A stretch of DNA of 64,000 bases, from assembly GCF_009807095.1 (NCBI RefSeq), contig NZ_WUCC01000005.1, positions 62,001 through 126,000 of the forward strand, written 5' to 3'. Positions 1 to 64,000 of this stretch are shown here, piece by piece. The position numbers were made by a program, and so were the translations under genes. This stretch comes from Rathayibacter sp. VKM Ac-2754. Lineage in GTDB: Bacteria > Actinomycetota > Actinomycetes > Actinomycetales > Microbacteriaceae. Numbering within the stretch: the stretch's first letter is position 1; every line of letters starts with the position of its first letter. The notes under the pieces are model-generated. The model was not told the DNA's origin. It saw only the letters and a program-made list of their open reading frames with translations, and made no database searches.

Positions 1-2
1 TC

Positions 3-2501
3 GAGGCCGTCACGGTCGCGCTCGAGGCCGCGTCGCGCCTCCGCCCGATCGTGCTGGTCGTCGAGGATCTGCACTGGGTCGACCCGGCGACGATCGGGGT
101 CCTGCGCTTCCTGGTGCGCGTCGCGACCGCCGGGCGGATCCTCGTGGTCCTCACCTTCCGGAGCGATCAGCTGCGCCGCGGCGATCCACTGCGGGCCTGG
201 CTCCCCGAGCTCGAGCGGAGCGACCGGGTGCAGCGGCGCGAGCTCTCGCGGCTCGACCGGCACGATGTCGAGGCCATGGTCGCCTCCCTCCGCGGTGCCG
301 CGGTCGCCCCGCGCGACCTCGCCCTCGTGGTCGAGCGCACCGAGGGGGTGCCGTTCTTCGTCGAGGAGTTCGCGCGCGCCGAGGCGTCGACGGTGCCCGA
401 CTGCTACCCGGAGTCGCTGCGCGACGTCCTCCTCGCCCGCTACGACGGGCTGAGCGAGCCCACGCAGAAGATCCTGCGCACGCTCTCGGCGGGCGGGACC
501 TGCGTCGAGCACGACCTGATCACCGTGGTCCACGGCGACGCCGAGGCCGTCGAGACGGCCGCGCGCGAGGCGATCGCCGGCGGGGTGCTGGTCGTCGACG
601 GCAGCAGCTACAGCTTCCGGCACGCCCTCGTCCGCGACGCCATCCACGACGAGCTGCTGCCCGGCGAGCGGGTCCGCGCGCACACCTGCTACGCCGACGC
701 GCTCGAGGCCAGGGGCCCGGCCGCCGCCTCCGAGATCTCGTACCACTGGATGGCCGCGCACGACTCCGAGCGGGCCTTCGCCGCCTCGCTCCGCGCCATG
801 GCGCACGCCCGCGCCTCCTTCGCCCACGCCCTCGCCGCGCGCATGGGCGAGCGCGCCCTCGAGCTGTGGGAGCAGGTGCCCGCCGACGCGCACGGGCGCG
901 ATCGCGCCGATCTCCTCGGCTCGACCGCCCACCACTTCCGCGACGCGGGCGAGAGCGAGCGGGCGATCGCGCTCGTCGACGAGGCGCTCGCGATCGAGGG
1001 GCTCGACGCGCCGCGCCGCGCGACGCTCCTGCGCGACAAGGCGTCCTACCTCGCGAACCTCGGGCAGGTCGGCTCCGTCGCCCTGCTGCGCGAGGCGCTC
1101 GCGCTCCTCGGCGGTCCCGCGGAGCCGAGCGTGCTGCGCGCCCGCATCCTCGGCGAGCTCGCCGCGCGGCTGATGCTCGAGGCCGATCTCGACGAGGCCG
1201 TCGCCGTCGCCGACCTGGCCGAGGTGGAGGCCGAGTCGGTCGGTTCGCACGGTCGGAGGAGCGTGGCCGTCAACATCCGCGGCACGGCGCTCGTCGAGCT
1301 CGGCCGGGTCGACGAGGGACTCGCTCAGCTCGAGCTCGCGGGTGCTCTCGCGGGCGATGACGACTCCGCCCGCCTGCGCTACTGGCTCAACCTGTCCGAC
1401 GCCCTCTCGCTCGTCGGGCGGTTCCGCGAGGCGGTCGCCGCGGCCGAGGAGGGCGCCGAGCACGCCCGGCGCCACGGGGTCTCGCGCACCCTCGGCGCGA
1501 TGCTGATGGCGAACGCGGCCGACGCCCTCGCCTCGGTCGGAGAGTGGCGGCGCGCCGAGGAGCTCCTCGACCGGGCGCTCGAGCTCGACGCCCCGCTCGG
1601 CTTCGCCGCGCACCTGCAGCGCCGGAAGCTCTGGACCGTGCTCTGGCGCGGAGATCCGCAGGAGGCGGCGACCCTGCTCGCGCGGTGGCGGCAGCCCCTC
1701 AGCCGCCAGCTGCGCACGGAGCGGCACTCGCTCGTCGGCCTCGCGAAGGTGGCCGGCGCGATCGCGCTCGAGACCGGCGACGTCGGAGCCGCGTGGGCCG
1801 AGGTCCGCGACGCGATCGGTCCCGAGCACCGTCCGCTCCCCTCCGCCGATCTCCTCCTGCTCGTGGTCGTGGCCCGCATCGTGGCCACGGCTCGGCGCGA
1901 GGGGCTGGCGCTCCTCGACCGCGAGGGCCGCCCCGTCGACGCGGAGGCGCGAGTGCGCGCGATCCTCGCCACCGCCTCCGCGTGGCCGACCGCGCCCGCG
2001 TTCGTCGCGGTGATCGAGGCCGAGCTCGGCGGCGCCTCCCGGACGGGCGACGACCCCGCGGCGTGGGCTGCCGCCGCCGCGGCCAACGAGGTGCCGACCG
2101 CGCTGGTGCACCTGCTGCCCTACTCGCGGCTCCGCCTCGCCGAGGCCCTCGCCGCGGTCGGGCGGCGCGAGGAGGCGGAGCGGGAGGCGCGTGCGGCCTG
2201 CGCCGTCGCCGAGAACGCGGGGCTCGGGCTCCTCATCGACGCGGTGAGCCGGTTCGAGCGCCGGCTCGGCCGTGGCGAGGTCCCGGGAGCGATCGCTCCG
2301 CACGGCATCTCCCCGCTCACCGACCGCGAGCGCCAGGTGCTCGCGCTGGTGGCGCAGGGGCTCGGCAACCGCGCGATCGCCGACGAGCTCTTCATCAGCG
2401 TGAAGACGGCGAGCGTGCACGTGTCGAACATCCTCCGCAAGCTCGGCGCGGCGACCCGCACCGAGGCGGCCTACCTGGCGCGGGAGTCCGCGGGGAGCTG
2501 A
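3..2501 (+). CDS. LuxR-family (LAL-type) ATPase transcriptional regulator, 5' partial
   Basis: C-terminal part of a large regulator; the frame is open to the window edge, so the true start lies upstream. The first visible residues hold the Walker B region of a STAND/AAA ATPase (LVVEDLHWVDP), followed by the ATPase lid, a long alanine-rich helical stretch that looks like TPR repeats (roughly 230-740), and a C-terminal LuxR helix-turn-helix (LTDRERQVLALVAQGLGNRA, then FISVKTASVHVSNILRKL). The family activates transcription after ligand sensing by the ATPase/TPR part; the Walker A motif is outside the window. The ligand is unknown. It ends with TGA just before a repeat region and faces the doxX-like gene. 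Confidence 0.9.
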   Translation, partial: EAVTVALEAASRLRPIVLVVEDLHWVDPATIGVLRFLVRVATAGRILVVLTFRSDQLRRGDPLRAWLPELERSDRVQRRELSRLDRHDVEAMVASLRGAAVAPRDLALVVERTEGVPFFVEEFARAEASTVPDCYPESLRDVLLARYDGLSEPTQKILRTLSAGGTCVEHDLITVVHGDAEAVETAAREAIAGGVLVVDGSSYSFRHALVRDAIHDELLPGERVRAHTCYADALEARGPAAASEISYHWMAAHDSERAFAASLRAMAHARASFAHALAARMGERALELWEQVPADAHGRDRADLLGSTAHHFRDAGESERAIALVDEALAIEGLDAPRRATLLRDKASYLANLGQVGSVALLREALALLGGPAEPSVLRARILGELAARLMLEADLDEAVAVADLAEVEAESVGSHGRRSVAVNIRGTALVELGRVDEGLAQLELAGALAGDDDSARLRYWLNLSDALSLVGRFREAVAAAEEGAEHARRHGVSRTLGAMLMANAADALASVGEWRRAEELLDRALELDAPLGFAAHLQRRKLWTVLWRGDPQEAATLLARWRQPLSRQLRTERHSLVGLAKVAGAIALETGDVGAAWAEVRDAIGPEHRPLPSADLLLLVVVARIVATARREGLALLDREGRPVDAEARVRAILATASAWPTAPAFVAVIEAELGGASRTGDDPAAWAAAAAANEVPTALVHLLPYSRLRLAEALAAVGRREEAEREARAACAVAENAGLGLLIDAVSRFERRLGRGEVPGAIAPHGISPLTDRERQVLALVAQGLGNRAIADELFISVKTASVHVSNILRKLGAATRTEAAYLARESAGS

Positions 2502-2559
2502 GCGCGGACCTGCGGTGCGCCGCTCCGGCTCGTCGGACCCCTCGGCGCGTCAAACCGGC

Positions 2560-2635
2560 TTCGGCTCGTGGAACACGGTTCGGCTCGTCGAAACCGACGA
2601 TTTTCGCGAGCCGAACCGGTTTTCACGAGCCGGAG
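2560..2635. repeat. 76-bp four-box quasi-palindrome, copy A
   Basis: Two direct boxes TTCGGCTCG (2560, 2579) are followed by two inverted boxes CGAGCCGAA (2607) and CGAGCCGGAG (2626). Box starts fall at positions 1, 20, 48 and 67 of the unit. The same length and spacing recur in four other copies in this window. A degenerate extra forward box (TCCGGCTCG) lies at 2524. It sits between two convergent genes and is probably non-coding. Confidence 0.85.
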
Positions 2636-2663
2636 GTGCCCAGACCAGGCCCGGGAACCCTCG

Positions 2664-2758
2664 CTCGGCTCGTCGAACGAGATTCGGCTCGTCGAATCGG
2701 CCGGATCCTGGGAGCCGAACCGCGTTTCGCGAGCCGAACGTCGTTCTGCGAGCCGGAG
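2664..2758. repeat. 76-bp four-box quasi-palindrome, copy B, with an extra fifth box
   Basis: Boxes start at 2664 (CTCGGCTCG), 2683 (TTCGGCTCG), 2711 (GGAGCCGAA) and 2730 (CGAGCCGAA), the same 1-20-48-67 spacing as copy A. A further inverted box CGAGCCGGAG follows at 2749-2758. It is more degenerate than the copies near 29.8 kb. The stretch 2502-2775 holds nothing else that I can recognise. Confidence 0.75.
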
Positions 2759-2775
2759 GCGCCCGGATCGGGCGC

Positions 2776-3225
2776 TCAGCCCCGGGCTCGGCGCCGCCGC
2801 TCCCGCCAGGCCGAGAACGCGCCCGTCGACCAGAGCGCCCACACCACGAGCAGCGGCTGGAAGACCAGCCGGATCGCGCGCGCCGCGTCCGTCTCGAGAC
2901 CGAAGGCCGGCGTGCGCGTCACCAGCTGCGAGATGTTCCCCGGGAACACCGCGACGAAGAACGCGGCGACCACGACTCCGACGACCACCCGCCACCGCGC
3001 CAGGAGCACGAGCGAGAGCCCGAGCGCGATCTCGACCACCCCCGACGCGACGACCACGAAGTCGGGATCGAGCGGCAGCCACGGCGGCACCTGCGCCTGG
3101 AAGGACTGCCGGGCGAAGCTCAGGTGACCGACGCCGGCCGTCACGAGGACGACACCCAGGAGGATCCGGGCGATCGTGCGCGGGACGGAGCGGCGTCCGC
3201 CGGCGCGGGAGGTGCGGTCGGTCAT
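2776..3225 (-). CDS. DoxX-like small membrane protein
   Basis: 149 aa with four predicted membrane segments (about 17-36, 58-77, 80-98 and 120-140), a basic N-terminus (TDRTSRAGGRRS) and an Arg-rich C-terminus, which is the topology of DoxX/SURF4-like proteins. Family members are small quinone- or thiosulfate-related membrane proteins of mostly unknown role, so no substrate can be assigned. The conserved-looking stretch GVGHLSFARQSFQAQVPPWL in the first loop fits the actinobacterial DoxX-like group. It is a single gene converging on the LuxR regulator, with the repeat region between the two stops. Confidence 0.75.
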   Translation of the reverse strand: MTDRTSRAGGRRSVPRTIARILLGVVLVTAGVGHLSFARQSFQAQVPPWLPLDPDFVVVASGVVEIALGLSLVLLARWRVVVGVVVAAFFVAVFPGNISQLVTRTPAFGLETDAARAIRLVFQPLLVVWALWSTGAFSAWRERRRRARG

Positions 3226-3341
3226 CGCTCCAGTCTGCGCTCGCGGCGCGCTCCCGACGGCCCGCTCGCGCCCGGACGCGCTGTGCGGCGCTGCCCCGTA
3301 TCCTCGATACCGCCCCGTCCGCAGACCGCGAATCGAGACCC

Positions 3342-4094
3342 ATGACCACCCTGCCCCGCCTGATGGCCTTCGACCTCGACGACACCCTCGCCGCCTCGAA
3401 GTCCCCGATCGACCCCGAGATGGCCGACCTCTTCGTGCGGCTGCTCCGGGCCACCGAGGTCTGCATCATCTCCGGCGGGCAGATCGCGCAGTTCCGGATG
3501 CAGGTCCTCGACCGCCTCGGCGACGCCGACCCCGCGGTCCTCGCCAGGCTCCACCTGATGCCGACCTGCGGCACCCAGTACTACCGCTACGACAACGGCG
3601 AGTGGAAGCAGATCTACGCCGAGAACCTCACCGACGACGAGAAGGCCCGCGCGCTCGCGGCCGTCGAGGAGAAGGCGAAGGAGCTCGGCTACTGGGAGTC
3701 CGAGACCTGGGGCCCGATCCTCGAGGACCGCGACTCCCAGATCACCTTCTCGGCGCTCGGCCAGGCCGCGCCCGTGCCCGTCAAGCAGGCGTGGGACCCG
3801 GACGGCGTCAAGAAGAACACCCTGCGCGAGGCCGTCCAGGCCGTGCTGCCCGACCTCGAGGTGCGCTCCGGCGGCTCCACCTCGGTCGACATCACCCGCA
3901 AGGGCATCGACAAGGCCTACGGGATGAACAAGCTGACCGAGCTCACCGGCATCCCCCTCGACGAGATGATCTTCGTCGGCGACCGCCTCGACCCCGACGG
4001 CAACGACTACCCCGTCAAGGCGATGGGCGTCGAGTGCTTCGCGGTCGAGGGCTGGCACGACACCGCCGCCTACCTCCGCTCCTACGGCATCTGA
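3342..4094 (+). CDS. HAD-IIB hydrolase, eukaryotic-type phosphomannomutase-like
   Basis: 250 aa. It has the HAD motif I DLDDTL near residue 9, an ISGG motif II region, the cap segment with ITFSALGQ, a GGSTSVDITRKGIDK segment and motif IV GDRLDPDGNDYPV. These resemble the alpha-phosphomannomutase (PMM1/PMM2) branch of HAD-IIB enzymes, which isomerise mannose-6-phosphate and mannose-1-phosphate, although a plain sugar phosphatase is also possible. The ATG at 3342 was chosen because motif I should lie at the extreme N-terminus; the longer upstream frame is Arg-rich shadow. A long perfect hairpin lies downstream. Confidence 0.85.
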   Translation: MTTLPRLMAFDLDDTLAASKSPIDPEMADLFVRLLRATEVCIISGGQIAQFRMQVLDRLGDADPAVLARLHLMPTCGTQYYRYDNGEWKQIYAENLTDDEKARALAAVEEKAKELGYWESETWGPILEDRDSQITFSALGQAAPVPVKQAWDPDGVKKNTLREAVQAVLPDLEVRSGGSTSVDITRKGIDKAYGMNKLTELTGIPLDEMIFVGDRLDPDGNDYPVKAMGVECFAVEGWHDTAAYLRSYGI

Positions 4095-4104
4095 CCCGCC
4101 GAGA

Positions 4105-4142
4105 CGGTCGAGACCGCCCGCTCCGGCAGGCCGTCTCGACCG
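4105..4142 (+). terminator. Hairpin after the PMM-like HAD gene
   Basis: Perfect 10-bp inverted repeat CGGTCGAGAC / GTCTCGACCG with an 18-nt GC-rich loop, starting 10 nt after the stop codon. There is no U-tract, as is common in high-GC actinobacteria. It probably ends the HAD transcript before the copper-protein gene. Confidence 0.6.
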
Positions 4143-4263
4143 TTCCGCGTATCAGGGCCACGACGCAGGTGACTGCGGGCGGGCACCGCTCTAGCATCGG
4201 AGGCATCCACCCGCGGATGCCCACGCGACGTCCGCTCCACCTCGAGCACGACGGAGAAGCGAC

Positions 4264-4671
4264 ATGGGCACGATGGACGACATGATGAAGACGATGCCGA
4301 TGACGGGCAGCGCGACGATGGACATGACGGCGATGCAGGCCTGCATCGACGCGTGCTCGGCCTGCATGCAGGCGTGCACGATGTGCTCCGACGCGATGGC
4401 CGGCATGGAGGGCATGGGCCGCTGCGCCTCGATGTGCGCGAGCTGCGCCGACATGTGCACCACCATGATGCGGATGATGATGCGTCCGATGAGCATGGAC
4501 GCGATGACGATGCGCCCGATGCTCGAGGCGTGCATCGCGATGTGCCGTGCCTGCATGGAGGAGTGCGCGAGTCACGCCGAGATGAGCGAGACCTGCCGCC
4601 TCAGTGCGATGGCCTGCGAGGACTGCATGAAGGCCTGCGAGGCGATGCTCGCCTCGATGGCCAGCGCCTGA
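4264..4671 (+). CDS. Met/Cys-rich four-helix bundle copper-binding protein (Csp-like)
   Basis: 135 aa with 17 Cys and about 33 Met, so well over a third of the residues can ligate copper. Cysteines fall in CxxxC/CxxC helical spacing (CIDACSACMQACTMC, CASMCASCADMC, CIAMCRACMEEC, CEDCMKAC), as in DUF326/Csp copper-storage four-helix bundles, where Cys line the inside of the bundle and bind many Cu(I) ions. No signal peptide is visible, so it is likely cytosolic (Csp3-like). The Met-rich N-terminus (1-24) and Met cluster in the middle (MMRMMMRPMSM) are unusual. Preceded by GGAGAAGCGAC at a normal SD distance. Confidence 0.9.
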   Translation: MGTMDDMMKTMPMTGSATMDMTAMQACIDACSACMQACTMCSDAMAGMEGMGRCASMCASCADMCTTMMRMMMRPMSMDAMTMRPMLEACIAMCRACMEECASHAEMSETCRLSAMACEDCMKACEAMLASMASA

Positions 4672-4685
4672 TCAGCACCTGACTC

Positions 4686-5006
4686 TCAGCGCGCGACGCT
4701 GATCAGCCGATCTCCTGCCGCGAGCACTCCGTAGCGCTCGTGCAGCGAGACCGGTGCGCCCGCGGCGAGCGCCGCCTCCGCGTGGTGCCAGACCCGGATC
4801 GTCGCGCCCGACTCCCAGGCGACGAGGTCGATCCAGCCGTCCTCGTCGACGGAGGCGACCAGCGCGTCCGTCCAGCCGCTCGGAGTCGCGCGCGCCAGCC
4901 GGAGCTGCAGCGCGCCGAGTCCGTGGCCGGCGCGGTCGTGCACGCACATCCCGCCGCGCTCGCAGGCGGTCTCGACCGTGGTCTGCAGGCGGGTGGGGGT
5001 GGACAT
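4686..5006 (-). CDS. Hypothetical protein, 106 aa
   Basis: Small soluble protein of unknown function. It contains two Cys near the N-terminus (ACERGGMCVHD) and an otherwise beta-rich sequence (WIDLVAWESGATIRVWHH; VSLHERYGVLAAGDRLISVA) that suggests a small beta-barrel, perhaps SH3- or PRC-like. It converges on the copper-protein gene with a gap of only 14 nt. I do not recognise a family; the ATG start and actinobacterial codon use make it likely real. Confidence 0.65.
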   Translation of the reverse strand: MSTPTRLQTTVETACERGGMCVHDRAGHGLGALQLRLARATPSGWTDALVASVDEDGWIDLVAWESGATIRVWHHAEAALAAGAPVSLHERYGVLAAGDRLISVAR

Positions 5007-5098
5007 CGCGGGACCTCTCGTCGGGGGTGTTCGTCGCAGCCACGCTAGGCGCGCGCCTCCGCGGGTGCACCTGCACCCGTCACACGCCGCAATACGCC

Positions 5099-5476
5099 TC
5101 AGCCGTCGTCGTCGAGCGAGCCGCTCGCCGTCCCGTCGAGGGTCAGGCGGAGGCGCTTCGGCAGCTTCGCGACGATGATGGCGTGCGATTCGGTCACCAG
5201 CTCGAGGAGCAGGCCCTCGTCGACCCGCCCGCCGCAGTCCACGGTCACCCAGTGCCGCTTGTCGAGGTGGTACCCGGGCTCGACCCCGTCGACCCCCGCC
5301 ACCAGGTGCACCACGTTCTCGGGCAGCGCCTTCACGCTCACGACGGGCCGGCCGAAGCGCTCCGACTGGAGCGCGAACACCTTGCCGCCGACCTTCCAGA
5401 CCAGGATCTCCGGACCGAAGGGATGGCTCGCCTCGGCACCGGGCAGCTCGTTCAGGAGGGTCTCCAGAGGGTCCAT
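5099..5476 (-). CDS. MmcQ/YjbR family protein
   Basis: 125 aa, the normal length for the MmcQ/YjbR fold (a CyaY-like double-wing DNA-binding family of uncertain function). Family features visible are the N-terminal PGAEASHPFGPEILVWKVGGK segment (given here in part), the YHLDKRHWVTVD core and the C-terminal VTESHAIIVAKLPKR helix. Acts in the cytosol; DNA binding is known only for some relatives. It is divergent from the MFS gene at 5591, so the 114-nt gap probably holds both promoters. Confidence 0.85.
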   Translation of the reverse strand: MDPLETLLNELPGAEASHPFGPEILVWKVGGKVFALQSERFGRPVVSVKALPENVVHLVAGVDGVEPGYHLDKRHWVTVDCGGRVDEGLLLELVTESHAIIVAKLPKRLRLTLDGTASGSLDDDG

Positions 5477-5590
5477 CGCCCCATTCTGCTGGCCGCGGCC
5501 GATTCCGGAGCGGTCGGTAGACTCGTCGGGTCGTCCGAGCAGCCAGTGGAGCGTCCTCCGCTTTCGGCCGGCCAGGAATCGGACCCGACG

Positions 5591-6850
5591 ATGTCAGACC
5601 CCCAGGCTCCTCCGCGCTCGGCGCTCCCGCCCTCTGCTCTGCGTCGGGCGACCGGTCGCTACGCGCAGGCGTTCGCGATCCCCGGCTCGCTCGCGTTCTC
5701 CTCCTCCGGCTGGATCGGCCGGTTCCCCAAGGGCAGCCTCGCGATCGGCGTGCTGGTCATGGTGACGAACGTCTCGGGCAGCTACGCCCTGGGCGGCGCC
5801 GTCTCGGGCACGCTCACCCTCTCGCTCGCGGCGGCCGGCCCGCTCTGGTCGAGGGTGATGGACCGCTGGGGCCAGCGCCGTGCGCTCGCCCTGTCGCTCC
5901 CGCTGCTGGTCGCCGCCTCCCTCGGACTCGTCGCCGCCGTCCTGCTCGGCGCGCCGGTCTGGACCTGGTTCGCGCTCGCCGTCGTCGCCGGCGTCTCGGT
6001 CATCGACATCGGCTCCGCCGTCCGCTCGCGCTGGAGCGCCGCGACCTCCGACCCGGGCCTTCGCCACACGGCCTACTCGGTCGAGTCCGTCGCCGACGAG
6101 GCGGCCTTCGTCGTCGCGCCGCCGGTCGTGACCCTGCTCGCCACCCTGGTGCACCCGGCCGCCGGAGTCGTCGTCGGCCTCGGCATCGGGGTCGTCGGAG
6201 GCGTCGCGCTGCTCGCGCAGGTCGGCACGCAGCCGCCGCTCGCGACCGCGCCGGCCGATCGCACGCGGGAACGGGTCCGCCTCCCCCTCGCGCTGGCCGG
6301 CATCGTCGCGGTGTTCGCCGCGATCGGCGGCGTGTTCGGCTCGTTCAACGTCGCCGCGATCGCGACGGCGGAGGCGGCGGGCGCCGAGGCCGCGTCGGGC
6401 CTCCTCCTGTCGGCCTACAGCATCGGCAGTGTGCTGACCGGTGTCGTCGTCGGAGCCGCGCACCTGCCCGGCACCCCGCGCTCCCGCTTCGTCGTCGCGG
6501 GCCTCGTCTTCGGAGTCGTCGTCCCCGTCCTGCTGCTGGCCGGCTCGCTGCCCGTCCTCGCCGCCCTGGCCTTCGTCGCGGGCCTCGCGACGTCGCCGCT
6601 CCTCATCACCGGTTCGAGCCTCGTCGAGACGATCTCGCCGCGCCGCCGCCTGACCGAGGCTCTCGCCTGGCCCCCCACCGGCCTCGCCCTGGGCGTCACC
6701 GCCGGCTCCGCCCTGAGCGGCCTCGCCGTCGAGTCCGCCGGCCCCCAGTCCGGCTTCACCGTCACCGCCTCCGCCGCCGCCCTCGGCGCCCTCCTGGCCC
6801 TCGCCACCGCCCTCGCCCTGCGCGCTAGCCCCCTCTCCACCGCACGCTGA
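5591..6850 (+). CDS. MFS transporter
   Basis: 419 aa with about 12 hydrophobic segments. It has an N-terminal half with RFPKGSLAIGVLVMVT and the loop MDRWGQRRAL that corresponds to MFS motif A between TM2 and TM3. The C-terminal half is extremely Ala/Leu/Gly-rich. Substrate unknown; the similarity is to sugar/drug efflux-type MFS proteins. The ATG at 5591 is the first in-frame Met before the transporter begins. An inverted repeat and a hairpin array follow the stop. Confidence 0.85.
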   Translation: MSDPQAPPRSALPPSALRRATGRYAQAFAIPGSLAFSSSGWIGRFPKGSLAIGVLVMVTNVSGSYALGGAVSGTLTLSLAAAGPLWSRVMDRWGQRRALALSLPLLVAASLGLVAAVLLGAPVWTWFALAVVAGVSVIDIGSAVRSRWSAATSDPGLRHTAYSVESVADEAAFVVAPPVVTLLATLVHPAAGVVVGLGIGVVGGVALLAQVGTQPPLATAPADRTRERVRLPLALAGIVAVFAAIGGVFGSFNVAAIATAEAAGAEAASGLLLSAYSIGSVLTGVVVGAAHLPGTPRSRFVVAGLVFGVVVPVLLLAGSLPVLAALAFVAGLATSPLLITGSSLVETISPRRRLTEALAWPPTGLALGVTAGSALSGLAVESAGPQSGFTVTASAAALGALLALATALALRASPLSTAR

Positions 6851-6871
6851 CCCCCTCCGCCCGCACAACAA

Positions 6872-6923
6872 AGGCTGAGCCGCCCGATCCCCCCGATTCC
6901 CGGAGGTTCCGCCGCCTCAGCCT
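6872..6923 (+). terminator. Inverted repeat after the MFS gene
   Basis: 8-bp arms AGGCTGAG (6872-6879) and CTCAGCCT (6916-6923) enclose a C-rich loop and lie 21 nt after the MFS stop. It could serve as a terminator, although the loop is long (36 nt). Confidence 0.4.
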
Positions 6924-6972
6924 CGGTCGTGCGGCCAGAACCCGCCCGACGCCGACGCCGCACCCCACACCC

Positions 6973-7181
6973 GCTCGCGCCGAAGGCGCGGCCCTCCGAC
7001 ACCAGCTCGCGCCGAAGGCGCGGCCCTCTGACGCTTGCTCGCGCCCAAGGCGCGGCCCCCTGGCACCTGCTCGCGCTGAAAGCGCGGCTCGCTCACACCT
7101 GCTCGCGCTGAAAGCGCGGCCCTCTGACACCTGCTCGCGCTGAAAGCGCGGCTGCTGACCGCTCGTGCCGAAGGCACGGCC
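6973..7181. repeat. Seven-unit 32-bp tandem hairpin array with covarying stems
   Basis: Units start at 6973, 7005, 7037, 7069, 7101, 7133 and 7161; the period is exactly 32 bp except the last step (28). Each unit carries a 6-bp stem with a three-base loop. Units 1-3 have CGCGCC/GGCGCG, units 4-6 CGCGCT/AGCGCG, unit 7 CGTGCC/GGCACG; the loop is GAA (CAA in unit 3). Both stem changes are compensatory. The linkers resemble CCCTCTGACACCT. It lies in the 3'-3' gap between MFS and the DUF3151 gene. Apart from this array, the inverted repeat before it and the palindrome after it, the 450-nt gap 6851-7300 shows nothing. Confidence 0.9.
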
Positions 7182-7201
7182 CCCCTCACCCCTGCAGGAG
7201 T

Positions 7202-7309
7202 GCTGATTAGCCTCCGGTTGCGGTGATCGCAAGGCGGAGGAGGAAGTCGTAGCGGAGCTACGACGCCCGACGACAACGCCGCGAGCGCCGTGACCGGAGG
7301 CTAATCAGC
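7202..7309. repeat. 108-bp palindromic element overlapping the DUF3151 stop codon
   Basis: Outer arms GCTGATTAGCCTCCGGT (7202-7218) and its exact complement (7293-7309), with an internal perfect hairpin GTCGTAGC-GGA-GCTACGAC (7246-7264). The right arm supplies the last two codons and the TAG stop of the DUF3151 gene. I recall similar GCTGATTAGCCTCCGG elements in other Microbacteriaceae genomes, but cannot check this here. It may act as a bidirectional terminator. Confidence 0.8.
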
Positions 7310-7780
7310 CCCGAGGATGACTATGGCGGCGGTGGGGGGAAGCGCATCCTCGTGGTACCGCTCGATCTCGGGGATCGCGCGGGGGTCGGCCTGGTCGAGG
7401 AAGCCGGTGAGGCGGTCGACCTCGTCGGTCTCGCCGATCGATTCGGCGGCACGGCGGAGGGCGTAGAGGGCGAGGAGGAATCCGCGGTTGGGTCCGTGGC
7501 GCCAGGGGATCGGGCCCTGGCCCCGCCAGCCGGCGGTGCGGAGCAGGTCGAGGCCGCGGTGGTAGCCGACGCGCGCGTAGGCGTAGGACGGCAGCGCGGC
7601 GTCGATGCCCCAGACGCTGTCGGCGAGCAGTGCCCAGGCGAGGGGGGAGCGCGGGTGGGCCGCGGCGAGCGCGGCGAACTCGACGGCTCCGGGGCTCGCG
7701 TGCTTGGCGAGCGCCGCGGTCACCGCGGGCTCGTCCGGGAGGAGGGTCGGTTCGGGGCCCAGCAGGTTCTCGCCACTCAT
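7301..7780 (-). CDS. DUF3151 domain-containing protein
   Basis: 159 aa, the usual length of this actinobacterial family. Typical features are the start LLGPEPTLLP, the central YAYARVGYHRGLDLLR stretch, then GPIPWRHGPNRGFLLAL and an acidic C-terminal half. The family is widely conserved in Actinobacteria but has no established function. The last codons (Ala-Asp-stop) lie inside the right arm of a large palindrome, so the present C-terminus may have been set by insertion of that element. Divergent from the HAD-IIA gene at 7868. Confidence 0.85.
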   Translation of the reverse strand: MSGENLLGPEPTLLPDEPAVTAALAKHASPGAVEFAALAAAHPRSPLAWALLADSVWGIDAALPSYAYARVGYHRGLDLLRTAGWRGQGPIPWRHGPNRGFLLALYALRRAAESIGETDEVDRLTGFLDQADPRAIPEIERYHEDALPPTAAIVILGAD

Positions 7781-7867
7781 GCCCCCAGGCTATCCCGCTC
7801 CTCCTGTGCCGTCCCGGGGAGCCGCCGGGAGGGGTCGAGGTGAGCGGGCGCGGATAGCATCGATCCC

Positions 7868-8686
7868 ATGGCGACTGATCGCAAGGATGTCGAGTGCTGG
7901 CTCACCGACATGGACGGCGTGCTGGTGCACGAGAACAAGGCGCTCCCCGGTGCGCCCGAGCTGATCCAGGAGTGGACGGAGTCGGGGGTCCCGTTCCTGG
8001 TGCTCACCAACAACTCGATCTTCACTCCGCGTGATCTCGCGGCGCGGCTCCGGGCGTCGGGGCTGCACGTCCCGGAGGAGCGGATCTGGACGAGCGCGCT
8101 CGCGACGGCCGACTTCTGCGCGTCGCAGATCCCGGGCGGCAGCGCCTTCGTCATCGGCGAGGCGGGCATCACGACGGCCCTGCACGAGGCCGGCTTCATC
8201 ATGACCGAGACGGCGCCCGACTACGTCGTCGTCGGCGAGACCCGCAACTACAGCTTCGAGGCGATCACGAAGGCGATCCGCCTCATCGTCAACGGCGCTC
8301 GCTTCATCGTGACGAACCCGGATGCGACCGGTCCGAGCGCCGAGGGCGTGATGCCCGCGACCGGGGCGATCGCCGCGCTGATCACCAAGGCGACGGGCAA
8401 GGATCCGTACGTCGTCGGCAAGCCGAACCCGATGATGTTCCGCTCCGCGATGAACAAGATCGGTGCGCACAGCGAGAACACCGGCATGATCGGCGACCGG
8501 ATGGACACCGACATCATCGCGGGCATCGAGGCCGGCCTGCACACGGTCCTGGTGCTGACGGGCATCAGCGATCGCGCCGAGATGGAGCGCTACCCGTTCC
8601 GCCCCGACGAGGTGCTCAGCGGTGTGCACGAGATGCTCTCGGCGGAGCCGCTCGAGTCGGAGTTCCCGCCGGACGAGGTCGTCTGA
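7868..8686 (+). CDS. HAD-IIA family hydrolase (NagD-like phosphatase)
   Basis: 272 aa. It has the complete set of HAD-IIA motifs: DMDGVLVHENK (motif I, about 16-26), LTNNSIFTPRDLAARL (motif II and squiggle/flap), a C2 cap in the middle, GKPNPMMF (motif III lysine) and GDRMDTDI (motif IV). NagD-type enzymes dephosphorylate small cytosolic phosphates (nucleotides, sugar or glycerol phosphates); the exact substrate cannot be read from sequence. The ATG at 7868 has motif I close behind it. Single gene, convergent with the rRNA/tRNA methyltransferase. Confidence 0.9.
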   Translation: MATDRKDVECWLTDMDGVLVHENKALPGAPELIQEWTESGVPFLVLTNNSIFTPRDLAARLRASGLHVPEERIWTSALATADFCASQIPGGSAFVIGEAGITTALHEAGFIMTETAPDYVVVGETRNYSFEAITKAIRLIVNGARFIVTNPDATGPSAEGVMPATGAIAALITKATGKDPYVVGKPNPMMFRSAMNKIGAHSENTGMIGDRMDTDIIAGIEAGLHTVLVLTGISDRAEMERYPFRPDEVLSGVHEMLSAEPLESEFPPDEVV

Positions 8687-8714
8687 GCCCACCTGCTGAA
8701 AGCCGGTGAGGGAA

Positions 8715-8728
8715 CCCCGGCGTCGGGG
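8715..8728. terminator. Short GC hairpin between convergent genes
   Basis: CCCCG-GCGT-CGGGG lies in the 52-nt gap between the HAD gene and the methyltransferase stop. It is short (5 bp), so the call is tentative. Confidence 0.35.
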
Positions 8729-8738
8729 CCCCCTGGGG

Positions 8739-9401
8739 TCAGGGCGCGAAGCGGACGTGCTGCAGCACCCAGGCGTGCATCGCGACGGCGGCCGCGGCCG
8801 ACGCGTTGATCGAGCGGGTCGAGCCGAACTGCGAGATCTCGAGGACGGCGTCGGACGCGGCGAGCGCCTCCGGCGACAGCCCCGGCCCCTCCTGGCCGAA
8901 CAGCAGCAGGCACCGCTCGGGCAGCGCGTAGGTCTCGAGGGGCACGCACCCCGGGACGTTGTCGATCGCGATCAGCGGCACCGCCGCCTCCGCCGCCCAC
9001 TGCGCGAGCTCGGCCACCGTCTCGTGGTGCTGCACGTGCTGGTAGCGGTCGGTCACCATTGCACCGCGCTTGTTCCAGCGGCGGCGGCCGACGATGTGCA
9101 CGCTCTCGGCCCCGAACGCATTGGCGCTGCGGACGATCGAGCCGATGTTCATGTCGTGCTGCCAGTTCTCGATGGCCACGTGGAACGGGTGCCGGGTGCG
9201 GTCGAGCTCGGCGACGATCGCCTCCATCCGCCAGTAGCGGAAGCGGTCGACGACGTTGCGCGAGTCGCCGTTCGCGAGCAGCTCGGGGTCGAGTCGCTCG
9301 TCGCTCGGCCACTCGCCGCGCCAGGGGCCGACGCCGTTCGTCGTCGCCTCGACGGAGGCGGAGGGCGCGGCGGCCTCGGTCGGTGCGATGTCCTCGTCCA
9401 C
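8739..9401 (-). CDS. TrmH/SpoU-family RNA 2'-O-methyltransferase
   Basis: 220 aa SPOUT methyltransferase that would transfer a methyl group from SAM to a ribose 2'-OH in tRNA or rRNA. Motif 1 is NIGSIVRSANAFGAESVHIVG, cut here for length at its key residues N, R and N; motif 2 is LLLFGQEGPGLS; motif 3 is the knot segment ISQFGSTRSINASAAAAVA with SxNxS(A). The catalytic Arg in IVRSAN is present. I chose the GTG at 9401 (VDEDIAPTEAA) because the longer frame upstream is Arg-rich and non-homologous; a TTG at 9410 is an alternative. Target RNA unknown. Confidence 0.85.
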   Translation of the reverse strand: MDEDIAPTEAAAPSASVEATTNGVGPWRGEWPSDERLDPELLANGDSRNVVDRFRYWRMEAIVAELDRTRHPFHVAIENWQHDMNIGSIVRSANAFGAESVHIVGRRRWNKRGAMVTDRYQHVQHHETVAELAQWAAEAAVPLIAIDNVPGCVPLETYALPERCLLLFGQEGPGLSPEALAASDAVLEISQFGSTRSINASAAAAVAMHAWVLQHVRFAP

Positions 9402-9457
9402 GAACGGCAACCCTACAAGCCGTGCGGCACGGAGCCGCCCGGTGAGGGGCTGCGCGG

Positions 9458-11602
9458 TCAGGCGGAGGGGGTCCCGTCGAGCGTTCCGATGAGCTCGCCG
9501 CCGCCGGCGCGATCGACGAAGCAGTAGTAGCTGCGCTCTCCGGCGTCCCACTGCTCCTGGGTGACGGGGAAGGCGCCCGACACCTGGACGTCGCCGTACG
9601 CCTCGGCGCCGGTCACGTCGACCACTCCCTCGGCCTGGCAGATCGAGGCGACCGAGACGGCGAGCGCCTCCTGCCCGGGGAAGGCGGCGTCGGTCAGCTG
9701 CCCGGTGTCGACCATCTCGGCCGAGTGGGCCGCGGTGCAGTCGACGACGGTGAACTCCTCGGCCCAGACCGAGTCGAAGGGCTGCAGGCACTCGCCGCCG
9801 AGCAGGGCGTTCCACGACCAGGTGCCCGCCGGCAGGGGCCCGATGGTCGGGAGCTCGGCGGTCGGAGCGGCAGAAGGCTCGGCCGCGGGGGCCTCGGAGG
9901 CGGGATCGGTCGCGGCGGGGGCGGGCGCCGCGGCTCCGTCGGAGCGCTCGCCGGCCGAGCCGACGGCGATGCCCAGGGCGACCAGCGCGGCGAGGACGAT
10001 GATCACGCCGACCGCGATCAGGCCGATCAGGAGGCGGCGGCGGCCCGCCGCGCGCTCGGGCGACAGGGACGAGATGCTCGCCGCGGGGGCGGTGCGCGGA
10101 GGACGGGGCTCCTTCACGGCACGCGGCGCCTTCGGGGCGCGCGGCTCCTTCGCGGGGCGCGGCTCCTTCGCGGGGCGAGGCTCCTTCGCGGGGCGAGGCT
10201 CACGGGGGGCGCGCGGCTCCGTCGGGGCGATCGGCTCCTTCGGGGTGCGCGTCCTGTCGGAGCGCAGTCCCCAGCTCCGCGGCTCCTTCGCGCCGGACGC
10301 GTTCACGTGATCGGAGGCGGGCGCCGTGCGGAAGGGCGCGTCCGACGACGTCGGGGCGGCGGCGGGCTCCGAGGCGGCGGCCCCGTCGGCGCGCTGCTCG
10401 TCGTCCTCGGCGGTCGGCTCGAGGTTCCAGGCGTAGGCGCCGGCGGTCTCGCGCCAGAGCTCCTCGTCTCCGCCGTCGTCGTCGGGCTCCTCACGGGGAG
10501 CGACGACCTCCTCCCAGACGGGAGGCGCGTCCCAGCCGCCGCGAGGGTCGGGCCAGTGGTAGACGGCGTCGGAGGCGACGGCGTCCGACTCCGCCGGATC
10601 GCGCGGTGCGGGCGGAGTGGCGCCCTGCGGGCGGTCGTCGCGTCGGCGCGCCTCGGCCCGGAGGCGCGGGGGTGCGGTCGGCAGGTCGCGCGGCGGCTCG
10701 GCGACGGGCAGCGGCTGCGCGGCGACGGGCAGCGGCTGCGCGGGAGGTGCGGAGGTGGGGGCCTGCTGGTCTCGGCGCGCATCGGGGCGCGCAGACGGCA
10801 CCGCGGGCGACTGCTCGTCGGGAGCCGACGGGGAGCGCTCCTCGGCCTGCGGCGGCGTCGTCGGCTCGGGGGCCACGGGCTCAGGCGTGACCGGCCCGGG
10901 AGCCACCGGCTCGCGCGTGACCGGCCCGGCAGCCACCGGCTCGGGAGCCGCGGGCTCGGGAGCCGTGGGCTCAGGTGCGACGGATTCGGGCGCCACCGGC
11001 TCGCGCTCGATCGGCGCCCGCTCCGCCGGGGTCCACTCCGAACGGCCGTCGGTGGTCGAGCTCTCCGGCCGCGGCGCGGAAGCGCCGGCGACGGGCGCCG
11101 CTGCGGAGTCGTCGGTGGCAGGGACCACGGGCGCGGCGGCCGCGGGTGCCTCGTCGGCGGAGTCGGCATCCGCGGCGGGCGGCGCGGCATGCGGAGGATC
11201 GACACGGAGCGGCTCGGCCGGCCAGACGGCGGAGGCGACGGGCCGCGCTGCGGTCGCGGCGGGCGCCTCCTCGGCGGGGCCGTCGGCATCGCTCGGAGCG
11301 GCTCCCTCGCCGTCCACGGTCACCTCGGCGCTCGGCTCGGACGCCTCGGTCCGTGAGACCTCCGAGGTCGCGCTCGACGAGCCATCGGACCCCGGCGCCA
11401 CCGAGCTCTCGTCGCCCGAGTCGTCGGCGGGCGGGCTGATCGGCTGGGTCGGCCGCTGTCGGGGTGCGTCGAAGATGCTCTTCAGACGCCCGTCGCTCAG
11501 CTGCTGCAGGAGCCAGTCGCTCCCGCCCGTCGGTCGCTCGGAGTCCTTCGGGCGGTCCGCTCTCCCCGACTCGTCGCCCTCGCGACCGCGCTCGTCGACC
11601 AT
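9458..11602 (-). CDS. Membrane protein with long disordered N-terminus and septum-formation-type C-terminal domain
   Basis: 714 aa. Residues 1 to about 540 are low-complexity (Pro, Ala, Glu, Ser), including VAPEP/VTPEP tandem motifs and a Lys-Glu-Pro-Arg array (RPAKEPRPAKEPRPAKEPR) encoded by 18-bp direct repeats near 10141-10202. One membrane segment follows (LLIGLIAVGVIIVLAALVAL), then an extracellular domain with GECLQPF, VVDCTAAHSAEM and YYCFV cysteines, as in actinobacterial septum-formation family proteins. It is probably inserted with a cytosolic N-terminus and an exported, disulfide-bonded C-terminal domain. Its ATG overlaps the pyrE stop (TGATG), so the two are translationally coupled. 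Function unknown. Confidence 0.8.
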   Translation of the reverse strand: MVDERGREGDESGRADRPKDSERPTGGSDWLLQQLSDGRLKSIFDAPRQRPTQPISPPADDSGDESSVAPGSDGSSSATSEVSRTEASEPSAEVTVDGEGAAPSDADGPAEEAPAATAARPVASAVWPAEPLRVDPPHAAPPAADADSADEAPAAAAPVVPATDDSAAAPVAGASAPRPESSTTDGRSEWTPAERAPIEREPVAPESVAPEPTAPEPAAPEPVAAGPVTREPVAPGPVTPEPVAPEPTTPPQAEERSPSAPDEQSPAVPSARPDARRDQQAPTSAPPAQPLPVAAQPLPVAEPPRDLPTAPPRLRAEARRRDDRPQGATPPAPRDPAESDAVASDAVYHWPDPRGGWDAPPVWEEVVAPREEPDDDGGDEELWRETAGAYAWNLEPTAEDDEQRADGAAASEPAAAPTSSDAPFRTAPASDHVNASGAKEPRSWGLRSDRTRTPKEPIAPTEPRAPREPRPAKEPRPAKEPRPAKEPRAPKAPRAVKEPRPPRTAPAASISSLSPERAAGRRRLLIGLIAVGVIIVLAALVALGIAVGSAGERSDGAAAPAPAATDPASEAPAAEPSAAPTAELPTIGPLPAGTWSWNALLGGECLQPFDSVWAEEFTVVDCTAAHSAEMVDTGQLTDAAFPGQEALAVSVASICQAEGVVDVTGAEAYGDVQVSGAFPVTQEQWDAGERSYYCFVDRAGGGELIGTLDGTPSA

Positions 11603-12150
11603 CAGCTCAGGCCGAGGTCGGCCAGCCCGATCGCGGCGAAGTAGGGGTAGCCGGCGCCCTCGATGATCTCGCGCGCTCCGGTCGCGCGGTCGACGACGAC
11701 CGCGACTCCGGCGATCTCGGCGCCGACCTTCAGGAGCGCCTCGATGGCGGCGAGCGGCGAGCCGCCGGTGGTGGAGGTGTCCTCGACGACCACGACGCGC
11801 TTGCCCGCGAGGTCGGGGCCCTCGACCTGGCGGCCGCGGCCGTGGTCCTTCGGCTCCTTGCGCACGACGAAGGCGTCGTACGAGAGGCCGCGCGCGACTC
11901 CCTGGTGCAGGATCGCGGAGGCGATCGGGTCGGCACCCATGGTGAGGCCGCCGACGGCGTCGACGCGCTCGATCGGCGCGATGAGGTCGAGCATGACCTG
12001 GCCGATCAGCGGAGCGACCCGGTGGTCGAGGCTGACGCGCCGCAGATCGACGTAGTAGCTCGCCTTCTTGCCGCTCGTCAGGGTGAAGTCCCCGTGGAAG
12101 ACGGCGTCGGAGCCGATGTACTCGATGAGCTTCTGGCGTGCGTCGTTCAC
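11602..12150 (-). CDS. pyrE: Orotate phosphoribosyltransferase
   Basis: 182 aa, normal length. It converts orotate and PRPP to OMP in pyrimidine synthesis. The PRPP-binding motif VVVVEDTSTTGGS is intact, and the orotate/PRPP loop region (VVRKEPKDHGRGRQVEG) carries the catalytic-loop Lys and His/Arg residues. Start is GTG at 12150 (MNDARQKLIEYI); upstream SD is weak. It lies 9 nt after the exporter gene and overlaps the downstream membrane-protein gene, so it could be read from the exporter transcript. Confidence 0.95.
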   Translation of the reverse strand: MNDARQKLIEYIGSDAVFHGDFTLTSGKKASYYVDLRRVSLDHRVAPLIGQVMLDLIAPIERVDAVGGLTMGADPIASAILHQGVARGLSYDAFVVRKEPKDHGRGRQVEGPDLAGKRVVVVEDTSTTGGSPLAAIEALLKVGAEIAGVAVVVDRATGAREIIEGAGYPYFAAIGLADLGLS

Positions 12151-12159
12151 GCGTCCACT

Positions 12160-14235
12160 CTAGGGTGCGTTCCCCCCGCCGCCCGGGAGGGCGGCCGCTG
12201 CCTTCTCGGCGCCGCCCGGGAGCCCCGCCGCTGCAGCCGGAGCGCCGGCCTCGTCGCCTCCGCCGCGGAACTGCGTCATGTAGAGGTCGTAGTAGGCGCC
12301 CCGGCGCTCGAGCAGCGCCTCGTGCGCACCCTGCTCGACGATGCGGCCCGACTCCATCACGAGGATCGTGTCGGCGTCGCGGATCGTCGAGAGGCGGTGC
12401 GCGATGACGAACGAGGTGCGGTCGGTGCGCAGGGCGTTCATCGCGTGCTGGACGAGCAGCTCGGTGCGGGTGTCGACCGACGAGGTCGCCTCGTCGAGGA
12501 TCAGCAGCGACGGGTTGGCCAGGAAGGCGCGGGCGATCGTGATCAGCTGGCGCTCTCCGGCCGACACGCTGCCGCCGTCGGCGTCGAGGACGGTGTCGTA
12601 GCCCTCGGGCAGCTGCTGCACGAAGCGGTCGACCATCGTGGCGCGCGCGGCGTCGGCGATCTCGTCGTCGGTGGCGTCGAGGCGGCCGTAGCGGATGTTC
12701 TCGCGGATCGTTCCCTGGAAGAGCCAGGCGTCCTGCAGCACCATGCCCACGCGCGAGCGCAGGTCGCCGCGGGCGAGCCGCGTGATGTCCACTCCGTCGA
12801 GGAGGATGCGGCCGCCGGTGAGCTCGTAGAAGCGCATCACCAGGTTGACCAGCGTGGTCTTGCCGGCGCCCGTCGGGCCGACGATCGCGACCGTCTGCCC
12901 GGGCTGCGCCGAGAAGGTGAGGCCCTCGATGAGGGGCTGCTCGGGGTCGTACGAGAACGAGACGTCCTCGAACTCGACGTGGCCGTCGGTGCGCTCGGGC
13001 AGCGACTCCGTGGCGGTCTCGGGGTCCTGCTCGTCGGCGTCGAGCAGCTCGAAGGTGCGCTCGGCCGAGGCCACACCCGACTGCAGCATGTTGGCCATGC
13101 TGGCGAGCTGGGTGACGGGCTGGGTGAACTCGCGGGAGTACTGGATGAAGGCCGTCGCGTCACCCAGGGTCAGCTGGCCGGACGCGACGCGCAGGCCGCC
13201 GACGACCGCGATCAGCACGTAGGAGAGGTAGGACACGAAGGTCATCGCGGGCATGATCATGCCCGAGACGAACTGCGCGCCGAACGAGGCGCTGTAGAGG
13301 CTGTCGTTGCGGCGGTCGAACTCCTCGAGCATCTCGCGGTCGCGGCCGAAGGCGCGGACGATCTCGAGGCCCGAGAAGGTCTCCTCGATGTGGCCGTTGA
13401 GCGCTCCGGTGTTCTTCCACTGCGCCGCGAAGAGCTTCTGCGAGCGGGCGCCGATGACGCCGGCGATGACACCTGAGAGCGGGATCGAGATCAGCGCGAT
13501 CAGCGCGAGCTGCCACGAGACGATGAACATCATCGCCGCGATGCCGATGATGGTGAGGACGGACTGCACGAGCTGCGAGAACGCCTGCTGCAGGGCGGTC
13601 TGGATGTTGTCGACGTCGTTGGTGACGCGCGACATCACGTCGCCGCGCTGGCGGGTGTCGAAGTAGCGCAGCGGGAGCCGGTTGAGCTTGGCCTCGATGT
13701 CCTGGCGGAGCCCGTAGACGACGCGCATCACCAGCCCGTTGAGGATGAACCCCTGCGCCCACATCAGCACGGAGGCCACGACGTACATCAGCAGCACGAT
13801 GATGATCAGGCGCCCGAGCACGACGAAGTCGATGCCCTGACCGGGGACGATGTCGGTCTTGGAGAGCATGTCGGCGAAGGTGCCGTTGCCCGACGCCCTC
13901 TGCTGCTCGATGATCTGCTCGAGCGGGACTCCGGCGGGGAGCTGCGCGCCGATGACGCCGTTGAAGATGGTGTCCATCGCCTGCCCGAGGATCTTCGGGG
14001 CGATGACGGTGAGGACGACCGAGGCCGACACCAGGGCGACCACGACGATCATCCGCGCCCGCTCGGGGCCGAGGAGGCTGAAGAGCCGCTTGGCGGACGG
14101 CCAGAAGTGCTGGGCCTTGCGGGCGGGCGGGCCGTCGCCGAACATCCCGCCGTCACCCTCGCCGGGCTCGAACTCGGGCTCGAGGGACTCCTGCTCGGCA
14201 GGCTTCTCGTCGACGGTGTCGCGTACGCGTGCCAT
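12160..14235 (-). CDS. ABC exporter subunit with canonical ATPase site (permease-ATPase half)
   Basis: 691 aa: N-terminal acidic tail, six membrane helices (about 40-330) and a nucleotide-binding domain with Walker A GPTGAGKTT, a variant signature VSAGERQ and Walker B LLILDEATSSVD with the catalytic Glu. It pairs with the gene directly upstream, which has a degenerate Walker B, so the two probably form a heterodimeric multidrug/lipid-type exporter (TmrAB/BmrCD-like). The C-terminus has an unusual Ala/Gly-rich tail (EAGAPAAAAGLPGG). Its ATG is 1 nt from the stop of the partner gene. Substrate unknown. Confidence 0.9.
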   Translation of the reverse strand: MARVRDTVDEKPAEQESLEPEFEPGEGDGGMFGDGPPARKAQHFWPSAKRLFSLLGPERARMIVVVALVSASVVLTVIAPKILGQAMDTIFNGVIGAQLPAGVPLEQIIEQQRASGNGTFADMLSKTDIVPGQGIDFVVLGRLIIIVLLMYVVASVLMWAQGFILNGLVMRVVYGLRQDIEAKLNRLPLRYFDTRQRGDVMSRVTNDVDNIQTALQQAFSQLVQSVLTIIGIAAMMFIVSWQLALIALISIPLSGVIAGVIGARSQKLFAAQWKNTGALNGHIEETFSGLEIVRAFGRDREMLEEFDRRNDSLYSASFGAQFVSGMIMPAMTFVSYLSYVLIAVVGGLRVASGQLTLGDATAFIQYSREFTQPVTQLASMANMLQSGVASAERTFELLDADEQDPETATESLPERTDGHVEFEDVSFSYDPEQPLIEGLTFSAQPGQTVAIVGPTGAGKTTLVNLVMRFYELTGGRILLDGVDITRLARGDLRSRVGMVLQDAWLFQGTIRENIRYGRLDATDDEIADAARATMVDRFVQQLPEGYDTVLDADGGSVSAGERQLITIARAFLANPSLLILDEATSSVDTRTELLVQHAMNALRTDRTSFVIAHRLSTIRDADTILVMESGRIVEQGAHEALLERRGAYYDLYMTQFRGGGDEAGAPAAAAGLPGGAEKAAAALPGGGGNAP

Positions 14236-14236
14236 C

Positions 14237-15970
14237 TCAGGCCACCCCTTCCACGCTCAGCTGGGATTCGACGATCTCTCGGTAGGTCGCGTTCGTCTCG
14301 AGGAGCTCGTCGTGCGTGCCGCGCCCGACGATGCGGCCGGCGTCGAGGACGACGATGCTGTCGGCGTGCCGGATGGTCGACACCCGCTGGGCCACGATGA
14401 TCACCGTCGCGTCGGTGGTGGCGTCGGCGAGGGACTCGCGCAGCCGCGCGTCGGTCGCGACGTCGAGCGCCGAGAACGAGTCGTCGAAGAGGAACACCTT
14501 CGGCCGGGCGACGAGCGCCCGCGCGATGCAGAGCCGCTGCCGCTGCCCGCCCGAGACGTTGGTGCCGCCCTGCGAGACGGGCTCGTCGAGCCCGCGCTCC
14601 TTGGCCCGGACGAAGTCCTCGCCCTGGGCGATGCGCAGCGCCTCCCACAGCTCGGCGTCGGTCGCCTCGGGCCGCCCGAAGCGGAGGTTGGAGGCGATGG
14701 TGCCCGAGAAGAGGTAGGGCCGCTGGGGCACGAGCCCGATCACCCGCGCGAGCTGGGCGCGGTCGAGGGAGGAGACGGGGACGCCGTCGATGCCGACCGA
14801 GCCCTGCTGCGGGTCGAACAGGCGCGGCACGAGGCCGAGCAGGGTGGTCTTGCCGGCTCCCGTCGACCCGACGATGGCGGTCGTGCGGCCGGGCTCGGCC
14901 ACCAGGTCGACTCCCGAGAGCACGGGCCGCTCGGCGCCCGGGTAGCCGAAGGTGACGCCCGAGAACTCGACGCGACCGGTGGTCGGCGTCGCCACGCCTC
15001 CGGCCGGGGTCGTCAGGCTGGTGCGCGCGTCGAGGACCTCCTTGATGCGCTCGGCGCAGACCACCGCGCGCGGGATCATCATCACCATGAAGACGCCCAT
15101 CATCACCGCCGTGAGGATCTGCAGGAGGTACTGCAGGAAGGCCGTCAGCGACCCGATCTGCATCTGACCGGCCTCGACCCGCTGGCCGCCGAACCAGAGC
15201 ACGGCCGCGGTGGCGAGGTGCAGGATCATCATGATCGCCGGGAACATCAGCACGAAGATGTTGCCGACCTTGATCGACACCTCGGTGATGGCCGCGTTGG
15301 CGCGGCGGTAGCGCTCGGACTCGAAGGGCTCGCGGACGAACGCCCGGACGACGCGGATGCCGGTGATCTGCTCGCGCAGGACGCTGTTGATGCCGTCGAT
15401 GCGGTCCTGCATGAGGCGGAACAGCGGCAGCAGGAGGAAGACCAGGACGCCGACCACGACGAACAGCAGCGGGACCGAGACCCAGACCAGCCACGAGAGG
15501 CCGGCGTCCTCGCGCAGGGCGAAGATGATTCCTCCGACGCACATGATCGGCGCGGACACCATGAAGTTGAGGGTCATCAGCACGAGCATCTGCACCTGCT
15601 GGACGTCGTTGGTGCCGCGGGTGATCAGGGTGGCCGTGCCGAACCCGCCCACCTCGAGGCCGCTGAGCGAGTCGACGCGGCGGTAGACGTCGCGGCGCAG
15701 GTCGCGGCCGACGGCCATGGCGGTGCGGGCGCCGAAGTAGACGCCTCCGATCGCGGTGACGACCTGCACGAGGCAGACGCCGAGCATGGTCGCGCCGGTC
15801 GCCCAGATGAAGTCGGTGTCGCCCCGGCCGATGCCCTGGTCGATGATCTCGGCGTTGAGGCTCGGCAGGTAGAGCGCGGCCAGCGTCGAGACGAGCTGCA
15901 GCACGACGACCGCGACCACCCAGCGGGTGTAGGGCTTCGCGTACGAGGACGCGAGACGGAGCAGGATCAT
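14237..15970 (-). CDS. ABC exporter subunit with degenerate ATPase site
   Basis: 577 aa: six membrane helices then a nucleotide-binding domain with Walker A GSTGAGKTT, canonical signature VSGGQRQRL and Walker B VFLFDDSFSALD. Asp replaces the catalytic Glu, the hallmark of the non-hydrolysing half of heterodimeric exporters. I chose the ATG at 15970 (MILLRLASSYAKPY) because GGAGGACCC precedes it at the right distance; a longer frame upstream is Pro-rich and has no family features. First gene of the exporter-pyrE-membrane protein run. The 223-nt gap to the divergent exonuclease gene should hold both promoters. Confidence 0.9.
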   Translation of the reverse strand: MILLRLASSYAKPYTRWVVAVVVLQLVSTLAALYLPSLNAEIIDQGIGRGDTDFIWATGATMLGVCLVQVVTAIGGVYFGARTAMAVGRDLRRDVYRRVDSLSGLEVGGFGTATLITRGTNDVQQVQMLVLMTLNFMVSAPIMCVGGIIFALREDAGLSWLVWVSVPLLFVVVGVLVFLLLPLFRLMQDRIDGINSVLREQITGIRVVRAFVREPFESERYRRANAAITEVSIKVGNIFVLMFPAIMMILHLATAAVLWFGGQRVEAGQMQIGSLTAFLQYLLQILTAVMMGVFMVMMIPRAVVCAERIKEVLDARTSLTTPAGGVATPTTGRVEFSGVTFGYPGAERPVLSGVDLVAEPGRTTAIVGSTGAGKTTLLGLVPRLFDPQQGSVGIDGVPVSSLDRAQLARVIGLVPQRPYLFSGTIASNLRFGRPEATDAELWEALRIAQGEDFVRAKERGLDEPVSQGGTNVSGGQRQRLCIARALVARPKVFLFDDSFSALDVATDARLRESLADATTDATVIIVAQRVSTIRHADSIVVLDAGRIVGRGTHDELLETNATYREIVESQLSVEGVA

Positions 15971-16193
15971 GGGTCCTCCGGACAGGAGCGGAGCAGGGAG
16001 GGGGCAGCCGAGGAGCGGCTCGCACGGGACGACGGGGACCGGTGGTGCGGGTCGAGCGGCGCGGGAGGACGGGCCGTTCGGGGACGGCGCAAGACAACCA
16101 TCGACCACCGACACGGGAAGTGCAATCCGCCGCCCGGCTGATCGTCGACGGCGTGCGGAGGTTCGTGTCGGCGGCGGCTCCTACACTCGCAGG

Positions 16194-17033
16194 ATGCGCA
16201 TCGCCACCTGGAACGTGAACTCCATCCGCGCCCGCACGGGGCGCGTCGTCGACTGGCTGGTGCGCGAGGACATCGACGTCCTCGCGATGCAGGAGCTCAA
16301 GTGCAGGCCCGAGCAGTTCCCGCACGAGGCCTTCGCCGCCGCGGGCTACCACGTCGAGATGGTCGGCCTCAGCCAGTGGAACGGCGTCGGCATCGCCTCC
16401 CGCCTCCCGATGGAGGACGTCGCGATCGGCTTCCCCGGCATGCCCGGCTTCGCGAAGGAGCCCTCGGCCGACGGCACCTTCCCGCTCGAGGCCCGGGCGA
16501 TCGGCGCGACGGTGGACGGCGTCCGGATCTGGAGCCTCTACGTGCCCAACGGCCGCGCGGTCGGCGACCCGCACTGGTACTACAAGCTCGAGTGGTTCGC
16601 GGCCCTCGAGGCGAGCACGCGCGAGTGGCTCGCGGCCGAGCCCGATCTGCCGCTGGCGCTGGTCGGCGACTGGAACGTCGCTCCGCTCGACAGCGACGTC
16701 GGCGACCCGACGCTCGGCCCCGGATCCACCCATGTCTCGCCCGAGGAGCGCGCGGCCTTCGCCGCCTTCGTGGACGCCGGCCTGCGCGACGTGGTCCGCC
16801 CCCTGGTGCCGGAGGGCTACACCTACTGGGACTACAAGCAGCTGCGCTTCCCGCGCAACGAGGGCCTGCGGATCGACTTCGTGCTCGGCTCGCACGCGTT
16901 CGGGGAGCTCGTCACGGGCGCCTCGATCCACCGCGACGAGCGCAAGGGCGACGCCCCGAGCGACCACGTGCCGGTGGTCGTCGATCTCGACCTCGAGACG
17001 ACCCTCGACGACGACCGACCGATGATCTTCTGA
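16194..17033 (+). CDS. xth: Exodeoxyribonuclease III / AP endonuclease
   Basis: 279 aa EEP-fold nuclease. It removes nucleotides 3'-5' and cuts abasic sites in base-excision repair. Visible motifs: N of WNVNSIRAR (residues 5-13), metal-binding E of QELKC, the catalytic GDWNVAPLDSDVGDP, and the C-terminal DHVPVVVDL His. Start ATG at 16194 was chosen because the fold begins at once (MRIATWNVNSIR). Divergent from the ABC exporter; the membrane-protein gene starts 2 nt after its stop. Confidence 0.95.
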   Translation: MRIATWNVNSIRARTGRVVDWLVREDIDVLAMQELKCRPEQFPHEAFAAAGYHVEMVGLSQWNGVGIASRLPMEDVAIGFPGMPGFAKEPSADGTFPLEARAIGATVDGVRIWSLYVPNGRAVGDPHWYYKLEWFAALEASTREWLAAEPDLPLALVGDWNVAPLDSDVGDPTLGPGSTHVSPEERAAFAAFVDAGLRDVVRPLVPEGYTYWDYKQLRFPRNEGLRIDFVLGSHAFGELVTGASIHRDERKGDAPSDHVPVVVDLDLETTLDDDRPMIF

Positions 17034-17035
17034 GC

Positions 17036-17521
17036 ATGGCGTCGTCGAAGAAGAAGCGGGCGAACGCCCCCGCGACCCCGCGCCCCGCGAGCAGGCCGGT
17101 CGTGTCGCGCGAGCACGACGAGCTCCGCACCGAGGCGTACCGCTCGGTCCGCGAGACCTTCGCGGCCGGGCGCCCTCGCCGCCGGCGCTGGGACCTGGTG
17201 CTCTCGGTCCTCGGCTGCCTCGCGCTCGGCCTGCTCTGCGTGGTGCTCGGCTATCTCGCGGCGATCCTCGCCGTCTTCCCGGCGCAGTGCGAGGGGCGGA
17301 ACATCGCCTGCGACTTCGACCGGATCGACTGGGGCGTCTCGATCGCCCTGATCGGCCCGCCGCTCCTGACGCTGATCGGCGTCGGCGTGACGATCGTGCG
17401 CTACCTCGTCGGTCGCCGCGTGTTCTGGATCCCGATCGTCGCGTTCGCGCTGTGCGTCGGCACGGCGTTCCTCGCCTCCTGGCTCGTCACGAGCTCGATC
17501 CCCGGCTCGGCGCTGGTCTGA
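17036..17521 (+). CDS. Small membrane protein, three membrane segments
   Basis: 161 aa. Basic, Pro-rich cytosolic N-terminus (ASSKKKRANAPATPRPAS), then three membrane segments near 56-80, 103-125 and 132-154. A short external loop between the first two holds two Cys (QCEGRNIACDFDRIDW), which could form a disulfide. Start is 2 nt after the exonuclease stop, so the two genes are probably cotranscribed. No family recognised. A strong hairpin follows the stop. Confidence 0.75.
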   Translation: MASSKKKRANAPATPRPASRPVVSREHDELRTEAYRSVRETFAAGRPRRRRWDLVLSVLGCLALGLLCVVLGYLAAILAVFPAQCEGRNIACDFDRIDWGVSIALIGPPLLTLIGVGVTIVRYLVGRRVFWIPIVAFALCVGTAFLASWLVTSSIPGSALV

Positions 17522-17534
17522 GAGCACCGGTCGG

Positions 17535-17557
17535 CGGCGGGTCGAGAGGACCCGCCG
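17535..17557. terminator. Bidirectional terminator hairpin
   Basis: CGGCGGGTC-GAGAG-GACCCGCCG: a 9-bp perfect stem with a five-base loop, extended by outer ACCGGT arms at 17526 and 17559. It lies between the convergent stops of the small membrane protein and the DUF4012 gene. Confidence 0.75.
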
Positions 17558-17563
17558 CACCGG

Positions 17564-19396
17564 TCAGCCGGCGCAGCTCGGGTCGTCCGCGAGGGTCACG
17601 TCGGTCTTGTTGATCATCGGGGTGACGCGCAGCACCTGCTCGCCGAACCCGGAGGTGGTGCCGCCGTCGAAGTTCACGGTGAGCGTGTCGGACTGGCCGG
17701 GAGCGAGCTGCACGGTCACCTTCGACACCGGCCGGCCGAGGTCGTCGGTCGTCCCGATCACGGTCCCGACTCCTCCGGCCCAGGTGGCACCGGTGACGGT
17801 GGTGCCGGGAGGACCGTAGACGTACACGTTCGTCACGAAGTCGCCGAGGGGGATGCTCCCGCGCCCGCCGTTCGCCGCGACGTACGACGGCAGCGTGCGC
17901 GCCACCTTCTCGGTGATCGTGTTCGTCAGCGTGACCTGCGTCGAGAAGGTCGCCCCGGAGGCGGCGCAGCGGTTCGCGCTGGACTGCGTCACGGCGGTGT
18001 CGAGGTAGTAGTCCATCTTCGAGCCGATCGACGCGTCCTGGAAGAACACTCCGGTCGTCGTCGTGTCGGAGTTGTCGGCCGGCAGCACGCCCGCGATCGG
18101 GGTCGGGGCGAGCAGCGCCTGCTCGTCGGGGTCGGTGCTGTAGGCCAGGATCCGGCTCTCGCCGACGGCCTTCACGATCGCCGGCAGCATCTTCGTGGGC
18201 TCCATGTCGCCGCCGAGGATCTTGCCGAGGATGGTCGCGCTCGCGTCCGAGAAGAAGAGGTCGGTCTGCTCGCCGACGGTCTCGTCCGGGTAGCGGAAGT
18301 AGACCTTGTTGAGCAGGATCGACACCGCGTTCTCGCTCGTGAGCTCGGTGCCGTCGGTCACCGTGACGGGCCCGGTGGAGGCGAGGAGGTAGGACAGGGC
18401 GACCGGGTCGATCGCCATCACTCCGTCGATCTTCTGGTCGGGGAACTTCTGCGCCCAGAACTGCGTGGCGATCGAGGAGGCCGTCGGGAAGTCGGGCCGG
18501 CTGGTCGAGACGTTGAAGGTCGACGCCAGGTTGGCGCCGAAGGTGTCGAGAGCGCTCTGGTCGACCGTGACCGACTCGAGGCCCCTGAAGTCCCGGCTCG
18601 ACAGCTGCTCGCCGATCGTGATCGCCCCGCCGTCGACGTTCAGCTGCATGACCGAGGAGGCGCCGCCTCCGAGGGCCTGCGACTCGGCCAGGTTCTGGAA
18701 GAGCACGAGGTAGCTGCGCGGCCCGCTCGCACCCAGGGCGTCGGGCAGGATCGCCGTGAGCGGCTCGACCTGGTCCATCGCCTTAGTCGCGGTCTCGAGC
18801 TGCGGAGCGAACGAGTCGATCGCGTCGGCGACCTGCGGCACCAGCGCGCCGCGGTCGATGCCGTCGACACGGGCCTGCGCCTCGTCGACGACTCCCTTGG
18901 CGGTGGTGATCTTCGCGGAGAGATCGGTGATCGCCGCGACGTCGACCCTGCCGTCGACCGGCTTGAGGATGTCGAGCGAGGTCCCCGCGAGCGGAGTGAC
19001 GATCTTGCCCGAGACGTCGTCGGCGATCTCGGTCGCGGCCCGCACGGCCGAGAGGTTGGGGCCGAGGAAGGGGACGATCTCCATCACCCGCCACACCGGG
19101 TCGTCCGTCTCGTCGCGCGCCTCGCCGGTGAGGGTCGCGATCTGGCCGGCCGTCGACTCGGCTCCCGCGGTGTCGAACCCGGTCAGCTGGTCGGCGACCT
19201 GCGAGACGAGCGGGATGGCCGAGGTGAGCTTGGCGCGCACCGTCATCGCCTTGTCGTAGGTCTGGATCGCGAGGAACACCGCGACGATCGCGCCGATCAG
19301 GAGGACCAGCAGGATCGACAGCGTGATCCAGAGGCCCCGGCGTCGGCGTCGGGGCTGTCCGGAGGCGCGGCGAGAGGAGGTCGTCGTGGTGCTCAT
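17564..19396 (-). CDS. DUF4012 domain-containing membrane-anchored protein
   Basis: 610 aa. One N-terminal membrane anchor (about 24-46, LWITLSILLVLLIGAIVAVF) after a basic stretch RRRRRG, then a long extracellular part with the DUF4012 region (for example PRSYLVLFQNLAESQALGG near 225-245). This family is common in Actinobacteria and is often found near cell-surface polysaccharide genes; its function is not established. Two Cys (near 490 and at the C-terminus, DDPSCAG) may be paired. It is monocistronic here, with a terminator at its 3' end. Confidence 0.85.
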   Translation of the reverse strand: MSTTTTSSRRASGQPRRRRRGLWITLSILLVLLIGAIVAVFLAIQTYDKAMTVRAKLTSAIPLVSQVADQLTGFDTAGAESTAGQIATLTGEARDETDDPVWRVMEIVPFLGPNLSAVRAATEIADDVSGKIVTPLAGTSLDILKPVDGRVDVAAITDLSAKITTAKGVVDEAQARVDGIDRGALVPQVADAIDSFAPQLETATKAMDQVEPLTAILPDALGASGPRSYLVLFQNLAESQALGGGASSVMQLNVDGGAITIGEQLSSRDFRGLESVTVDQSALDTFGANLASTFNVSTSRPDFPTASSIATQFWAQKFPDQKIDGVMAIDPVALSYLLASTGPVTVTDGTELTSENAVSILLNKVYFRYPDETVGEQTDLFFSDASATILGKILGGDMEPTKMLPAIVKAVGESRILAYSTDPDEQALLAPTPIAGVLPADNSDTTTTGVFFQDASIGSKMDYYLDTAVTQSSANRCAASGATFSTQVTLTNTITEKVARTLPSYVAANGGRGSIPLGDFVTNVYVYGPPGTTVTGATWAGGVGTVIGTTDDLGRPVSKVTVQLAPGQSDTLTVNFDGGTTSGFGEQVLRVTPMINKTDVTLADDPSCAG

Positions 19397-19451
19397 TCGA
19401 GAGAGCCTAAGCGACGGGCGGTCCGGGGGCGCGGTGCGGGTGCCCGGGCGC

Positions 19452-20363
19452 TCACCCCAGGAGGAGCGACACGGCGATCAGCACCGGCACGGCCGCGACC
19501 GTCGTGACCAGGGCCGTGTCGCGCGCGACGGCGACGCCCCGGTCGTACCGCGAGGCGAAGTTGAAGATGTTCTGCGCGGTCGGCAGCGCGGCCGTCACGG
19601 TGACGGCGAAGAGGTGCTCGGCGTCGAGATCGAAGACGAAGCGGCCGAGCAGCCAGGCGACGGCCGGCATGACCAGCGCCTTGAGCGTGGACGCCACGAC
19701 GACCTCGATCCTGGCCGGTCCCGCCTCGAGCGGGCGCTGCCCGCGGAGCGACATCCCGAACGCCATCAGCACCAGGGGGATGGAGGCGTTGCCGATGATC
19801 GAGAACGGCTCGAGCACCGGCGCCGGCAGCTGCACGCCGGTCACGGCGACCAGCAGCCCCAGCCCCGAGGCGATGATCATCGGGTTCCGGAGCGGCTGCG
19901 TCAGGATCGAGCCCACCGAGGTCCTGCCGCTGGTCGAGATGTCGAGCACCGTGAGGACGGTGGGCGCGAGCACGAGCAGCTGCAGGAGCAGGGTCGGCGC
20001 GACCCACTGCGGATCGCCGAGCACGTAGATCGCGACCGGGAGCCCGATGTTGTTGGCGTTGACGTAGGCCGAGGCGGCGGTGCCGACGACCGTCTCGGGC
20101 ACCGGCCGGCGGAAGAAGAGGCGCGAGGCGAGCACGTAGAGCACGGCGACGATCGCGACCGTGATCAGCGACACCAGGAGGAAGGAGGAGAACAGCACCG
20201 ACACGTCGGCCTTCGCGAGCACCGTGAAGAGCAGGGCCGGGGTGGTGACGAAGAAGGCGATGCGCGAGAGCACCGCGCGTCCCTCCGGCGGCACGAGGCC
20301 GAATCGGGCGATCAGGTAGCCGACCGCGATGACCACTCCGATGATCGCGAAACCGGTGAGCAC
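19452..20363 (-). CDS. AEC-family transporter (auxin efflux carrier type permease)
   Basis: 303 aa with about ten membrane helices in two five-helix halves, the fold of the auxin efflux carrier/bile-acid symporter superfamily. Helix-breaking motifs are visible: ASAYVNANNIGLPVAIYVLG in the first half and ALPTAQNIFNFASRY in the second, each with the polar Asn/Gln residues typical of the crossover region. Bacterial relatives move malate, malonate or similar organic acids; the substrate here is unknown. Divergent from the hydrolase gene at 20454 across a 90-nt gap. Confidence 0.85.
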   Translation of the reverse strand: MLTGFAIIGVVIAVGYLIARFGLVPPEGRAVLSRIAFFVTTPALLFTVLAKADVSVLFSSFLLVSLITVAIVAVLYVLASRLFFRRPVPETVVGTAASAYVNANNIGLPVAIYVLGDPQWVAPTLLLQLLVLAPTVLTVLDISTSGRTSVGSILTQPLRNPMIIASGLGLLVAVTGVQLPAPVLEPFSIIGNASIPLVLMAFGMSLRGQRPLEAGPARIEVVVASTLKALVMPAVAWLLGRFVFDLDAEHLFAVTVTAALPTAQNIFNFASRYDRGVAVARDTALVTTVAAVPVLIAVSLLLG

Positions 20364-20453
20364 TCCCTCCGTGATGTCCTCCGATGTCCGATGCGTCGGT
20401 GACCCAGCCTAGGAGCCGTTGCACCCGGCCGGGCGCGCGCCTACCGTGGCCCC

Positions 20454-21269
20454 ATGCCGCATCTCGAGGTCCCGGGCGCGAGCCTGCACTGGGAGGCGGA
20501 CGGCCACGCCTCCGCTCCCGCCCTTCTGCTCGCGCACGCGGGCATCGCCGATCTGCGGATGTGGGATCCGCTGGTCTCCGCTCTCGCCGAGGACCACCAG
20601 GTGATCCGCTACGACAGCCGCGGCTTCGGCGGGACGACCACCGAGAGCGTCGAGTTCGACGAGCGCGCCGACGCTCTCGCGGTGCTTGATCACCTCGGCG
20701 TCGAGCGCGCGACCGTGATCGGCTGCTCGCGCGGCGGCTCGCTCGTGCTCGACCTGACCCTCGCCCACCCCGACCGCGTCGCGGGCCTCGTCACGATCGC
20801 GCCGGGCGTCGACGGATTCCCGTACCCCGATCTGACGGAGGAGGAGGACCGGCGGTTCGACGAGATCGACCAGGTCGTGAAGACGGGCGATCACGAGCGC
20901 GTGGCCCGGATGGAGGCGGAGCTCTGGGCCTTCGGGCCCGACCGCGCCGCGGAGTCGCTCGACCCCGCCTTCGTCGAGACGGTGCGCGAGCTCGCGACCG
21001 GGAGCCGGGGCCACGAGCACGAGAAGCCGAGATCGATCGCCCTCGAGCCGCCGGCGTACGAGCGGGTCGTCGACATCGCGGTGCCGACCCTCGTCGTGGT
21101 CGGCGCGCACGACCTCTCGGAGTCGTTCCCCGTCTACGAGTACCTCGCCACCGCGATCCCCGGGGCGGACGGCGCGGTCTTCCAGGCCGCGGCGCACCTC
21201 CCGAGCGTCGAGCTGCCGGAGGAGTTCCTGCGGGTGCTCCGGCCGTGGCTCGTCGAGCACGGTCTCTGA
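20454..21269 (+). CDS. Alpha/beta hydrolase
   Basis: 271 aa. It has the oxyanion segment LAHAGIADLRMWDPL, the nucleophile elbow GCSRGGS (Ser about residue 87), an acid region VVGAHDLSESFP and the terminal His in AAHLPSVELPEEF. This is a complete catalytic triad of the lactonase/esterase (3-oxoadipate enol-lactonase-like) group. Substrate not determinable. ATG at 20454 begins directly with a short strand (MPHLEVPGASLHWEADG). Its stop faces a tiny minus-strand gene at 21278. Confidence 0.85.
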   Translation: MPHLEVPGASLHWEADGHASAPALLLAHAGIADLRMWDPLVSALAEDHQVIRYDSRGFGGTTTESVEFDERADALAVLDHLGVERATVIGCSRGGSLVLDLTLAHPDRVAGLVTIAPGVDGFPYPDLTEEEDRRFDEIDQVVKTGDHERVARMEAELWAFGPDRAAESLDPAFVETVRELATGSRGHEHEKPRSIALEPPAYERVVDIAVPTLVVVGAHDLSESFPVYEYLATAIPGADGAVFQAAAHLPSVELPEEFLRVLRPWLVEHGL

Positions 21270-21277
21270 GGCCCGGC

Positions 21278-21457
21278 TCACCGTTTCTCGGAGGAGCGGA
21301 CCGCGTACTTCACGACGGCCGTCGGGAACGGCTCGGGCACCGGCGCCACCGGACTCAGGCCGGTGCCTGCGCCGAGGAGGACGGCCAGTGCGAGACCGAT
21401 CGCGGCGCAGGCCGCCTGCCCGGGGCCCCGCTCCGGCGGGGGACGGTACTCGTGCAC
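21278..21457 (-). CDS. Small predicted membrane peptide, 59 aa
   Basis: A GTG-started frame of 59 codons: a Pro/Arg-rich start (HEYRPPPERGPGQ), one hydrophobic segment (AACAAIGLALAVLLGAGTGL) and a charged C-terminal tail ending SSEKR. Such a pattern suits a single-pass small membrane protein or an exported peptide. It lies in the same frame as, and 9 nt after, a 14-codon leader frame. No homologue recognised. The real status should be judged by conservation. Confidence 0.5.
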   Translation of the reverse strand: MHEYRPPPERGPGQAACAAIGLALAVLLGAGTGLSPVAPVPEPFPTAVVKYAVRSSEKR

Positions 21458-21466
21458 GGGTGGCCG

Positions 21467-21511
21467 TCAGACGCGCAGGACGCTCACGCGGGACGGCCGG
21501 GTGGTGCCCAT
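21467..21511 (-). CDS. Possible 14-aa leader peptide upstream of the small membrane gene
   Basis: ATG frame encoding MGTTRPSRVSVLRV then TGA, preceded by GGGGGATCGCGTC (a plausible SD). It is in frame with the 59-codon gene that follows, separated only by the stop and three codons. About 30 nt further upstream on the same strand is a hairpin (TCGCAC/GTGCGA). The arrangement suggests translational coupling, attenuation or stop readthrough, but this is inference from position only. Confidence 0.35.
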   Translation of the reverse strand: MGTTRPSRVSVLRV

Positions 21512-21662
21512 GACGCGATCCCCCGCCGTCCGATCCGCTCGCACTGGAAGGTTCCGGTGCGAGAAGGTCCGGGAATCCCCTGACCCATACACGGATGGTA
21601 GGCCGGGGAGGCGTTGCTCCGCCTGGTGGCGCGGGACGTCGCCCCGTGTCGGCGGAGCGCTG

Positions 21663-22199
21663 CTACGCCACCGCCGCCAGGTCGAACGCCCAGTCGTGGT
21701 GGAGGCTCGGCGGCTCGCCCAGCTCGACGAGGTCGATGCGATCGAAGCCGGCCTCGACGCACAGCGCGTTGTCCTCCGCGTCATCCGTGTCGACGTAGGC
21801 GTGCACGAAGCGGGGCACGGGGAACGCCGCCGCCTCGGCGAGCAGCAGCCGCAGTGAGCGGACGGCGATACCGCGCCGTCTCGCCTCGGGAGCGAGCGTC
21901 CAGCTCGTCTCGTAGGCCAGCAGGCCACGACTGCGGCCGTACCAATAGCCGATGGAGCCGACGCAGTGCCCGTCGAGCTCGATCGCGTAGAAGAACTCCG
22001 TCCCCTCCGCCCAACCGCGCAGGTAGCGGTCGTGCCGGAGGCGGAGGTCGCTCTCTGTCTCGAGTCCCGCTCCCGACTCCGCGAAGACGCTGCGGAGTGC
22101 GGCGGGGTCCGCCTGCGGCCAGGGCAGGAGGCGGAGGGTCTCGGACTGCTGATCGATGCTGACTGTTCTGCGGTCGCTTCCGGGTTCGGGTCCCGTCAC
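21663..22199 (-). CDS. GNAT-family N-acetyltransferase
   Basis: 178 aa. Core GNAT features: the strand-4 segment WTLAPEARRRGIAVRSLRLL with the acetyl-CoA pyrophosphate loop R-R-x-G-I-A, a preceding GSIGYWYGRSRG strand, and a C-terminal YVDTDDAEDNALCVEAGF typical of the NxxAxxLYxxxGF motif. It transfers acetyl from acetyl-CoA to an amine of unknown identity (perhaps a RimJ-like or antibiotic-type target). GTG start at 22199. The gene is flanked on its 5' side by a 354-nt gap. Confidence 0.8.
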   Translation of the reverse strand: MTGPEPGSDRRTVSIDQQSETLRLLPWPQADPAALRSVFAESGAGLETESDLRLRHDRYLRGWAEGTEFFYAIELDGHCVGSIGYWYGRSRGLLAYETSWTLAPEARRRGIAVRSLRLLLAEAAAFPVPRFVHAYVDTDDAEDNALCVEAGFDRIDLVELGEPPSLHHDWAFDLAAVA

Positions 22200-22553
22200 G
22201 CGCTCCGATCCTCTCTCTCAGGATGGCTCGTCGATCGTGCCGCTCCGCCAGGTCTTCGGAGCGGGCATCCGATCGGATGGCTGCACTCGGGATGCAACCG
22301 CGATGTCGACCCATCCTCGTCCCGCGGTGGCGGGGCGGAATGGGATCAGACGAATCTAGCCCCGGATGGGGGGTCGATGGCTGCGAGTGTCCTGGTGATC
22401 CCCCTCGCGCACCGGAGTCGTGCGCCGCTGCCGCCGAGCGCGCCGCATCGCTCCGGGTGAACGCAACAAAAGCGCGTGCGCGCGGCCATACGCTCGGAGT
22501 CGGGCCGCATCGGGCCCGTTCCACCGGGCAATACGAGCGTGAGGAGGATCACC
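22200..22553. other. 354-nt divergent intergenic region with a hairpin and a 14-bp palindrome
   Basis: No gene or RNA recognised. It holds a perfect 8-bp hairpin CCGCTCCG/CGGAGCGG (22240-22264) followed at once by a perfect palindrome CATCCGATCGGATG (22266-22279), a possible operator. The region should carry the promoters of the GNAT gene (minus) and the DUF6421 gene (plus). GAGGAGG at 22541 is the SD of the latter. Confidence 0.5.
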
Positions 22554-23957
22554 ATGTCGCCATTCGTGCAGAGCACCGTCGTCGGAGAACCCGAGGTCGT
22601 CGAGGACCGCGTCGAGTCCTCCTCCGCCTGGCTCGACCTCAAGGCGGCCGCCACCGCCCTCCAGCCGCTGCAGGCCCAGGACGGGTCGCTCGCCGATCAG
22701 GACCGGCTCCCGGAGGCGCGCGCCGCGGTCGAGCGGATCGTCGGCGCCGTCGAGGCCCTCGCCCCCGCGTTCCCCCACGACTCCGCCTACCTCTCCGCGC
22801 TGGTCGTCGACCTCGAGCGCTGGAGCCGCGACGGCCTCGGCGTCCCCGACTTCCTCGACTCGCTGCAGGCCTTCCAGCCGCAGCTCGACCGCGTCGACGG
22901 CCGGCGGCACCTCGTCGTCTTCCCGATGTACACCCAGAACGGCAGCCGCGACCGGCATGTCGAGGCGGTCCTCGTCGAGGTGGTCTGGCCGCGCTTCGTG
23001 GCCGAGCTCGAGGCCGGTGACTACTCGAACGCGATGTTCGTGCCGGTGCGGTTCGTCGACTTCACCGCCGGCTACGACACCGACAGCGCCGTGCTCTTCC
23101 CCGAGACGGTCGCGATGCGGGCGATCCCCTCCTTCACCTGGGGAGCGATCTTCGCCGACCGCGAGGCCGCCCGGTTCCGCCGGGTCGTCACCGCGGCGGC
23201 GGCGGTCACCCGCCTCGAGCTGCCCGAGGACGCCCGGCGACTGCTCGCCGACCAGCGCCTGGCCGAGGAGTCGTTCGTGATGTGGGACCTCATCCACGAC
23301 CGCACGCACATGCGCGGCGATCTGCCGTTCGACCCGTTCATGATCAAGCAGCGGATGCCGTTCTTCCTCTACTCGCTCGAGGAGCTGCGCTGCGACCTCA
23401 CCGCGTTCCGCGAGGCCGTCGCGATCGAGCGCGGGCTCGCCCTGATCGAGGGGCGGAGCGACGAGGAGGAGGCGCTCGCCGAGCGCGCGCGCTTCGTGCA
23501 GTACGCGATCCTCTTCGACCGCCTCTTCCGGTTCCCGCTGACCGGCTCGCGGGTGCGCAACTACGACGGCCTGGGCGGTCAGCTGCTGTTCGCGTGGCTG
23601 CACCAGCACCGGGTGCTGCACTGGACCGACACCCGGCTCGCCGTCGAGTGGGACGGGGTCGCCGACGTCGTCGTGGCGCTCTCGGACGCGATCGACGAGC
23701 TGTACTGGCGCTCCATCGACCGGCCGAAGACGGCGCACTGGCTGGCGGCGCACGCGCTGATCGCCTCCGTGCTCACGCCGCACCCCGCCTCGGCGTGGGC
23801 CCGCGGACTGCCGGACGAGGTGCTTCTGGGCGCCCCGCGGGGGCTGACGGACGCGGTACTGGACGACGAGTTCCCGCTGTCGATGTTCTACGAGGCCCTC
23901 GGCAAGAAGATGACCGACGTGATCGCGTCGACGGCGGGGATCACCGGGCGCAGCTGA
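22554..23957 (+). CDS. DUF6421 family protein
   Basis: 467 aa soluble protein. The central stretch VMWDLIHDRTHMRGDLPFDP (about 243-262) with two His and two Asp looks like a metal or active site, and VVFPMYTQNGSRDRHVEAVL with NGSxxR is another conserved-looking block. The family is restricted to Actinobacteria as far as I know and has no known activity. ATG at 22554 was chosen over a longer frame because it has GAGGAGG eight bases upstream. Followed, 59 nt later, by a histidine kinase. Confidence 0.8.
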   Translation: MSPFVQSTVVGEPEVVEDRVESSSAWLDLKAAATALQPLQAQDGSLADQDRLPEARAAVERIVGAVEALAPAFPHDSAYLSALVVDLERWSRDGLGVPDFLDSLQAFQPQLDRVDGRRHLVVFPMYTQNGSRDRHVEAVLVEVVWPRFVAELEAGDYSNAMFVPVRFVDFTAGYDTDSAVLFPETVAMRAIPSFTWGAIFADREAARFRRVVTAAAAVTRLELPEDARRLLADQRLAEESFVMWDLIHDRTHMRGDLPFDPFMIKQRMPFFLYSLEELRCDLTAFREAVAIERGLALIEGRSDEEEALAERARFVQYAILFDRLFRFPLTGSRVRNYDGLGGQLLFAWLHQHRVLHWTDTRLAVEWDGVADVVVALSDAIDELYWRSIDRPKTAHWLAAHALIASVLTPHPASAWARGLPDEVLLGAPRGLTDAVLDDEFPLSMFYEALGKKMTDVIASTAGITGRS

Positions 23958-24016
23958 GCGACTCCTGGCGTCACGGACCCGTCGCTCGCCGATGGCCGTC
24001 GGATAGCGTGGACACC

Positions 24017-25393
24017 ATGTCCCGTGCCGCCGTCGTCGACCCCTTCGCCGCGGGCTGGGCGCGGCGGCCGCCGAGTCGCGCGAACCACGTGCGCGACGCG
24101 ATCGGCGCGGGCGTCCTGCTCGTGGCGACCCTCGCCTCCGTCGCCCTGTACACCTCCGCCGGCTTCCCGGACGCGGCCCACCCCCTGGTCAGTGCGGGGT
24201 GGGCCGGCGCCATGACGCTGCCGCTGGCGCTGCGGAGGCGGTTCCCGGCGACCGTCGCGATCCTCCTCGCCGTCGTCTACACGCTCGGGCTCGTGCTGCA
24301 GGTGCCCGAGTCGCTGTTCAACCAGATCTGCCTGTTCCTCGCGATCTACACGGTCGGCGCGTGGGGACGCGACCGGCGGGTGGCGCTGCTCGTGCGCATC
24401 CTCATCGCCGTCGCCCTGCTCGGCTGGCTGGTGAGCACCCTCGTCACCGGCGACTGGATGGGGCGCGCCGTGCCGTCCTCCGACTCGTCGGGCGTGCTCT
24501 CGCCCTACGTGGCCGAGTCGGCGCTGGTGCTGCTGGTCAACCTGCTCTACTTCGGCAGCGCCTACGTCTTCGGCGAGGCGTCGTGGCAGTCGGCGCGCCG
24601 CCTCGAGGCCCTCCAGGCCCGCACCGCCGAGCTCGACGACGAGCGGGAGCGATCCTCGCGGCAGGCCGTGACGTCGGAGCGCCTCCGGATCGCCCGCGAG
24701 CTGCACGACGTCGTCGCCCACCACGTCAGCGTGATGGGCGTGCAGGCCGGCGCCGCCCGACGCGTGCTGGCGCGCGACCCCGAGAAGGCCGCCCGCTCGC
24801 TCAGCGCGATCGAGAACGACGCGCGCTCGGCCATCGAGGAGCTGCACCGCATCCTGGTCGCCCTGCGCACGGAGGAGGTCACCGCGAGCCCGCTGACCGA
24901 CTCCGCCTCGACGAGGGGCGTCGCGGCGCTCGAGGAGCTCGTCGCCGCCTCGACCGGCTCCGGGCTGCCGACGGTGTTCCGCGAGTCGGGCGACGCGCGC
25001 GAGATCCCGGCGACCGTCGGCCTGAGCCTCTACCGCATCGCCCAGGAGTCGCTGACGAACGTCCGCAAGCACGCCGGCCCGGGCGCGCACGCCGAGGTGC
25101 GCCTGCGCTACCTCCCCGGGGCGGTCGAGCTCGAAGTGGCCGACGACGGGGGCACCGGACCGCACCCGACCGTCCCCGCCTCGTGCGGCCTCGGCCAGAC
25201 CGGCATGCGCGAGCGCGCCGCCGCGGTGGGCGGCTGGGTCGAGACGGGCCCGCACGACGGCGGGTACCGCGTGCACGCGCATGTCCCGCTGACCCCCGTC
25301 CGCGGCATCGACGGAGAGGACACGGCCGAGGCGGTAGCGTCGTCCGGGGCGTCGAGGGGGCGCCAGGATCGAGCGAGCGGGGGCCGCGCATGA
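24017..25393 (+). CDS. Sensor histidine kinase (NarL/DesK-type, HisKA_3)
   Basis: 458 aa. Several membrane helices occupy about 28-195; a short coiled coil precedes the dimerisation helix RLRIARELHDVVAHHVSVMG with the phospho-accepting His. The HATPase region has the N-box-like RIAQESLTNVRKHAGP and the G-boxes DDGGTG and GLGQTGMRERAAAVGG. No large extracellular sensor domain is visible, so it probably senses a membrane signal. The stop overlaps the response-regulator ATG (ATGA), marking a coupled pair. Signal and targets unknown. Confidence 0.9.
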   Translation: MSRAAVVDPFAAGWARRPPSRANHVRDAIGAGVLLVATLASVALYTSAGFPDAAHPLVSAGWAGAMTLPLALRRRFPATVAILLAVVYTLGLVLQVPESLFNQICLFLAIYTVGAWGRDRRVALLVRILIAVALLGWLVSTLVTGDWMGRAVPSSDSSGVLSPYVAESALVLLVNLLYFGSAYVFGEASWQSARRLEALQARTAELDDERERSSRQAVTSERLRIARELHDVVAHHVSVMGVQAGAARRVLARDPEKAARSLSAIENDARSAIEELHRILVALRTEEVTASPLTDSASTRGVAALEELVAASTGSGLPTVFRESGDAREIPATVGLSLYRIAQESLTNVRKHAGPGAHAEVRLRYLPGAVELEVADDGGTGPHPTVPASCGLGQTGMRERAAAVGGWVETGPHDGGYRVHAHVPLTPVRGIDGEDTAEAVASSGASRGRQDRASGGRA

Positions 25394-26061
25394 CCGAGGA
25401 CATCCGCGTCCTCCTGGTGGACGACCAGGAGCTCGTCCGTGCCGGGTTCCGCATCATCCTCGAGTCCGAGCCGGGCATCGTCGTCGTCGGCGAGGCCCGC
25501 ACCGGCCGCGAGGCCATCGACCGCGCCGCCGAGCTGTGCCCGGACGTCATCTGCATGGACGTCCAGATGCCGGGCCTGGACGGCCTCGCCGCGACCCGCG
25601 AGATCGTCAAGGATCCGCGCCTGTGCTCGAGCGTGCTGATCCTCACCACCTTCGATCGCGACGACTACCTCTTCGATGCGCTGTCGGCCGGCGCGAGCGG
25701 TTTCCTCCTCAAGAACGCGTCGCCGGAGGACCTCGTCGAGGCCGTGCAGGTCGTCGCGCGCGGCGACGCGATGCTGGCGCCCGACGTGACGCGCCGCGTG
25801 CTCGAGCGCTTCACCGCCGATCCGGCCCGGCCGGCCGCCGATCACCCGGGCATCGCCGAGCTCACCGATCGCGAGCGCGAGGTCCTGGTGCACCTGGCGC
25901 GCGGCTGGTCGAACGCCGAGATCGCGGCGGAGCTGTTCGTCGGCGAGGCGACCGTGAAGACGCACGTCTCGAAGATCCTGATGAAGCTGAGGGTGCGCGA
26001 CCGCATCCAGGCGGTCGTGTTCGCCTACGAGCACGGGATCGCGGTGCCGGGGCGGTCGTAG
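25390..26061 (+). CDS. LuxR/NarL-type response regulator
   Basis: 223 aa. Receiver domain with acidic pocket DDQ, phospho-acceptor Asp in CMDVQMPGLDG, Thr in LTTFDRDDY and Lys in FLLKNASPE; then a C-terminal LuxR helix-turn-helix (LTDREREVLVHLARGWSNAE, FVGEATVKTHVSKILMKL). Partner of the kinase whose stop it overlaps. On phosphorylation it would dimerise and bind DNA; regulated genes are not evident nearby. Confidence 0.93.
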   Translation: MTEDIRVLLVDDQELVRAGFRIILESEPGIVVVGEARTGREAIDRAAELCPDVICMDVQMPGLDGLAATREIVKDPRLCSSVLILTTFDRDDYLFDALSAGASGFLLKNASPEDLVEAVQVVARGDAMLAPDVTRRVLERFTADPARPAADHPGIAELTDREREVLVHLARGWSNAEIAAELFVGEATVKTHVSKILMKLRVRDRIQAVVFAYEHGIAVPGRS

Positions 26062-26084
26062 GGCCTGTCGGCGGATACCGGGGC

Positions 26085-26780
26085 TCAGCGGCGGGGCGCC
26101 TGCACGCGCGGCGGGACCCGGCGGACGAACTCCATCCGGATGTCGGGCGCGATCTTGCGGTCGAGCACGACGGTCATGTAGCGCCCGTCGACCCGCGCGC
26201 CGATGGCGATCACGTCGGGATCGGTGTCGACCCGGTAGCCGCGCAGCGCCTCCCCGTCGACGACGACCGGCACGCCTCGGACGACGTCCTCGTCGCGCAG
26301 TGCCGCGGCCACCACCGGCATCCCGCCGCGACGGGTGCGGACGCGGCCCGGGAACGTGTTGCGGAGCACGTCGCCCATGTGCGCGGCGAGACGCGACTCG
26401 AGGGGGCGGCTGCGCTCGGCGGGGATCGGCACGGAGGTGCGGACCGCCTCCCAGAGCACCGGGTACCGCATCCGGGTGACCTGGTCGACCATCCACGGCG
26501 GGAGGTGGTCGTTCTCGGCCCGCTCGATGGCGCGCTTCTGCTCGGGAGTGAGCGGCACCTGGTTGACGGGATCGGCGCGATTGCGCGGATTCCGGAAGAA
26601 CGAGTACGAGAGGGAGATCTCGACGAACCGCCCGAGCGCCATGGTCTGGGCCGCCGCGAACTCCTCGAGGCGGGGCTGAGGAGCGAACGTGACGACCGGG
26701 TCGCCGAAGCGAGCCGCGATCTCGTCCACCCCGGGCGGGGCGGGCATGTCGCGAACGGCCCCCGAAGTGTCCATGCGCAT
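26085..26780 (-). CDS. Hypothetical protein, 231 aa
   Basis: Soluble, Arg/Pro-rich protein with no recognised domain. Mixed alpha/beta character: a helical N-terminal half (VDEIAARFGDPV, FAAAQTMALGRFVEISLSYS) and a C-terminal beta-rich part (GMPVVAAALRDEDVVRGVPV; VIAIGARVDGRYMTVVLDR). Two close Met starts (26780, 26774) are possible; no strong SD. It converges on the response-regulator gene. Real coding is supported by smooth codon use and length, but the function is unknown. Confidence 0.65.
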   Translation of the reverse strand: MRMDTSGAVRDMPAPPGVDEIAARFGDPVVTFAPQPRLEEFAAAQTMALGRFVEISLSYSFFRNPRNRADPVNQVPLTPEQKRAIERAENDHLPPWMVDQVTRMRYPVLWEAVRTSVPIPAERSRPLESRLAAHMGDVLRNTFPGRVRTRRGGMPVVAAALRDEDVVRGVPVVVDGEALRGYRVDTDPDVIAIGARVDGRYMTVVLDRKIAPDIRMEFVRRVPPRVQAPRR

Positions 26781-26929
26781 AGGACAAGAGTGGCCTGCCG
26801 CCCAGCCGATACCAACTTCTTGACGGCAATCGGCTCCCGGGTCATGAGACGTCCACTCCTCCACCACGCGACGGAGGGGCGCGGAACGCGTCGGGGACCT
26901 GCCCGGCGAGGGGCTGCGAAGATGGGGGA

Positions 26930-28009
26930 ATGAGCACTCTGCACGATCCGGACCTCCGCGGCTTCGCCTCCGACAACTACTCCGGCGTGCACGAGGAGGT
27001 GCTCGCGGCGATCGCGGCCGCCAACGGCGCGCACCAGATCGCGTACGGCGAGGACGTCTACACCGAGCGGCTCCAGGAGGCGTTCCGCCGCGAGTTCGGC
27101 GAGCAGGCGCAGGCGTTCCCCGTCTTCAACGGGACCGGAGCGAACGTCACCGGGCTGCAGTCGATGCTGCCCCGCTGGGGCGCCGTGGTGTCGGCCGGCA
27201 CCGCGCACATCAACTCCGACGAGGGAGGCGCCCCCGAGAAGGTCGGCGGGATCAAGATCCTCACCGTCGACACCCCCGACGGCAAGCTCACCCCCGCGCT
27301 CGTCGACGAACAGGCGTGGGGGTTCGGCGACGAGCACCGCGCCCAGCCGCTCGTCGTCTCGATCACGCAGTCGACCGAGCTCGGCACCGTCTACACGCCC
27401 CAGGAGGTGCGGGCGCTCGCCGACCACGCGCACTCCCGCGGGATGCGGCTGCACATGGACGGCGCGCGGATCGCGAACGCGGCGGCGGCGCTGGGCGGCT
27501 CGCTCCGCTCGTTCACGACCGATGCGGGTGTCGACGTGCTGTCGTTCGGCGGGACGAAGAACGGCATGCTGCTCGGCGAGGCGATCGTGGTGCTCGATCC
27601 CGACGCGTCCAGCGGGCTGACGTTCCTCCGCAAGACCAACATGCAGCTGTCGTCGAAGATGCGCTTCATCTCGGCGCAGTTCCTCGCGATGCTGGGCGAC
27701 GGCTCCGGGGAGGCGCTGTGGCTGCGCTCGGCGCGGCACGCGAACTCGATGGCGGCGCGCCTCCGCTCGCACCTCGACGAGGCCGTGGCGGCCGGGCGGA
27801 TCCGCGGACTGGCGTTCACGCAGCCGACCCACGCGAACGCGGTGTTCGCCGCCCTGCCCGCGGGCGTGGCCGACCGCCTCCGGGAGGGCTACCGCTTCTA
27901 CGACTGGAACCCGGCGACCGGCGAGGTGCGCTGGGTCTGCTCGTTCGACACCACCGAGGCCGACATCGACGCCTTCACGGCGGCGATCGAGCGCGAGCTG
28001 GCCGCGTGA
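26930..28009 (+). CDS. Threonine aldolase family (beta-eliminating lyase, PLP enzyme)
   Basis: 359 aa. Fold-type I PLP enzyme: N-terminal DNYSGVHEEVLAAIAAAN, substrate loop, MDGARIANAAAALG with the Asp that binds the PLP pyridine N, and FGGTKNGMLLGEAI with the Schiff-base Lys. Low-specificity L-threonine aldolases cleave threonine/allo-threonine to glycine and acetaldehyde. Start ATG follows GGGGGA. Its TGA overlaps the GTG of the downstream lipoprotein gene (GTGA), so the two are coupled. Confidence 0.9.
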   Translation: MSTLHDPDLRGFASDNYSGVHEEVLAAIAAANGAHQIAYGEDVYTERLQEAFRREFGEQAQAFPVFNGTGANVTGLQSMLPRWGAVVSAGTAHINSDEGGAPEKVGGIKILTVDTPDGKLTPALVDEQAWGFGDEHRAQPLVVSITQSTELGTVYTPQEVRALADHAHSRGMRLHMDGARIANAAAALGGSLRSFTTDAGVDVLSFGGTKNGMLLGEAIVVLDPDASSGLTFLRKTNMQLSSKMRFISAQFLAMLGDGSGEALWLRSARHANSMAARLRSHLDEAVAAGRIRGLAFTQPTHANAVFAALPAGVADRLREGYRFYDWNPATGEVRWVCSFDTTEADIDAFTAAIERELAA

Positions 28010-28977
28010 GGCTCCGGGCGGTCGCCGCGGGCATCGCGGTGCTCGTCGCGCTGGCGGGCTGCACGGCCGCGGAGCCGATCGCGAGCCCCACGGCCAGCGC
28101 GACTCCGACCGCCACCGCCTCCTCGCGGCTCGACTGCGACGACCTGCTGCCCGTGGGGCGCGCGTCGGCCGCCCTCGCCGTGCCGTCGAGCGATCTCGAG
28201 GGGACCCGCGAGGTCGCCGTCCGCGGCTCGTCCGAGCTGATCCGCGAGGCCGCGCAGGAGAACGGCGGGCTGCTCGCCTGCTCCTGGTACCGGGAGGACG
28301 GCGCGGCGTCGATCACCGCCTCGGCCCTCGAGGACGCGGCCGAGGCGTTCGCGGCGGCGGCGCACCCGGGAACACGGCTCGCGACCGACGTCGAGGCCTA
28401 CAGCGCGTGCGCCGACACCCTGTGCGACGTCGACCTCCTCGCCGGGACGACCTGGGTCACGATCGAGCTCACGGAGGCGCCGGCCGACGCCGACCTCGCC
28501 GCCCTCGTCTCCGAGACGGCGGACGCCGCGAGCGGGAGGCTCGACGAGCCGATCACCGCCGACACTCCGGTCTGCGCCGACCTGCTCACGGCCGAGGAGC
28601 TCACGACGACCGCGGGGCTCGCCCAGGCGACGCCCGGCGCCGGCACGGAGGGCGCCGCCCCGGCGACCGCGCCGGCCGCGGCCGCCGCCCGGGCGGGATA
28701 CGCCTCCTGCACCTGGACCGACCCGACCAGCAGCACCTACGCGGGGCTGAGCGTCGACGTGCTGCCGAACGGCGTGGAGGGCTGGCAGAACCTGTCGCTG
28801 ACCTCCGGGCTCGCGATCCCGCTGACGCCGCTCGACGGGCTCGGCGACCGGGCGCTCTCGGGCTGCGGAGGCGGCTCGTGCGAGATCGACGTGGTCGCCG
28901 ACTCGGTCTGGTGGCGCGTGCAGGTCACGGGCGACGCCGCGCGGGCCGACGCGGTCGCCCGCGCCCTGATCGGCTGA
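28006..28977 (+). CDS. Predicted lipoprotein, 323 aa
   Basis: Signal peptide with lipobox: MRLRAVAAGIAVLVALAGC, lipid Cys at residue 19, followed by a Ser/Thr/Pro linker (about 20-42). The mature part has two similar halves, each with a Cys-bearing strand and a CSW or CTW motif (LLACSWYRED; YASCTWTDPT), suggesting an internal duplication with paired disulfides. Surface-exposed; function unknown. Related DUF3558-like lipoproteins occur in Actinobacteria, but I am not sure of the match. GTG start overlaps the aldolase stop. Confidence 0.75.
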   Translation: MRLRAVAAGIAVLVALAGCTAAEPIASPTASATPTATASSRLDCDDLLPVGRASAALAVPSSDLEGTREVAVRGSSELIREAAQENGGLLACSWYREDGAASITASALEDAAEAFAAAAHPGTRLATDVEAYSACADTLCDVDLLAGTTWVTIELTEAPADADLAALVSETADAASGRLDEPITADTPVCADLLTAEELTTTAGLAQATPGAGTEGAAPATAPAAAAARAGYASCTWTDPTSSTYAGLSVDVLPNGVEGWQNLSLTSGLAIPLTPLDGLGDRALSGCGGGSCEIDVVADSVWWRVQVTGDAARADAVARALIG

Positions 28978-28987
28978 GGGCGCCGGG

Positions 28988-29725
28988 TCAGGCCCGCCAG
29001 TACTCGTACCAGGAGGACTCGCGGCAGCCGAGCGAGGCGTAGAGGCGGCGGGCCCCGGCGTTGTCGGCGAGCACCTGCAGCCAGAAGCGCTCGCCGCGCG
29101 CGCGCTCGAGCAGGGTGCGGACGACCGCGGAGGCGTGCCCGCGCCGGCGCGCGTCGGGGCGGGTCGCCAGCGCGAAGAGCCCGCTCCACTGCTCGCCGTC
29201 GGGAGCCGCGACGTGGGCGAGCCGCCCGCAGGCCGCGGGGCCGCCCTCGTCGCGCAGCAGGGCGTAGGAGGAGTCGCAGCCCGCGAGGATCCGCTGGGCG
29301 ACGTCGCGCTCGGCCGCCCCGCCCCGGCCGTCGACCGACCACCAGAGCGACATCCAGTCGTCGTCGGGGACCGCGCAGGCCTCGATGCCGGCCTCCGGGA
29401 GCGCGGCGAGGGCCTCCGCCACCGAGCCGGTGAGGATCAGCGTGCGGTCGTGGGGCTCGTAGCCGCGGGTGGCGAGGAGGTCGGGCAGGTCTGCGGGATC
29501 GCTGGCGGGGCCGAGCTGGAAGAGCGGGGGGATCCCGCGGTCCCGGGCGAACTCCTCCGCTTCTGCGATGGCCCGCGCGACGTCGGGGACGGGGCCCGAG
29601 GTGAGCACGGAGTTGGCGCGCTTGGTGACTCCGGAGGCGGCGCGCAGCTGCCAGCCGTCGAGGTCGCGTCGCTCGAGCGGCGGCCAGGCGGCGGAGGCGA
29701 GGTGGTCGAGGAGGCGCGCATCCAT
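28988..29725 (-). CDS. GNAT-family N-acetyltransferase
   Basis: 245 aa. The C-terminal half is a typical GNAT domain: FALATRPDARRRGHASAVVR carries the R-R-x-G-H/x-A acetyl-CoA loop, and LQVLADNAGARRLYASLGC the Asn and Tyr of the final motif. The N-terminal half (GWQLRAASGVTKRANSVLTS) resembles the first lobe of two-domain GNATs. Acetyl acceptor unknown. ATG at 29725 taken; the longer frame runs through the 76-bp repeat array and is not coding there. Converges on the lipoprotein gene with 10 nt between stops. Confidence 0.8.
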   Translation of the reverse strand: MDARLLDHLASAAWPPLERRDLDGWQLRAASGVTKRANSVLTSGPVPDVARAIAEAEEFARDRGIPPLFQLGPASDPADLPDLLATRGYEPHDRTLILTGSVAEALAALPEAGIEACAVPDDDWMSLWWSVDGRGGAAERDVAQRILAGCDSSYALLRDEGGPAACGRLAHVAAPDGEQWSGLFALATRPDARRRGHASAVVRTLLERARGERFWLQVLADNAGARRLYASLGCRESSWYEYWRA

Positions 29726-29756
29726 CCGTCCACGGTATCCGGCGTCGGGGTGCACC

Positions 29757-30016
29757 TTCGGCTCGTGGAAACACGTTCGGCTCGCAGGAACTCGCGGATT
29801 TCGCGAGCCGAATGGGATTCCGCGAGCCGGAGACAGCTGCCGGGCGAGTTCGGCTCGTGGGAACACCTTCGGCTCGCGAGATGCGCCGGATTCGACGAGC
29901 CGAACGCGATCCTGCGAGCCGGAGATGACGCTCGACGACGTTCGGCTCGCGGAAACACGTCCGGCTCGCAGGATCCGGCGGATCGGACGAGCCGAAGCGG
30001 ATCCTGCGAGCCGGAG
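29757..30016. repeat. Array of three 76-bp four-box quasi-palindromes (copies C, D, E), 92-bp period
   Basis: Copies at 29757-29832, 29849-29924 and 29941-30016, each exactly 76 bp and separated by two 16-bp spacers of unrelated sequence. Each has boxes TTCGGCTCG at 1 and 20 (TCCGGCTCG at 20 in copy E) and CGAGCCGAA at 48 and CGAGCCGGAG at 67. They fill the gap between the lpd stop and the GNAT start. The 92-bp period is not a multiple of three, so a repeated coding function is unlikely. Confidence 0.92.
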
Positions 30017-30033
30017 GTGGCGGCAGACGGGGC

Positions 30034-31434
30034 CTACAGGTTGATCATGTGCCCCTTGAGGCCGTGGAAGCCCTCCTGGAGCGCCTCCGACAGCGTCGGG
30101 TGGGTGTGCACGTTGCGCGCCAGCTCGGTGGCCGTGAGGTCCCACTTCTGCGCGAGCGTGAGCTCGGGGAGCAGCTCGGAGACGTCCGGTCCGATCATGT
30201 GGCCGCCGAGGAGCTCGCCGTACTTCTTGCTCGCGATGAGCTTCACGAAGCCGGTGGGCTCGCCGAGGCCGTGCGCCTTGCCGTTCGCCATGAACGGGAA
30301 GGTCGTGACGGTGATCTCGTGGCCCTCGTCGGTCGCCTGCTTCTCGGTGAGGCCGAAGGAGGCGATCTGCGGCTGGCAGAAGGTCGCGCGCGGCATCATC
30401 CGGTAGTCGCCCAGCGTCTGGGTCTCGGCACCGGCGATGGTCTCGGCGGCGACGACGCCCTGCGCCTCCGCGACGTGCGCGAGCTGGAGCTTCGCGGTGA
30501 CGTCGCCGATGGCGTAGATGCCGGGGACGTTGGTGCGCATGTGGTCGTCGATCGCGATCGCGCCGCGCTCGGTGAGCTCGACGCCGGTCTTCTCGAGGCC
30601 GAAGCCCTCGACGCGCGGGACCCAGCCGATCGACATGAGGACCTTGTCGACCTCGAGGGTCGACTGCGTGCCGTCCTTGCCGGTGTACGTGACGGTGACG
30701 TAGCCGTCCTTGTCGACGACCGACTCGACCTTGGTCGAGGTGAGGATCTCGACTCCGAGCTTCTTGTACTGCTTCTGGATCTCCTTGGAGACGTCCGGGT
30801 CCTCGTTGGGGAGGGCGCGGTCCATGAACTCGATGATCGTGACGTCGACGCCGTAGTTCTTCAGGACGTAGGCGAACTCCATGCCGATCGCACCCGCGCC
30901 CACGATGGCCATCGTGTCGGGCAGGTCGCGGGTCATGATCTGCGTCTCGTAGGTGACGACGTTCTCGCTCAGCTCGACGCCCGGCAGGAGGCGGACGCTC
31001 GCGCCGGTCGCGATGATCGCGTCGTCGAAGGTGATCGACTCCGTGCCGCCCTTGCTCAGCTCGACGTCGATGCCCTTCGGGCCGGTGAACGAGCCGGTGC
31101 CGTCGAACTCGGTGATCTTGTTCTTCTTCATCAGGAAGTGGACGCCCTTGACGCGGCCCTCGGCCACGCTGCGGCTGCGGTCGAACGCCGCGCCGAAGTC
31201 GAAGGAGACGTCACCCGAGATGCCGAACTGCTTGGCCTGCGAGTGGAAGATGTGGGCGAGCTCGGCGTTGCGCAGCAGCGCCTTCGACGGGATGCAGCCG
31301 ACGTTGAGGCAGACACCGCCCCAGTACTGCTTCTCGACGACGGCGACGGACTTGCCGAGCTGCGCTGCGCGGATCGCGGCCACGTAGCCGCCGGGGCCCG
31401 CCCCCAGGACGACGACGTCGAAGTGCTGGGCCAT
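30034..31434 (-). CDS. lpd: Dihydrolipoyl dehydrogenase (E3)
   Basis: 466 aa FAD/NAD disulfide oxidoreductase; reoxidises dihydrolipoamide of pyruvate/2-oxoglutarate dehydrogenase or glycine cleavage complexes. FAD-binding [17 protein letters not shown], redox disulfide [16 protein letters not shown]-binding [10 protein letters not shown], second FAD motif GIYAIGDVT, and the C-terminal HTHPTLSEA catalytic His-Glu are all intact. ATG at 31434 has GGAGGATCATCAC upstream; the longer frame is not supported. Divergent from the nitroreductase gene. Confidence 0.96.
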
Positions 31435-31634
31435 GTGATGATCCTCCATCAGATTCGTGATCATGGGAGCGCGGGGAACCACGCCGTCCACCACCGTACC
31501 GTTTCGCACCGACAGGACTCCGTGCTCCTCCGTGGGCGAACGCGCGGCCCGGGAATGCAGGCGCCGACCCGCGGGTTGACCTCATCGGGCAACGGAGCCC
31601 GACCTTTCTCCGCACTCTCAGAAAGAAGCTCCTC

Positions 31635-32222
31635 ATGACCCTGACGGCCCCCCGCACCGCCTCGACCAGCGCCCCGATCCTCGAGGTCCTCGCCGAGCGC
31701 TGGAGCCCGCGCTCGTACGACGCCTCCACCGAGATCTCGACCGAGACCCTCACCTCGCTGCTCGAGGCCGCGCGCTGGTCCCCCTCCGCCAGCAACACGC
31801 AGCCCTGGCGCTTCATCGTCGCGCGACGCGGCACGCCCGAGTTCGACCGCATCGTCGAGAACCTGATGGGCTTCAACGCCGTCTGGGCCGGCTCCGCGGC
31901 CGTGCTGATCGTCGCGCTCACCGAGACCGTCGACGCCGAGGGCGACGCGCGCCCGTGGGCCGTGTACGACCTCGGCCAGGCGGTCGCGCACCTCAGCATC
32001 CAGGCGCACCACGAGGGGCTGCACGTGCACCAGATGGCCGGCTTCGAGAAGGACGGCATCCGCGCGGCCTTCGACGTCGACGAGCGCTTCGAGCCCGTGA
32101 CCGTCGCCGCCGTGGGCGTGCTCGCGGCGCCCGACGAGCTGCCGAACGACAAGCTGCGCGAGCGCGAGGTCGCACCGCGCACGCGTCTCGGCCTCGACGA
32201 GCTGGTGCTCGTCCGGGCGTAG
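31635..32222 (+). CDS. Nitroreductase-family flavoprotein
   Basis: 195 aa FMN-dependent NAD(P)H oxidoreductase. The FMN phosphate site SPRSYD, the AARWSPSASNTQPWRFIV motif and the C-terminal GVLAAPDELPNDKLREREV stretch fit the family. Likely reduces nitro-aromatics, quinones or enals in the cytosol. Preceded by AGAAAGAAG; a TTGACC about 60 nt upstream could be a -35 box without a clear -10. It lies 108 nt before the ABC importer genes on the same strand, so cotranscription is possible but not shown. Confidence 0.88.
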   Translation: MTLTAPRTASTSAPILEVLAERWSPRSYDASTEISTETLTSLLEAARWSPSASNTQPWRFIVARRGTPEFDRIVENLMGFNAVWAGSAAVLIVALTETVDAEGDARPWAVYDLGQAVAHLSIQAHHEGLHVHQMAGFEKDGIRAAFDVDERFEPVTVAAVGVLAAPDELPNDKLREREVAPRTRLGLDELVLVRA

Positions 32223-32330
32223 TCCCGCGGGCCCTCTGTTACTCCGCGTGTCGTCGCGGAATCGGAGGAGGCGGGGCGGCTCCGTACGATCGTGACGGTC
32301 CGCCCGCCCGCCCCGCCGCCCCGGAGCCCC

Positions 32331-33140
32331 ATGACCGACACGCCCTCCCGCACCAGCCTGGCCTTCGACGCCGAGCTCGGTCAGTCGGCGTTCCCGGTGC
32401 GCTTCGAGTCGGTCGCGCGCACCTTCGCGCCGGGCGCCCCTGTGCTGACCGACGTCACCCTCGACGTGGCCGCGGGCGAGGTCATCGCGATCCTCGGGCC
32501 GAGCGGATGCGGCAAGTCGACCCTGCTCCGGATCGCCGCGGGCCTCGACACCGCGACCGCCGGGTCGGTGCTGATCGACGGCCGGCCGGTGTCCGGGATC
32601 GATCCGCGCTGCGCGGTGGCGTTCCAGGAGCCGCGGCTGCTGCCCTGGCGGACGATCGCGGCGAACGTGGCGCTCGGGCTGCCCCGGGGCACCTCGCGCG
32701 AGGCCGCCCGCGCCGCCGTCGACGAGCTGCTCGCGCTGGTCGGGCTGACGGCGCACGCCCGCTCCCGGCCCCGCGAGGTCTCGGGGGGAATGGCCCAGCG
32801 TGCCTCGCTCGCCCGCGCGCTCGCCCGCAACCCGGGGGTGCTGCTGCTCGACGAGCCGTTCGGCGCGCTCGACGCGCTGACGCGCCTGCGCATGCAGGAC
32901 CTGCTGCTCGATGTCCACGCGGCCGCTCCGGCAACGATCCTGCTCGTGACGCACGACGTCGACGAGGCCCTGCAGCTGGCCGACCGCATCGTGCTGCTCG
33001 GGCGCGACGAGCCCGGAGGCGTGTCCCGGATCCAGCGGATCATGACGGTCCCCGGCGCGCGGCCCCGCGATCGCGGGTCGGCAGAGCTCGCCGAGCGGCG
33101 CGCCGACCTGCTGGCCGGCCTCGGCATCGAACGGCACTGA
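32331..33140 (+). CDS. ABC importer ATPase (nitrate/sulfonate/taurine type, SsuB-like)
   Basis: 269 aa. Walker A GPSGCGKST, Q-loop in AVAFQEPRLLPWRTI (the QEPRLLPW signature is characteristic of SsuB/TauB/NrtD ATPases), signature VSGGMAQRASLARAL, Walker B VLLLDEPFGALD, and H-loop THDVDEA. It powers uptake with the SBP and permease downstream. ATG at 32331 chosen (CCGGAG precedes it); an in-frame GTG at 32292 would add 13 Pro-rich residues. Confidence 0.92.
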   Translation: MTDTPSRTSLAFDAELGQSAFPVRFESVARTFAPGAPVLTDVTLDVAAGEVIAILGPSGCGKSTLLRIAAGLDTATAGSVLIDGRPVSGIDPRCAVAFQEPRLLPWRTIAANVALGLPRGTSREAARAAVDELLALVGLTAHARSRPREVSGGMAQRASLARALARNPGVLLLDEPFGALDALTRLRMQDLLLDVHAAAPATILLVTHDVDEALQLADRIVLLGRDEPGGVSRIQRIMTVPGARPRDRGSAELAERRADLLAGLGIERH

Positions 33141-33259
33141 CTCCTCCCCGAGCGGCCTTCTCCGGAGTCGTCCACCGATCCGGCTCAGTGCCCGCTCATC
33201 CCCTCCCCCAGCCCCCCACACTCGTTCCCATCAGCACCTGTACCGAAGTCGAGGCACCC

Positions 33260-34318
33260 ATGTCGTTCACCACGAATCCGCTCACGCGCCGCACCGCGCT
33301 CGCCGGCCTGCTCACCGCGGCGGCCGTCCCGCTCCTCGCCGGCTGCGTGCAGGGCGAGGGCTCGGGCGGCGCGGCAGCGGCACCCGCAGCGTCCGGTGCG
33401 CTCACCCAGGGCGGCACGCTGACGCTCGACTTCGCGACCTACAACCCGCTCAGCCTGGTGATCAAGGAGAAGGGCTGGCTCGAGGCGGCCCTGGCCGAGC
33501 AGGACGTCACCGTCACCTGGGTGCAGTCGGCCGGCTCGAACAAGGCCAACGAGGCGCTGCGCGCCGGGGCGATCGACGTCGGCTCGACCGCCGGCTCCGC
33601 CGCGCTCCTCGCCCGCTCCAACGGATCGCCGATCAAGACGATCGACATCTTCTCGCAGCCGGAGTGGGCGGCTCTCGTCGTCCCCGCCGGCTCGAGCATC
33701 ACCAGCGTCGAGCAGCTCGCCGGCAAGCAGATCGCCGCGACCAAGGGCACCGACCCCTACTTCTTCCTCGTTCAGGCGCTCGAGGCGGCCGGGCTCGGGA
33801 TCGGCGACGTCACCGTGCAGAACCTGCAGCACGCCGACGGCTGGGCCGCCCTGCAGAACGGGTCGGTCGACGCCTGGGCCGGGCTCGACCCGATCATGGC
33901 CGGTGCCGAGGCGGCCGGCGCGACGCTGCTCTACCGCAACGTCGACTTCAACTCGTACGGGCTGCTCAACGCCACCGAGAGCTTCCTCGCCGAGAAGCCC
34001 GACCTCGCGCAGACCGTCGTGAACGCCTACGAGCACGCCCGCGCCTGGGCGCTCGAGAACCAGGACGAGACCGCGTCGATCCTCGCGGCCGTCGCGGGCA
34101 TCGACCCGGCCGTCGCCTCGACCGTCATCACCGAGCGCAGCAACCTCGACGTCGACAACGTCCCCGGATCCGCGCAGACCGACGTCCTCGCGGTGATCGG
34201 CCCGATCTTCGTCGAGAACGGCGACGTCGCCGCGCAGAGCCAGGTCGACGACGCGCTCGACTCGCTGCTCGACGACACCTACGCGAAGGCGGCCGACCCC
34301 GACACCATCGGCGCCTGA
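33260..34318 (+). CDS. ABC importer substrate-binding lipoprotein (aliphatic sulfonate/nitrate/taurine type)
   Basis: 352 aa. Signal peptide with a twin-arginine-like start (TRRTALAGLLTAAAV) and lipobox LLAGC, lipid Cys near 31. The mature NMT1/SsuA-like domain shows LDFATYNPLSLVIKEKGWLE, RAGAIDVGSTAGSAALLA and GSVDAWAGLDPIMAGAE, the usual two-lobe ligand cleft. Anchored on the outer face of the membrane. Ligand probably an organosulfonate or small acid; not certain. 43 nt before the permease gene. Confidence 0.9.
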   Translation: MSFTTNPLTRRTALAGLLTAAAVPLLAGCVQGEGSGGAAAAPAASGALTQGGTLTLDFATYNPLSLVIKEKGWLEAALAEQDVTVTWVQSAGSNKANEALRAGAIDVGSTAGSAALLARSNGSPIKTIDIFSQPEWAALVVPAGSSITSVEQLAGKQIAATKGTDPYFFLVQALEAAGLGIGDVTVQNLQHADGWAALQNGSVDAWAGLDPIMAGAEAAGATLLYRNVDFNSYGLLNATESFLAEKPDLAQTVVNAYEHARAWALENQDETASILAAVAGIDPAVASTVITERSNLDVDNVPGSAQTDVLAVIGPIFVENGDVAAQSQVDDALDSLLDDTYAKAADPDTIGA

Positions 34319-34361
34319 GCCGTCCGGCCCCGACCCCGAGTTCGAGCACGAGGAGACGACG

Positions 34362-35282
34362 ATGACGATCCGAGACGACGAGTCCGTGACCGACGCCGAC
34401 CTCGTGCGCGGAGGCGGCGGGCTGGTGCAAGCGCCGGGAGCGGTCGGGGCAGCGGTCGTCGGTCCGAGCGTCGAGGCGTCGCGGAAGCGGCTCCGCGACG
34501 ACGAGGCGAGCCGGTCGCGGCCGCTGTCCTCGCGGCGCTGGTTCGTGCTCGTCGGAGGGGCGATCCTCCCGATCGCGCTGCTCGCCGCCTGGCAGATCGC
34601 GACGACCACGGGGCTGGTGTCGCTGTCGGTCTTCCCCTCCCCCGCGATGGTGTGGACGGCGGGGATCGACCTCGCGCAGCGCGGCGACCTCGGGCAGGAC
34701 GTGGCGATCTCGACCCAGCGCGTGCTGATCGGCTTCGGGATCGGCTCCGCGCTCGGCCTGGTGGTCGGCGCTCTGTTCGGCCTGTCGCGGCTGTGGGAGG
34801 TCGTCCTGGGCCCGACCCTCGGCGCGATCCGCGCGGTGCCGTCGCTGGCCTGGGTGCCGCTCCTGCTGCTCTGGCTGGGCATCGGGGAGGAGTCGAAGAT
34901 CACGCTGATCACGATCGGCGCCTTCTTCCCGGTCTTCACGACCGTCGCCACGGCGCTCGGTCATGTCGACCGGCACCTCGTCGAGGCGGGGCGCGCCTTC
35001 GGCCTCTCGGGCGTGCGGCTGTTCACCACGGTGCAGCTCCCGGCCGTCGTGCCCTCGGTGATCGCCGGGCTGCGGCTGGCACTCGCGCAGTCGTGGCTGT
35101 TCCTCGTCGCCTCCGAGCTCATCGCCTCGTCGATGGGCCTCGGCTTCCGGCTCATCGACAGCCAGAACAACGGGCGGATCGACCGCGTGTTCCTCGCGAT
35201 CATCCTGCTCGCCGTGCTCGGCAAGCTCACCGACGCCGTGGTCGGCGTGTTCCAGCGCTACGCCGTGAAGAAGTGGGCATGA
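34362..35282 (+). CDS. ABC importer permease (SsuC/TauC-like)
   Basis: 306 aa, six predicted membrane helices after a 55-residue cytosolic N-terminus. The EAA coupling loop VEAGRAFGLSGVRLF is intact and contacts the ATPase. ATG preceded by GAGGAGACGACG. Third gene of the importer; the acyl-CoA synthetase starts 31 nt after its stop, suggesting one transcript. The long variable N-terminus (VQAPGAVGAAVVGPSVEAS) is unusual for the family but not unique. Confidence 0.92.
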   Translation: MTIRDDESVTDADLVRGGGGLVQAPGAVGAAVVGPSVEASRKRLRDDEASRSRPLSSRRWFVLVGGAILPIALLAAWQIATTTGLVSLSVFPSPAMVWTAGIDLAQRGDLGQDVAISTQRVLIGFGIGSALGLVVGALFGLSRLWEVVLGPTLGAIRAVPSLAWVPLLLLWLGIGEESKITLITIGAFFPVFTTVATALGHVDRHLVEAGRAFGLSGVRLFTTVQLPAVVPSVIAGLRLALAQSWLFLVASELIASSMGLGFRLIDSQNNGRIDRVFLAIILLAVLGKLTDAVVGVFQRYAVKKWA

Positions 35283-35313
35283 CCTCGCTCCGACCCCCCG
35301 AAGGACCCGCACG

Positions 35314-37338
35314 ATGACCGAGACGATCGCGAACCTGCTCGACGAGACCCGCCGGTTCCCCGCACCCCCGGCCTTCGCCGCGGAGGCGAACGTCGGCGCG
35401 GAGGCCTACGCCCGCGCGGCCGCCGACCCGGTCGCGTTCTGGGAGGAGGCGGCCCGCCGACTCGACTGGGCGGAGGCCTGGCAGACGGCGCACCGCTGGG
35501 AGCCCGCGCTGCCGCAGGAGGACGGCACCCTCTCCGTCCCGCGGGCGACCTGGTTCGAGGGCGGCCGGCTGAACGTCGCCGTCAACTGCGTCGACCGGCA
35601 CGTCGACGCCGGCCGCGGAGACAAGGTCGCCCTGCACTTCGAGGGCGAGCGCGGCGACCGCCGCTCGATCTCGTACGCCCAGCTGCAGCGCGACGTCGCC
35701 CGGGCGGCGCACGCGCTCACGGCGCTCGGCATCGGGAAGGGCGACCGCGTCGTCGTCTACCTGCCGGTGATCCCCGAGACGGTCGTCATCACGCTGGCGA
35801 TCGCGCGCATCGGAGCGATCCACTCGCTGGTCTTCGGCGGGTTCTCGGCCGAGGCGGTCCGGTTCCGCGTCGAGGACACGGGGGCGAAGCTCCTGGTCAC
35901 CACCGACGGGCAGTTCCGCCGCGGGAAGGCCGTCCCGGTCAAGGAGAACGCCGACCACGCGGTCTCGGGCGAGAACGCGATCGAGCACGTGCTGGTCGTC
36001 CGCCGCACCGGCGACGAGACCCCCGACATCCCCTGGACCCCGGGCCGCGACGTCTGGTGGCACGACGTCGTCGACGCGCAGAGCGATGTGCACGAGGCCG
36101 AGGCCTTCGACGCCGAGACGCCGCTGTTCATCATCTACACCTCGGGCACGACCGGGAAGCCGAAGGGCCTCGTCCACACCAGCGGCGGCTACCTGACGCA
36201 GGCCTCGTGGACGCACTGGGCCGTCTTCGACGCGAAGCCCGACGACGTGCACTGGTGCACCGCGGATCTCGCCTGGGTGACCGCGCACACCTACGAGATC
36301 TACGGGCCGCTCTCGAACGGGCTCACCCAGGTGATCTACGAGGGCACCCCGAGCACTCCGCACACGGCGCGGCACTTCGAGATCATCGAGCGCTACGGCG
36401 TCACCGTCTACTACACGGCGCCGACCCTGATCCGCACCCTGATGACGTGGTTCAACGAGGGCGTGCCCGCCGAGTACGACCTCTCGAGCCTGCGCCTGCT
36501 CGGCACGGTCGGCGAGTCGATCAACCCCGAGGCGTGGGTGTGGTTCCACGAGAACATCGGCGCCGGGCGCTGCCCGATCGTCGACACCTGGTGGCAGTCC
36601 GAGACGGGCGCGGCGGTGATGTGCCCGCTGCCGGGCGTCTCGACGCTCAAGCCCGGCTCGTCGCTCGGAGCCCTTCCCGGGCTCAGCACGCTCGTGGTCG
36701 ACGACGAGGGCCGCCGCGTGCCGAACGGCTCCGGAGGCTACCTGGTCGTCGACGGCACGGGCCCGGCTCTCGCCCGCACCGTCTGGGGCGACGCCGAGCG
36801 GTACCGCGACTCCTACTGGGCCCGCTTCGCCGAGCAGGGCTGGTTCTTCTCGGGCGACGGCGCCAAGTACGACAGCGACGGCGACATCTGGGTGCTCGGG
36901 CGCGTGGACGACGTGATCAACGTCTCCGGACACCGCCTGTCGACGATCGAGATCGAGTCGGCGCTCGTCGCGCACCCCGCGGTCGGCGAGGCCGGAGTGG
37001 TCGGCGTCGCCGACGCGGTCACCGGCCAGGCGATCGCGGCGTTCGTGATCCCCTCCGACGAGGCCATCGATCGCGGCCGCGAGGACCCCGCCTACTGGAA
37101 CGCCCTCGCGGCCTCGCTGTCGGCCGGCCTCCGCGACCACGTGGCGACCGCGATCGGGCCGATCGCGAAGCCCCGCGACGTCGTGCTCGTGCCCGACCTG
37201 CCCAAGACCCGCTCGGGCAAGATCATGCGGCGCCTGCTCGGCGACATCCGCGACGGCCGGCCCCTGGGCGATGTGACGAGCCTCCAGGACGACACCGTCC
37301 CCGAGCGCATCGCCCGCATCGTCGCGGAGCGCGACTGA
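35314..37338 (+). CDS. Acetyl-CoA synthetase-like AMP-forming acyl-CoA ligase
   Basis: 674 aa, close in length and plan to Acs. P-loop IIYTSGTTGKPKG, WVTAHTYEIYGPL, TWWQSETGAA, hinge GRVDDVINVSGHRL and C-terminal PKTRSGKIMRR with the Lys that is acetylated in Acs. The Trp pair that limits the acyl pocket to acetate size is kept. Two changes from the usual Acs pattern are GES for GEP (GTVGESINPEAW) and WVTA for WVTG. It activates acetate or a similar small acid to its CoA thioester. Its place behind a sulfonate-type importer makes a special substrate possible (inference). Confidence 0.88.
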   Translation: MTETIANLLDETRRFPAPPAFAAEANVGAEAYARAAADPVAFWEEAARRLDWAEAWQTAHRWEPALPQEDGTLSVPRATWFEGGRLNVAVNCVDRHVDAGRGDKVALHFEGERGDRRSISYAQLQRDVARAAHALTALGIGKGDRVVVYLPVIPETVVITLAIARIGAIHSLVFGGFSAEAVRFRVEDTGAKLLVTTDGQFRRGKAVPVKENADHAVSGENAIEHVLVVRRTGDETPDIPWTPGRDVWWHDVVDAQSDVHEAEAFDAETPLFIIYTSGTTGKPKGLVHTSGGYLTQASWTHWAVFDAKPDDVHWCTADLAWVTAHTYEIYGPLSNGLTQVIYEGTPSTPHTARHFEIIERYGVTVYYTAPTLIRTLMTWFNEGVPAEYDLSSLRLLGTVGESINPEAWVWFHENIGAGRCPIVDTWWQSETGAAVMCPLPGVSTLKPGSSLGALPGLSTLVVDDEGRRVPNGSGGYLVVDGTGPALARTVWGDAERYRDSYWARFAEQGWFFSGDGAKYDSDGDIWVLGRVDDVINVSGHRLSTIEIESALVAHPAVGEAGVVGVADAVTGQAIAAFVIPSDEAIDRGREDPAYWNALAASLSAGLRDHVATAIGPIAKPRDVVLVPDLPKTRSGKIMRRLLGDIRDGRPLGDVTSLQDDTVPERIARIVAERD

Positions 37339-37400
37339 CGGCCGAGCCTTCCACGAGAGTCGAGGAGGAGCACCGACGTCAGCCCCGACCGGACGGTCCC

Positions 37401-38306
37401 TCAGCGGAGCGAGGACGCTGCGCCCGCGACGCGTTCTTGCAGCGCCGCGCGAAGCGTCTCGACGAAGTCCGGGTAGATGGACAGAAGATCCTGATCGGCG
37501 CAGATCTCCTCGATGTGCGGCGGCGCCTTTGCGACGAGCTCCTCGACCCGGGTCGCGAACTCGTCCGGATCGAGCCCACGATCTCGAGCTTCTCGACGCC
37601 AGTGGACGGCGCCGATCTCGGCGATTCTGTACTCCCCAGCCACCTTCTGCGCGAGACGCATCGTCGACGCGCGGTAGTCCGGGTAGGGCGTGAGGCTGGC
37701 GATGTCGTACAGAGGGGCGAGAGCCACCTGTCCACCGGCGAGGAGGACGGAGTAGTTCTTCGCGTGAGCGTCCGGCGCGGCGACGAGCCAGTTGAACGCG
37801 ACAGCGAGAAGCAGCCTCTCGATGCTGTCCCGTGCCGGTCCCGAGCGAAGGTGTCGTCGAAGGAGTGCGGCCATGCTCGGCAGGCCGGGCCCTCCATCGT
37901 CCTCGTACTTCTGAGACGGCATGACCGAGAGCGCCTGACAGAAGTCCTCTTGATGGATCCGGACGACTCGTCCCTCGGATCCTCCCGCTGTCGACGCATC
38001 CTCACCGAGCCGATAACGGTCGTACCGCTCGACGATGACGGCGGTCTCGCCGTCGAATCGCCCGATCCGAGAACGCGCAGCAATGAGCCCCAGCCGACGT
38101 GCGAGCTCCAGGCACACGTGCTCGTTCAGAGCGCTCGCCCGGTACGAAGGGATCCCCGGCTTGAGGATGTGCGTGGACGGCACGGAACCGGTCGGGAGCA
38201 TCCACTCGCCTCTCTGCCGGAGCAGCCCGAACTTGGCCTGCGCGCCTGCCAGGCTGAACCGTCCGTTGTGCTCGTCGAACGTCCACGTGCTCGGATCGGT
38301 GTTCAT
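37401..38306 (-). CDS. HipA-like serine/threonine kinase toxin, core without the N-terminal subdomain
   Basis: 301 aa versus about 410-440 aa for normal HipA. The kinase core looks intact: FSLAGAQAKFGLL, the ATP loop STHILKP, catalytic APDAHAKNYSVLL (D, K, N) and the metal-binding LYDIASLTPYP. HipA toxins phosphorylate tRNA-synthetases (GltX in E. coli) and cause growth arrest; the antitoxin HipB is encoded just upstream. Most of the N-terminal subdomain 1 is missing, and an in-frame TAA separates this frame from a 31-codon remnant. Start ATG at 38306 has no good SD. May be a decayed or HipT-like toxin. Confidence 0.8.
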   Translation of the reverse strand: MNTDPSTWTFDEHNGRFSLAGAQAKFGLLRQRGEWMLPTGSVPSTHILKPGIPSYRASALNEHVCLELARRLGLIAARSRIGRFDGETAVIVERYDRYRLGEDASTAGGSEGRVVRIHQEDFCQALSVMPSQKYEDDGGPGLPSMAALLRRHLRSGPARDSIERLLLAVAFNWLVAAPDAHAKNYSVLLAGGQVALAPLYDIASLTPYPDYRASTMRLAQKVAGEYRIAEIGAVHWRREARDRGLDPDEFATRVEELVAKAPPHIEEICADQDLLSIYPDFVETLRAALQERVAGAASSLR

Positions 38307-38375
38307 CGCCCGGATCTGGCGCCCTATCTCCTCATCACTGACGGGGGAGAGATCGCCCGGGCGATCGAGAATCGA

Positions 38376-38471
38376 TTACGCCTCGTCGTAGGTGAAGCGA
38401 GACGAGCGCACCTCGCACTCCAGGACTCCTGCCCGGACACCGCCGATGAAGACGATCAGCTGACGGGTCAT
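38376..38471 (-). pseudogene. N-terminal remnant of hipA, 31 codons then TAA
   Basis: ATG (38471) overlaps the hipB stop (ATGA). The frame encodes TRQLIVFIGGVRAGVLECEV, then SSRFTYDEA, which matches the first strands of HipA subdomain 1, and then ends at TAA (38376-38378). The same frame continues after the stop (SILDRPGDLSPVSDEEIGRQ) straight into the kinase core, so one substitution would restore a fused but internally deleted protein. Roughly 80 residues of the normal N-domain are absent. Confidence 0.7.
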
Positions 38472-38764
38472 GGCGTCTCCATCTCGATGAAGCCGGAGAG
38501 GTATCGCGACAGGTCGATCGCCGGCTCCCGCTCCGAGTCCGTCGCTCCCGCACCGCTCGGCGAGAGGTCGACGTCCAAGTCGAGCTCCAGCAGGACTCGG
38601 AGCAGCGAGCTCAGAGCCGCCCGCTCTTTGCCGTGCTCGAGCGCGACGATCAGTTGCCGGGAGACGCCGGCCCTCTGAGCCAGTTCCTGTTGCGTGAGTT
38701 CCAGCCGTCTTCTCCGTGCACGGATGATCGCGCCCACGTCCTCGGCCGTGCGGATCCGTGTCAT
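38468..38764 (-). CDS. HipB-like antitoxin, XRE helix-turn-helix
   Basis: 98 aa. Helix-turn-helix IIRARRRRLELTQQELAQRA, then GVSRQLIVALEHGKERAALS, in the first 60 residues, followed by an acidic, probably flexible tail (LSPSGAGATDSEREP). In HipBA systems HipB binds the toxin and represses its own operon. ATG at 38764 was chosen because the HTH begins soon after; a longer frame upstream runs across the operator array. Its stop overlaps the hipA ATG by four bases. Four evenly spaced palindromes lie upstream. Confidence 0.88.
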   Translation of the reverse strand: MTRIRTAEDVGAIIRARRRRLELTQQELAQRAGVSRQLIVALEHGKERAALSSLLRVLLELDLDVDLSPSGAGATDSEREPAIDLSRYLSGFIEMETP

Positions 38765-38831
38765 GAGCAGACATCCCTTCCATCGGATCGCCTCGCAGCG
38801 ACCGTCGCGTCCAGCGCTCCGCCCGCGCAGA

Positions 38832-38933
38832 TGTCCATCTTCGCTGACATCTCCGGGCCTGTCCACGATCGGTGACAAACGTGAAGGTGTCTGCGATCGG
38901 CGACATCTCCCGGCATATCCACGATCGGCGACA
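38832..38933 (-). promoter_or_regulatory. Four 28-bp-phased operators upstream of hipB
   Basis: Four 18-bp palindromes of the form TGTCnnCGATCGnnGACA start at 38832 (centre degenerate, TCTTCG), 38860, 38888 and 38916 (TATC left half). The starts are exactly 28 bp apart, with 10-bp linkers. This matches the expected multi-operator autoregulation of hipBA by HipB dimers, as in E. coli where four operators are present. The region 38765-39089 shows no gene; a -10 box was not recognised with confidence. Confidence 0.8.
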
Positions 38934-39089
38934 GCTGGAGCGGATCGGCGTGCCGCGGGCATCCGGGGTGTGGATCTCGGCAATGCGTGGCGGTGTTCTA
39001 GCGCCGCTTCGTTTCGCACCTGGATGGAGGGCTGGGCTGGCCGAGGATCGGGATCTCAGGCGGGTCGACGTCGATGAGAGAGGCGGCTG

Positions 39090-39413
39090 CTAGGTGCGAC
39101 TGCGGACCACTTGAACGAAGAGTCTTGTGAGCTCGTCGCAGTCGGGGTTGCTGCGCGTCCACACCTGCGCGTCTTCGTACGTCTGGAGGATCACGTCGGA
39201 GCTGGCCTCCGTCCACCAGGCGGGGTTCAGAGCGGCATTCAAACGCGCTCGGACGTCAGCTAGCTCGGTGGCGAGTTCCCTTAAGAGGGAGCGGGTCGCG
39301 TCGGGGTCGGGTTTCGAGTCCCAGAGCGTGGTGATGTGGGCGTCGAGCCTGGCTGCCGCCGAGACGTCGGCGGCAGCCAGTGCGGCGGCGAGGTCGATCC
39401 TGCTCGGCGTCAC
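39090..39413 (-). CDS. Hypothetical protein, 107 aa
   Basis: Mostly helical small protein, GTG start 17 nt after the stop of the aldo/keto reductase gene. Features are Ala-rich helix SRIDLAAALAAADVSAAARL, a second helix with LLRELATELADVRARLNAAL and a Trp pair (NPAWWTEASS). No family recognised. Weak SD; it could be the last gene of the redox operon or an independent accessory gene. Confidence 0.5.
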   Translation of the reverse strand: MTPSRIDLAAALAAADVSAAARLDAHITTLWDSKPDPDATRSLLRELATELADVRARLNAALNPAWWTEASSDVILQTYEDAQVWTRSNPDCDELTRLFVQVVRSRT

Positions 39414-39430
39414 GTCAGAGGTCGGTCGGG

Positions 39431-40447
39431 TCAGCGTCGGCGCGCGGCAGGGGTCAGCTCGGTGGCGCCGTAGCTGTTGTCGTCGGGGTTGAGGGTGACG
39501 CCGGGGGCGACGAGCTCGTCGATGCGGTCGAGGACCTCGGGGGCGAGGGTCAGATCGGCGGCGGGCAGCTGGGACTCGAGCTGCTCCATGGTGCGAGGGC
39601 CGATGATCGCGGAGGTGACGCCGGGGTGGCGGATCACGAACGCGATCGCGAGCTGGATCAGCGTCATGTCAGCGCTCTCGGCAAGGACAGCGAGCTCCTC
39701 GACGATGTCGAGCTTGCGCTGGTTGGCGGGGGTGCTCATGTCGAAGCGGGCGCTCGGGCGGGCGGAGGAGGTCGGCGTGCCGGCGGCGTCCTTGCGCCAG
39801 CGGCCGGAGAGCCAGCCGCCGGCGAGGGGGCTGTAGGTGAGGGTGCCCATGCCGTGGCGCTGCACGGTCGGCAGCACGTCCTCCTCGATGCCGCGGACGA
39901 GGATCGAGTAGGGCGGCTGCTCCGTCACGAAGCGCTCGAGGCCGCGCTCGCGGGCGGCCCACTGCGCTTCGACGATCTGGCTGCCGGAGTAGGACGAGGA
40001 GCCGATCGAGCGGACCTTGCCCTGCCGGACGAGGTCGGTCAGGGCGCCGAGCGTCTCCTCGACGTCGGCCGTCGGGCTCGGGCGGTGCACCTGGTACAGG
40101 TCGATGTAGTCGGTGCCGAGGCGGCGGAGCGAGTCCTCGACGGCGCGCATGATGTACTTTCGCGAGCCGCCGGAGCGGTTGGGTCCTTCGCCCATGGGCA
40201 TGAAGAACTTGGTGGCGAGGACGACGTCGTCGCGGCGGCCCTGGAGGGCTTCGCCGACGATCTCCTCGGAGATGCCGCCGGAGTAGACGTCGGCGGTGTC
40301 GACGAAGTTGATTCCGGCGTCGAGCGCCGCGTGGATGACGCGGATCGAGTCGGCGCGGTCGTCGTTGCCCCAGGGGCCGAACATCATCGTGCCGAGGGCG
40401 AGGGGGCTGACGGACACTCCGGTGCGTCCGAGGGGGCGGTACTCCAT
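39431..40447 (-). CDS. Aldo/keto reductase (YajO/Tas-like AKR)
   Basis: 338 aa TIM-barrel NADPH-dependent reductase. Catalytic tetrad visible: Asp and Tyr in NFVDTADVYSGG, Lys in VLATKFFMP, His in DLYQVHRPSP. NADPH site: GPRTMEQLESQL near 288-300. Reduces aldehydes or ketones in the cytosol; substrate unknown. ATG preceded by AAGGAGAACCCC. Lies 49 nt downstream of the carboxymuconolactone-decarboxylase gene, in the same direction. Confidence 0.92.
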   Translation of the reverse strand: MEYRPLGRTGVSVSPLALGTMMFGPWGNDDRADSIRVIHAALDAGINFVDTADVYSGGISEEIVGEALQGRRDDVVLATKFFMPMGEGPNRSGGSRKYIMRAVEDSLRRLGTDYIDLYQVHRPSPTADVEETLGALTDLVRQGKVRSIGSSSYSGSQIVEAQWAARERGLERFVTEQPPYSILVRGIEEDVLPTVQRHGMGTLTYSPLAGGWLSGRWRKDAAGTPTSSARPSARFDMSTPANQRKLDIVEELAVLAESADMTLIQLAIAFVIRHPGVTSAIIGPRTMEQLESQLPAADLTLAPEVLDRIDELVAPGVTLNPDDNSYGATELTPAARRR

Positions 40448-40496
40448 GGGGTTCTCCTTGCGTCGAGGGGGCGTGCGGGCTCAGCGTGCGCGGGGG

Positions 40497-40823
40497 TCAG
40501 GCGTCGGCGGTGTCGCCGAGGACCTTCTTGGCGACGGTGACGGCGGAGAGGGCCTTGGGCCAGCCGGCGTAGAAGGCGAGGTGGGTGATCGTCTCGATCA
40601 GCTCGTTGCGGGTGACGCCGTTCTCGAGGGCGCGGCTGAGGTGGCCGGGCAGTTGCTCGGCGTTGCCGCCCATGATCAGGGCGGACACGGTGATGAGGCT
40701 GCGGTCGCGGGGGGAGAGCTCGGGGCGCTCCCAGACGTCGCCGAAGAGGACGTCGTCGGTGAGCTGGACGATCTTCGGCGCGAAGCCGCCGACGAGCTGC
40801 TGGATGGGGGTGGGTTCGGTCAT
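40497..40823 (-). CDS. Carboxymuconolactone decarboxylase family protein
   Basis: 108 aa, the small single-domain CMD/AhpD-like fold. Helical stretch LSPRDRSLITVSALIMGGNA with the conserved Arg-Asp-Arg and ENGVTRNELIETITHLAFYAG are typical. The CxxC of peroxidase-type AhpD is absent, so it is closer to the decarboxylase/unknown subgroup. ATG at 40823 with AGGAG 10 nt upstream. A GGCAGTACCT motif lies 38 nt before the start. Confidence 0.85.
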   Translation of the reverse strand: MTEPTPIQQLVGGFAPKIVQLTDDVLFGDVWERPELSPRDRSLITVSALIMGGNAEQLPGHLSRALENGVTRNELIETITHLAFYAGWPKALSAVTVAKKVLGDTADA

Positions 40824-40861
40824 GGCTGCTGCTCCTGTCGAGAGTGGGAAGGAGGTCACGG

Positions 40862-40871
40862 GGCAGTACCT
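40862..40871 (-). promoter_or_regulatory. GGCAGTACCT motif upstream of the CMD gene
   Basis: Plus-strand GGCAGTACCT (minus AGGTACTGCC) between the lipoprotein stop and the CMD gene. The identical 10-mer occurs upstream of the MFS gene at 45559. It may be the binding site of the XRE/MmyB-like regulator of this region; evidence is the shared sequence only. Confidence 0.4.
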
Positions 40872-40881
40872 CCTAGAGGGA

Positions 40882-41349
40882 TCAGGCGGTGGCCTGGTCT
40901 CGGATCTGCGCGAGGGCGTTCATGAACCCTTCCGAGCAGCCGCTGGAGCCGGCGAGCCGGTCGACCTCGAGCTCACCGACGGGGCGGCCGACAATCGCCT
41001 GGGGGAGAGCCTCGGCGAAGCGCTGCTGGTAGCCGAGCGACGTCTCGTCCTCGGCCGGGGTAGTGATGGCGACCGCTGTGACGGCGTCGTCCTGGATAGT
41101 GAGGGTGACGTCGTGGTGCGACGGCAGTCCTCCGTACCAGCCGCGGGCGGTGTACTCCCCGTCGCGGTACTGCCCCTCCAGCTCCGGTGCCGAGGTGGAG
41201 GGTTCGGGCTGCTGCGGGGTTGGTGCCGCACTGGAGGCCGAGGTCAGCGTCGTCGCAGGATCTTCCGCTGCACGGTCCCCGGCAGTGCAACCGGTGAGGG
41301 TCGCGGCGACCGACAGCGTCCCCGCGGCTGCGGCGAGGCGACCCCTCAC
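40882..41349 (-). CDS. Lipoprotein with FMN-binding-like domain
   Basis: 155 aa. Signal peptide ending in lipobox ATLTGC (Cys about 21), a Thr/Ser/Pro linker to about 55, then a domain DGEYTARGWYGGLPSHHDVT...AGSSGCSEGFMNAL that resembles FMN_bind proteins (RnfG/NqrC/ApbE targets). The usual flavinylated Thr in SGATS is replaced: here the motif reads SSGCSEG, so covalent FMN attachment by the usual route is doubtful. GTG start overlaps the upstream SDR stop (GTGA), so it is translationally coupled. Outer-face electron-transfer role is inference. Confidence 0.75.
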   Translation of the reverse strand: MRGRLAAAAGTLSVAATLTGCTAGDRAAEDPATTLTSASSAAPTPQQPEPSTSAPELEGQYRDGEYTARGWYGGLPSHHDVTLTIQDDAVTAVAITTPAEDETSLGYQQRFAEALPQAIVGRPVGELEVDRLAGSSGCSEGFMNALAQIRDQATA

Positions 41350-42116
41350 GAAGTGGCTCCGAGGCGCTGGAGATCCGCCGTCACCTCAGCCGGTTCCGCG
41401 GAGGCGGGCAGGTTCGTCTGGTCGCGAACTCCGTCGAACTGGCCTGCCGGATCGGGGTCGGCCGCCGCGAACAGCGGGGCGAGGTCCTCGGGTGCAGGGC
41501 CGTTTTCGGCGACGAGTTCGACGGTGCGTCGATCGGCGTCGTGGGAGGTGAGGCACTCGACGAGGACGCGGGCGATCTGGTCGCGGGCGATGACGCCGTC
41601 TGCGGGGCTGCCGGCATGGCGGGTGTCGCCCTGCAGGAAGGTGATCGCGAGCTCGTCGGGCTTGTTCGCGTCGAACCAGCCGGGCCGCACGATCGTGTAC
41701 CGGTTGCCGCTGGCGCGGACGAGGCGTTCGCTGCGCCGCTTCCAGTCGTGCGTGACGCTGCGCCCGGTCACGCCGATCGCGGTCATCAGCGCGATGCGGA
41801 CGGGCCGGTCGTCGAGGGCGGTGAGGACGTTGCGCACGGCGCCGTAGTCGACGTCGCGGGCGTCGTCGCTGCCGTAGGCGGCGCCGTGGGTGAACACGAC
41901 CGCATCGATCCCCTCGACGGCCTCGGTCAGTGTCTCCGCGGCAGTGAGCCGGCCGACGACCGCCTCGGCGCGAGGGTCGAGGCGGCCGGCGCGTCGCTCC
42001 TCTCTGACGAGGGCGCGCGCGGTGTGGCCGGCGTCGAGGGCGTGGGCGACGACTCGGCGGCCGATGCTGCCGGTCGCGCCGACGACGAGGACGGTGAGGG
42101 TCTCGGATGCGGTCAT
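41346..42116 (-). CDS. NAD(P)H-binding atypical short-chain dehydrogenase
   Basis: 256 aa. N-terminal Rossmann motif VVGATGSIGRRVVAHAL (GxxGxxG), then VDYGAVRNVLTAL and IALMTAIGVTG; no YxxxK catalytic pair, as in NmrA/NAD(P)-binding SDRs. C-terminal half RYTIVRPGWFD and GVIARDQIARVLVECL fit the atypical SDR a5 group. Cytosolic redox sensor or reductase. ATG follows GAGGACACC. 14 nt downstream of the ADH gene. Confidence 0.88.
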   Translation of the reverse strand: MTASETLTVLVVGATGSIGRRVVAHALDAGHTARALVREERRAGRLDPRAEAVVGRLTAAETLTEAVEGIDAVVFTHGAAYGSDDARDVDYGAVRNVLTALDDRPVRIALMTAIGVTGRSVTHDWKRRSERLVRASGNRYTIVRPGWFDANKPDELAITFLQGDTRHAGSPADGVIARDQIARVLVECLTSHDADRRTVELVAENGPAPEDLAPLFAAADPDPAGQFDGVRDQTNLPASAEPAEVTADLQRLGATS

Positions 42117-42130
42117 GGTGTCCTCTTCGG

Positions 42131-43177
42131 TCAGTTCTGGTCGGTGGTGGGGCGGACGAGGACCTTGAGGGCCTCGCGGTCGGCCATCGCCTGGTAGCCG
42201 GCGGGCACCCCGTCGAGGTCGACGGTCCAATCGAACACTCGGCCGGGCTCGATGGTTCCGTCCAGGACGAGGGGGAGCAGGGTCGGGATGTAGTGGCGGG
42301 CGGGGGCGACACCTCCGGTGAGGGTGATGTTGCGCATGAAGTCGCCGAACCCGAAGGGCACCTCCGCGAACTGCGGGGCGCCGACGCGGCTGACGACGCC
42401 GCCGTCGCGGACGACCGCGAACGCCGTTTCGAGCGCCGCCTTCAGTCCGACCGCTTCGAGGACGACGTGGGTTCCGTCGCCGCCGGTGAGCTCCTTGACG
42501 CGGGCGATGCCCTCGTCGCCGCGCTCGGCGACGACGTCGGTGGCGCCGAAGTCGCGGCCGAGGTCGGTGCGGACGGTGTGGCGGCCCATCAGGATGATGC
42601 GCTCGGCGCCGAGGATCTTCGCGGAGAGGACCGCGGAGAGGCCGACCGCGCCGTCGCCGATGACGGTGACGGTCTTCCCGGGGCCGACGCCGCCGGTGAT
42701 CGCCGCGTGGTAGCCGGTGGACATGACGTCCGAGAGGGCGAGGAGGGAGGGGATGAGCTTCTCGTCGAACCCGGCCGGGACGACGACGAGGGTGCCGTCG
42801 GCCTGGGGGACGCGGACCTTCTCGCCCTGTCCGCCGTCGCCGGGGTTGCCCCAGTGGGCGCCGTGGCGGCAGGAGGTCTGCAGGCCCTCGCGGCAGAAGT
42901 CGCAGGTGCCGTCGGAGGCGACGAACGGGGCGATCACGAAGTCGCCGACGGCGACGTCGGAGACGTCGTCGCCGATCTGCTCGACGATGCCGACGAACTC
43001 GTGTCCCATCCGGGCGCCGTGCTCGGAGTGCTCCATGGAGGCGTAGGGCCAGAGGTCGGAGCCGCAGATGCAGCCCGCGACGATGCGCAGGACCGCGTCG
43101 GTCGGCTCCTGGATCTTCGGGTCGGGGACGGTCTCGATCCGGACGTCGCCGGCGGCGTACATGACGGTTGCGCGCAT
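42131..43177 (-). CDS. Zinc-dependent alcohol dehydrogenase (MDR superfamily)
   Basis: 348 aa. Catalytic-zinc Cys in CICGSDLWPY and HE in GHEFVG, structural-zinc lobe DGTCDFCREGLQTSC (three Cys and an Asp), NAD(P) Rossmann GDGAVGLSAVLSAKILGA. Oxidises/reduces alcohols and aldehydes; substrate unknown. A paralogue with the same plan is at 58274-59323. ATG at 43177. First gene of the minus-strand redox set, divergent from an AKR. Confidence 0.92.
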   Translation of the reverse strand: MRATVMYAAGDVRIETVPDPKIQEPTDAVLRIVAGCICGSDLWPYASMEHSEHGARMGHEFVGIVEQIGDDVSDVAVGDFVIAPFVASDGTCDFCREGLQTSCRHGAHWGNPGDGGQGEKVRVPQADGTLVVVPAGFDEKLIPSLLALSDVMSTGYHAAITGGVGPGKTVTVIGDGAVGLSAVLSAKILGAERIILMGRHTVRTDLGRDFGATDVVAERGDEGIARVKELTGGDGTHVVLEAVGLKAALETAFAVVRDGGVVSRVGAPQFAEVPFGFGDFMRNITLTGGVAPARHYIPTLLPLVLDGTIEPGRVFDWTVDLDGVPAGYQAMADREALKVLVRPTTDQN

Positions 43178-43362
43178 GAGGTCTCGCTTCTCTCGTGAGG
43201 GAGTGGTGCCGCACGGGCTGCGGCGGATACTCTCGGCAACCGGACGTCGTCTCGGTGGCCTGCAACCATGCAACCGCGCTGCTCGCGGGCGCGGGAGGTT
43301 CTGCTGTTCCGTGTAATGCCAGCCCCTCCCTCCTTCCTCCGGGCAGTCGTAGCGTGGCTCGC
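43178..43362. promoter_or_regulatory. Divergent promoter region with repeated GCAACC motifs
   Basis: The 185-nt gap between the ADH (minus) and AKR (plus) genes holds GCAACC at 43236, 43262 and 43270; the last two form an 8-bp tandem (TGCAACCA TGCAACCG). It is a candidate operator for the XRE regulator, but no -35/-10 pair is certain. Confidence 0.4.
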
Positions 43363-44250
43363 ATGACGATCCAGCTCACGCTCAACAACGGCGTCACCCT
43401 TCCCGCTCTCGGCCTGGGCGTCTTCCAGAGCGCGCCCGAGGAGACGACCGCCGCCGTGCAGTCCACCCTCGAGGCCGGCTACCGCCACATCGACACCGCC
43501 GCCGCGTACGGCAACGAGCGCGAGGTCGGCGAGGGCCTGCGCCGCTCGGGCCTGGACCGCTCGGAGGTGTTCGTCGAGACGAAGGTCTGGGTGACCGACT
43601 ACGGCTACGAGCAGACCCTGCACGCGTTCGAGAAGGCGACCGGCAAGCTCGGCGTCGAGCGGCTCGACCTGCTGATCCTGCACCAGCCCGTCCCCTCGCG
43701 CTTCGATACGACGATCGCCGCGTACAAGGCGCTCGAGAAGCTCCTCGCCGACGGCGGCGTGCGCGCGATCGGCGTCAGCAACTTCACGCCCGCGCACTTG
43801 GCGCGCCTGCTCGCCGAGGTCGACGTGATCCCTGCCGTCAACCAGGTCGAGCTGCACCCGTACTTCTCGCAGCCCGACCTGCGCCGCGAGCACGCCGAGC
43901 GCGGCATCCTCACCCAGGCGTGGTCGCCGATCGGCGGCATCACGTTCTACCCCGGCTACGGGGACGAGCGCCGCAGCGTCATGGACGACGAGACGATCGG
44001 CGCGATCGCGGCCGAGCACGGCAAGAGCCCGGCGCAGGTGATGCTCCGCTGGCACCTGCAGCAGGGCCGCTCCGCGATCCCCAAGTCGACGAACCCCGAG
44101 CGGATTGCGGCGAACTTCGACGTCTTCGACTTCGAGCTCTCGGACGACGAGCTCGCGCGCATCGATTCCCTCGACACCGGCGTGCGCAGCGGACCCGATC
44201 CGGACGAGGAGCACCCCGCGTTCTTCAATTTCTCCATCCCCGAAGCCTGA
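43363..44250 (+). CDS. Aldo/keto reductase (2,5-diketo-D-gluconate reductase type)
   Basis: 295 aa. Complete AKR tetrad: Asp and Tyr in HIDTAAAYGNE, Lys in FVETKVW, His in LLILHQP; cofactor site IPKSTNPERIAANFDVF. Reduces small carbonyl compounds with NADPH. ATG at 43363; the longer frame upstream is not homologous. The XRE regulator starts 11 nt after its stop. Confidence 0.93.
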   Translation: MTIQLTLNNGVTLPALGLGVFQSAPEETTAAVQSTLEAGYRHIDTAAAYGNEREVGEGLRRSGLDRSEVFVETKVWVTDYGYEQTLHAFEKATGKLGVERLDLLILHQPVPSRFDTTIAAYKALEKLLADGGVRAIGVSNFTPAHLARLLAEVDVIPAVNQVELHPYFSQPDLRREHAERGILTQAWSPIGGITFYPGYGDERRSVMDDETIGAIAAEHGKSPAQVMLRWHLQQGRSAIPKSTNPERIAANFDVFDFELSDDELARIDSLDTGVRSGPDPDEEHPAFFNFSIPEA

Positions 44251-44261
44251 AAGCCGGCGCC

Positions 44262-45155
44262 ATGACCATGCAGAGCGAAGTCCGCGAGTTCCTCACCACC
44301 CGTCGCGCCCGAATCACGCCCGAGAAGGCTGGACTGCCCGTGTACGGCGGCAACCGCCGCGTCGAGGGGCTGCGCCGCGAAGAGGTCGCGATGCTCGCCG
44401 GCGTCAGCGTCGACTACTACAACCGCCTCGAGCGCGGAAACCTCAGCGGCGTCTCCGAAAGCGTCCTCGACGCCCTCGCCCGCGCCCTGCAGCTCGATGA
44501 CGCGGAGCGGGCGCACCTGTTCGACCTCGCGCGCGCCGCGAACCTCGCGCCCGCGAAGCGCCGCGCCGCCGCGACCACTCAGGTGTCCGCGAGCGTGCAG
44601 CGTCTGCTCGACGCGATCACCGACGCGCCCGCCTGGGTGCGCAATAACCGCCACGACCTCCTCGCGACCAACGCGCTCGGCCGCGCGCTCTACGCGGACA
44701 TGATCGCCAGTCCCTACGGGCCGCCGAACACGGCTCGATTCGTGTTCCTGGACGTGCGCTCGCGCGACTTCTTCCCGCAGTGGGAGAAGTCCGCCGACGA
44801 CATCGTCGCGATCCTCCGCTCGTCCGCGGGTCGGAACCCGTACGACCGGGAGCTGTCCAACCTCGTCGGTGAGCTCTCCACCCGCAGTGACGTGTTCCGC
44901 ACCAGCTGGGCGAAGCACGACGTGCGCTTCCACCGCACCGGCACGAAGAAGATCCACCACGCGCTCGTCGGCGACCTCGACCTCGACTACGAGGCGATGA
45001 CCCTCGACTCCGACACCGACCTCACCCTCCTCGCCTACACCGCCCGCCCCGGCACCCCCTCCGCCGATGGACTGCGCATGCTCGCGAGCCTCGCGGCGAC
45101 CCGCGAAAGCGAGCAGGCGGCCGCGGCCGAGGTCGCCACCGATCCCTCGAACTAG
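44262..45155 (+). CDS. XRE-family regulator with MmyB-like ligand-binding domain
   Basis: 297 aa. N-terminal helix-turn-helix (VEGLRREEVAMLAGVSVDYY, NRLERG) and a C-terminal MmyB-like domain (VRNNRHDLLATNALGRALYA; RNPYDRELSNLVGELSTRS; TKKIHHALVGDLDLDYEAM). Regulators of this kind usually control neighbouring oxidoreductase genes; ligands are poorly known, with fatty acids suggested. Cotranscribed with the AKR and DUF2255 genes. Confidence 0.9.
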   Translation: MTMQSEVREFLTTRRARITPEKAGLPVYGGNRRVEGLRREEVAMLAGVSVDYYNRLERGNLSGVSESVLDALARALQLDDAERAHLFDLARAANLAPAKRRAAATTQVSASVQRLLDAITDAPAWVRNNRHDLLATNALGRALYADMIASPYGPPNTARFVFLDVRSRDFFPQWEKSADDIVAILRSSAGRNPYDRELSNLVGELSTRSDVFRTSWAKHDVRFHRTGTKKIHHALVGDLDLDYEAMTLDSDTDLTLLAYTARPGTPSADGLRMLASLAATRESEQAAAAEVATDPSN

Positions 45156-45165
45156 GAGAAGCACC

Positions 45166-45531
45166 ATGACCACCTGGACCGCAGACGAGCTGCACCGCGT
45201 CGGCGACGCCGGAGAGCTGCGCATCGCCGGCTGCCGCGCCGACGGCACCCTGCGCCGACTCGTCATCATCTGGCAGGTCCGCGTCGACGACTCGATCTAC
45301 GTCCGCTCCGTGAACGGACCCGACGCGAGCTGGTTCCGCGGCACCCAAGTTCGCGGCGAGGGCCGCATCGAGGCCGGTGGGGTGGCGAAGGACGTCGTCT
45401 TCGCCCGCGACGACACCGTCGATGACCGTATCGACGAGGCCTACCGCCGCAAGTACGGCAGCGGCTCCGCCGTGCGCGCGATCACTAGCGCCCTCGCCAC
45501 CAGCACGACCTTGCGCGTCGATCCCGCCTGA
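45166..45531 (+). CDS. DUF2255 family protein
   Basis: 121 aa, starting 10 nt after the regulator stop with AGGAGAAG as SD. The sequence TTWTADELHRVGDAGELRIA and the split-barrel-like strands LVIIWQVRVDDSIYVRSVNG, then KDVVFARDD fit DUF2255, a small family related to pyridoxamine-oxidase-like/F420 barrels. Function unknown; usually found next to redox genes and such regulators. Confidence 0.82.
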   Translation: MTTWTADELHRVGDAGELRIAGCRADGTLRRLVIIWQVRVDDSIYVRSVNGPDASWFRGTQVRGEGRIEAGGVAKDVVFARDDTVDDRIDEAYRRKYGSGSAVRAITSALATSTTLRVDPA

Positions 45532-45555
45532 CCTCTCCCGCGGTAGAAGGGGTGC

Positions 45556-45586
45556 ACTGGCAGTACCTGGGACACCGGTCACTGCC
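45556..45586 (+). promoter_or_regulatory. Inverted repeat with GGCAGTACCT upstream of MFS
   Basis: ACTGGCAGT palindrome (45556-45564) within GGCAGTACCT, with an inverted half ACTGCC at 45581-45586. The same 10-mer lies before the CMD gene. It is a probable operator in the 103-nt gap between DUF2255 and the MFS gene. Confidence 0.45.
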
Positions 45587-45634
45587 GCCGATGCAGCCGC
45601 AGCGCTTGCATGGATGCGGGAAGGACAACCACCA

Positions 45635-47095
45635 ATGACATCGACACCCGCGACCACCGAGCCTCGGACCGCGCCCCACAAGGGCGCGATCCTGACGATC
45701 ATCCTCGTCAGCTACTTCATGATCCTGCTCGACAACTCGGTCATCTTCACCGCGCTGCCCAGCCTCGAGGCCGACCTCGGCCTTGCCCCCGCTGAGCTCG
45801 CCTGGGTGCAGGACGCCTACACCCTCGTCTTCGGCGGCCTGCTGCTGCTCGGCGCCCGGGCCGGCGATCTCCTCGGCCGCAAGCGCGTGTTCATCTTCGG
45901 CCTCGTCGTCTTCTCGATCGCCTCCCTCCTCATCGCCTTCGCCCCCGCCGGGTGGTGGCTGATCGGCTCCCGCGCGATCCAGGGCATCGGCGCCGCGATC
46001 GTCGCCCCGTCCGCGCTGTCGCTGCTCACCGCGAGCTTCGAGGGCCGCGAGCGCGCCCGCGCCGTCGCCGCCTACGCTGCGACCGCCGGCATCGGCGCGA
46101 GCCTGGGCATGGTCATCGGTGGCGCGCTCGCCTCCTGGATCTCCTGGCGCGCCGGGTTCTTCGTGAATGTCCCGATCGGCATCGCCATGATCGCCCTCGC
46201 CCCGAAGTTCCTCCCCGAGACCGCCACCCGGCCCGGCCGCTTCGACCTCCCCGGCGCCATCACCGCCACCCTCGGCGTCGGCGGACTCGTCTTCGCGATC
46301 CTGCACGGCTCCGAGAACGGCTGGACCGACGCGACCACCCTCGTCTCCTTCGCCCTCGCCGTGGTGCTGCTCGTCACGTTCGTGGTCGCGGAGTCGCGGG
46401 CCGCGCAGCCGATCATGCCGCTGCACCTGTTCGCGAGCCGTCAGCGCACCGGCGCCTACCTCACCCGGTTCCTCTACCTCGGCGCCATGATCGGGTTCTT
46501 CTACTTCACCACCCAGTACCTCCAGGGCGCCCTCGGATTCAACCCGCTGCAGGCGGGCCTGGCGTTCCTGCCGATGACGCTTGTCAACTTCGCCGTCGCC
46601 CTGCTCATCCCGCGCCTGTCGGACCGGATCGGGAACACGGCTCTGCTCGTCGCCGGCATCGTCCTCACCCTGGCCGGAATGCTCTGGCTCACCCGCATCA
46701 CCCCCGACAGCGGCTACCTCGCCGCGGTCGCCGCGCCCATGCTCTTCATCGGCGCCGGCCAGGGTCTCGCGTTCGCTCCGATGACCACCTTCGGCATCGC
46801 CGGCACCACCTCCGAGGACGCAGGGGCCGCATCCGGAGTCGTGAACACGTTCCACCAGCTCGGCACCTCCGTGGGCCTGGGCATCCTCGTCGCCGTCGCC
46901 ACCCTCGCCGCACCTGCCTCCGGTGTCGAGACTGCCGTGAGCGTCACCGCCGAGACGTCGCTCGCGCTGACCGGCGGCACCGGGCTGCTGCTGCTCGCCC
47001 TCGTCACGACCCTCGCCCTCATCGTCCCGAGCACCCTCGCGGCCCGGCGCGCAGCCGCGGCGCCTCTCGCGGTCCAGCCGGTGAGCGCCCGATGA
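45635..47095 (+). CDS. MFS drug transporter (DHA2/EmrB-QacA type)
   Basis: 486 aa, probably 14 membrane helices. TM1 motif MILLDNSVIFTALPSLEADL (motif D1 of DHA2 pumps), motif A GARAGDLLGRKRVF and antiporter motif C region GIGASLGMVIGGALASW. Likely proton-driven export of organic compounds, perhaps substrates of the neighbouring oxidoreductases. ATG 45635 gives the TM1 soon after a short cytosolic tail. Stop overlaps the next gene (ATGA). Confidence 0.92.
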   Translation: MTSTPATTEPRTAPHKGAILTIILVSYFMILLDNSVIFTALPSLEADLGLAPAELAWVQDAYTLVFGGLLLLGARAGDLLGRKRVFIFGLVVFSIASLLIAFAPAGWWLIGSRAIQGIGAAIVAPSALSLLTASFEGRERARAVAAYAATAGIGASLGMVIGGALASWISWRAGFFVNVPIGIAMIALAPKFLPETATRPGRFDLPGAITATLGVGGLVFAILHGSENGWTDATTLVSFALAVVLLVTFVVAESRAAQPIMPLHLFASRQRTGAYLTRFLYLGAMIGFFYFTTQYLQGALGFNPLQAGLAFLPMTLVNFAVALLIPRLSDRIGNTALLVAGIVLTLAGMLWLTRITPDSGYLAAVAAPMLFIGAGQGLAFAPMTTFGIAGTTSEDAGAASGVVNTFHQLGTSVGLGILVAVATLAAPASGVETAVSVTAETSLALTGGTGLLLLALVTTLALIVPSTLAARRAAAAPLAVQPVSAR

Positions 47096-47883
47096 GCCGG
47101 TCGGATCTGCCCGCCGCCCTCACCAGCGCGCTCCTCGCGCTGCAGACGGAGGAGTTCGACGCGATGGTCCTCGCCGACGTGACCGCGCTCGACGAGCTCC
47201 TCGCGCCTCAGTTCACCCTCACTCACATGACCGGGTTCGTGCAGTCGAAGACCGACTGGCTCTCCGACGTCGACACCGACCGGAGCTACCACGCCGTCGA
47301 CCTGGTCGACTCGGTCGTCACCGGCAGCGAGATCGACCCGGTCCTGACCGTGCGGACCTTGACCGAGGCGACGATCTGGGGCGCGCACAGCACCTGGCGT
47401 CTGCAGCTGCGTAGCACCTTCGCCCCGGACGGCGACGGGTGGGTCATCGCCCGCACCGTCGCCTCCACCATCGACGAGTCCGAGCGACTCACTCCGAACG
47501 CGATCGAGTTCCTGCGCGACCACCACGACCGCACACGGACCTCGATCATCCTCATCGGCATGCCCGGCATCGACCAGCAGTTCCGCCACTACCCCCAGCT
47601 CTACAGCCGTCTGGGCTTCGCCCACCAATACCACCCACTCACCCGCGACGAACTCCTCTTCGTCCTCGACCGGCAGTGGAAGAGGCTCGGCCGAGCGCTG
47701 AACCCTGACGATTTCACCGACTCGCAAGCCGTCGCCGCCGTCGAGCGCATCACGCGCGGCAACTTCCGACTCCTCGAACGACTCATGCCTCAGATCGCCC
47801 GCGTCCTCAAGATCAACGAGCTCGAGACCATCACCGACGACGTCGTCGAATCAGCAGCGAGCGTCCTCGTCATCGGCACCTAA
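47092..47883 (+). CDS. Chimera: NTF2-like domain fused in frame to the C-terminal part of a TniB-type transposon ATPase
   Basis: 263 aa. Residues 1 to about 125 form an NTF2/SnoaL (DUF4440) domain (FTLTHMTGFVQSKTDWLSDV; TLTEATIWGAHSTWRLQLRS; ends RTVAST). Residues about 126-263 (IDESERLTPNAIEFLRDHHD; ILIGMPGI; TRGNFRLLERLMPQIARVLK) match the Walker B-to-end part of TniB-like AAA ATPases of actinobacterial transposons. The Walker A and N-terminal half of the ATPase are absent. The ATG overlaps the MFS stop. The enzyme/binding role of the NTF2 part is unknown; the ATPase part cannot hydrolyse ATP alone. Confidence 0.85.
   Translation: MSRSDLPAALTSALLALQTEEFDAMVLADVTALDELLAPQFTLTHMTGFVQSKTDWLSDVDTDRSYHAVDLVDSVVTGSEIDPVLTVRTLTEATIWGAHSTWRLQLRSTFAPDGDGWVIARTVASTIDESERLTPNAIEFLRDHHDRTRTSIILIGMPGIDQQFRHYPQLYSRLGFAHQYHPLTRDELLFVLDRQWKRLGRALNPDDFTDSQAVAAVERITRGNFRLLERLMPQIARVLKINELETITDDVVESAASVLVIGT
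47467..47883 (+). mobile_element. Remnant of a transposon ATPase gene (TniB-like), 3' part
   Basis: About 417 bp encoding only the C-terminal half of a TniB-type ATPase, in frame with the preceding NTF2-like domain. No transposase or terminal repeats were seen next to it. It marks a past insertion/deletion at the boundary with nadE. Confidence 0.75.
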
Positions 47884-47955
47884 GAGCGACACGAAGCGCC
47901 GTGAGAAAGCAGCCACGCAGCGCTGCGATCCACACATCCGGGGTACCGTGGAGGG

Positions 47956-48777
47956 ATGCGCGACGTCCAGCAGCAGATCATCTCCGAGCTCCACGTCTCC
48001 CCCACCGTCGATCCGGCCGCCGAGGTCGAACGACGCAGCGGCTTCCTCGCCGACTACCTCCGTCACACCGGGGCCGAGGGCCTCGTCCTCGGCATCAGCG
48101 GCGGCCAGGACTCGAGCCTGGCCGGCCGGCTGTGCCAGCTCGCGGTCGAGCAGGTGCGGGCGAGCGGAGGCGACGCCTCCTTCATCGCGGTGCGCCTGCC
48201 CTACCGCGTCCAGGCCGACGAGGCCGACGCGCAGCTCGCGCTGACCTTCATCCGCCCCGACCGACAGATCGCGTTCGACATCCAGCGGGGCGTCGACGGG
48301 ATCGCGGCGGCGTTCGAGGACGCGGTCGGCGAGCCGATCACGGACTTCGTCAAGGGCAACACCAAGGCCCGCGCCCGCATGATCGCGCAGTACGCGATCG
48401 CCGGGCAGGAGGGCATGCTCGTCGTGGGCACCGACCACGCGGCCGAGGCGGTGACCGGCTTCTTCACCAAGTTCGGCGACGGCGGAGCCGACGTGCTCCC
48501 GCTGACCGGGCTCACCAAGCGCCAGGGCCGCTCGCTGCTCCAGCACCTCGACGCACCGGCCCGCCTCTACGAGAAGGCGCCGACCGCCGACCTGCTCGAC
48601 GACAACCCCGGCCAGACCGACGAGTCGAACCTCGGACTCGTCTACGCCGACCTCGACACCTACCTCGAGGGCGGCGACGTCGCGCCCGAGGTCGCCGAGG
48701 CGATCGAGGCGCGCTACGCCGCGACCGAGCACAAGCGCCAGGTCCCGCTGTCGATGTTCGACGGCTGGTGGCGCTGA
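47956..48777 (+). CDS. nadE: Ammonia-dependent NAD+ synthetase
   Basis: 273 aa, the short ammonia-using form without a glutaminase domain. It converts nicotinic acid adenine dinucleotide, ATP and ammonia to NAD+. The ATP-pyrophosphatase P-loop SGGQDSS, the [11 protein letters not shown] segment and [20 protein letters not shown] are typical. ATG at 47956. Core gene, flanking the accessory region on its right side. Confidence 0.95.
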
Positions 48778-48820
48778 CCGGTCGCGCCGGGCCGCCGGAC
48801 GCGTCGGCGGCCTCCGACAC

Positions 48821-48943
48821 GCTGGTCGAGTAGCCCCGCAGGGGCGTATCGAGACCCACCGGCTTCAGCGGATCGGGCTCGGGGCCCATCGTTCTGACGC
48901 TGGTGGATCTCGATACGCCCGCTGCGCGGGCCACTCGATCAGC
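48821..48943. repeat. TGGTCGAGTAG-type long palindromic element
   Basis: Left half GCTGGTCGAGTAGCCCCGCA (48821-48840), then GGGGCGTATCGAGACCCACC (48841-48860); the right half (48902-48943) is a near inverted copy ending CCACTCGATCAGC. Each half has its own hairpin (CCCCGCAGGGG; CCCGCTGCGCGGG). Related copies lie at 58.1 kb. It lies between the nadE stop and the stop of the sugar isomerase, a 3'-3' gap. I recall such elements in many Microbacteriaceae; not checked. Confidence 0.85.
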
Positions 48944-48993
48944 GGGGGGGGCGGATCCGCCCACCCGCGGCGCGCGCAGGCGCCTCGCGCGCG

Positions 48994-49947
48994 TCAGGCC
49001 GTCGCGACCCGGTCGAGCCAGGCTCCGCTGACGCGGGCGCTGTCGGCGGGGGGCATGCTGGCGCGATCGACCTCGACGATGATCCAGCCGCCGAAGTCGG
49101 CCGGCAGCGCGGCGAGGACGCCGTCGAGGTCGATGCCGCCGAGGCCCGGCTCGAGGAAGAGCCCGCTGTCGGTCGCCCGGTCGTACGGCGTCGGGATCGC
49201 GCGGCTCGCCTCCGCGATGCCGAGGTGCAGATCCTTCACGTGCAGGTCGATCAGGCGGTCGGAGTACCGCTGGACCATCGCGACCGGGTCCATGCCGGCC
49301 CAGACCAGGTGGCCGATGTCGAAGGAGGCGCCCAGCAGGGCCGGGTCGATCGCGGCGAGCACGCGGTCGATCTCGTGCTCGGTCTCGACCCAGGTGCCGA
49401 CGTGGTTGTGCAGGCCGGCCTGGACACCCTCCGCGCGCAGGACCTCCGCCGCCTCGGCGAGGATCTCGATCACGCGGTCGAGCCGACCCTCGTCGAATCC
49501 TGCTCCGACGGCGACCGCCTCGCGGGTGCGGACGACGCCCGGCTCGAAGCTGACCTCGGGCGCGAGGAACACCGTGTCGAGGCCGACGTAGTTGGTCTCC
49601 TCCGCCTTGCGCCGGACGCCGTCGAACCAGTGCACCCACTCGGCGCTGCCGCGCTCGAGGGTGCGACCCGAGTCCTCGGGCAGGGCGACGGAGGCGTAGC
49701 CCGGCGCGAGCTCGAGGCCCGACTCCTCGATCATGTGCGCGTAGTCCTGGAGGGTCTGCGTCGCGAGCACCTCGAGCATCGTGGCGCCGAATCCGGCATC
49801 GCGGATCTCGCGCAGCACCTGCGGGTACTCGTCGCGGAAGGCGGGGTCGGCGAAGCGCCACAGCGACTCGCTCGCGGGGTCGTCGGGATCGGCCTTCACG
49901 TTGATCCACTGGATGGCGTTGAGGGCGAACTGCGAACGGCGGAGCAT
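48994..49947 (-). CDS. TIM-barrel sugar phosphate isomerase/epimerase family enzyme
   Basis: 317 aa of the xylose-isomerase-like (AP endonuclease 2) superfamily. Candidate metal ligands are E in FLAPEVSFEPG, H in LHNHVGTW, D and H in SFDIGHLVW, H in IDLHVKDLHL and E in WIIVEVDRAS. Enzymes of this fold act as sugar isomerases, dehydratases or, in one group, in C-glycoside breakdown. Last gene of the catabolic operon, 50 nt after the deaminase gene. Exact reaction unknown. Confidence 0.85.
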   Translation of the reverse strand: MLRRSQFALNAIQWINVKADPDDPASESLWRFADPAFRDEYPQVLREIRDAGFGATMLEVLATQTLQDYAHMIEESGLELAPGYASVALPEDSGRTLERGSAEWVHWFDGVRRKAEETNYVGLDTVFLAPEVSFEPGVVRTREAVAVGAGFDEGRLDRVIEILAEAAEVLRAEGVQAGLHNHVGTWVETEHEIDRVLAAIDPALLGASFDIGHLVWAGMDPVAMVQRYSDRLIDLHVKDLHLGIAEASRAIPTPYDRATDSGLFLEPGLGGIDLDGVLAALPADFGGWIIVEVDRASMPPADSARVSGAWLDRVATA

Positions 49948-49997
49948 GCGGGGACTGCTTTCTCGAGAGGAGTGGTGACGGTCGGACGCGCGGCGGG

Positions 49998-50612
49998 TCA
50001 GTCGGTGGCGGCGCGGGCGTTGTAGACGAGGGCGGAGCCGGCGTCGACGTGGGCGCGGTAGGCGTGGAACACGGCGAGCGCCTCGTCGCGGAGGACGCCG
50101 TCGACGACCTCGATGCCGCGCGCCTCGAAGGCGGCGGCCCAGTCCTCGCGCATGGGTCCCTCGTCGAAGGTCGAGATCTCCTCGAGCTCGGGGCCGGAGC
50201 CTGCCACGACGAGGCGGCGGACGCCCGACCAGAGCGTCGCGCCGTAGCACTGCACGCAGGGACGCCAGTTGACGACGAGGTCGTGGGCGGGCAGGCCCTC
50301 CCCGCCCAGGTCCCAGGTGCCGAGCGCGGTCTGCGCGAGACCGAGCGCGGTGACCTCGGCGTGACCCGATGAGACTCCGCTGCCGAGGACGACGTTGACG
50401 CCGACCGACACCACGCGGCCGGAGTCGCGCTCGACGACGATCGCGGCGAACGGGCCGCCGTTGCCCTCGCGGAAGTTGCGGTCGGCGAGGGCGTGGACGA
50501 GTGCCATCCGATCCTCGAGGCCGGGCAGGAACTCGGGGACGTCGCGCACGGCGTCCTCGATCCAGGCGGGCAGGGCGATCTCGTAGCGGGTGGCGAGCTG
50601 GTCGATGTTCAC
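49998..50612 (-). CDS. Nucleoside/cytosine deaminase-like zinc hydrolase
   Basis: 204 aa of the CDA superfamily. Zinc site: His84-Ala-Glu86 in SSGHAEVTA and Cys119/Cys122 in WRPCVQCYGA, with Glu86 the proton shuttle. It would hydrolytically deaminate a base or nucleoside (guanine/cytosine type). The acidic N-terminal and helical C-terminal extensions (about 45 and 60 residues) make it longer than typical guanine deaminases. ATG at 50612 with a GGAGG-like SD. Its presence in a sugar operon hints at a nitrogenous aglycone (inference). Confidence 0.85.
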   Translation of the reverse strand: MNIDQLATRYEIALPAWIEDAVRDVPEFLPGLEDRMALVHALADRNFREGNGGPFAAIVVERDSGRVVSVGVNVVLGSGVSSGHAEVTALGLAQTALGTWDLGGEGLPAHDLVVNWRPCVQCYGATLWSGVRRLVVAGSGPELEEISTFDEGPMREDWAAAFEARGIEVVDGVLRDEALAVFHAYRAHVDAGSALVYNARAATD

Positions 50613-50679
50613 GGGTGGCCTCCTGGGCGGGGTGGGAGTGGGGTGAGAGGGGTGCGGCCTGCAGACCGCACGGGGGCGC

Positions 50680-52197
50680 TCACACGCGCGCGCCCTCCAG
50701 CGCGGCCAGCACCGCGCGGGTCGCCCGCACGGCGGTGATCGTCCCGGTCAGCGTCGCGTTGCAGACGACGGGGGTCGGGATCACGCCCGTCCCGGCGAGG
50801 TAGAGCCCCTCGACGCCCCACACCCGGCCCGACGGGTCGCAGACGCTGGTGCCGTCGTCCACCGCGCCCGAGCGGACCGTGCCGGTGAGGTGGAGCGAGG
50901 ACCCGGGCGCGAGCACGACGCACTCCGTCTCGGGGTCGAACGAGCCGAAGCGCTCGGCGACGGTGCGGATCCGCTCGCGGGCGTCCTCGATCAGCGCGAG
51001 GTCGCGGTCGGTGTAGTCGAAGTCCACGCGGAGGCGCGGCATCCCCGTCACGTCGGTCTCGTGCTCCGAGAACACCAGCCGGTTCTCGGGTCGCGACTCC
51101 ACCGGCGTGTAGAAGGAGAGGCCGACCGAGTAGGCGAACGGGGTGCGGTCCTCGTCGAGGAACACCGTGTTCATGATCTGCCCGTGGAAGGGCTGTGCGT
51201 CGCCGTTCTGCGGCAGCCAGAGCGAGTCGGTGGCGAACTCGCCCTCGCGCAGCATCGGCAGCCCCGCGGCGTCGAGGCCGAAGCGCTCGAGGTCCATCAC
51301 CACTCGCGCGGTCACGAACGCGTGCTCGTTGAGGAAGCGCCCGAGCGCCTCCGGACGGATACCCGACGCGAAGAGCAGCTGCGGGGTGCGGACGACGTCG
51401 GCGCAGACGATCGTCACTCGCGCGTCGATGTCGTACTCGCGGCCGGTCGCGATCTCGCGCACCCGGGCGCCGATCGCACGGCCGTCCTCGTGGCGCACCG
51501 CCACCGCGAGCGTGCCGGCGCGCAGCTCGAAGGCGTCGTCGCCTCCGCTCGCGATCGGCGGGAAGACGCGGTTGGGGCCGGTGCGGGCCAGCGGGCCGGT
51601 CGGATTCCCGGCGACGGCCATCGGCATCGGCTGCGGGTGACGACCGGGGGCGCTCACCGACCCGAAGACGTCCTCGAGCACGTCGAGCACCACCCGCCCC
51701 GGGCCGGTCGGTCCGAGCGGGGAGTCGTGCACGTCGAGCAGCTGCTCGGCGCGCGCGAGGTCGGCGGCCCACTGCGCGGGGTCGCCGTCGTCGAACACCT
51801 CGCCGCCCGCGGGCCGCGGAGTGGCGGCCGTCCAGTGCACGCCCATCCCGCCGACGTTCCACGCGACCGCGCTCGCGGGCATGGCGCCGGCGTCGCCTCC
51901 CATCGCCGACAGGTTGTACATGCCGGGCTCGACGGAGCGGAGCTCGTCGGTGATGTCCGGAGTCACGTCGGCCCCGGTGTACAGACCCTGCACCCCGGTC
52001 GCGATCTGCCGGTTGTAGCGGCTCCAGATCTCGGGCTCCTCGCTGTCGTGCAGATGGAGGCCGGGAACCGAGCCCGCGGCGGGCCCGCCGTCGACCATGA
52101 GGATCGAGACGGCGGGATCGGCGTCGCGCAGGCCCCGGGCGACGGCGGCGCCCATGAGGCCGCTGCCGATGATGAGGACGTCGAGGGAGTCGGACAC
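50680..52197 (-). CDS. FAD-dependent GMC oxidoreductase, pyranose oxidase / glycoside 3-oxidase-like
   Basis: 505 aa. N-terminal FAD motif IIGSGLMGAAVARGL, then VGGMGVHWTAATPRP, which aligns with the pyranose-2-oxidase STHWTCATP segment; His121 sits where fungal enzymes attach FAD covalently. Catalytic pair His in SSLHLTGT and Asn in VCNATLTGT. Relatives oxidise sugars or C-/O-glycosides at C2 or C3 with O2 or a quinone. GTG at 52197 with AGGAG five bases upstream. Best current call is a carbohydrate oxidase; substrate unknown. Confidence 0.88.
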   Translation of the reverse strand: MSDSLDVLIIGSGLMGAAVARGLRDADPAVSILMVDGGPAAGSVPGLHLHDSEEPEIWSRYNRQIATGVQGLYTGADVTPDITDELRSVEPGMYNLSAMGGDAGAMPASAVAWNVGGMGVHWTAATPRPAGGEVFDDGDPAQWAADLARAEQLLDVHDSPLGPTGPGRVVLDVLEDVFGSVSAPGRHPQPMPMAVAGNPTGPLARTGPNRVFPPIASGGDDAFELRAGTLAVAVRHEDGRAIGARVREIATGREYDIDARVTIVCADVVRTPQLLFASGIRPEALGRFLNEHAFVTARVVMDLERFGLDAAGLPMLREGEFATDSLWLPQNGDAQPFHGQIMNTVFLDEDRTPFAYSVGLSFYTPVESRPENRLVFSEHETDVTGMPRLRVDFDYTDRDLALIEDARERIRTVAERFGSFDPETECVVLAPGSSLHLTGTVRSGAVDDGTSVCDPSGRVWGVEGLYLAGTGVIPTPVVCNATLTGTITAVRATRAVLAALEGARV

Positions 52198-52226
52198 GGT
52201 TCTCCTAGCGGGCCGGTGGGCCGGGG

Positions 52227-53393
52227 TCAGACGGCGACGCGCGGCCGGATGGGCGGCGCGGCGAGGGTGGGGCCGAAGAAGGCGACGTCCATGCGGTCGA
52301 GCACGAACTTCACCGCTCCGATCAGCGGGGCGTCGGCGCCGAGCACGGTCGACCGCACGGCGACGTCGAGGGTGCCGAGACCGCGCATCGACGCGGTGAC
52401 GCGCGGGCGGAGGAGGTCGTCCGCCTCCTCGAGCCCGCCGCCGAGCACGAAGAGGTCGGGCGCGACCGTCCACGCGAGGGTCGACAGCAGCTCGGCGAGG
52501 TGGGCGACGAAGGCGTCGAGCTCGCGCAGCGCCTCGGGGTCTCCGGCGCGGGCGGCCTCGACCGAGCGGAGCGCGCGCTCGCGCTCGGAGCGCTGCGGCG
52601 AGGTCAGCAGTCCGAACGGGGTGTTCTCCATCCGCCCCGTCGCGAGGGCGCCCGCCTCGACGAGCTCGCCCGCGGCCCCGCGGAAGCCGCGGTGCACCGC
52701 GCCGCCGATGACCAGGCCCACGCCGGTGCGGTTCCCGAGGATGCACCAGGCGAAGGCGGCGGAGTCGGCGGCGACACCGCGCCAGCGCTCGGCCAGCGCC
52801 GCCAGGTTGGCGTCGTTGTCGGCGAAGACGGGGACGCCGAGGCGCTCGGAGAGGGCATCGGCGAGCGCGAAGCCGTTCCAGCGCGGCGAGTTGACGAGGC
52901 GCCGGACGACACCGTCCTCGTCGATCGCGCCACCGGCGGCGACCGCGCCGGCGTGGATCCGCTCGCGGGGCAGCCCCGACGCGGCGACCGCCTCCTCGAC
53001 CGCGAGGACCGCGTCGTCGACGGCGGCCTCGGGCGAGAGGTAGTCGTGGAGCGCCCGCAGCGAGCGCCCGAGGATGCGGCCGCGGATGTCGCAGACCACC
53101 GCGGAGGCGAAGTCGGTGTCGATCCGCACCGCTGCGACGAGCGCGCGGTCGGCGCGGAAGCGGAAGGTGCGCGGCGGGCGGCCGACGTCGGACCTGGCCG
53201 GATCCGGAGCCGTCTCGTCGACCCAGCCCTCTTCGCACAGGCGCGCCAGGATCAGCTCGACGGTCCGCCGCGAGAGGGCGACCTCGCGCACCAGCACGGC
53301 CATGGTCACCGGCTCGTCGTGCTCGGCGAGCGCGCGCAGGACGACGCCGGAGTTGAGCCGGCGGAGCGTGCTCGGGGCGACCCCGGCCCTCAT
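52227..53393 (-). CDS. ROK-family transcriptional regulator (NagC/XylR type)
   Basis: 388 aa. Winged helix N-terminus (MAVLVREVALSRRTVELILA) and ROK sugar-binding/kinase-like domain (GAVAAGGAIDEDGVV; PVFADNDANLAALAE; GNRTGVGLVIGGAVHRGFRG; AAGELVEAG). The CxCGxxGC zinc-binding signature usual after GE is absent, so the fold may be stabilised otherwise. It probably represses this catabolic operon until a sugar binds. ATG overlaps the esterase stop (ATGA). Confidence 0.9.
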   Translation of the reverse strand: MRAGVAPSTLRRLNSGVVLRALAEHDEPVTMAVLVREVALSRRTVELILARLCEEGWVDETAPDPARSDVGRPPRTFRFRADRALVAAVRIDTDFASAVVCDIRGRILGRSLRALHDYLSPEAAVDDAVLAVEEAVAASGLPRERIHAGAVAAGGAIDEDGVVRRLVNSPRWNGFALADALSERLGVPVFADNDANLAALAERWRGVAADSAAFAWCILGNRTGVGLVIGGAVHRGFRGAAGELVEAGALATGRMENTPFGLLTSPQRSERERALRSVEAARAGDPEALRELDAFVAHLAELLSTLAWTVAPDLFVLGGGLEEADDLLRPRVTASMRGLGTLDVAVRSTVLGADAPLIGAVKFVLDRMDVAFFGPTLAAPPIRPRVAV

Positions 53394-54697
53394 CGGTGCT
53401 CACCGACCAGGGGCAGGACGTCGTCGAAGCGGCCGGCGACGACGGCCGGCTCGACGTCGTAGACGCGGGCGGAGTCGCCGGCCTCGCAGCGGGCGGGCGG
53501 CCAGGCCGGGTCCGCGCCGCTGACGAACGCGACGAGCTCGCGGTGCATGGTGGCGGCGAGCGCCGCGGGGGGCGCGTCGCCGAGGACCCGGGTGGTCGCC
53601 TCCGCGTCGAGGTGGTCGAAGAAGAAGGGCAGGTCGAGGCAGTGCCCGGCACCGCCGACCGCGGGCGAGACCCAGTCGAACGCGTACAGCCAGGTGGGCG
53701 CGGGGCCGTCGGCGCGGTTGCGCGCGGCCTGCACGACCGCGCGGCGGAAGAGCAGGTCGGTGGCCCGCGGCGGCGCGTCGGCGTCGCGCTCGATCCGCGG
53801 AGTGTCGAACTCGTCGGCGGTCGCGCCGATCAGGAGGGGCTTGTCGCGCCCCGCCAGAGCGGTGGCCGTCGCGACGGGCTCGGGCAGCAGGTCGTCGCCG
53901 GTCACCGGTGCGAAGACGATCGAGGCCCCCGGCATCATCGTGCGGGCGGCGGTCTCCGAGAGCTCGTCGGGGTCGAGGGAGGCGAACCCCGCGCGGTCCG
54001 GTGCGACGCCGAGTCCGAGAGCGAAGGCAGCGACCTGCGCGGACGCCTCCGCGAGCGGCACGCTGCGATCGGTCGGCGAGATCGCCACGGCGCGGGCGAA
54101 CAGCGGCTGCGCCTCGGCGCAGCCGAGCAGCGTGAGCACCGCCCCGCCGCCCGCCGACTGGCCGGCGATCGTGACGCGGGAGGGATCCCCTCCGAACGCC
54201 GCGATGTTCGCCTGCACCCAGCGCAGCGCCGCGAGCCAGTCGCGGACCGCGCGGTTCGCGTCGCCCTCGATCACCGCGAAGCCGTCGACGCCGAGCCGGT
54301 AGGCGGCCGTGACGACGATCACGCCGTCGCGCGCGAACGCCGAGCCGTCGTGCCAGTCGCTGGAGGCCGCTCCGGTGACGTAGCCGCCGCCGTGCAGGTA
54401 GACGAGGACGGGGAGGGAGGAGGCGCCGACGGGCGCGACGACGTTGAGGGTCAGCGTGTCGGCGCCCGGGATCGAGTGCTCGGGGATCGTCGTGAACTCG
54501 AACGGGCGCCCGCGCTGCGGCGTGGCTCCGTAGGCGGAGGCGTCGAACGGCTCGGCGAAGCGGGCGCGCGGCTCGGGGGCGCGGAACCGGAGCTCCCCCG
54601 TGGGCGCCTCGGCGAACGGCACGCCGAGGAACCGGGCGATGCCTCCCTCGATGCGACCGACCACTGCGCCGCAGGGCGCCTCCACCGAGATGTCCAT
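53390..54697 (-). CDS. Type-B carboxylesterase
   Basis: 435 aa. Oxyanion motif YLHGGGYVTG, nucleophile GQSAGGG (Ser near 164), acid residue region TADEFDTP, His in GAGHCLDLPFFF. Cytosolic esterase with no signal peptide. In this operon it could remove acyl groups from an imported glycoside. ATG 54697 taken; GTGs further up are within a short tandem repeat (GTGACGGGCAACGGA and GTGACGGGCACCGGA). Confidence 0.9.
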   Translation of the reverse strand: MDISVEAPCGAVVGRIEGGIARFLGVPFAEAPTGELRFRAPEPRARFAEPFDASAYGATPQRGRPFEFTTIPEHSIPGADTLTLNVVAPVGASSLPVLVYLHGGGYVTGAASSDWHDGSAFARDGVIVVTAAYRLGVDGFAVIEGDANRAVRDWLAALRWVQANIAAFGGDPSRVTIAGQSAGGGAVLTLLGCAEAQPLFARAVAISPTDRSVPLAEASAQVAAFALGLGVAPDRAGFASLDPDELSETAARTMMPGASIVFAPVTGDDLLPEPVATATALAGRDKPLLIGATADEFDTPRIERDADAPPRATDLLFRRAVVQAARNRADGPAPTWLYAFDWVSPAVGGAGHCLDLPFFFDHLDAEATTRVLGDAPPAALAATMHRELVAFVSGADPAWPPARCEAGDSARVYDVEPAVVAGRFDDVLPLVGEHR

Positions 54698-54750
54698 GCC
54701 CACTGCCCCTTCGGCGCCGATCACTCCGGTGCCCGTCACTCCGTTGCCCG

Positions 54751-55656
54751 TCACTTGAGGCCCGTCGCGACGATACCCTGCACGAAGTAGCGCTGCAGGA
54801 GCAGGAAGAGCACCAGCACCGGCAGCATCACCACCACCGCACCGGCCAGCACGAGCCCGTAGTCGGTGACGTTCTGCGAGGCCTGGCTGGTCGCCGCGAG
54901 GCCCACCGGGAGCGTGTAGGTCGAGGCGTTCTGGGCCACGAGCAGCGGCCAGATGAAGTTGTTCCACGCCGCCAGGAACGACATGATCGTGACCGTCGCG
55001 AGGGCGGGTCCGGCCAGCGGCAGGAACACCTGGGCGAAGATCCGCAGCTCGCTCGCGCCGTCGATCCGCGCGGCCTCGAGCAGCTCCTCCGGGATGCTCT
55101 CGGCGAACTGCCGCACGATGAAGATCGAGATCGGCAGCACGAGCGAGGGCAGGGCGATGCCCGCGAGCGTGTTCACGAGGCCGAGCCGCACCGTGACCAC
55201 GAACTGCGGCACGAAGACCGCCGAGAACGGCATCATCAGTGCGATCAGCACGGCGATCGTCGCGGCCCGCCTGCCCGCGAAGTCGAGCTTGGCCAGCGCG
55301 TACCCCGCGGCCGCCGCGGCGACGAGGTTGCCCGCCACCACGATCCCGGCGACCACGAGGCTGTTGCCGAGGTATCCGGTGAAGCCTGCCTGCGAGAACA
55401 GCCGCCCGAAGTTCTCGAGCGTCGCCTCGGTCGGGAGCCATGCGCCGGGGTTCGCGCTGATGTCGGCGGTGGTGCGCAGCGATCCCGAGAAGACCCAGAC
55501 GAACGGCAGGAGGGTGATCACGGCGAGCACCGTCAGCACCGGGTAGAGCACGGCCCGGCGGAGGCGGTCGGACGAGGCGCGGGTGCGCGAGGGGGGCTCC
55601 GGCTCGATCCGCGGCGGCGGCGAGACGGGAGCGAGAGGAGGGGCGGTGACGGTCAT
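54751..55656 (-). CDS. Carbohydrate ABC transporter permease (MalG-like)
   Basis: 301 aa, six membrane helices after a Pro-rich N-terminus (TVTAPPLAPVSPPPRIEPEP). EAA loop LLEAARIDGASELRIFAQVF. Imports a sugar or glycoside with the next two genes; the ATPase is not encoded in the operon, so a shared MsiK-type ATPase is likely. ATG overlaps the MalF-like stop. Confidence 0.93.
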   Translation of the reverse strand: MTVTAPPLAPVSPPPRIEPEPPSRTRASSDRLRRAVLYPVLTVLAVITLLPFVWVFSGSLRTTADISANPGAWLPTEATLENFGRLFSQAGFTGYLGNSLVVAGIVVAGNLVAAAAAGYALAKLDFAGRRAATIAVLIALMMPFSAVFVPQFVVTVRLGLVNTLAGIALPSLVLPISIFIVRQFAESIPEELLEAARIDGASELRIFAQVFLPLAGPALATVTIMSFLAAWNNFIWPLLVAQNASTYTLPVGLAATSQASQNVTDYGLVLAGAVVVMLPVLVLFLLLQRYFVQGIVATGLK

Positions 55657-56567
55657 GAGCGGGACCTCAGCAGACGGAACTGCAGCACGCTGACGAGCGC
55701 GACGATGAGCAGGAGGAGGAACGACGCGGCGGAGGAGACGCCGATGTTGCCGAAGCCGAACTGGTGGTAGGTGTACAGCGCCATCGACTCCGTGGAGCCG
55801 AGCGGACCGCCTCCGGTGAGCAGGTAGGGCTCGTCGAACACCTGGAGGAAGAACACCGAGAGCAGCACCGAGACGAGCAGCGTCGTGGGCATCAGCAGCG
55901 GCACGGTGATCGACACCAGCCGGCGCCAGGGCCCGGCCCCGTCGAGCGAGGCCGCCTCGTGCACATCCTCGGGGACCGACTGCAGGCCGGCGAGGAAGAG
56001 CAGCATCGCGGTGCCGAAGTTGCGCCAGATCCCGAGGAGGATGACGACCGGCATCGCGAGGTTCTCGTCGCCGAGCCAGTTGGGGCCGGCGAATCCGATC
56101 GCTCCGAGGAACTCGTTGATCGTGCCGTTCTGGTTGAACGCGTACTGCCAGATCAGCGCCACCGAGACGATGTTGGTGACGACCGGGGCGTAGAACAGCG
56201 CGCGGAAGACGCCGCGCAGCCTCCGGATGCCCGTGTCGAGCGCCAGGGCCAGCACGAAGCCGACCGCCATCGTCACCGGCACCCCGATGACGACGAAGTA
56301 CAGAGTGTTCGCCACCGAGCGGAGGAACGCCGCGTCGCCCAGCAGCACCGCGTAGTTCTCGAGACCCGTGAAGTCGACGCCGAACGGCTGCTGCAGGTCG
56401 GCGCCGCGGATGTCGGTGACGCTCATCGCGAGCGACGCGATCACCGGGATCGCGGTGAAGACTCCGAAGATCACCGCGAAGGGCGCGAGGAACAGCCAGG
56501 CGATGCCGGTGTGCCGGCCGTGCCGCTGCCGTGCGACGGGCTTGCCGGCGAGTGCGGTCACAGCCAC
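55653..56567 (-). CDS. Carbohydrate ABC transporter permease (MalF-like)
   Basis: 304 aa, six membrane helices. EAA loop VHEAASLDGAGPWRRLVSIT. It starts four bases after the stop of the substrate-binding gene, so translation is coupled. Short cytosolic N-terminus (AVTALAGKPVARQRHGRH). Confidence 0.93.
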   Translation of the reverse strand: MAVTALAGKPVARQRHGRHTGIAWLFLAPFAVIFGVFTAIPVIASLAMSVTDIRGADLQQPFGVDFTGLENYAVLLGDAAFLRSVANTLYFVVIGVPVTMAVGFVLALALDTGIRRLRGVFRALFYAPVVTNIVSVALIWQYAFNQNGTINEFLGAIGFAGPNWLGDENLAMPVVILLGIWRNFGTAMLLFLAGLQSVPEDVHEAASLDGAGPWRRLVSITVPLLMPTTLLVSVLLSVFFLQVFDEPYLLTGGGPLGSTESMALYTYHQFGFGNIGVSSAASFLLLLIVALVSVLQFRLLRSRS

Positions 56568-56571
56568 GCGG

Positions 56572-57873
56572 TCACTCCGTGCCGATCGAGGCGGCCTGCT
56601 GCTGGGCGGCGGCCATCGCGTCGGCGGCCGTCTCCTTGCCGCGGGCGACCTTCTCCATCTCCTGGCCGAGGACCGTGGAGGCCTGGGTCCACGTGGTGAC
56701 GGCGGGCAGCGGCTCGACGTCCTGGAGCTGGGTGAAGAAGGCGGTGAGCAGCGGCTGGTCGGCGATCGAGGGGTCGCTCCACGCGTCGACGACGGCGGGC
56801 ATGCTGCCGGCGGCCGCGTACTGCGCGACCTGGGTGTCCTCCTGCGCCATCTCGCGCACGACCTTCCAGGCCGAGCTCGCGTTGTCGGAGGCGGCGGTCA
56901 CGCCCCAGCTGCCGCCGGCGAGCTGGCCCGACCCGCTGTCGGGTCCGGCCGGGAGCACGGCGGTCGCGATGTGCGAGGCGGTCCAGCCCTCCTCGGCGGC
57001 GGTGTCGTCGAGCGTCGCCACGACCCACGGGCCGCTGATCATCGAGCCGGTCTGCCCTGAGACGAGGTAGGGCTGCGCGTCGAGGAACTGCGGGGTGTCG
57101 GGCGAGGAGACGCCGGAGGAGAAGAAGGAGGCGTTGAACTCGGCCGCCGCGATCATCTCGGGGCTGTCGAGCTGCCACTCCGAGCCGTCGTCGCTGAGCA
57201 GGTCGGCGCCCGCCTGGTGCGCGAAGGTCGCGAGGGTCTGGCCGTTGTAGGTGTCCCAGCCGACGTCGGCGCCGTAGCCCGACTCGGCGCCGCCGGCCTC
57301 GAGGCCCTGGAAGAACGGGAGCGTCTCGTCCCAGGTGGTCGGGGCGGTGACTCCGCCGGCCTCCGCGAAGTCGGAGCGGTAGATCAGGACGCGCGTGTAG
57401 GCGTACCAGGGCACCGAGTAGGTGGTGCCGTCGTACTCGCCGGCGTCCCAGGAGCCCTCGAAGAAGCTGTCGGAATCGACCAGGTCGTCGGGCACGGGGG
57501 CGAAGGCGTCGGAGGCGAGGAACTGCGTCTGCGCCTCGGTGTAGAGGAACGCGATGTCGGGCGCGGTGCCGGCGGCGACGGCGGTCTGCAGCTTGGTGTT
57601 GTACTCGTCGGAGGGCACCAGGGTCACCTCGAGATCGAGGTCGGGGTTCTCGGCCTCGTAGTCGGCGAGGACGGTGTCGAGCTGCTTCGCGTCGCCGTCG
57701 GGGGCCCAGAGGGTGACGGTGCCGGTGGCGGCGGAGTCGTCGACGGTGAGGTCGGCGGAGGCGGCGGCACCGGAGTCGGAGCCGCGGCCGCAGCCGGCGA
57801 GCGCGAGGGCGGTGACGGCGAGGACGCCGCCGGTGAGGAGGAGGCGGGAGCGGTGCGGGGCGGTGCGCGTCAT
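56572..57873 (-). CDS. Extracellular sugar-binding lipoprotein of the ABC importer
   Basis: 433 aa. Signal peptide with lipobox ALALAGC (Cys about 28). SBP family 1 features: TVTLWAPDGDAKQLDTVLAD, AGTAPDIAFLYTEAQ, YSVPWYAYTRVLIYRSDFAE, MISGPWVVATL. The first gene of the operon, with AGGAGCCCCC before the ATG. Binding cleft has several Trp (aromatic stacking with sugars). Ligand unknown. Confidence 0.93.
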   Translation of the reverse strand: MTRTAPHRSRLLLTGGVLAVTALALAGCGRGSDSGAAASADLTVDDSAATGTVTLWAPDGDAKQLDTVLADYEAENPDLDLEVTLVPSDEYNTKLQTAVAAGTAPDIAFLYTEAQTQFLASDAFAPVPDDLVDSDSFFEGSWDAGEYDGTTYSVPWYAYTRVLIYRSDFAEAGGVTAPTTWDETLPFFQGLEAGGAESGYGADVGWDTYNGQTLATFAHQAGADLLSDDGSEWQLDSPEMIAAAEFNASFFSSGVSSPDTPQFLDAQPYLVSGQTGSMISGPWVVATLDDTAAEEGWTASHIATAVLPAGPDSGSGQLAGGSWGVTAASDNASSAWKVVREMAQEDTQVAQYAAAGSMPAVVDAWSDPSIADQPLLTAFFTQLQDVEPLPAVTTWTQASTVLGQEMEKVARGKETAADAMAAAQQQAASIGTE

Positions 57874-58091
57874 GGGGGCTCCTGTTGTTGTGCTACTTCG
57901 TAGCGGAAGTGGAGGGAGGAGTCGCACGCGATCCGCGCGGTCGGCGGAGTTATGCGATGTTGTAGCGAAACTGCCTCGAGAAGAACCCGGCCGCAGCCGG
58001 GTCGTGTCCGACGGTAGACGCCGCCTGTTTCGGCGGCGTTTCCCGCGGGGCACGTTCTGATGACGTGGGCTGCGGGGCGCGGCTCCCCCTC
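57874..58091 (-). promoter_or_regulatory. Promoter region of the catabolic operon with repeated GTAGCGRAA motif
   Basis: Plus-strand GTAGCGGAA (57900-57908) and GTAGCGAAA (57962-57970) flank a likely promoter; the first lies within GCTACTTCGTAGC, an inverted repeat. They could be ROK-regulator operators (inference from position). No gene seen in 57874-58273 apart from the palindromic repeats. Confidence 0.4.
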
Positions 58092-58219
58092 ACCGATCGA
58101 GTGGCCCGCGCAGCGGGCGTATCGAGATCCACCGGCGTCGGAAGGCGCGGCGTGCAGACCACCCGTCTGAAGCGGGCGGGTCTCGATACGTCCCTGCGGG
58201 GCTACTCGACCAGCGTGCT
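58092..58219. repeat. TGGTCGAGTAG-type palindromic element, second locus
   Basis: Left half from 58092 (ACCGATCGAGTGGCCCGCGC, continuing AGCGGGCGTATCGAGATCCACC) and right half ending GGGGCTACTCGACCAGC near 58215. A further partial half (CTCGATACGCCCCTGCGGGG, 58250-58269) touches the 3' end of the ADH gene. Same family as 48821-48943. Confidence 0.8.
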
Positions 58220-58273
58220 CGGGCGCACGAGGGTCGGGATGGCACGGCGCTCGATACGCCCCTGCGGGGCAGG

Positions 58274-59323
58274 CTACGGGCGGACGAGCGTCTTGATGGC
58301 GCGGCGCTCGTCCATGGCGGCGTACGCCTCCGCGATCTCGTCGAGGGGCAGCTCGAGGTCGAAGACGAGGCCCGGCTCGATCGCGCCGCTCAGCACGTCG
58401 GGGAGGAGCTCGGCCATGTAGCCGCGGACGGGCGCGACGCCTCCGTTGACGCCGACGTTCGAGCCGAACATCTGGCGCACGGGCAGCTCGGGGCCGCCGT
58501 TGGGGACGCCGACGTAGCCGACCATGCCGCCGGGGCGGGCGGAGTCGAGGGCCTGCTGCATCGACTCCTTGGTGCCGACGCACTCGAGGACGCAGTCGGC
58601 GCCGATGCCGCCGGTGAGCTCGCGGACGGCCGCGACGCCCTCGTCGCCGCGGGTGTCGACGATGTGGGTCGCTCCGAAGCGCGTGGCGAGGGCCTGCCGG
58701 GAGGCGTGCCGCGACATCGCGATGATCGTGGTCGCGCCGAGGCGCTTCGCGGCGAGCACGGCGCAGAGGCCGACCGCTCCGTCGCCGACGACCGCGACGG
58801 TCGAGCCCGCCGAGACTCCGGCCGAGACGGCGGCGTGGTGACCGGTGCCCATCACGTCGGCGAGCGTCAGCAGGCTGGGGATGAGGGCCGGGTCGGGATC
58901 GGTCCCGACGCGGAAGAGCGTGCCGTCGGCGAGCGGAACGCGCACCTTCTCGCCCTGTGCGCCGTCGGCGAAGCCCTGCTCGCCGACCTCGGTGCCCCAC
59001 CAGCCGCCGGTCAGGCACGAGGTGGAGACGCCGTTGGCGCAGTTGGCGCAGGTGCCGTCGCAGATGTAGAACGGCGCGATGACGAAGTCGCCCGGGGCGA
59101 TGTCGTGCACGTCGTCGCCGACCGACTCGACGACTCCGACGAACTCGTGGCCGATGCGGTGCGCCTCCTTCGTCGGGGTCACGCCGCGATAGGGCCACAG
59201 GTCGGAGCCGCAGACGCACGCCGCCGTGACGCGCACGATCGCGTCGCGCCCGGTCGAGAGCACGGGGTCGGGGACCTCCTCGAGTCGGATGTCGCGCTCG
59301 CCGTGGATGAGTGTTGCTCGCAT
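58274..59323 (-). CDS. Zinc-dependent alcohol dehydrogenase, paralogue of the 42131-43177 gene
   Basis: 349 aa. Catalytic zinc motif CVCGSDLWPY and GHEFVG; structural-zinc lobe DGTCANCANGVSTSC; NAD(P) motif GDGAVGLCAVLAAKRLGA. Strongly similar along its whole length to the ADH at 42131-43177. Upstream of, and codirectional with, the catabolic operon, but separated by the palindromes, so it probably has its own transcript. ATG at 59323. Confidence 0.92.
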   Translation of the reverse strand: MRATLIHGERDIRLEEVPDPVLSTGRDAIVRVTAACVCGSDLWPYRGVTPTKEAHRIGHEFVGVVESVGDDVHDIAPGDFVIAPFYICDGTCANCANGVSTSCLTGGWWGTEVGEQGFADGAQGEKVRVPLADGTLFRVGTDPDPALIPSLLTLADVMGTGHHAAVSAGVSAGSTVAVVGDGAVGLCAVLAAKRLGATTIIAMSRHASRQALATRFGATHIVDTRGDEGVAAVRELTGGIGADCVLECVGTKESMQQALDSARPGGMVGYVGVPNGGPELPVRQMFGSNVGVNGGVAPVRGYMAELLPDVLSGAIEPGLVFDLELPLDEIAEAYAAMDERRAIKTLVRP

Positions 59324-59408
59324 GGGGACTCCCTGGTCGGAGAGGTGGATGGGGTGCCTCCACGCTACGCCGGAGGGGCGACGGACGAGGGCGGGGCTGC
59401 GGCGGCGC

Positions 59409-60056
59409 TCACGGGGGCGCCTCCTCCCAGCCGTCGCTGCCGACGACGACGTGCGCGAGGAAGCGCAGGCCGCACGCCTCCGCCCCCTCGATCAGGGCGC
59501 GGGTCGCCGCGCGGTCGGACGGCAGCACGTGGGCTTCGCCCGGGTGCGAGTGCGCGAGCGCGACGGTGGCGGCGCCCCGCGCGAGGACCTCGGCGAGCAC
59601 GCCGGAGACGGGGAGGTCGGCGTGCGCGGGCGGCCCGTCGGCGAGGGTCAGCACGTCGCGCACGGCGCCGGCCTCGGTGAGCGCGACGGCGAGGACCGTC
59701 TCGGCGGGGCGGGCGGCGAGAAGGGGCGTCACGAGGGCGGCGAGGGTCGCGGCGTCGAGGACGCGGGCGGTGCGGCCGACGCGGTTCATCCTCCGCCGCA
59801 GCTCGAAGGAGGCGACGATGCGGCAGGCGGCGACCTCGCCGATGCCGCGATGACGGACGAGATCGGCGACCCCGGCCCGCGAGACAGCGTCGATGCCGCC
59901 GAAGCGCGCGAGGAGCTGCTGGGCGACGACGGTCGCGTTGGCCCCTCTGACGCCGGTGCCGATCAGGATCGCGAGGGTCTCCGCGTCGGTCAGCGATGCG
60001 GCTCCGTGGGCGCGCAGCCGCTCGCGCGGGCGCTGCTCGGGAGCGAGATCGGCCAT
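59409..60056 (-). CDS. radC: RadC family JAB-domain protein
   Basis: 215 aa from the ATG at 60056 (MADLAPEQRPRERLRAHG); a start at 60092 would add a Pro-rich 12 residues. N-terminal UPF0758 helical domain with GIGEVAACRIVASFEL (HhH-like) and a C-terminal JAMM/MPN+ site: Glu in GVLAEVLARG, HSHP, and Asp in LPSDRAAT. RadC was once linked to DNA repair, but its role is uncertain. Not a phage gene here; it lies between the ADH and clpB genes. Confidence 0.85.
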   Translation of the reverse strand: MADLAPEQRPRERLRAHGAASLTDAETLAILIGTGVRGANATVVAQQLLARFGGIDAVSRAGVADLVRHRGIGEVAACRIVASFELRRRMNRVGRTARVLDAATLAALVTPLLAARPAETVLAVALTEAGAVRDVLTLADGPPAHADLPVSGVLAEVLARGAATVALAHSHPGEAHVLPSDRAATRALIEGAEACGLRFLAHVVVGSDGWEEAPP

Positions 60057-60221
60057 GCGGGGACTCGCGGGCGGCACGGGAGGAGGAGGCATGGGCGCGA
60101 CGCTACCGACCCGCGCTCCCCGCCGATCCGCGGATCCTCGCAGCTGTGGACGGATCGCCTCCTCCCCCGCCCTGTGGAGGAGCGCCGCCCCGTCGAGTCC
60201 GCAGGAGCGCCGAGTACTCGA

Positions 60222-60255
60222 AAGTTGCGGTAGTCGAGCGCGACTACCGCAACTT
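60222..60255 (-). terminator. Strong terminator after clpB
   Basis: Perfect 15-bp stem AAGTTGCGGTAGTCG/CGACTACCGCAACTT with a four-base loop, 26 nt after the clpB stop on the minus strand, followed on that strand by TCG-rich sequence. Confidence 0.85.
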
Positions 60256-60280
60256 CTGAGGAACGGGCGGAGCCGGCGGC

Positions 60281-62428
60281 CTACGCCGCGGCGGCCAGCC
60301 CGGCCGACACCGTGAGCGCGTCGCCGTCGTCGGCGACCTCGACCAGCACCACGTCGCCGTCGCGGATCGAGCCGTCGAGCAGCGCCGTCGCCAGCTTGTC
60401 GTCGATCTCGTGCTGCATCAGGCGGCGCAGCGGCCTCGCCCCGTACTGCGGGTCATAGCCGCGCTCGGCCAGCCACCCGCGCGCGGCGGGCGTCACCGCG
60501 AGCTCGAGCCGCCGCTCCCCCAGGCGGCGCGAGAGCCGGTCGACGTAGAGCGACACGATCTCGCCGAGCTCTGTGCGGTCGAGCGCCTGGAAGATCACGA
60601 TGTCGTCGAGGCGGTTCACGAACTCGGGCTTGAAGGCCTGGCGCACCATCTGCTGCACCGCCTCCTCCTTCTGCGACCGCGACAGGTTCGGGTCGATCAG
60701 GAACTGCGAGCCGAGGTTCGAGGTGAGGATCAGGATCGTGTTGCGGAAGTCGACCGTCCGCCCCTGCCCGTCCGTCAGCCGGCCGTCGTCGAGCACCTGC
60801 AGCAGGATGTCGAACACCTCGGGGTGCGCCTTCTCGACCTCGTCGAGCAGCACCACCGAGTACGGGCGGCGCCGCACCGCCTCCGTCAGCTGACCGCCCT
60901 GCTCGTAGCCGATGTAGCCGGGAGGCGCGCCCACGAGCCGCGAGACGGCGAACTTCTCGCCGTACTCGGACATGTCGATGCGCACCATCGCCTTCTCGTC
61001 GTCGAAGAGGTGGTCGGCGAGCGCCTTCGCCAGCTCGGTCTTGCCGACGCCGGTGGGCCCCAGGAAGAGGAAGGAGCCGGTGGGCCGGTCGGGGTCGGAG
61101 ATGCCCGCGCGGGTGCGGCGGACCGCATCCGACACCGCTGACACCGCCTCGTTCTGCCCGATCAGGCGGCGGTGCAGCTCGGTCTCGAGGTGCAGCAGCT
61201 TCTCGGTCTCGCCCTGCAGGAGGCGGCCGACGGGGATGCCGGTCCACGCGGCGATGACGGCGGCGATGTCATCGGCCGTCACCTGCTCGTTGACCATGCG
61301 GCCCTCGACGGGCTCCTCCTCCTTCTCGGCGGCGGCGAGCTCGCGCTCGATCACCGGGATGTCGCCGTAGAGCAGACGGGAGGCGCGCTCGAGCTTGCCC
61401 TCGCGCTGGGCGCGCTCGGCCTCGATCCGCAGGGCGTCGAGCTTGTTCTTGAGGTCGCCGACGCGGTTGAGGGAGGCGCGCTCGCGCTCCCAGCGCTGCT
61501 GCAGCTCGTCGAGCTGGGCGCCGCGGCGGGCGAGATCCTCGCGCAGCTTCTCGAGTCGCGCCTTCGAGGCCTCGTCCTTCTCCTTCTTCAGCGCGAGCTC
61601 CTCGAGCTTCAGCCGGTCGACGGAGCGGCGCAGCTCGTCGATCTCGACCGGTGCGGAGTCGATCTCCATCCGCAGACGCGACGCGGCCTCGTCGATGAGG
61701 TCGATGGCCTTGTCGGGCAGCTGGCGGGCGGTGATGTAGCGGTTCGAGAGCGACGCGGCGGCCACGAGCGCGGCATCCGCGATGGCGACCTTGTGGTGCG
61801 CCTCGTAGCGCTCCTTGAGCCCGCGGAGGATCGCGACCGTGTCCTCGACGGTCGGCTCGCCGACGAACACCTGCTGGAACCGGCGCTCGAGGGCCGCGTC
61901 CTTCTCGATGTACTGGCGGTACTCGTCGAGGGTGGTCGCGCCGATCATCCGCAGCTCACCGCGCGCCAGCATCGGCTTGAGCATGTTCGCCGCCGCGACC
62001 GAGCCGTCGCCGCCGCCCGCGCCCATCAGGGTGTGCAGCTCGTCGATGAAGGTGATGATGCGGCCGTCGGAGTCGTTGATCTCCTTCAGGACGGCCTTGA
62101 GGCGCTCCTCGAACTCGCCGCGGTACTTCGCGCCGGCGATCAGCGCCGAGAGGTCGAGGCTGACGAGGCGCTTGTCCTTCAGGCTGTCGGCGACGTCGCC
62201 CGCCACGATCCGCTGGGCGAGGCCCTCGACGACGGCCGTCTTGCCGACGCCGGGCTCGCCGATGAGGACGGGGTTGTTCTTGGTGCGGCGCGTGAGCACC
62301 TGGCTGACGCGCCGGATCTCGGCGTCGCGACCGATGACCGGGTCGAGCTTGCCGCTCGCCGCGATCGCCGTGAGGTCGACGCCGTACTGCTCGAGGGCGG
62401 ACTGCTCGCCCTGCTGACCGGCCTGCAT
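60281..62428 (-). CDS. clpB: ClpB-type AAA+ disaggregase lacking the N-terminal domain
   Basis: 715 aa versus about 860 for full ClpB. First AAA domain with Walker A GEPGVGKT and Walker B FIDELHTL; long coiled-coil M-domain (about 380-480); second AAA with [18 protein letters not shown] and GYIGYEQGG pore loop. The Clp_N repeats are absent, as in the short ClpB isoform. With DnaK it rescues protein aggregates. ATG 62428 chosen (GGAGGAGATCACCAG upstream); a TTG at 62476 would place the start inside the HAIR operator, so I reject it. Regulated by HspR. Confidence 0.9.
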
Positions 62429-62453
62429 CTGGTGATCTCCTCCGTGGTGATCG

Positions 62454-62480
62454 AAAGTTGAGTTCGACTGACTCAACTTT
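62454..62480 (-). promoter_or_regulatory. HAIR operator (HspR binding site) upstream of clpB
   Basis: Perfect inverted repeat AAAGTTGAGT-N7-ACTCAACTTT. It has the CTTGAGT-N7-ACTCAAG plan of HspR-associated inverted repeats (here G/C end-pair swapped), 26 nt before the clpB ATG. Repression by HspR with DnaK is the established mode in Actinobacteria. Confidence 0.9.
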
Positions 62481-62532
62481 ACCGCGCGTGGCTGTATTCC
62501 CGGGCGGAGACGCGATTCCCGCCGGTGCGCAC

Positions 62533-63021
62533 TCAGGCCGTGCGGAGCTCGCCGCCGCGGAGCGTGCGCAGCGCCTCGCGGAGGACCACGCGGAGTCGCG
62601 GCTCGCCGATCCCGGTGAGCGCGGCGATCTCTGGCTGCGTGTAGCGGCCGGCTGCGGCGAGGAGGAGGAGCTCGCGGTCGGGGCAGCTCAGGCCGAGCAC
62701 GTCGTCGCCGAGCGGGCGGCGGGCGAGGCCGCGCGCCGAGCCGAGCGTCTCGCAGAGCACCTCGAGCAGCCAGAGCACGGGCCGATCGGAGGCGGCGCCG
62801 TCTCGAGCGCGCCGCCAGACCTCGGTGAACGCCTCGGTGCAGAGCCGGTCCCGAACGGTGGGGTCGGTGTGCACGGTCGCGACGGAGGCGGCGAACAGAG
62901 GAGCGAAGCGGTCGTAGAGCTCGGCGAACGCGGCTCGGTCGCCCGAGGCCACGGCCCGGAGGAGGCGCGACGCCTCCTCGACCGGTGCCGGGCAGCTCTG
63001 CCCGTCGATCTCTGCACTCAC
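62533..63021 (-). CDS. Small sigma-70 region 2-like / ECF-type factor
   Basis: 162 aa. Region 2-like stretch [20 protein letters not shown], then [11 protein letters not shown]; region 4-like end [20 protein letters not shown], then [17 protein letters not shown]. Short and divergent, so promoter recognition is uncertain; no anti-sigma gene is adjacent. GTG start at 63021. It may be a degenerate ECF sigma or a sigma-like regulator. Confidence 0.65.
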
Positions 63022-63130
63022 CTGCTCAGCGTGTCACCGCGACGAGGACGGCGGGACCGCTTGCGCAGATCGACGGACCCGAGTAGCACCCGCGATCGGG
63101 GGTCGCGGCCGAGACTCCGCGTCGATCCGC

Positions 63131-63204
63131 GTGCACAACCGAGGAGGAGAGGAGTCGAATCGGCGCTGCGGGGCCGATCGCCCGCCTCCGCCTCGGTTCT
63201 GCAC
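63131..63204 (-). terminator. Long imperfect hairpin after the DUF1206 gene
   Basis: 14-bp arms GTGCACAACCGAGG (63131-63144) and CCTCGGTTCTGCAC (63191-63204), 13 of 14 pairs, with an inner stem ATCGGC/GCCGAT (63159-63164/63173-63178). It begins 10 nt after the DUF1206 stop and ends before the sigma-like gene, so terminator or 5'-leader are both possible. Confidence 0.6.
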
Positions 63205-63214
63205 GCCGGAGAGG

Positions 63215-64000
63215 TCAGAGGCGCGGCCAGCGCGCCCGCGCGAAGCAGAACACGCCGTACGCGATCAGTCCGACCGCGACTCCGCTGAGCAGCGGCACCC
63301 CGAACGGCAGCTCGACGAGCGACTTCAGCGCCTCGTCGAGCCCGCCCGCCTGGGACGGGTCGTGCTGCACCGCGGCGAGGATGACGAGCACCCCGAGGAC
63401 CGCGAGGACGACGCCCTTCGCCGCGTAGCCGACGATGCCGAGCCAGGTGACGACCGTGCCGGTCGTGCCCGCAGGCGTCGCGATGTTCTTCAGGAACCTC
63501 TTGGTGACTCCGCGGTACACGAAGACGCCGCCCACGACGAGGATCGCGAGTCCCACGATCACGAGGAGCACCACGCCGCCCGGCGCCTGGAGCACCTGCG
63601 CGCTCGCGCTCTCGGACGACTGCGACGAGCTCGAGCTGCCGCCCATCGCGAAGCGGAGGGTCGTGACGCCCAGCGCGGCGTAGACGATCGCCTTGGCCGC
63701 CTCCTTCGCGCGCTTGCCCCAGGTCTCGGCGGCGCTGTCGCCGGGCGAGACGAGGAAGACCTCGAGGACGCCCCACAGAGCGAGTCCGAGGAGGCCGATG
63801 GCGCAGACCCACAGCACGACGACTCCGCCCGGCTGCGCGGCGAGGGCGCTGAGGGCGCCGGTCTGGTCGGCCTCGCCGCCGCCTCCGCGCGCGACTCCGA
63901 GCGCGATGCCTCCGATGAGGAGGTGCACGAGTCCGTTCGCGGCGAAGCCGAAGCGCGCCAGTGTGCGCACCGCCGTCGAGTCCTGCGCCTCGTTCGCCGT
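63215..64000 (-). CDS. DUF1206 membrane protein, 5' partial
   Basis: At least 262 residues; the frame is open to the window edge (reading TANEAQDSTAV before RTLARFGFAANG), so the start is outside. Three pairs of membrane helices in a repeated pattern (GFAANGLVHLLIGGIALGVA; AAKAIVYAALGVTTLRFAMG; GYAAKGVVLAVLGVLVILAA), typical of the triplicated DUF1206 fold. A Ser-rich loop (GGSSSSSQSSESASA) lies between the second and third. Function unknown. Confidence 0.85.
   Translation of the reverse strand, partial: TANEAQDSTAVRTLARFGFAANGLVHLLIGGIALGVARGGGGEADQTGALSALAAQPGGVVVLWVCAIGLLGLALWGVLEVFLVSPGDSAAETWGKRAKEAAKAIVYAALGVTTLRFAMGGSSSSSQSSESASAQVLQAPGGVVLLVIVGLAILVVGGVFVYRGVTKRFLKNIATPAGTTGTVVTWLGIVGYAAKGVVLAVLGVLVILAAVQHDPSQAGGLDEALKSLVELPFGVPLLSGVAVGLIAYGVFCFARARWPRL

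Follow-up and report, generated by a model that had tools for sequence, protein, structure and literature searches.

The two palindromic loci of the window (the whole stretch of 64,000 nucleotides that was analysed) belong to a family of multi-box arrays, which so far is confined to Rathayibacter within the samples searched. The computed results are the family itself, its geometry, its restriction to the genus in these samples, its position at gene 3' ends and the conservation of its sequence without a pairing constraint. Three further properties we infer from the letters of the DNA, namely that a protein would bind the arrays, that it would bind DNA and not RNA and that it would limit transcription. 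We tentatively interpret the arrays, with somewhat less than even confidence, as putative protein-bound bidirectional 3'-end boundaries that would act as a roadblock or topologically.

Anatomy and distribution of the arrays

The five copies of a four-box plan that an earlier note had described for the window are all present at the positions it gave (boxes starting at 1, 20, 48 and 67; <=3 mismatches; Table 1), and the pattern yielded exactly five matches versus none in 100 dinucleotide-preserving shuffles. The copy at 2664 is in its place, but it is a five-box and not a four-box unit, and two weaker boxes, at 2524 and 2541, precede the first copy. The 92-bp period claimed for the second locus was recovered over 29757-30016 (2.8 copies). 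The first gene of the window stops 58 bp ahead of the first four-box unit and 39 bp ahead of the weak box at 2541, and the second array is located downstream of the Pyr_redox_2 gene. Rfam matches at gathering score are absent from the window. An intergenic 32-bp tandem array with small GC hairpins (5.8 copies, 87% matches) is directly followed by a long inverted repeat, which is perhaps a terminator or a MITE-like element.

Table 1. Coordinates of the arrays, flanking genes and further repeats in the window and in stretches of Leaf185
Feature	Sequence	Coordinates	Strand	Remarks
Gene	window	3..2501	+	own gene caller, open at window start; listed ORF 51-2501
Weak extra box	window	2541..2549	+	2 mismatches; 19 bp ahead of first unit; could be chance
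Four-box unit >><<	window	2560..2634	.	boxes 2560, 2579, 2607, 2626; 0 mismatches to pattern
Five-box unit >><<<	window	2664..2757	.	boxes 2664 (CTCGGCTCG), 2683, 2711 (degenerate, GGAGCCGAA), 2730, 2749 (CGAGCCGGA)
Convergent gene, 149 aa	window	2776..3225	-	no NCBIfam match; stop 18 bp from first array
32-bp tandem array	window	6966-7182		intergenic
Long inverted repeat	window	7203-7312		ends CTGATTAGCCTCCGGT / ACCGGAGGCTAATCAG
Four-box unit 1/3 of 92-bp array	window	29757..29831	.	
Four-box unit 2/3 of 92-bp array	window	29849..29923	.	
Four-box unit 3/3 of 92-bp array	window	29941..30015	.	unit aligned at Leaf185 orthologous site
Pyr_redox_2 gene (dihydrolipoamide dehydrogenase-like)	window	30034..31434	-	stop 18 bp from second array
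59-bp palindrome	Leaf185, L223	13019-13077		
59-bp palindrome	Leaf185, L224	17942-18000		
59-bp palindrome	Leaf185, L226	10385-10443		
59-bp palindrome	Leaf185, L234	2865-2923		
59-bp palindrome	Leaf185, L234	4043-4101		

In an ungapped alignment of 64 units the cores CGGCTCG and CGAGCCG are nearly invariant. The outer boxes are mostly TCCGGCTCG with ACC and GGT flanks and the inner boxes are TTCGGCTCG; with 5-bp flanks included, the consensus runs from ACC and TCCGGCTCG to CGAGCCGGA and GGTGC. Each box is followed by YNRRA and then by W-C: position 14 is A in 62 of the 64 units and position 33 in 60, and T occupies position 43 in 62 units and position 62 in 61. The repeat is therefore an oriented unit of ~16 bp, TTCGGCTCG-YNRRA-WC. 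The repeated unit TTCGGCTCGYNRRAWC is not self-complementary, and symmetry arises only between the arms. The three bases after the box exhibit a strong local dependence (CAG 102, CGG 60, TCG 41, CGA 23, TGA 22 and CAA 1 among the 320 arms of 80 units from the window's own genome).

The fixed spacing described in the earlier note also holds for most neighbouring boxes read in this genome. Among neighbouring boxes of 57 loci (<=1 mismatch, within 60 bp), a same-arm pitch of 19 bp was recorded for 70/86 and 76/96 pairs, and the pitch across the centre is 28 bp in 73 of 84. Close units follow each other at a distance of 26 or 27 bp in nine of 22 pairs. The arms mostly comprise two boxes, with a maximum of four. 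The longest arrays consist of three units in the own genome and, in G006 (L100), of nine units with a period of exactly 92 bp. The box of G008 reads TCCGGC(A/T)CG, with unchanged geometry.

The genome-wide search for the four-box pattern that had been proposed revealed dozens of copies and places the five of the window within a family that spans the genus. Within the 24 contigs of the own genome (3.97 Mb) there are 76 forward and 67 reverse matches to TTCGGCTCG N36-42 CGAGCCG, a count to which a single array can contribute several, versus 0 and 1 in the reversed control. Exact box pairs at the 19-bp pitch number 30 (20 forward, 10 reverse) versus none in the control, and a centre gap of 21 instead of 19, the spacing control, showed no excess (16 matches with <=1 mismatch vs 32 in the control). 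The one-mismatch count (130 vs 107 in the control) is swamped by chance and unusable as a copy number. The 57 loci, i.e. the window and 56 stretches mostly picked for two-box or box-pair matches, harbor 80 four-box units, which were grouped into 59 sites.

An exact four-box scan of 84,980 species genomes (genome_contigs), from which the window's own genome is possibly absent, returned 23 stretches, all located in three Rathayibacter genomes (Leaf185, SD072 and VKM Ac-2630). The Microbacteriaceae named in the earlier note are thus the correct family, with Rathayibacter as the genus. A sequence model built from 58 four-box units found matches in all 15 Rathayibacter genomes searched, with 6 to at least ~150 per genome when both strands are counted (at least ~150 in G000, G006, G007 and G011). 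Under stricter filters, the only three strong matches among 150 sampled family genomes were those of Rathayibacter; one or two model hits at E 1e-4 to 1e-3 in four of the other 147 are taken as chance. Of 299 family genomes, which cover 85 genera, five contain the exact three-box pattern, and these five belong to a single genus. A phage origin was rejected, with no exact two-box match in viral_contigs. A literature search of titles and the starts of abstracts found no description of the four-box plan, which is a weak negative; an excerpt of PMC5552033 treats CRISPR and other repeats.

Position behind genes and turnover between genomes

The 59 positioned sites, defined as chained boxes per intergenic region with a rough codon-usage gene caller, comprise 27 convergent, 26 tandem and five divergent ones and one within a called gene, whereas element-free intergenic regions of >=90 bp in the same stretches comprise 13 convergent, 72 tandem and 51 divergent ones. 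For each of the 26 tandem sites, the upstream stop (at a median of 19 bp) is closer than the next start (median 99.5 bp). In other species, 43 distinct loci are distributed over 22 tandem, 14 convergent and six divergent positions and one called gene, and 19 of the 22 tandem loci are nearer to the stop (G008 8/9, G001/G003 4/6, others 6/6, Leaf185 1/1). The clustering between convergent genes that the earlier note had considered is real but an incomplete description, as the fixed point is the gene 3' end and tandem pairs are occupied as well.

The scan of 20 stop-proximal proteins, representing 20 of the 26 listed tandem sites and none of the four listed convergent ones, showed that they are unrelated (one is without Pfam match), and a regulon marked by the arrays was rejected on this basis. 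Array-bearing genes include an lpd-like gene, hemD, an asparagine synthase, a LacI regulator and an Fe-S protein with succinate-dehydrogenase-type domains. With only 59 sites read in a genome of 4 Mb, most gene ends are without an array.

The comparison with Leaf185 is based on 16 stretches taken by gene order, which are less biased than orthologues picked by their boxes. Fourteen of the 59 sites could be mapped; eight of them keep boxes and six are without boxes (two of the six are uncertain), the array thus being dispensable at a given gene. The first site of the window is absent in Leaf185, where its two convergent genes nearly touch, and the second site retains a single unit out of three, with 0/28 differences in cores and 4/39 in spacers. 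Seven well-aligned retained units differ at 1/188 core and 41/258 spacer positions, a contrast that presupposes a still recognisable element and omits L055 (gappy) as well as L054 and L068 (anchors far apart, scattered alignment). The eighth retained site, the badly aligned L055, shows 6/40 differences in cores and 16/64 in spacers, and pooling of all Leaf185-aligned units, doubtful ones included, gives 17/250 and 54/350. Nine box-picked orthologous units differ at 7/252 core and 70/351 spacer positions; 11 of 20 rows had passed the spacer threshold (35/308 in cores, 91/429 in spacers), of which L058:3016/L085 (chance match) and L052/L102 (indel) were dropped. Arrays are gained, lost and expanded as blocks, and their boxes are held where they are kept. 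The selection that the earlier note had read from fixed spacing and divergent filler is supported, with cores kept at seven of the eight retained Leaf185 sites and diverged spacers.

Leaf185 also harbors a second palindromic family, unrelated to the arrays, of exactly 59 bp with arms GGAACCAGTTCTCG.. (Table 1). Leaf185 stretches totalling 449 kb contain five distinct copies, versus none in 398 kb of the own genome, 320 kb of G008 and 168 kb of G007; two Leaf185 sites at which the own genome has four-box arrays carry this palindrome.

Constraints on sequence and on pairing

Watson-Crick pairing across the dyad of 62 non-redundant units amounts to 1625 pairs versus 1673 expected from column shuffles, and there is thus no covariation; the folded-RNA option of the earlier note is not supported on this point. 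The strongest couplings among 140 units connect adjacent bases (29-30, 46-47, 10-11 and 64-65), and the top 30 contain a single mirror pair, 37-39 at the centre, and one long-range non-mirror pair (17-55). Mirror positions that pair above the shuffled level are 14-62 in the own genome, 31-45 in Leaf185 and 13-63 in the others. Spacers of the 80 own units pair across the dyad even less than shuffled ones (781 vs 833.5; 0/300 shuffles as low), most strongly at positions 34-42. The corresponding values are 240 versus 243.9 in Leaf185 (24 units; 97/300 shuffles as low) and 357 versus 362.4 in other species (36 units; 99/300), and a possible avoidance of perfect palindromes in the own genome is not repeated there.

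A preference for G-U on the transcribed strand is not seen in 36 tandem units (G-T 88 vs A-C 92); 38 convergent units, whose strand is arbitrary, gave G-T 101 and A-C 75, showing the noise of this wobble test. In G008, the core positions 7-69 and 26-50 are paired in eight and 12 of 26 units versus 10.8 and 14.3 in shuffles, and the boxes are mispaired A-A in 10 of the 26 units at each of two core positions, without compensation. An RNA copy of an array would still fold, with a median of 30/37 positions paired, G-U included, but no unit of 80 is fully paired (maximum 34/37).

Long stems occur at element-free 3' ends (22/78 vs 4/78 shuffled), of which the 12 strongest-folding ones listed carry mostly long near-perfect stems of unrelated sequences. 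Behind arrays there is no excess of long stems (1/23 vs 2/23 shuffled), and a T-run, defined as 4 T within any 6-nt stretch of the next 15 nt, follows none of the 36 tandem units. The median z of predicted folding is -2.05 at 3' ends with arrays and -1.01 without arrays (first 70 of each list), with -0.33 in divergent controls (n=39). An RNA hairpin as the main constraint was rejected because of the lacking covariation, the lacking G-U bias and the box mismatches in G008. The fixed geometry, the oriented unit, the conservation of sequence without pairing and the strand symmetry point to a recognition of double-stranded DNA, and a 3'-end boundary is suggested by the location downstream of stop codons without surplus hairpins behind the arrays.

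Candidate function and comparison with known systems

Of the three options raised in the earlier note, protein binding provides the best fit to the sequences, the binding protein itself being putative. A sequence-specific double-stranded-DNA-binding protein would read the oriented TTCGGCTCG-YNRRA-WC units, usually two or more per arm, in arms that face each other with rigid phasing. Bound ~20 bp behind stop codons, it would act as a symmetric boundary at which RNA polymerase coming from either direction is halted or slowed, or at which torsion is relieved. The array would thereby take on the 3'-end job that is seemingly done by hairpin-terminator-like stems behind further genes of this genome. 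The five divergent sites of the own genome and the six in other species do not fit this boundary reading.

A rather unlikely alternative is an old REP- or REPIN-like dispersed family, its transposase not seen here and now mostly immobile, for which the space behind stop codons would be preferred or tolerated and the identity of the boxes would reflect transposase recognition. Its convergent or unidirectional 3'-end placement is that of REPs (excerpt of PMC3733652), its conserved inverted ends and less conserved spacer correspond to the REPIN plan (excerpt of PMC3116915), it grows in tandem (92-bp arrays, including the nine units in L100) and whole arrays are present or absent between genomes that are ~90% alike. 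The Y1 (RAYT-type) transposase PF01797 has no match in the own genome, however, with positive control matches in five of 14 known genomes, and cores outlast spacers at one and the same locus. Recent transposition is also not visible in inter-locus similarity or in the donor comparison. The spacers of different loci are barely more alike than column-shuffled ones (median.590 vs.579; 80 units, 3136 pairs), with a slight excess among the most alike pairs (top.846 vs.803) that would speak for mobility, and for nine units that Leaf185 lacks, donors are no closer than for 15 kept ones (best donor median.77 vs.79). The REPIN-like mobile family of the earlier note thus stands with respect to location and tandem growth, but not with respect to a Y1 transposase in the own genome, clear recent copies and compensatory changes.

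RNA stem-loops that serve as intrinsic terminators or 3' mRNA stabilisers are quite improbable. The placement behind stop codons and the strong predicted folding at array 3' ends are what they would predict, but compensatory changes, a G-U bias, fully paired units and T-runs are all missing, the G008 boxes contain mismatches, and array-free 3' ends show the reverse pattern of long stems with unrelated sequences. We give equally little credence to binding sites for gyrase or for a factor that organises the chromosome, with a 3'-end position that would follow from supercoiling between convergent genes. Gyrase binding has been proposed for some E. coli BIMEs. The unrelated neighbouring genes (20 proteins) are in accordance with such an organiser, and so is a density of loci that rises towards dnaA in each of four genomes (KS p 0.0012 for the 113 pooled loci; DnaA identity confirmed), calculated without three weak or fragmentary G008 matches and with G007 loci that are among the matches listed. 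The gradient is weak, however, and below p 0.05 in only two of the four genomes (G008 0.006, G007 0.03, G001 0.20, G003 0.19), the species are not independent, and a greater stability of gene order around the origin could explain it; moreover, the tight placement of tandem sites next to the stop codon is not something an organiser would require. The density of array loci declines from dnaA to the terminus, and one side of dnaA holds more of them in G008 (29 to 9) and G003 (16 to 5). Origin-specific sites were rejected in view of the weak dnaA gradient, and sampled GC skew, which showed no clear origin, was not used.

Dispersed 3'-end repeats of bacteria (REPs, REPINs) are usually read as RNA or single-stranded DNA hairpins, and many of them have been moved by RAYT transposases. 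The array family shares the placement of REPs, but a pairing constraint is not visible and the own genome lacks a Y1 transposase; location behind genes and folding are thereby separated. Should the arrays be read by a protein, gene boundaries made by proteins could be tested directly in bacteria, in a genus of which leaf isolates have been sequenced.

The arrays are placed like REPs, but the REP and REPIN hallmarks of tag, unit palindrome, RAYT (own genome) and compensatory changes fail. According to an excerpt of PMC3733652, REPs are mostly convergent or unidirectional near gene 3' ends, and convergent REPs of two diagrammed species lie mostly within 20 bp of the 3' ends. Arrays resemble the REPs and BIMEs of that excerpt in being dispersed, intergenic, mainly convergent or unidirectional near 3' ends (53 of the 59 own sites are convergent or tandem) and single or clustered. 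They differ in that the array unit is an oriented ~16-bp site instead of a 20-40 bp palindrome, that the 64 units with their 5-bp flanks are without the terminal GTAG or CGTC tag of the definition in the excerpt, and that stem covariation and, in the own genome, a RAYT are lacking. REPINs are described in an excerpt of PMC3116915 as conserved inverted ends around a less conserved spacer of fixed length, with common compensatory changes; in the GI doublets of SBW25, the first residues of the two 16-mers are 71 bp apart. Arrays likewise have conserved inverted ends, a less conserved fixed-length spacer and tandem clusters, but usually contain four and sometimes more boxes at a 19/28-bp pitch, lack compensatory changes and a Y1 transposase in the own genome, and seem to include few alike dispersed copies.

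Intrinsic terminators share the location behind stop codons, and the arrays are apparently an alternative to their hairpins; in the arrays, however, the sequence and not the complementarity is conserved and a T-run is missing. The Reb1/TTF-I type terminators of eukaryotes are protein roadblocks, and the clustered putative binding sites of the arrays could stop a polymerase likewise. LacI-type roadblocking is another such case, and roadblocking of RNA polymerase is treated in excerpts of PMC4132739 and PMC10310618. It is a doubtful extension of the boundary reading that Rathayibacter may possess a dedicated protein-dependent bidirectional termination (roadblock) system with a putative DNA-binding protein; just as doubtfully, fixed-geometry four-site arrays behind selected genes would serve as hairpin terminators do elsewhere, as a bacterial counterpart of the eukaryotic roadblock terminators.
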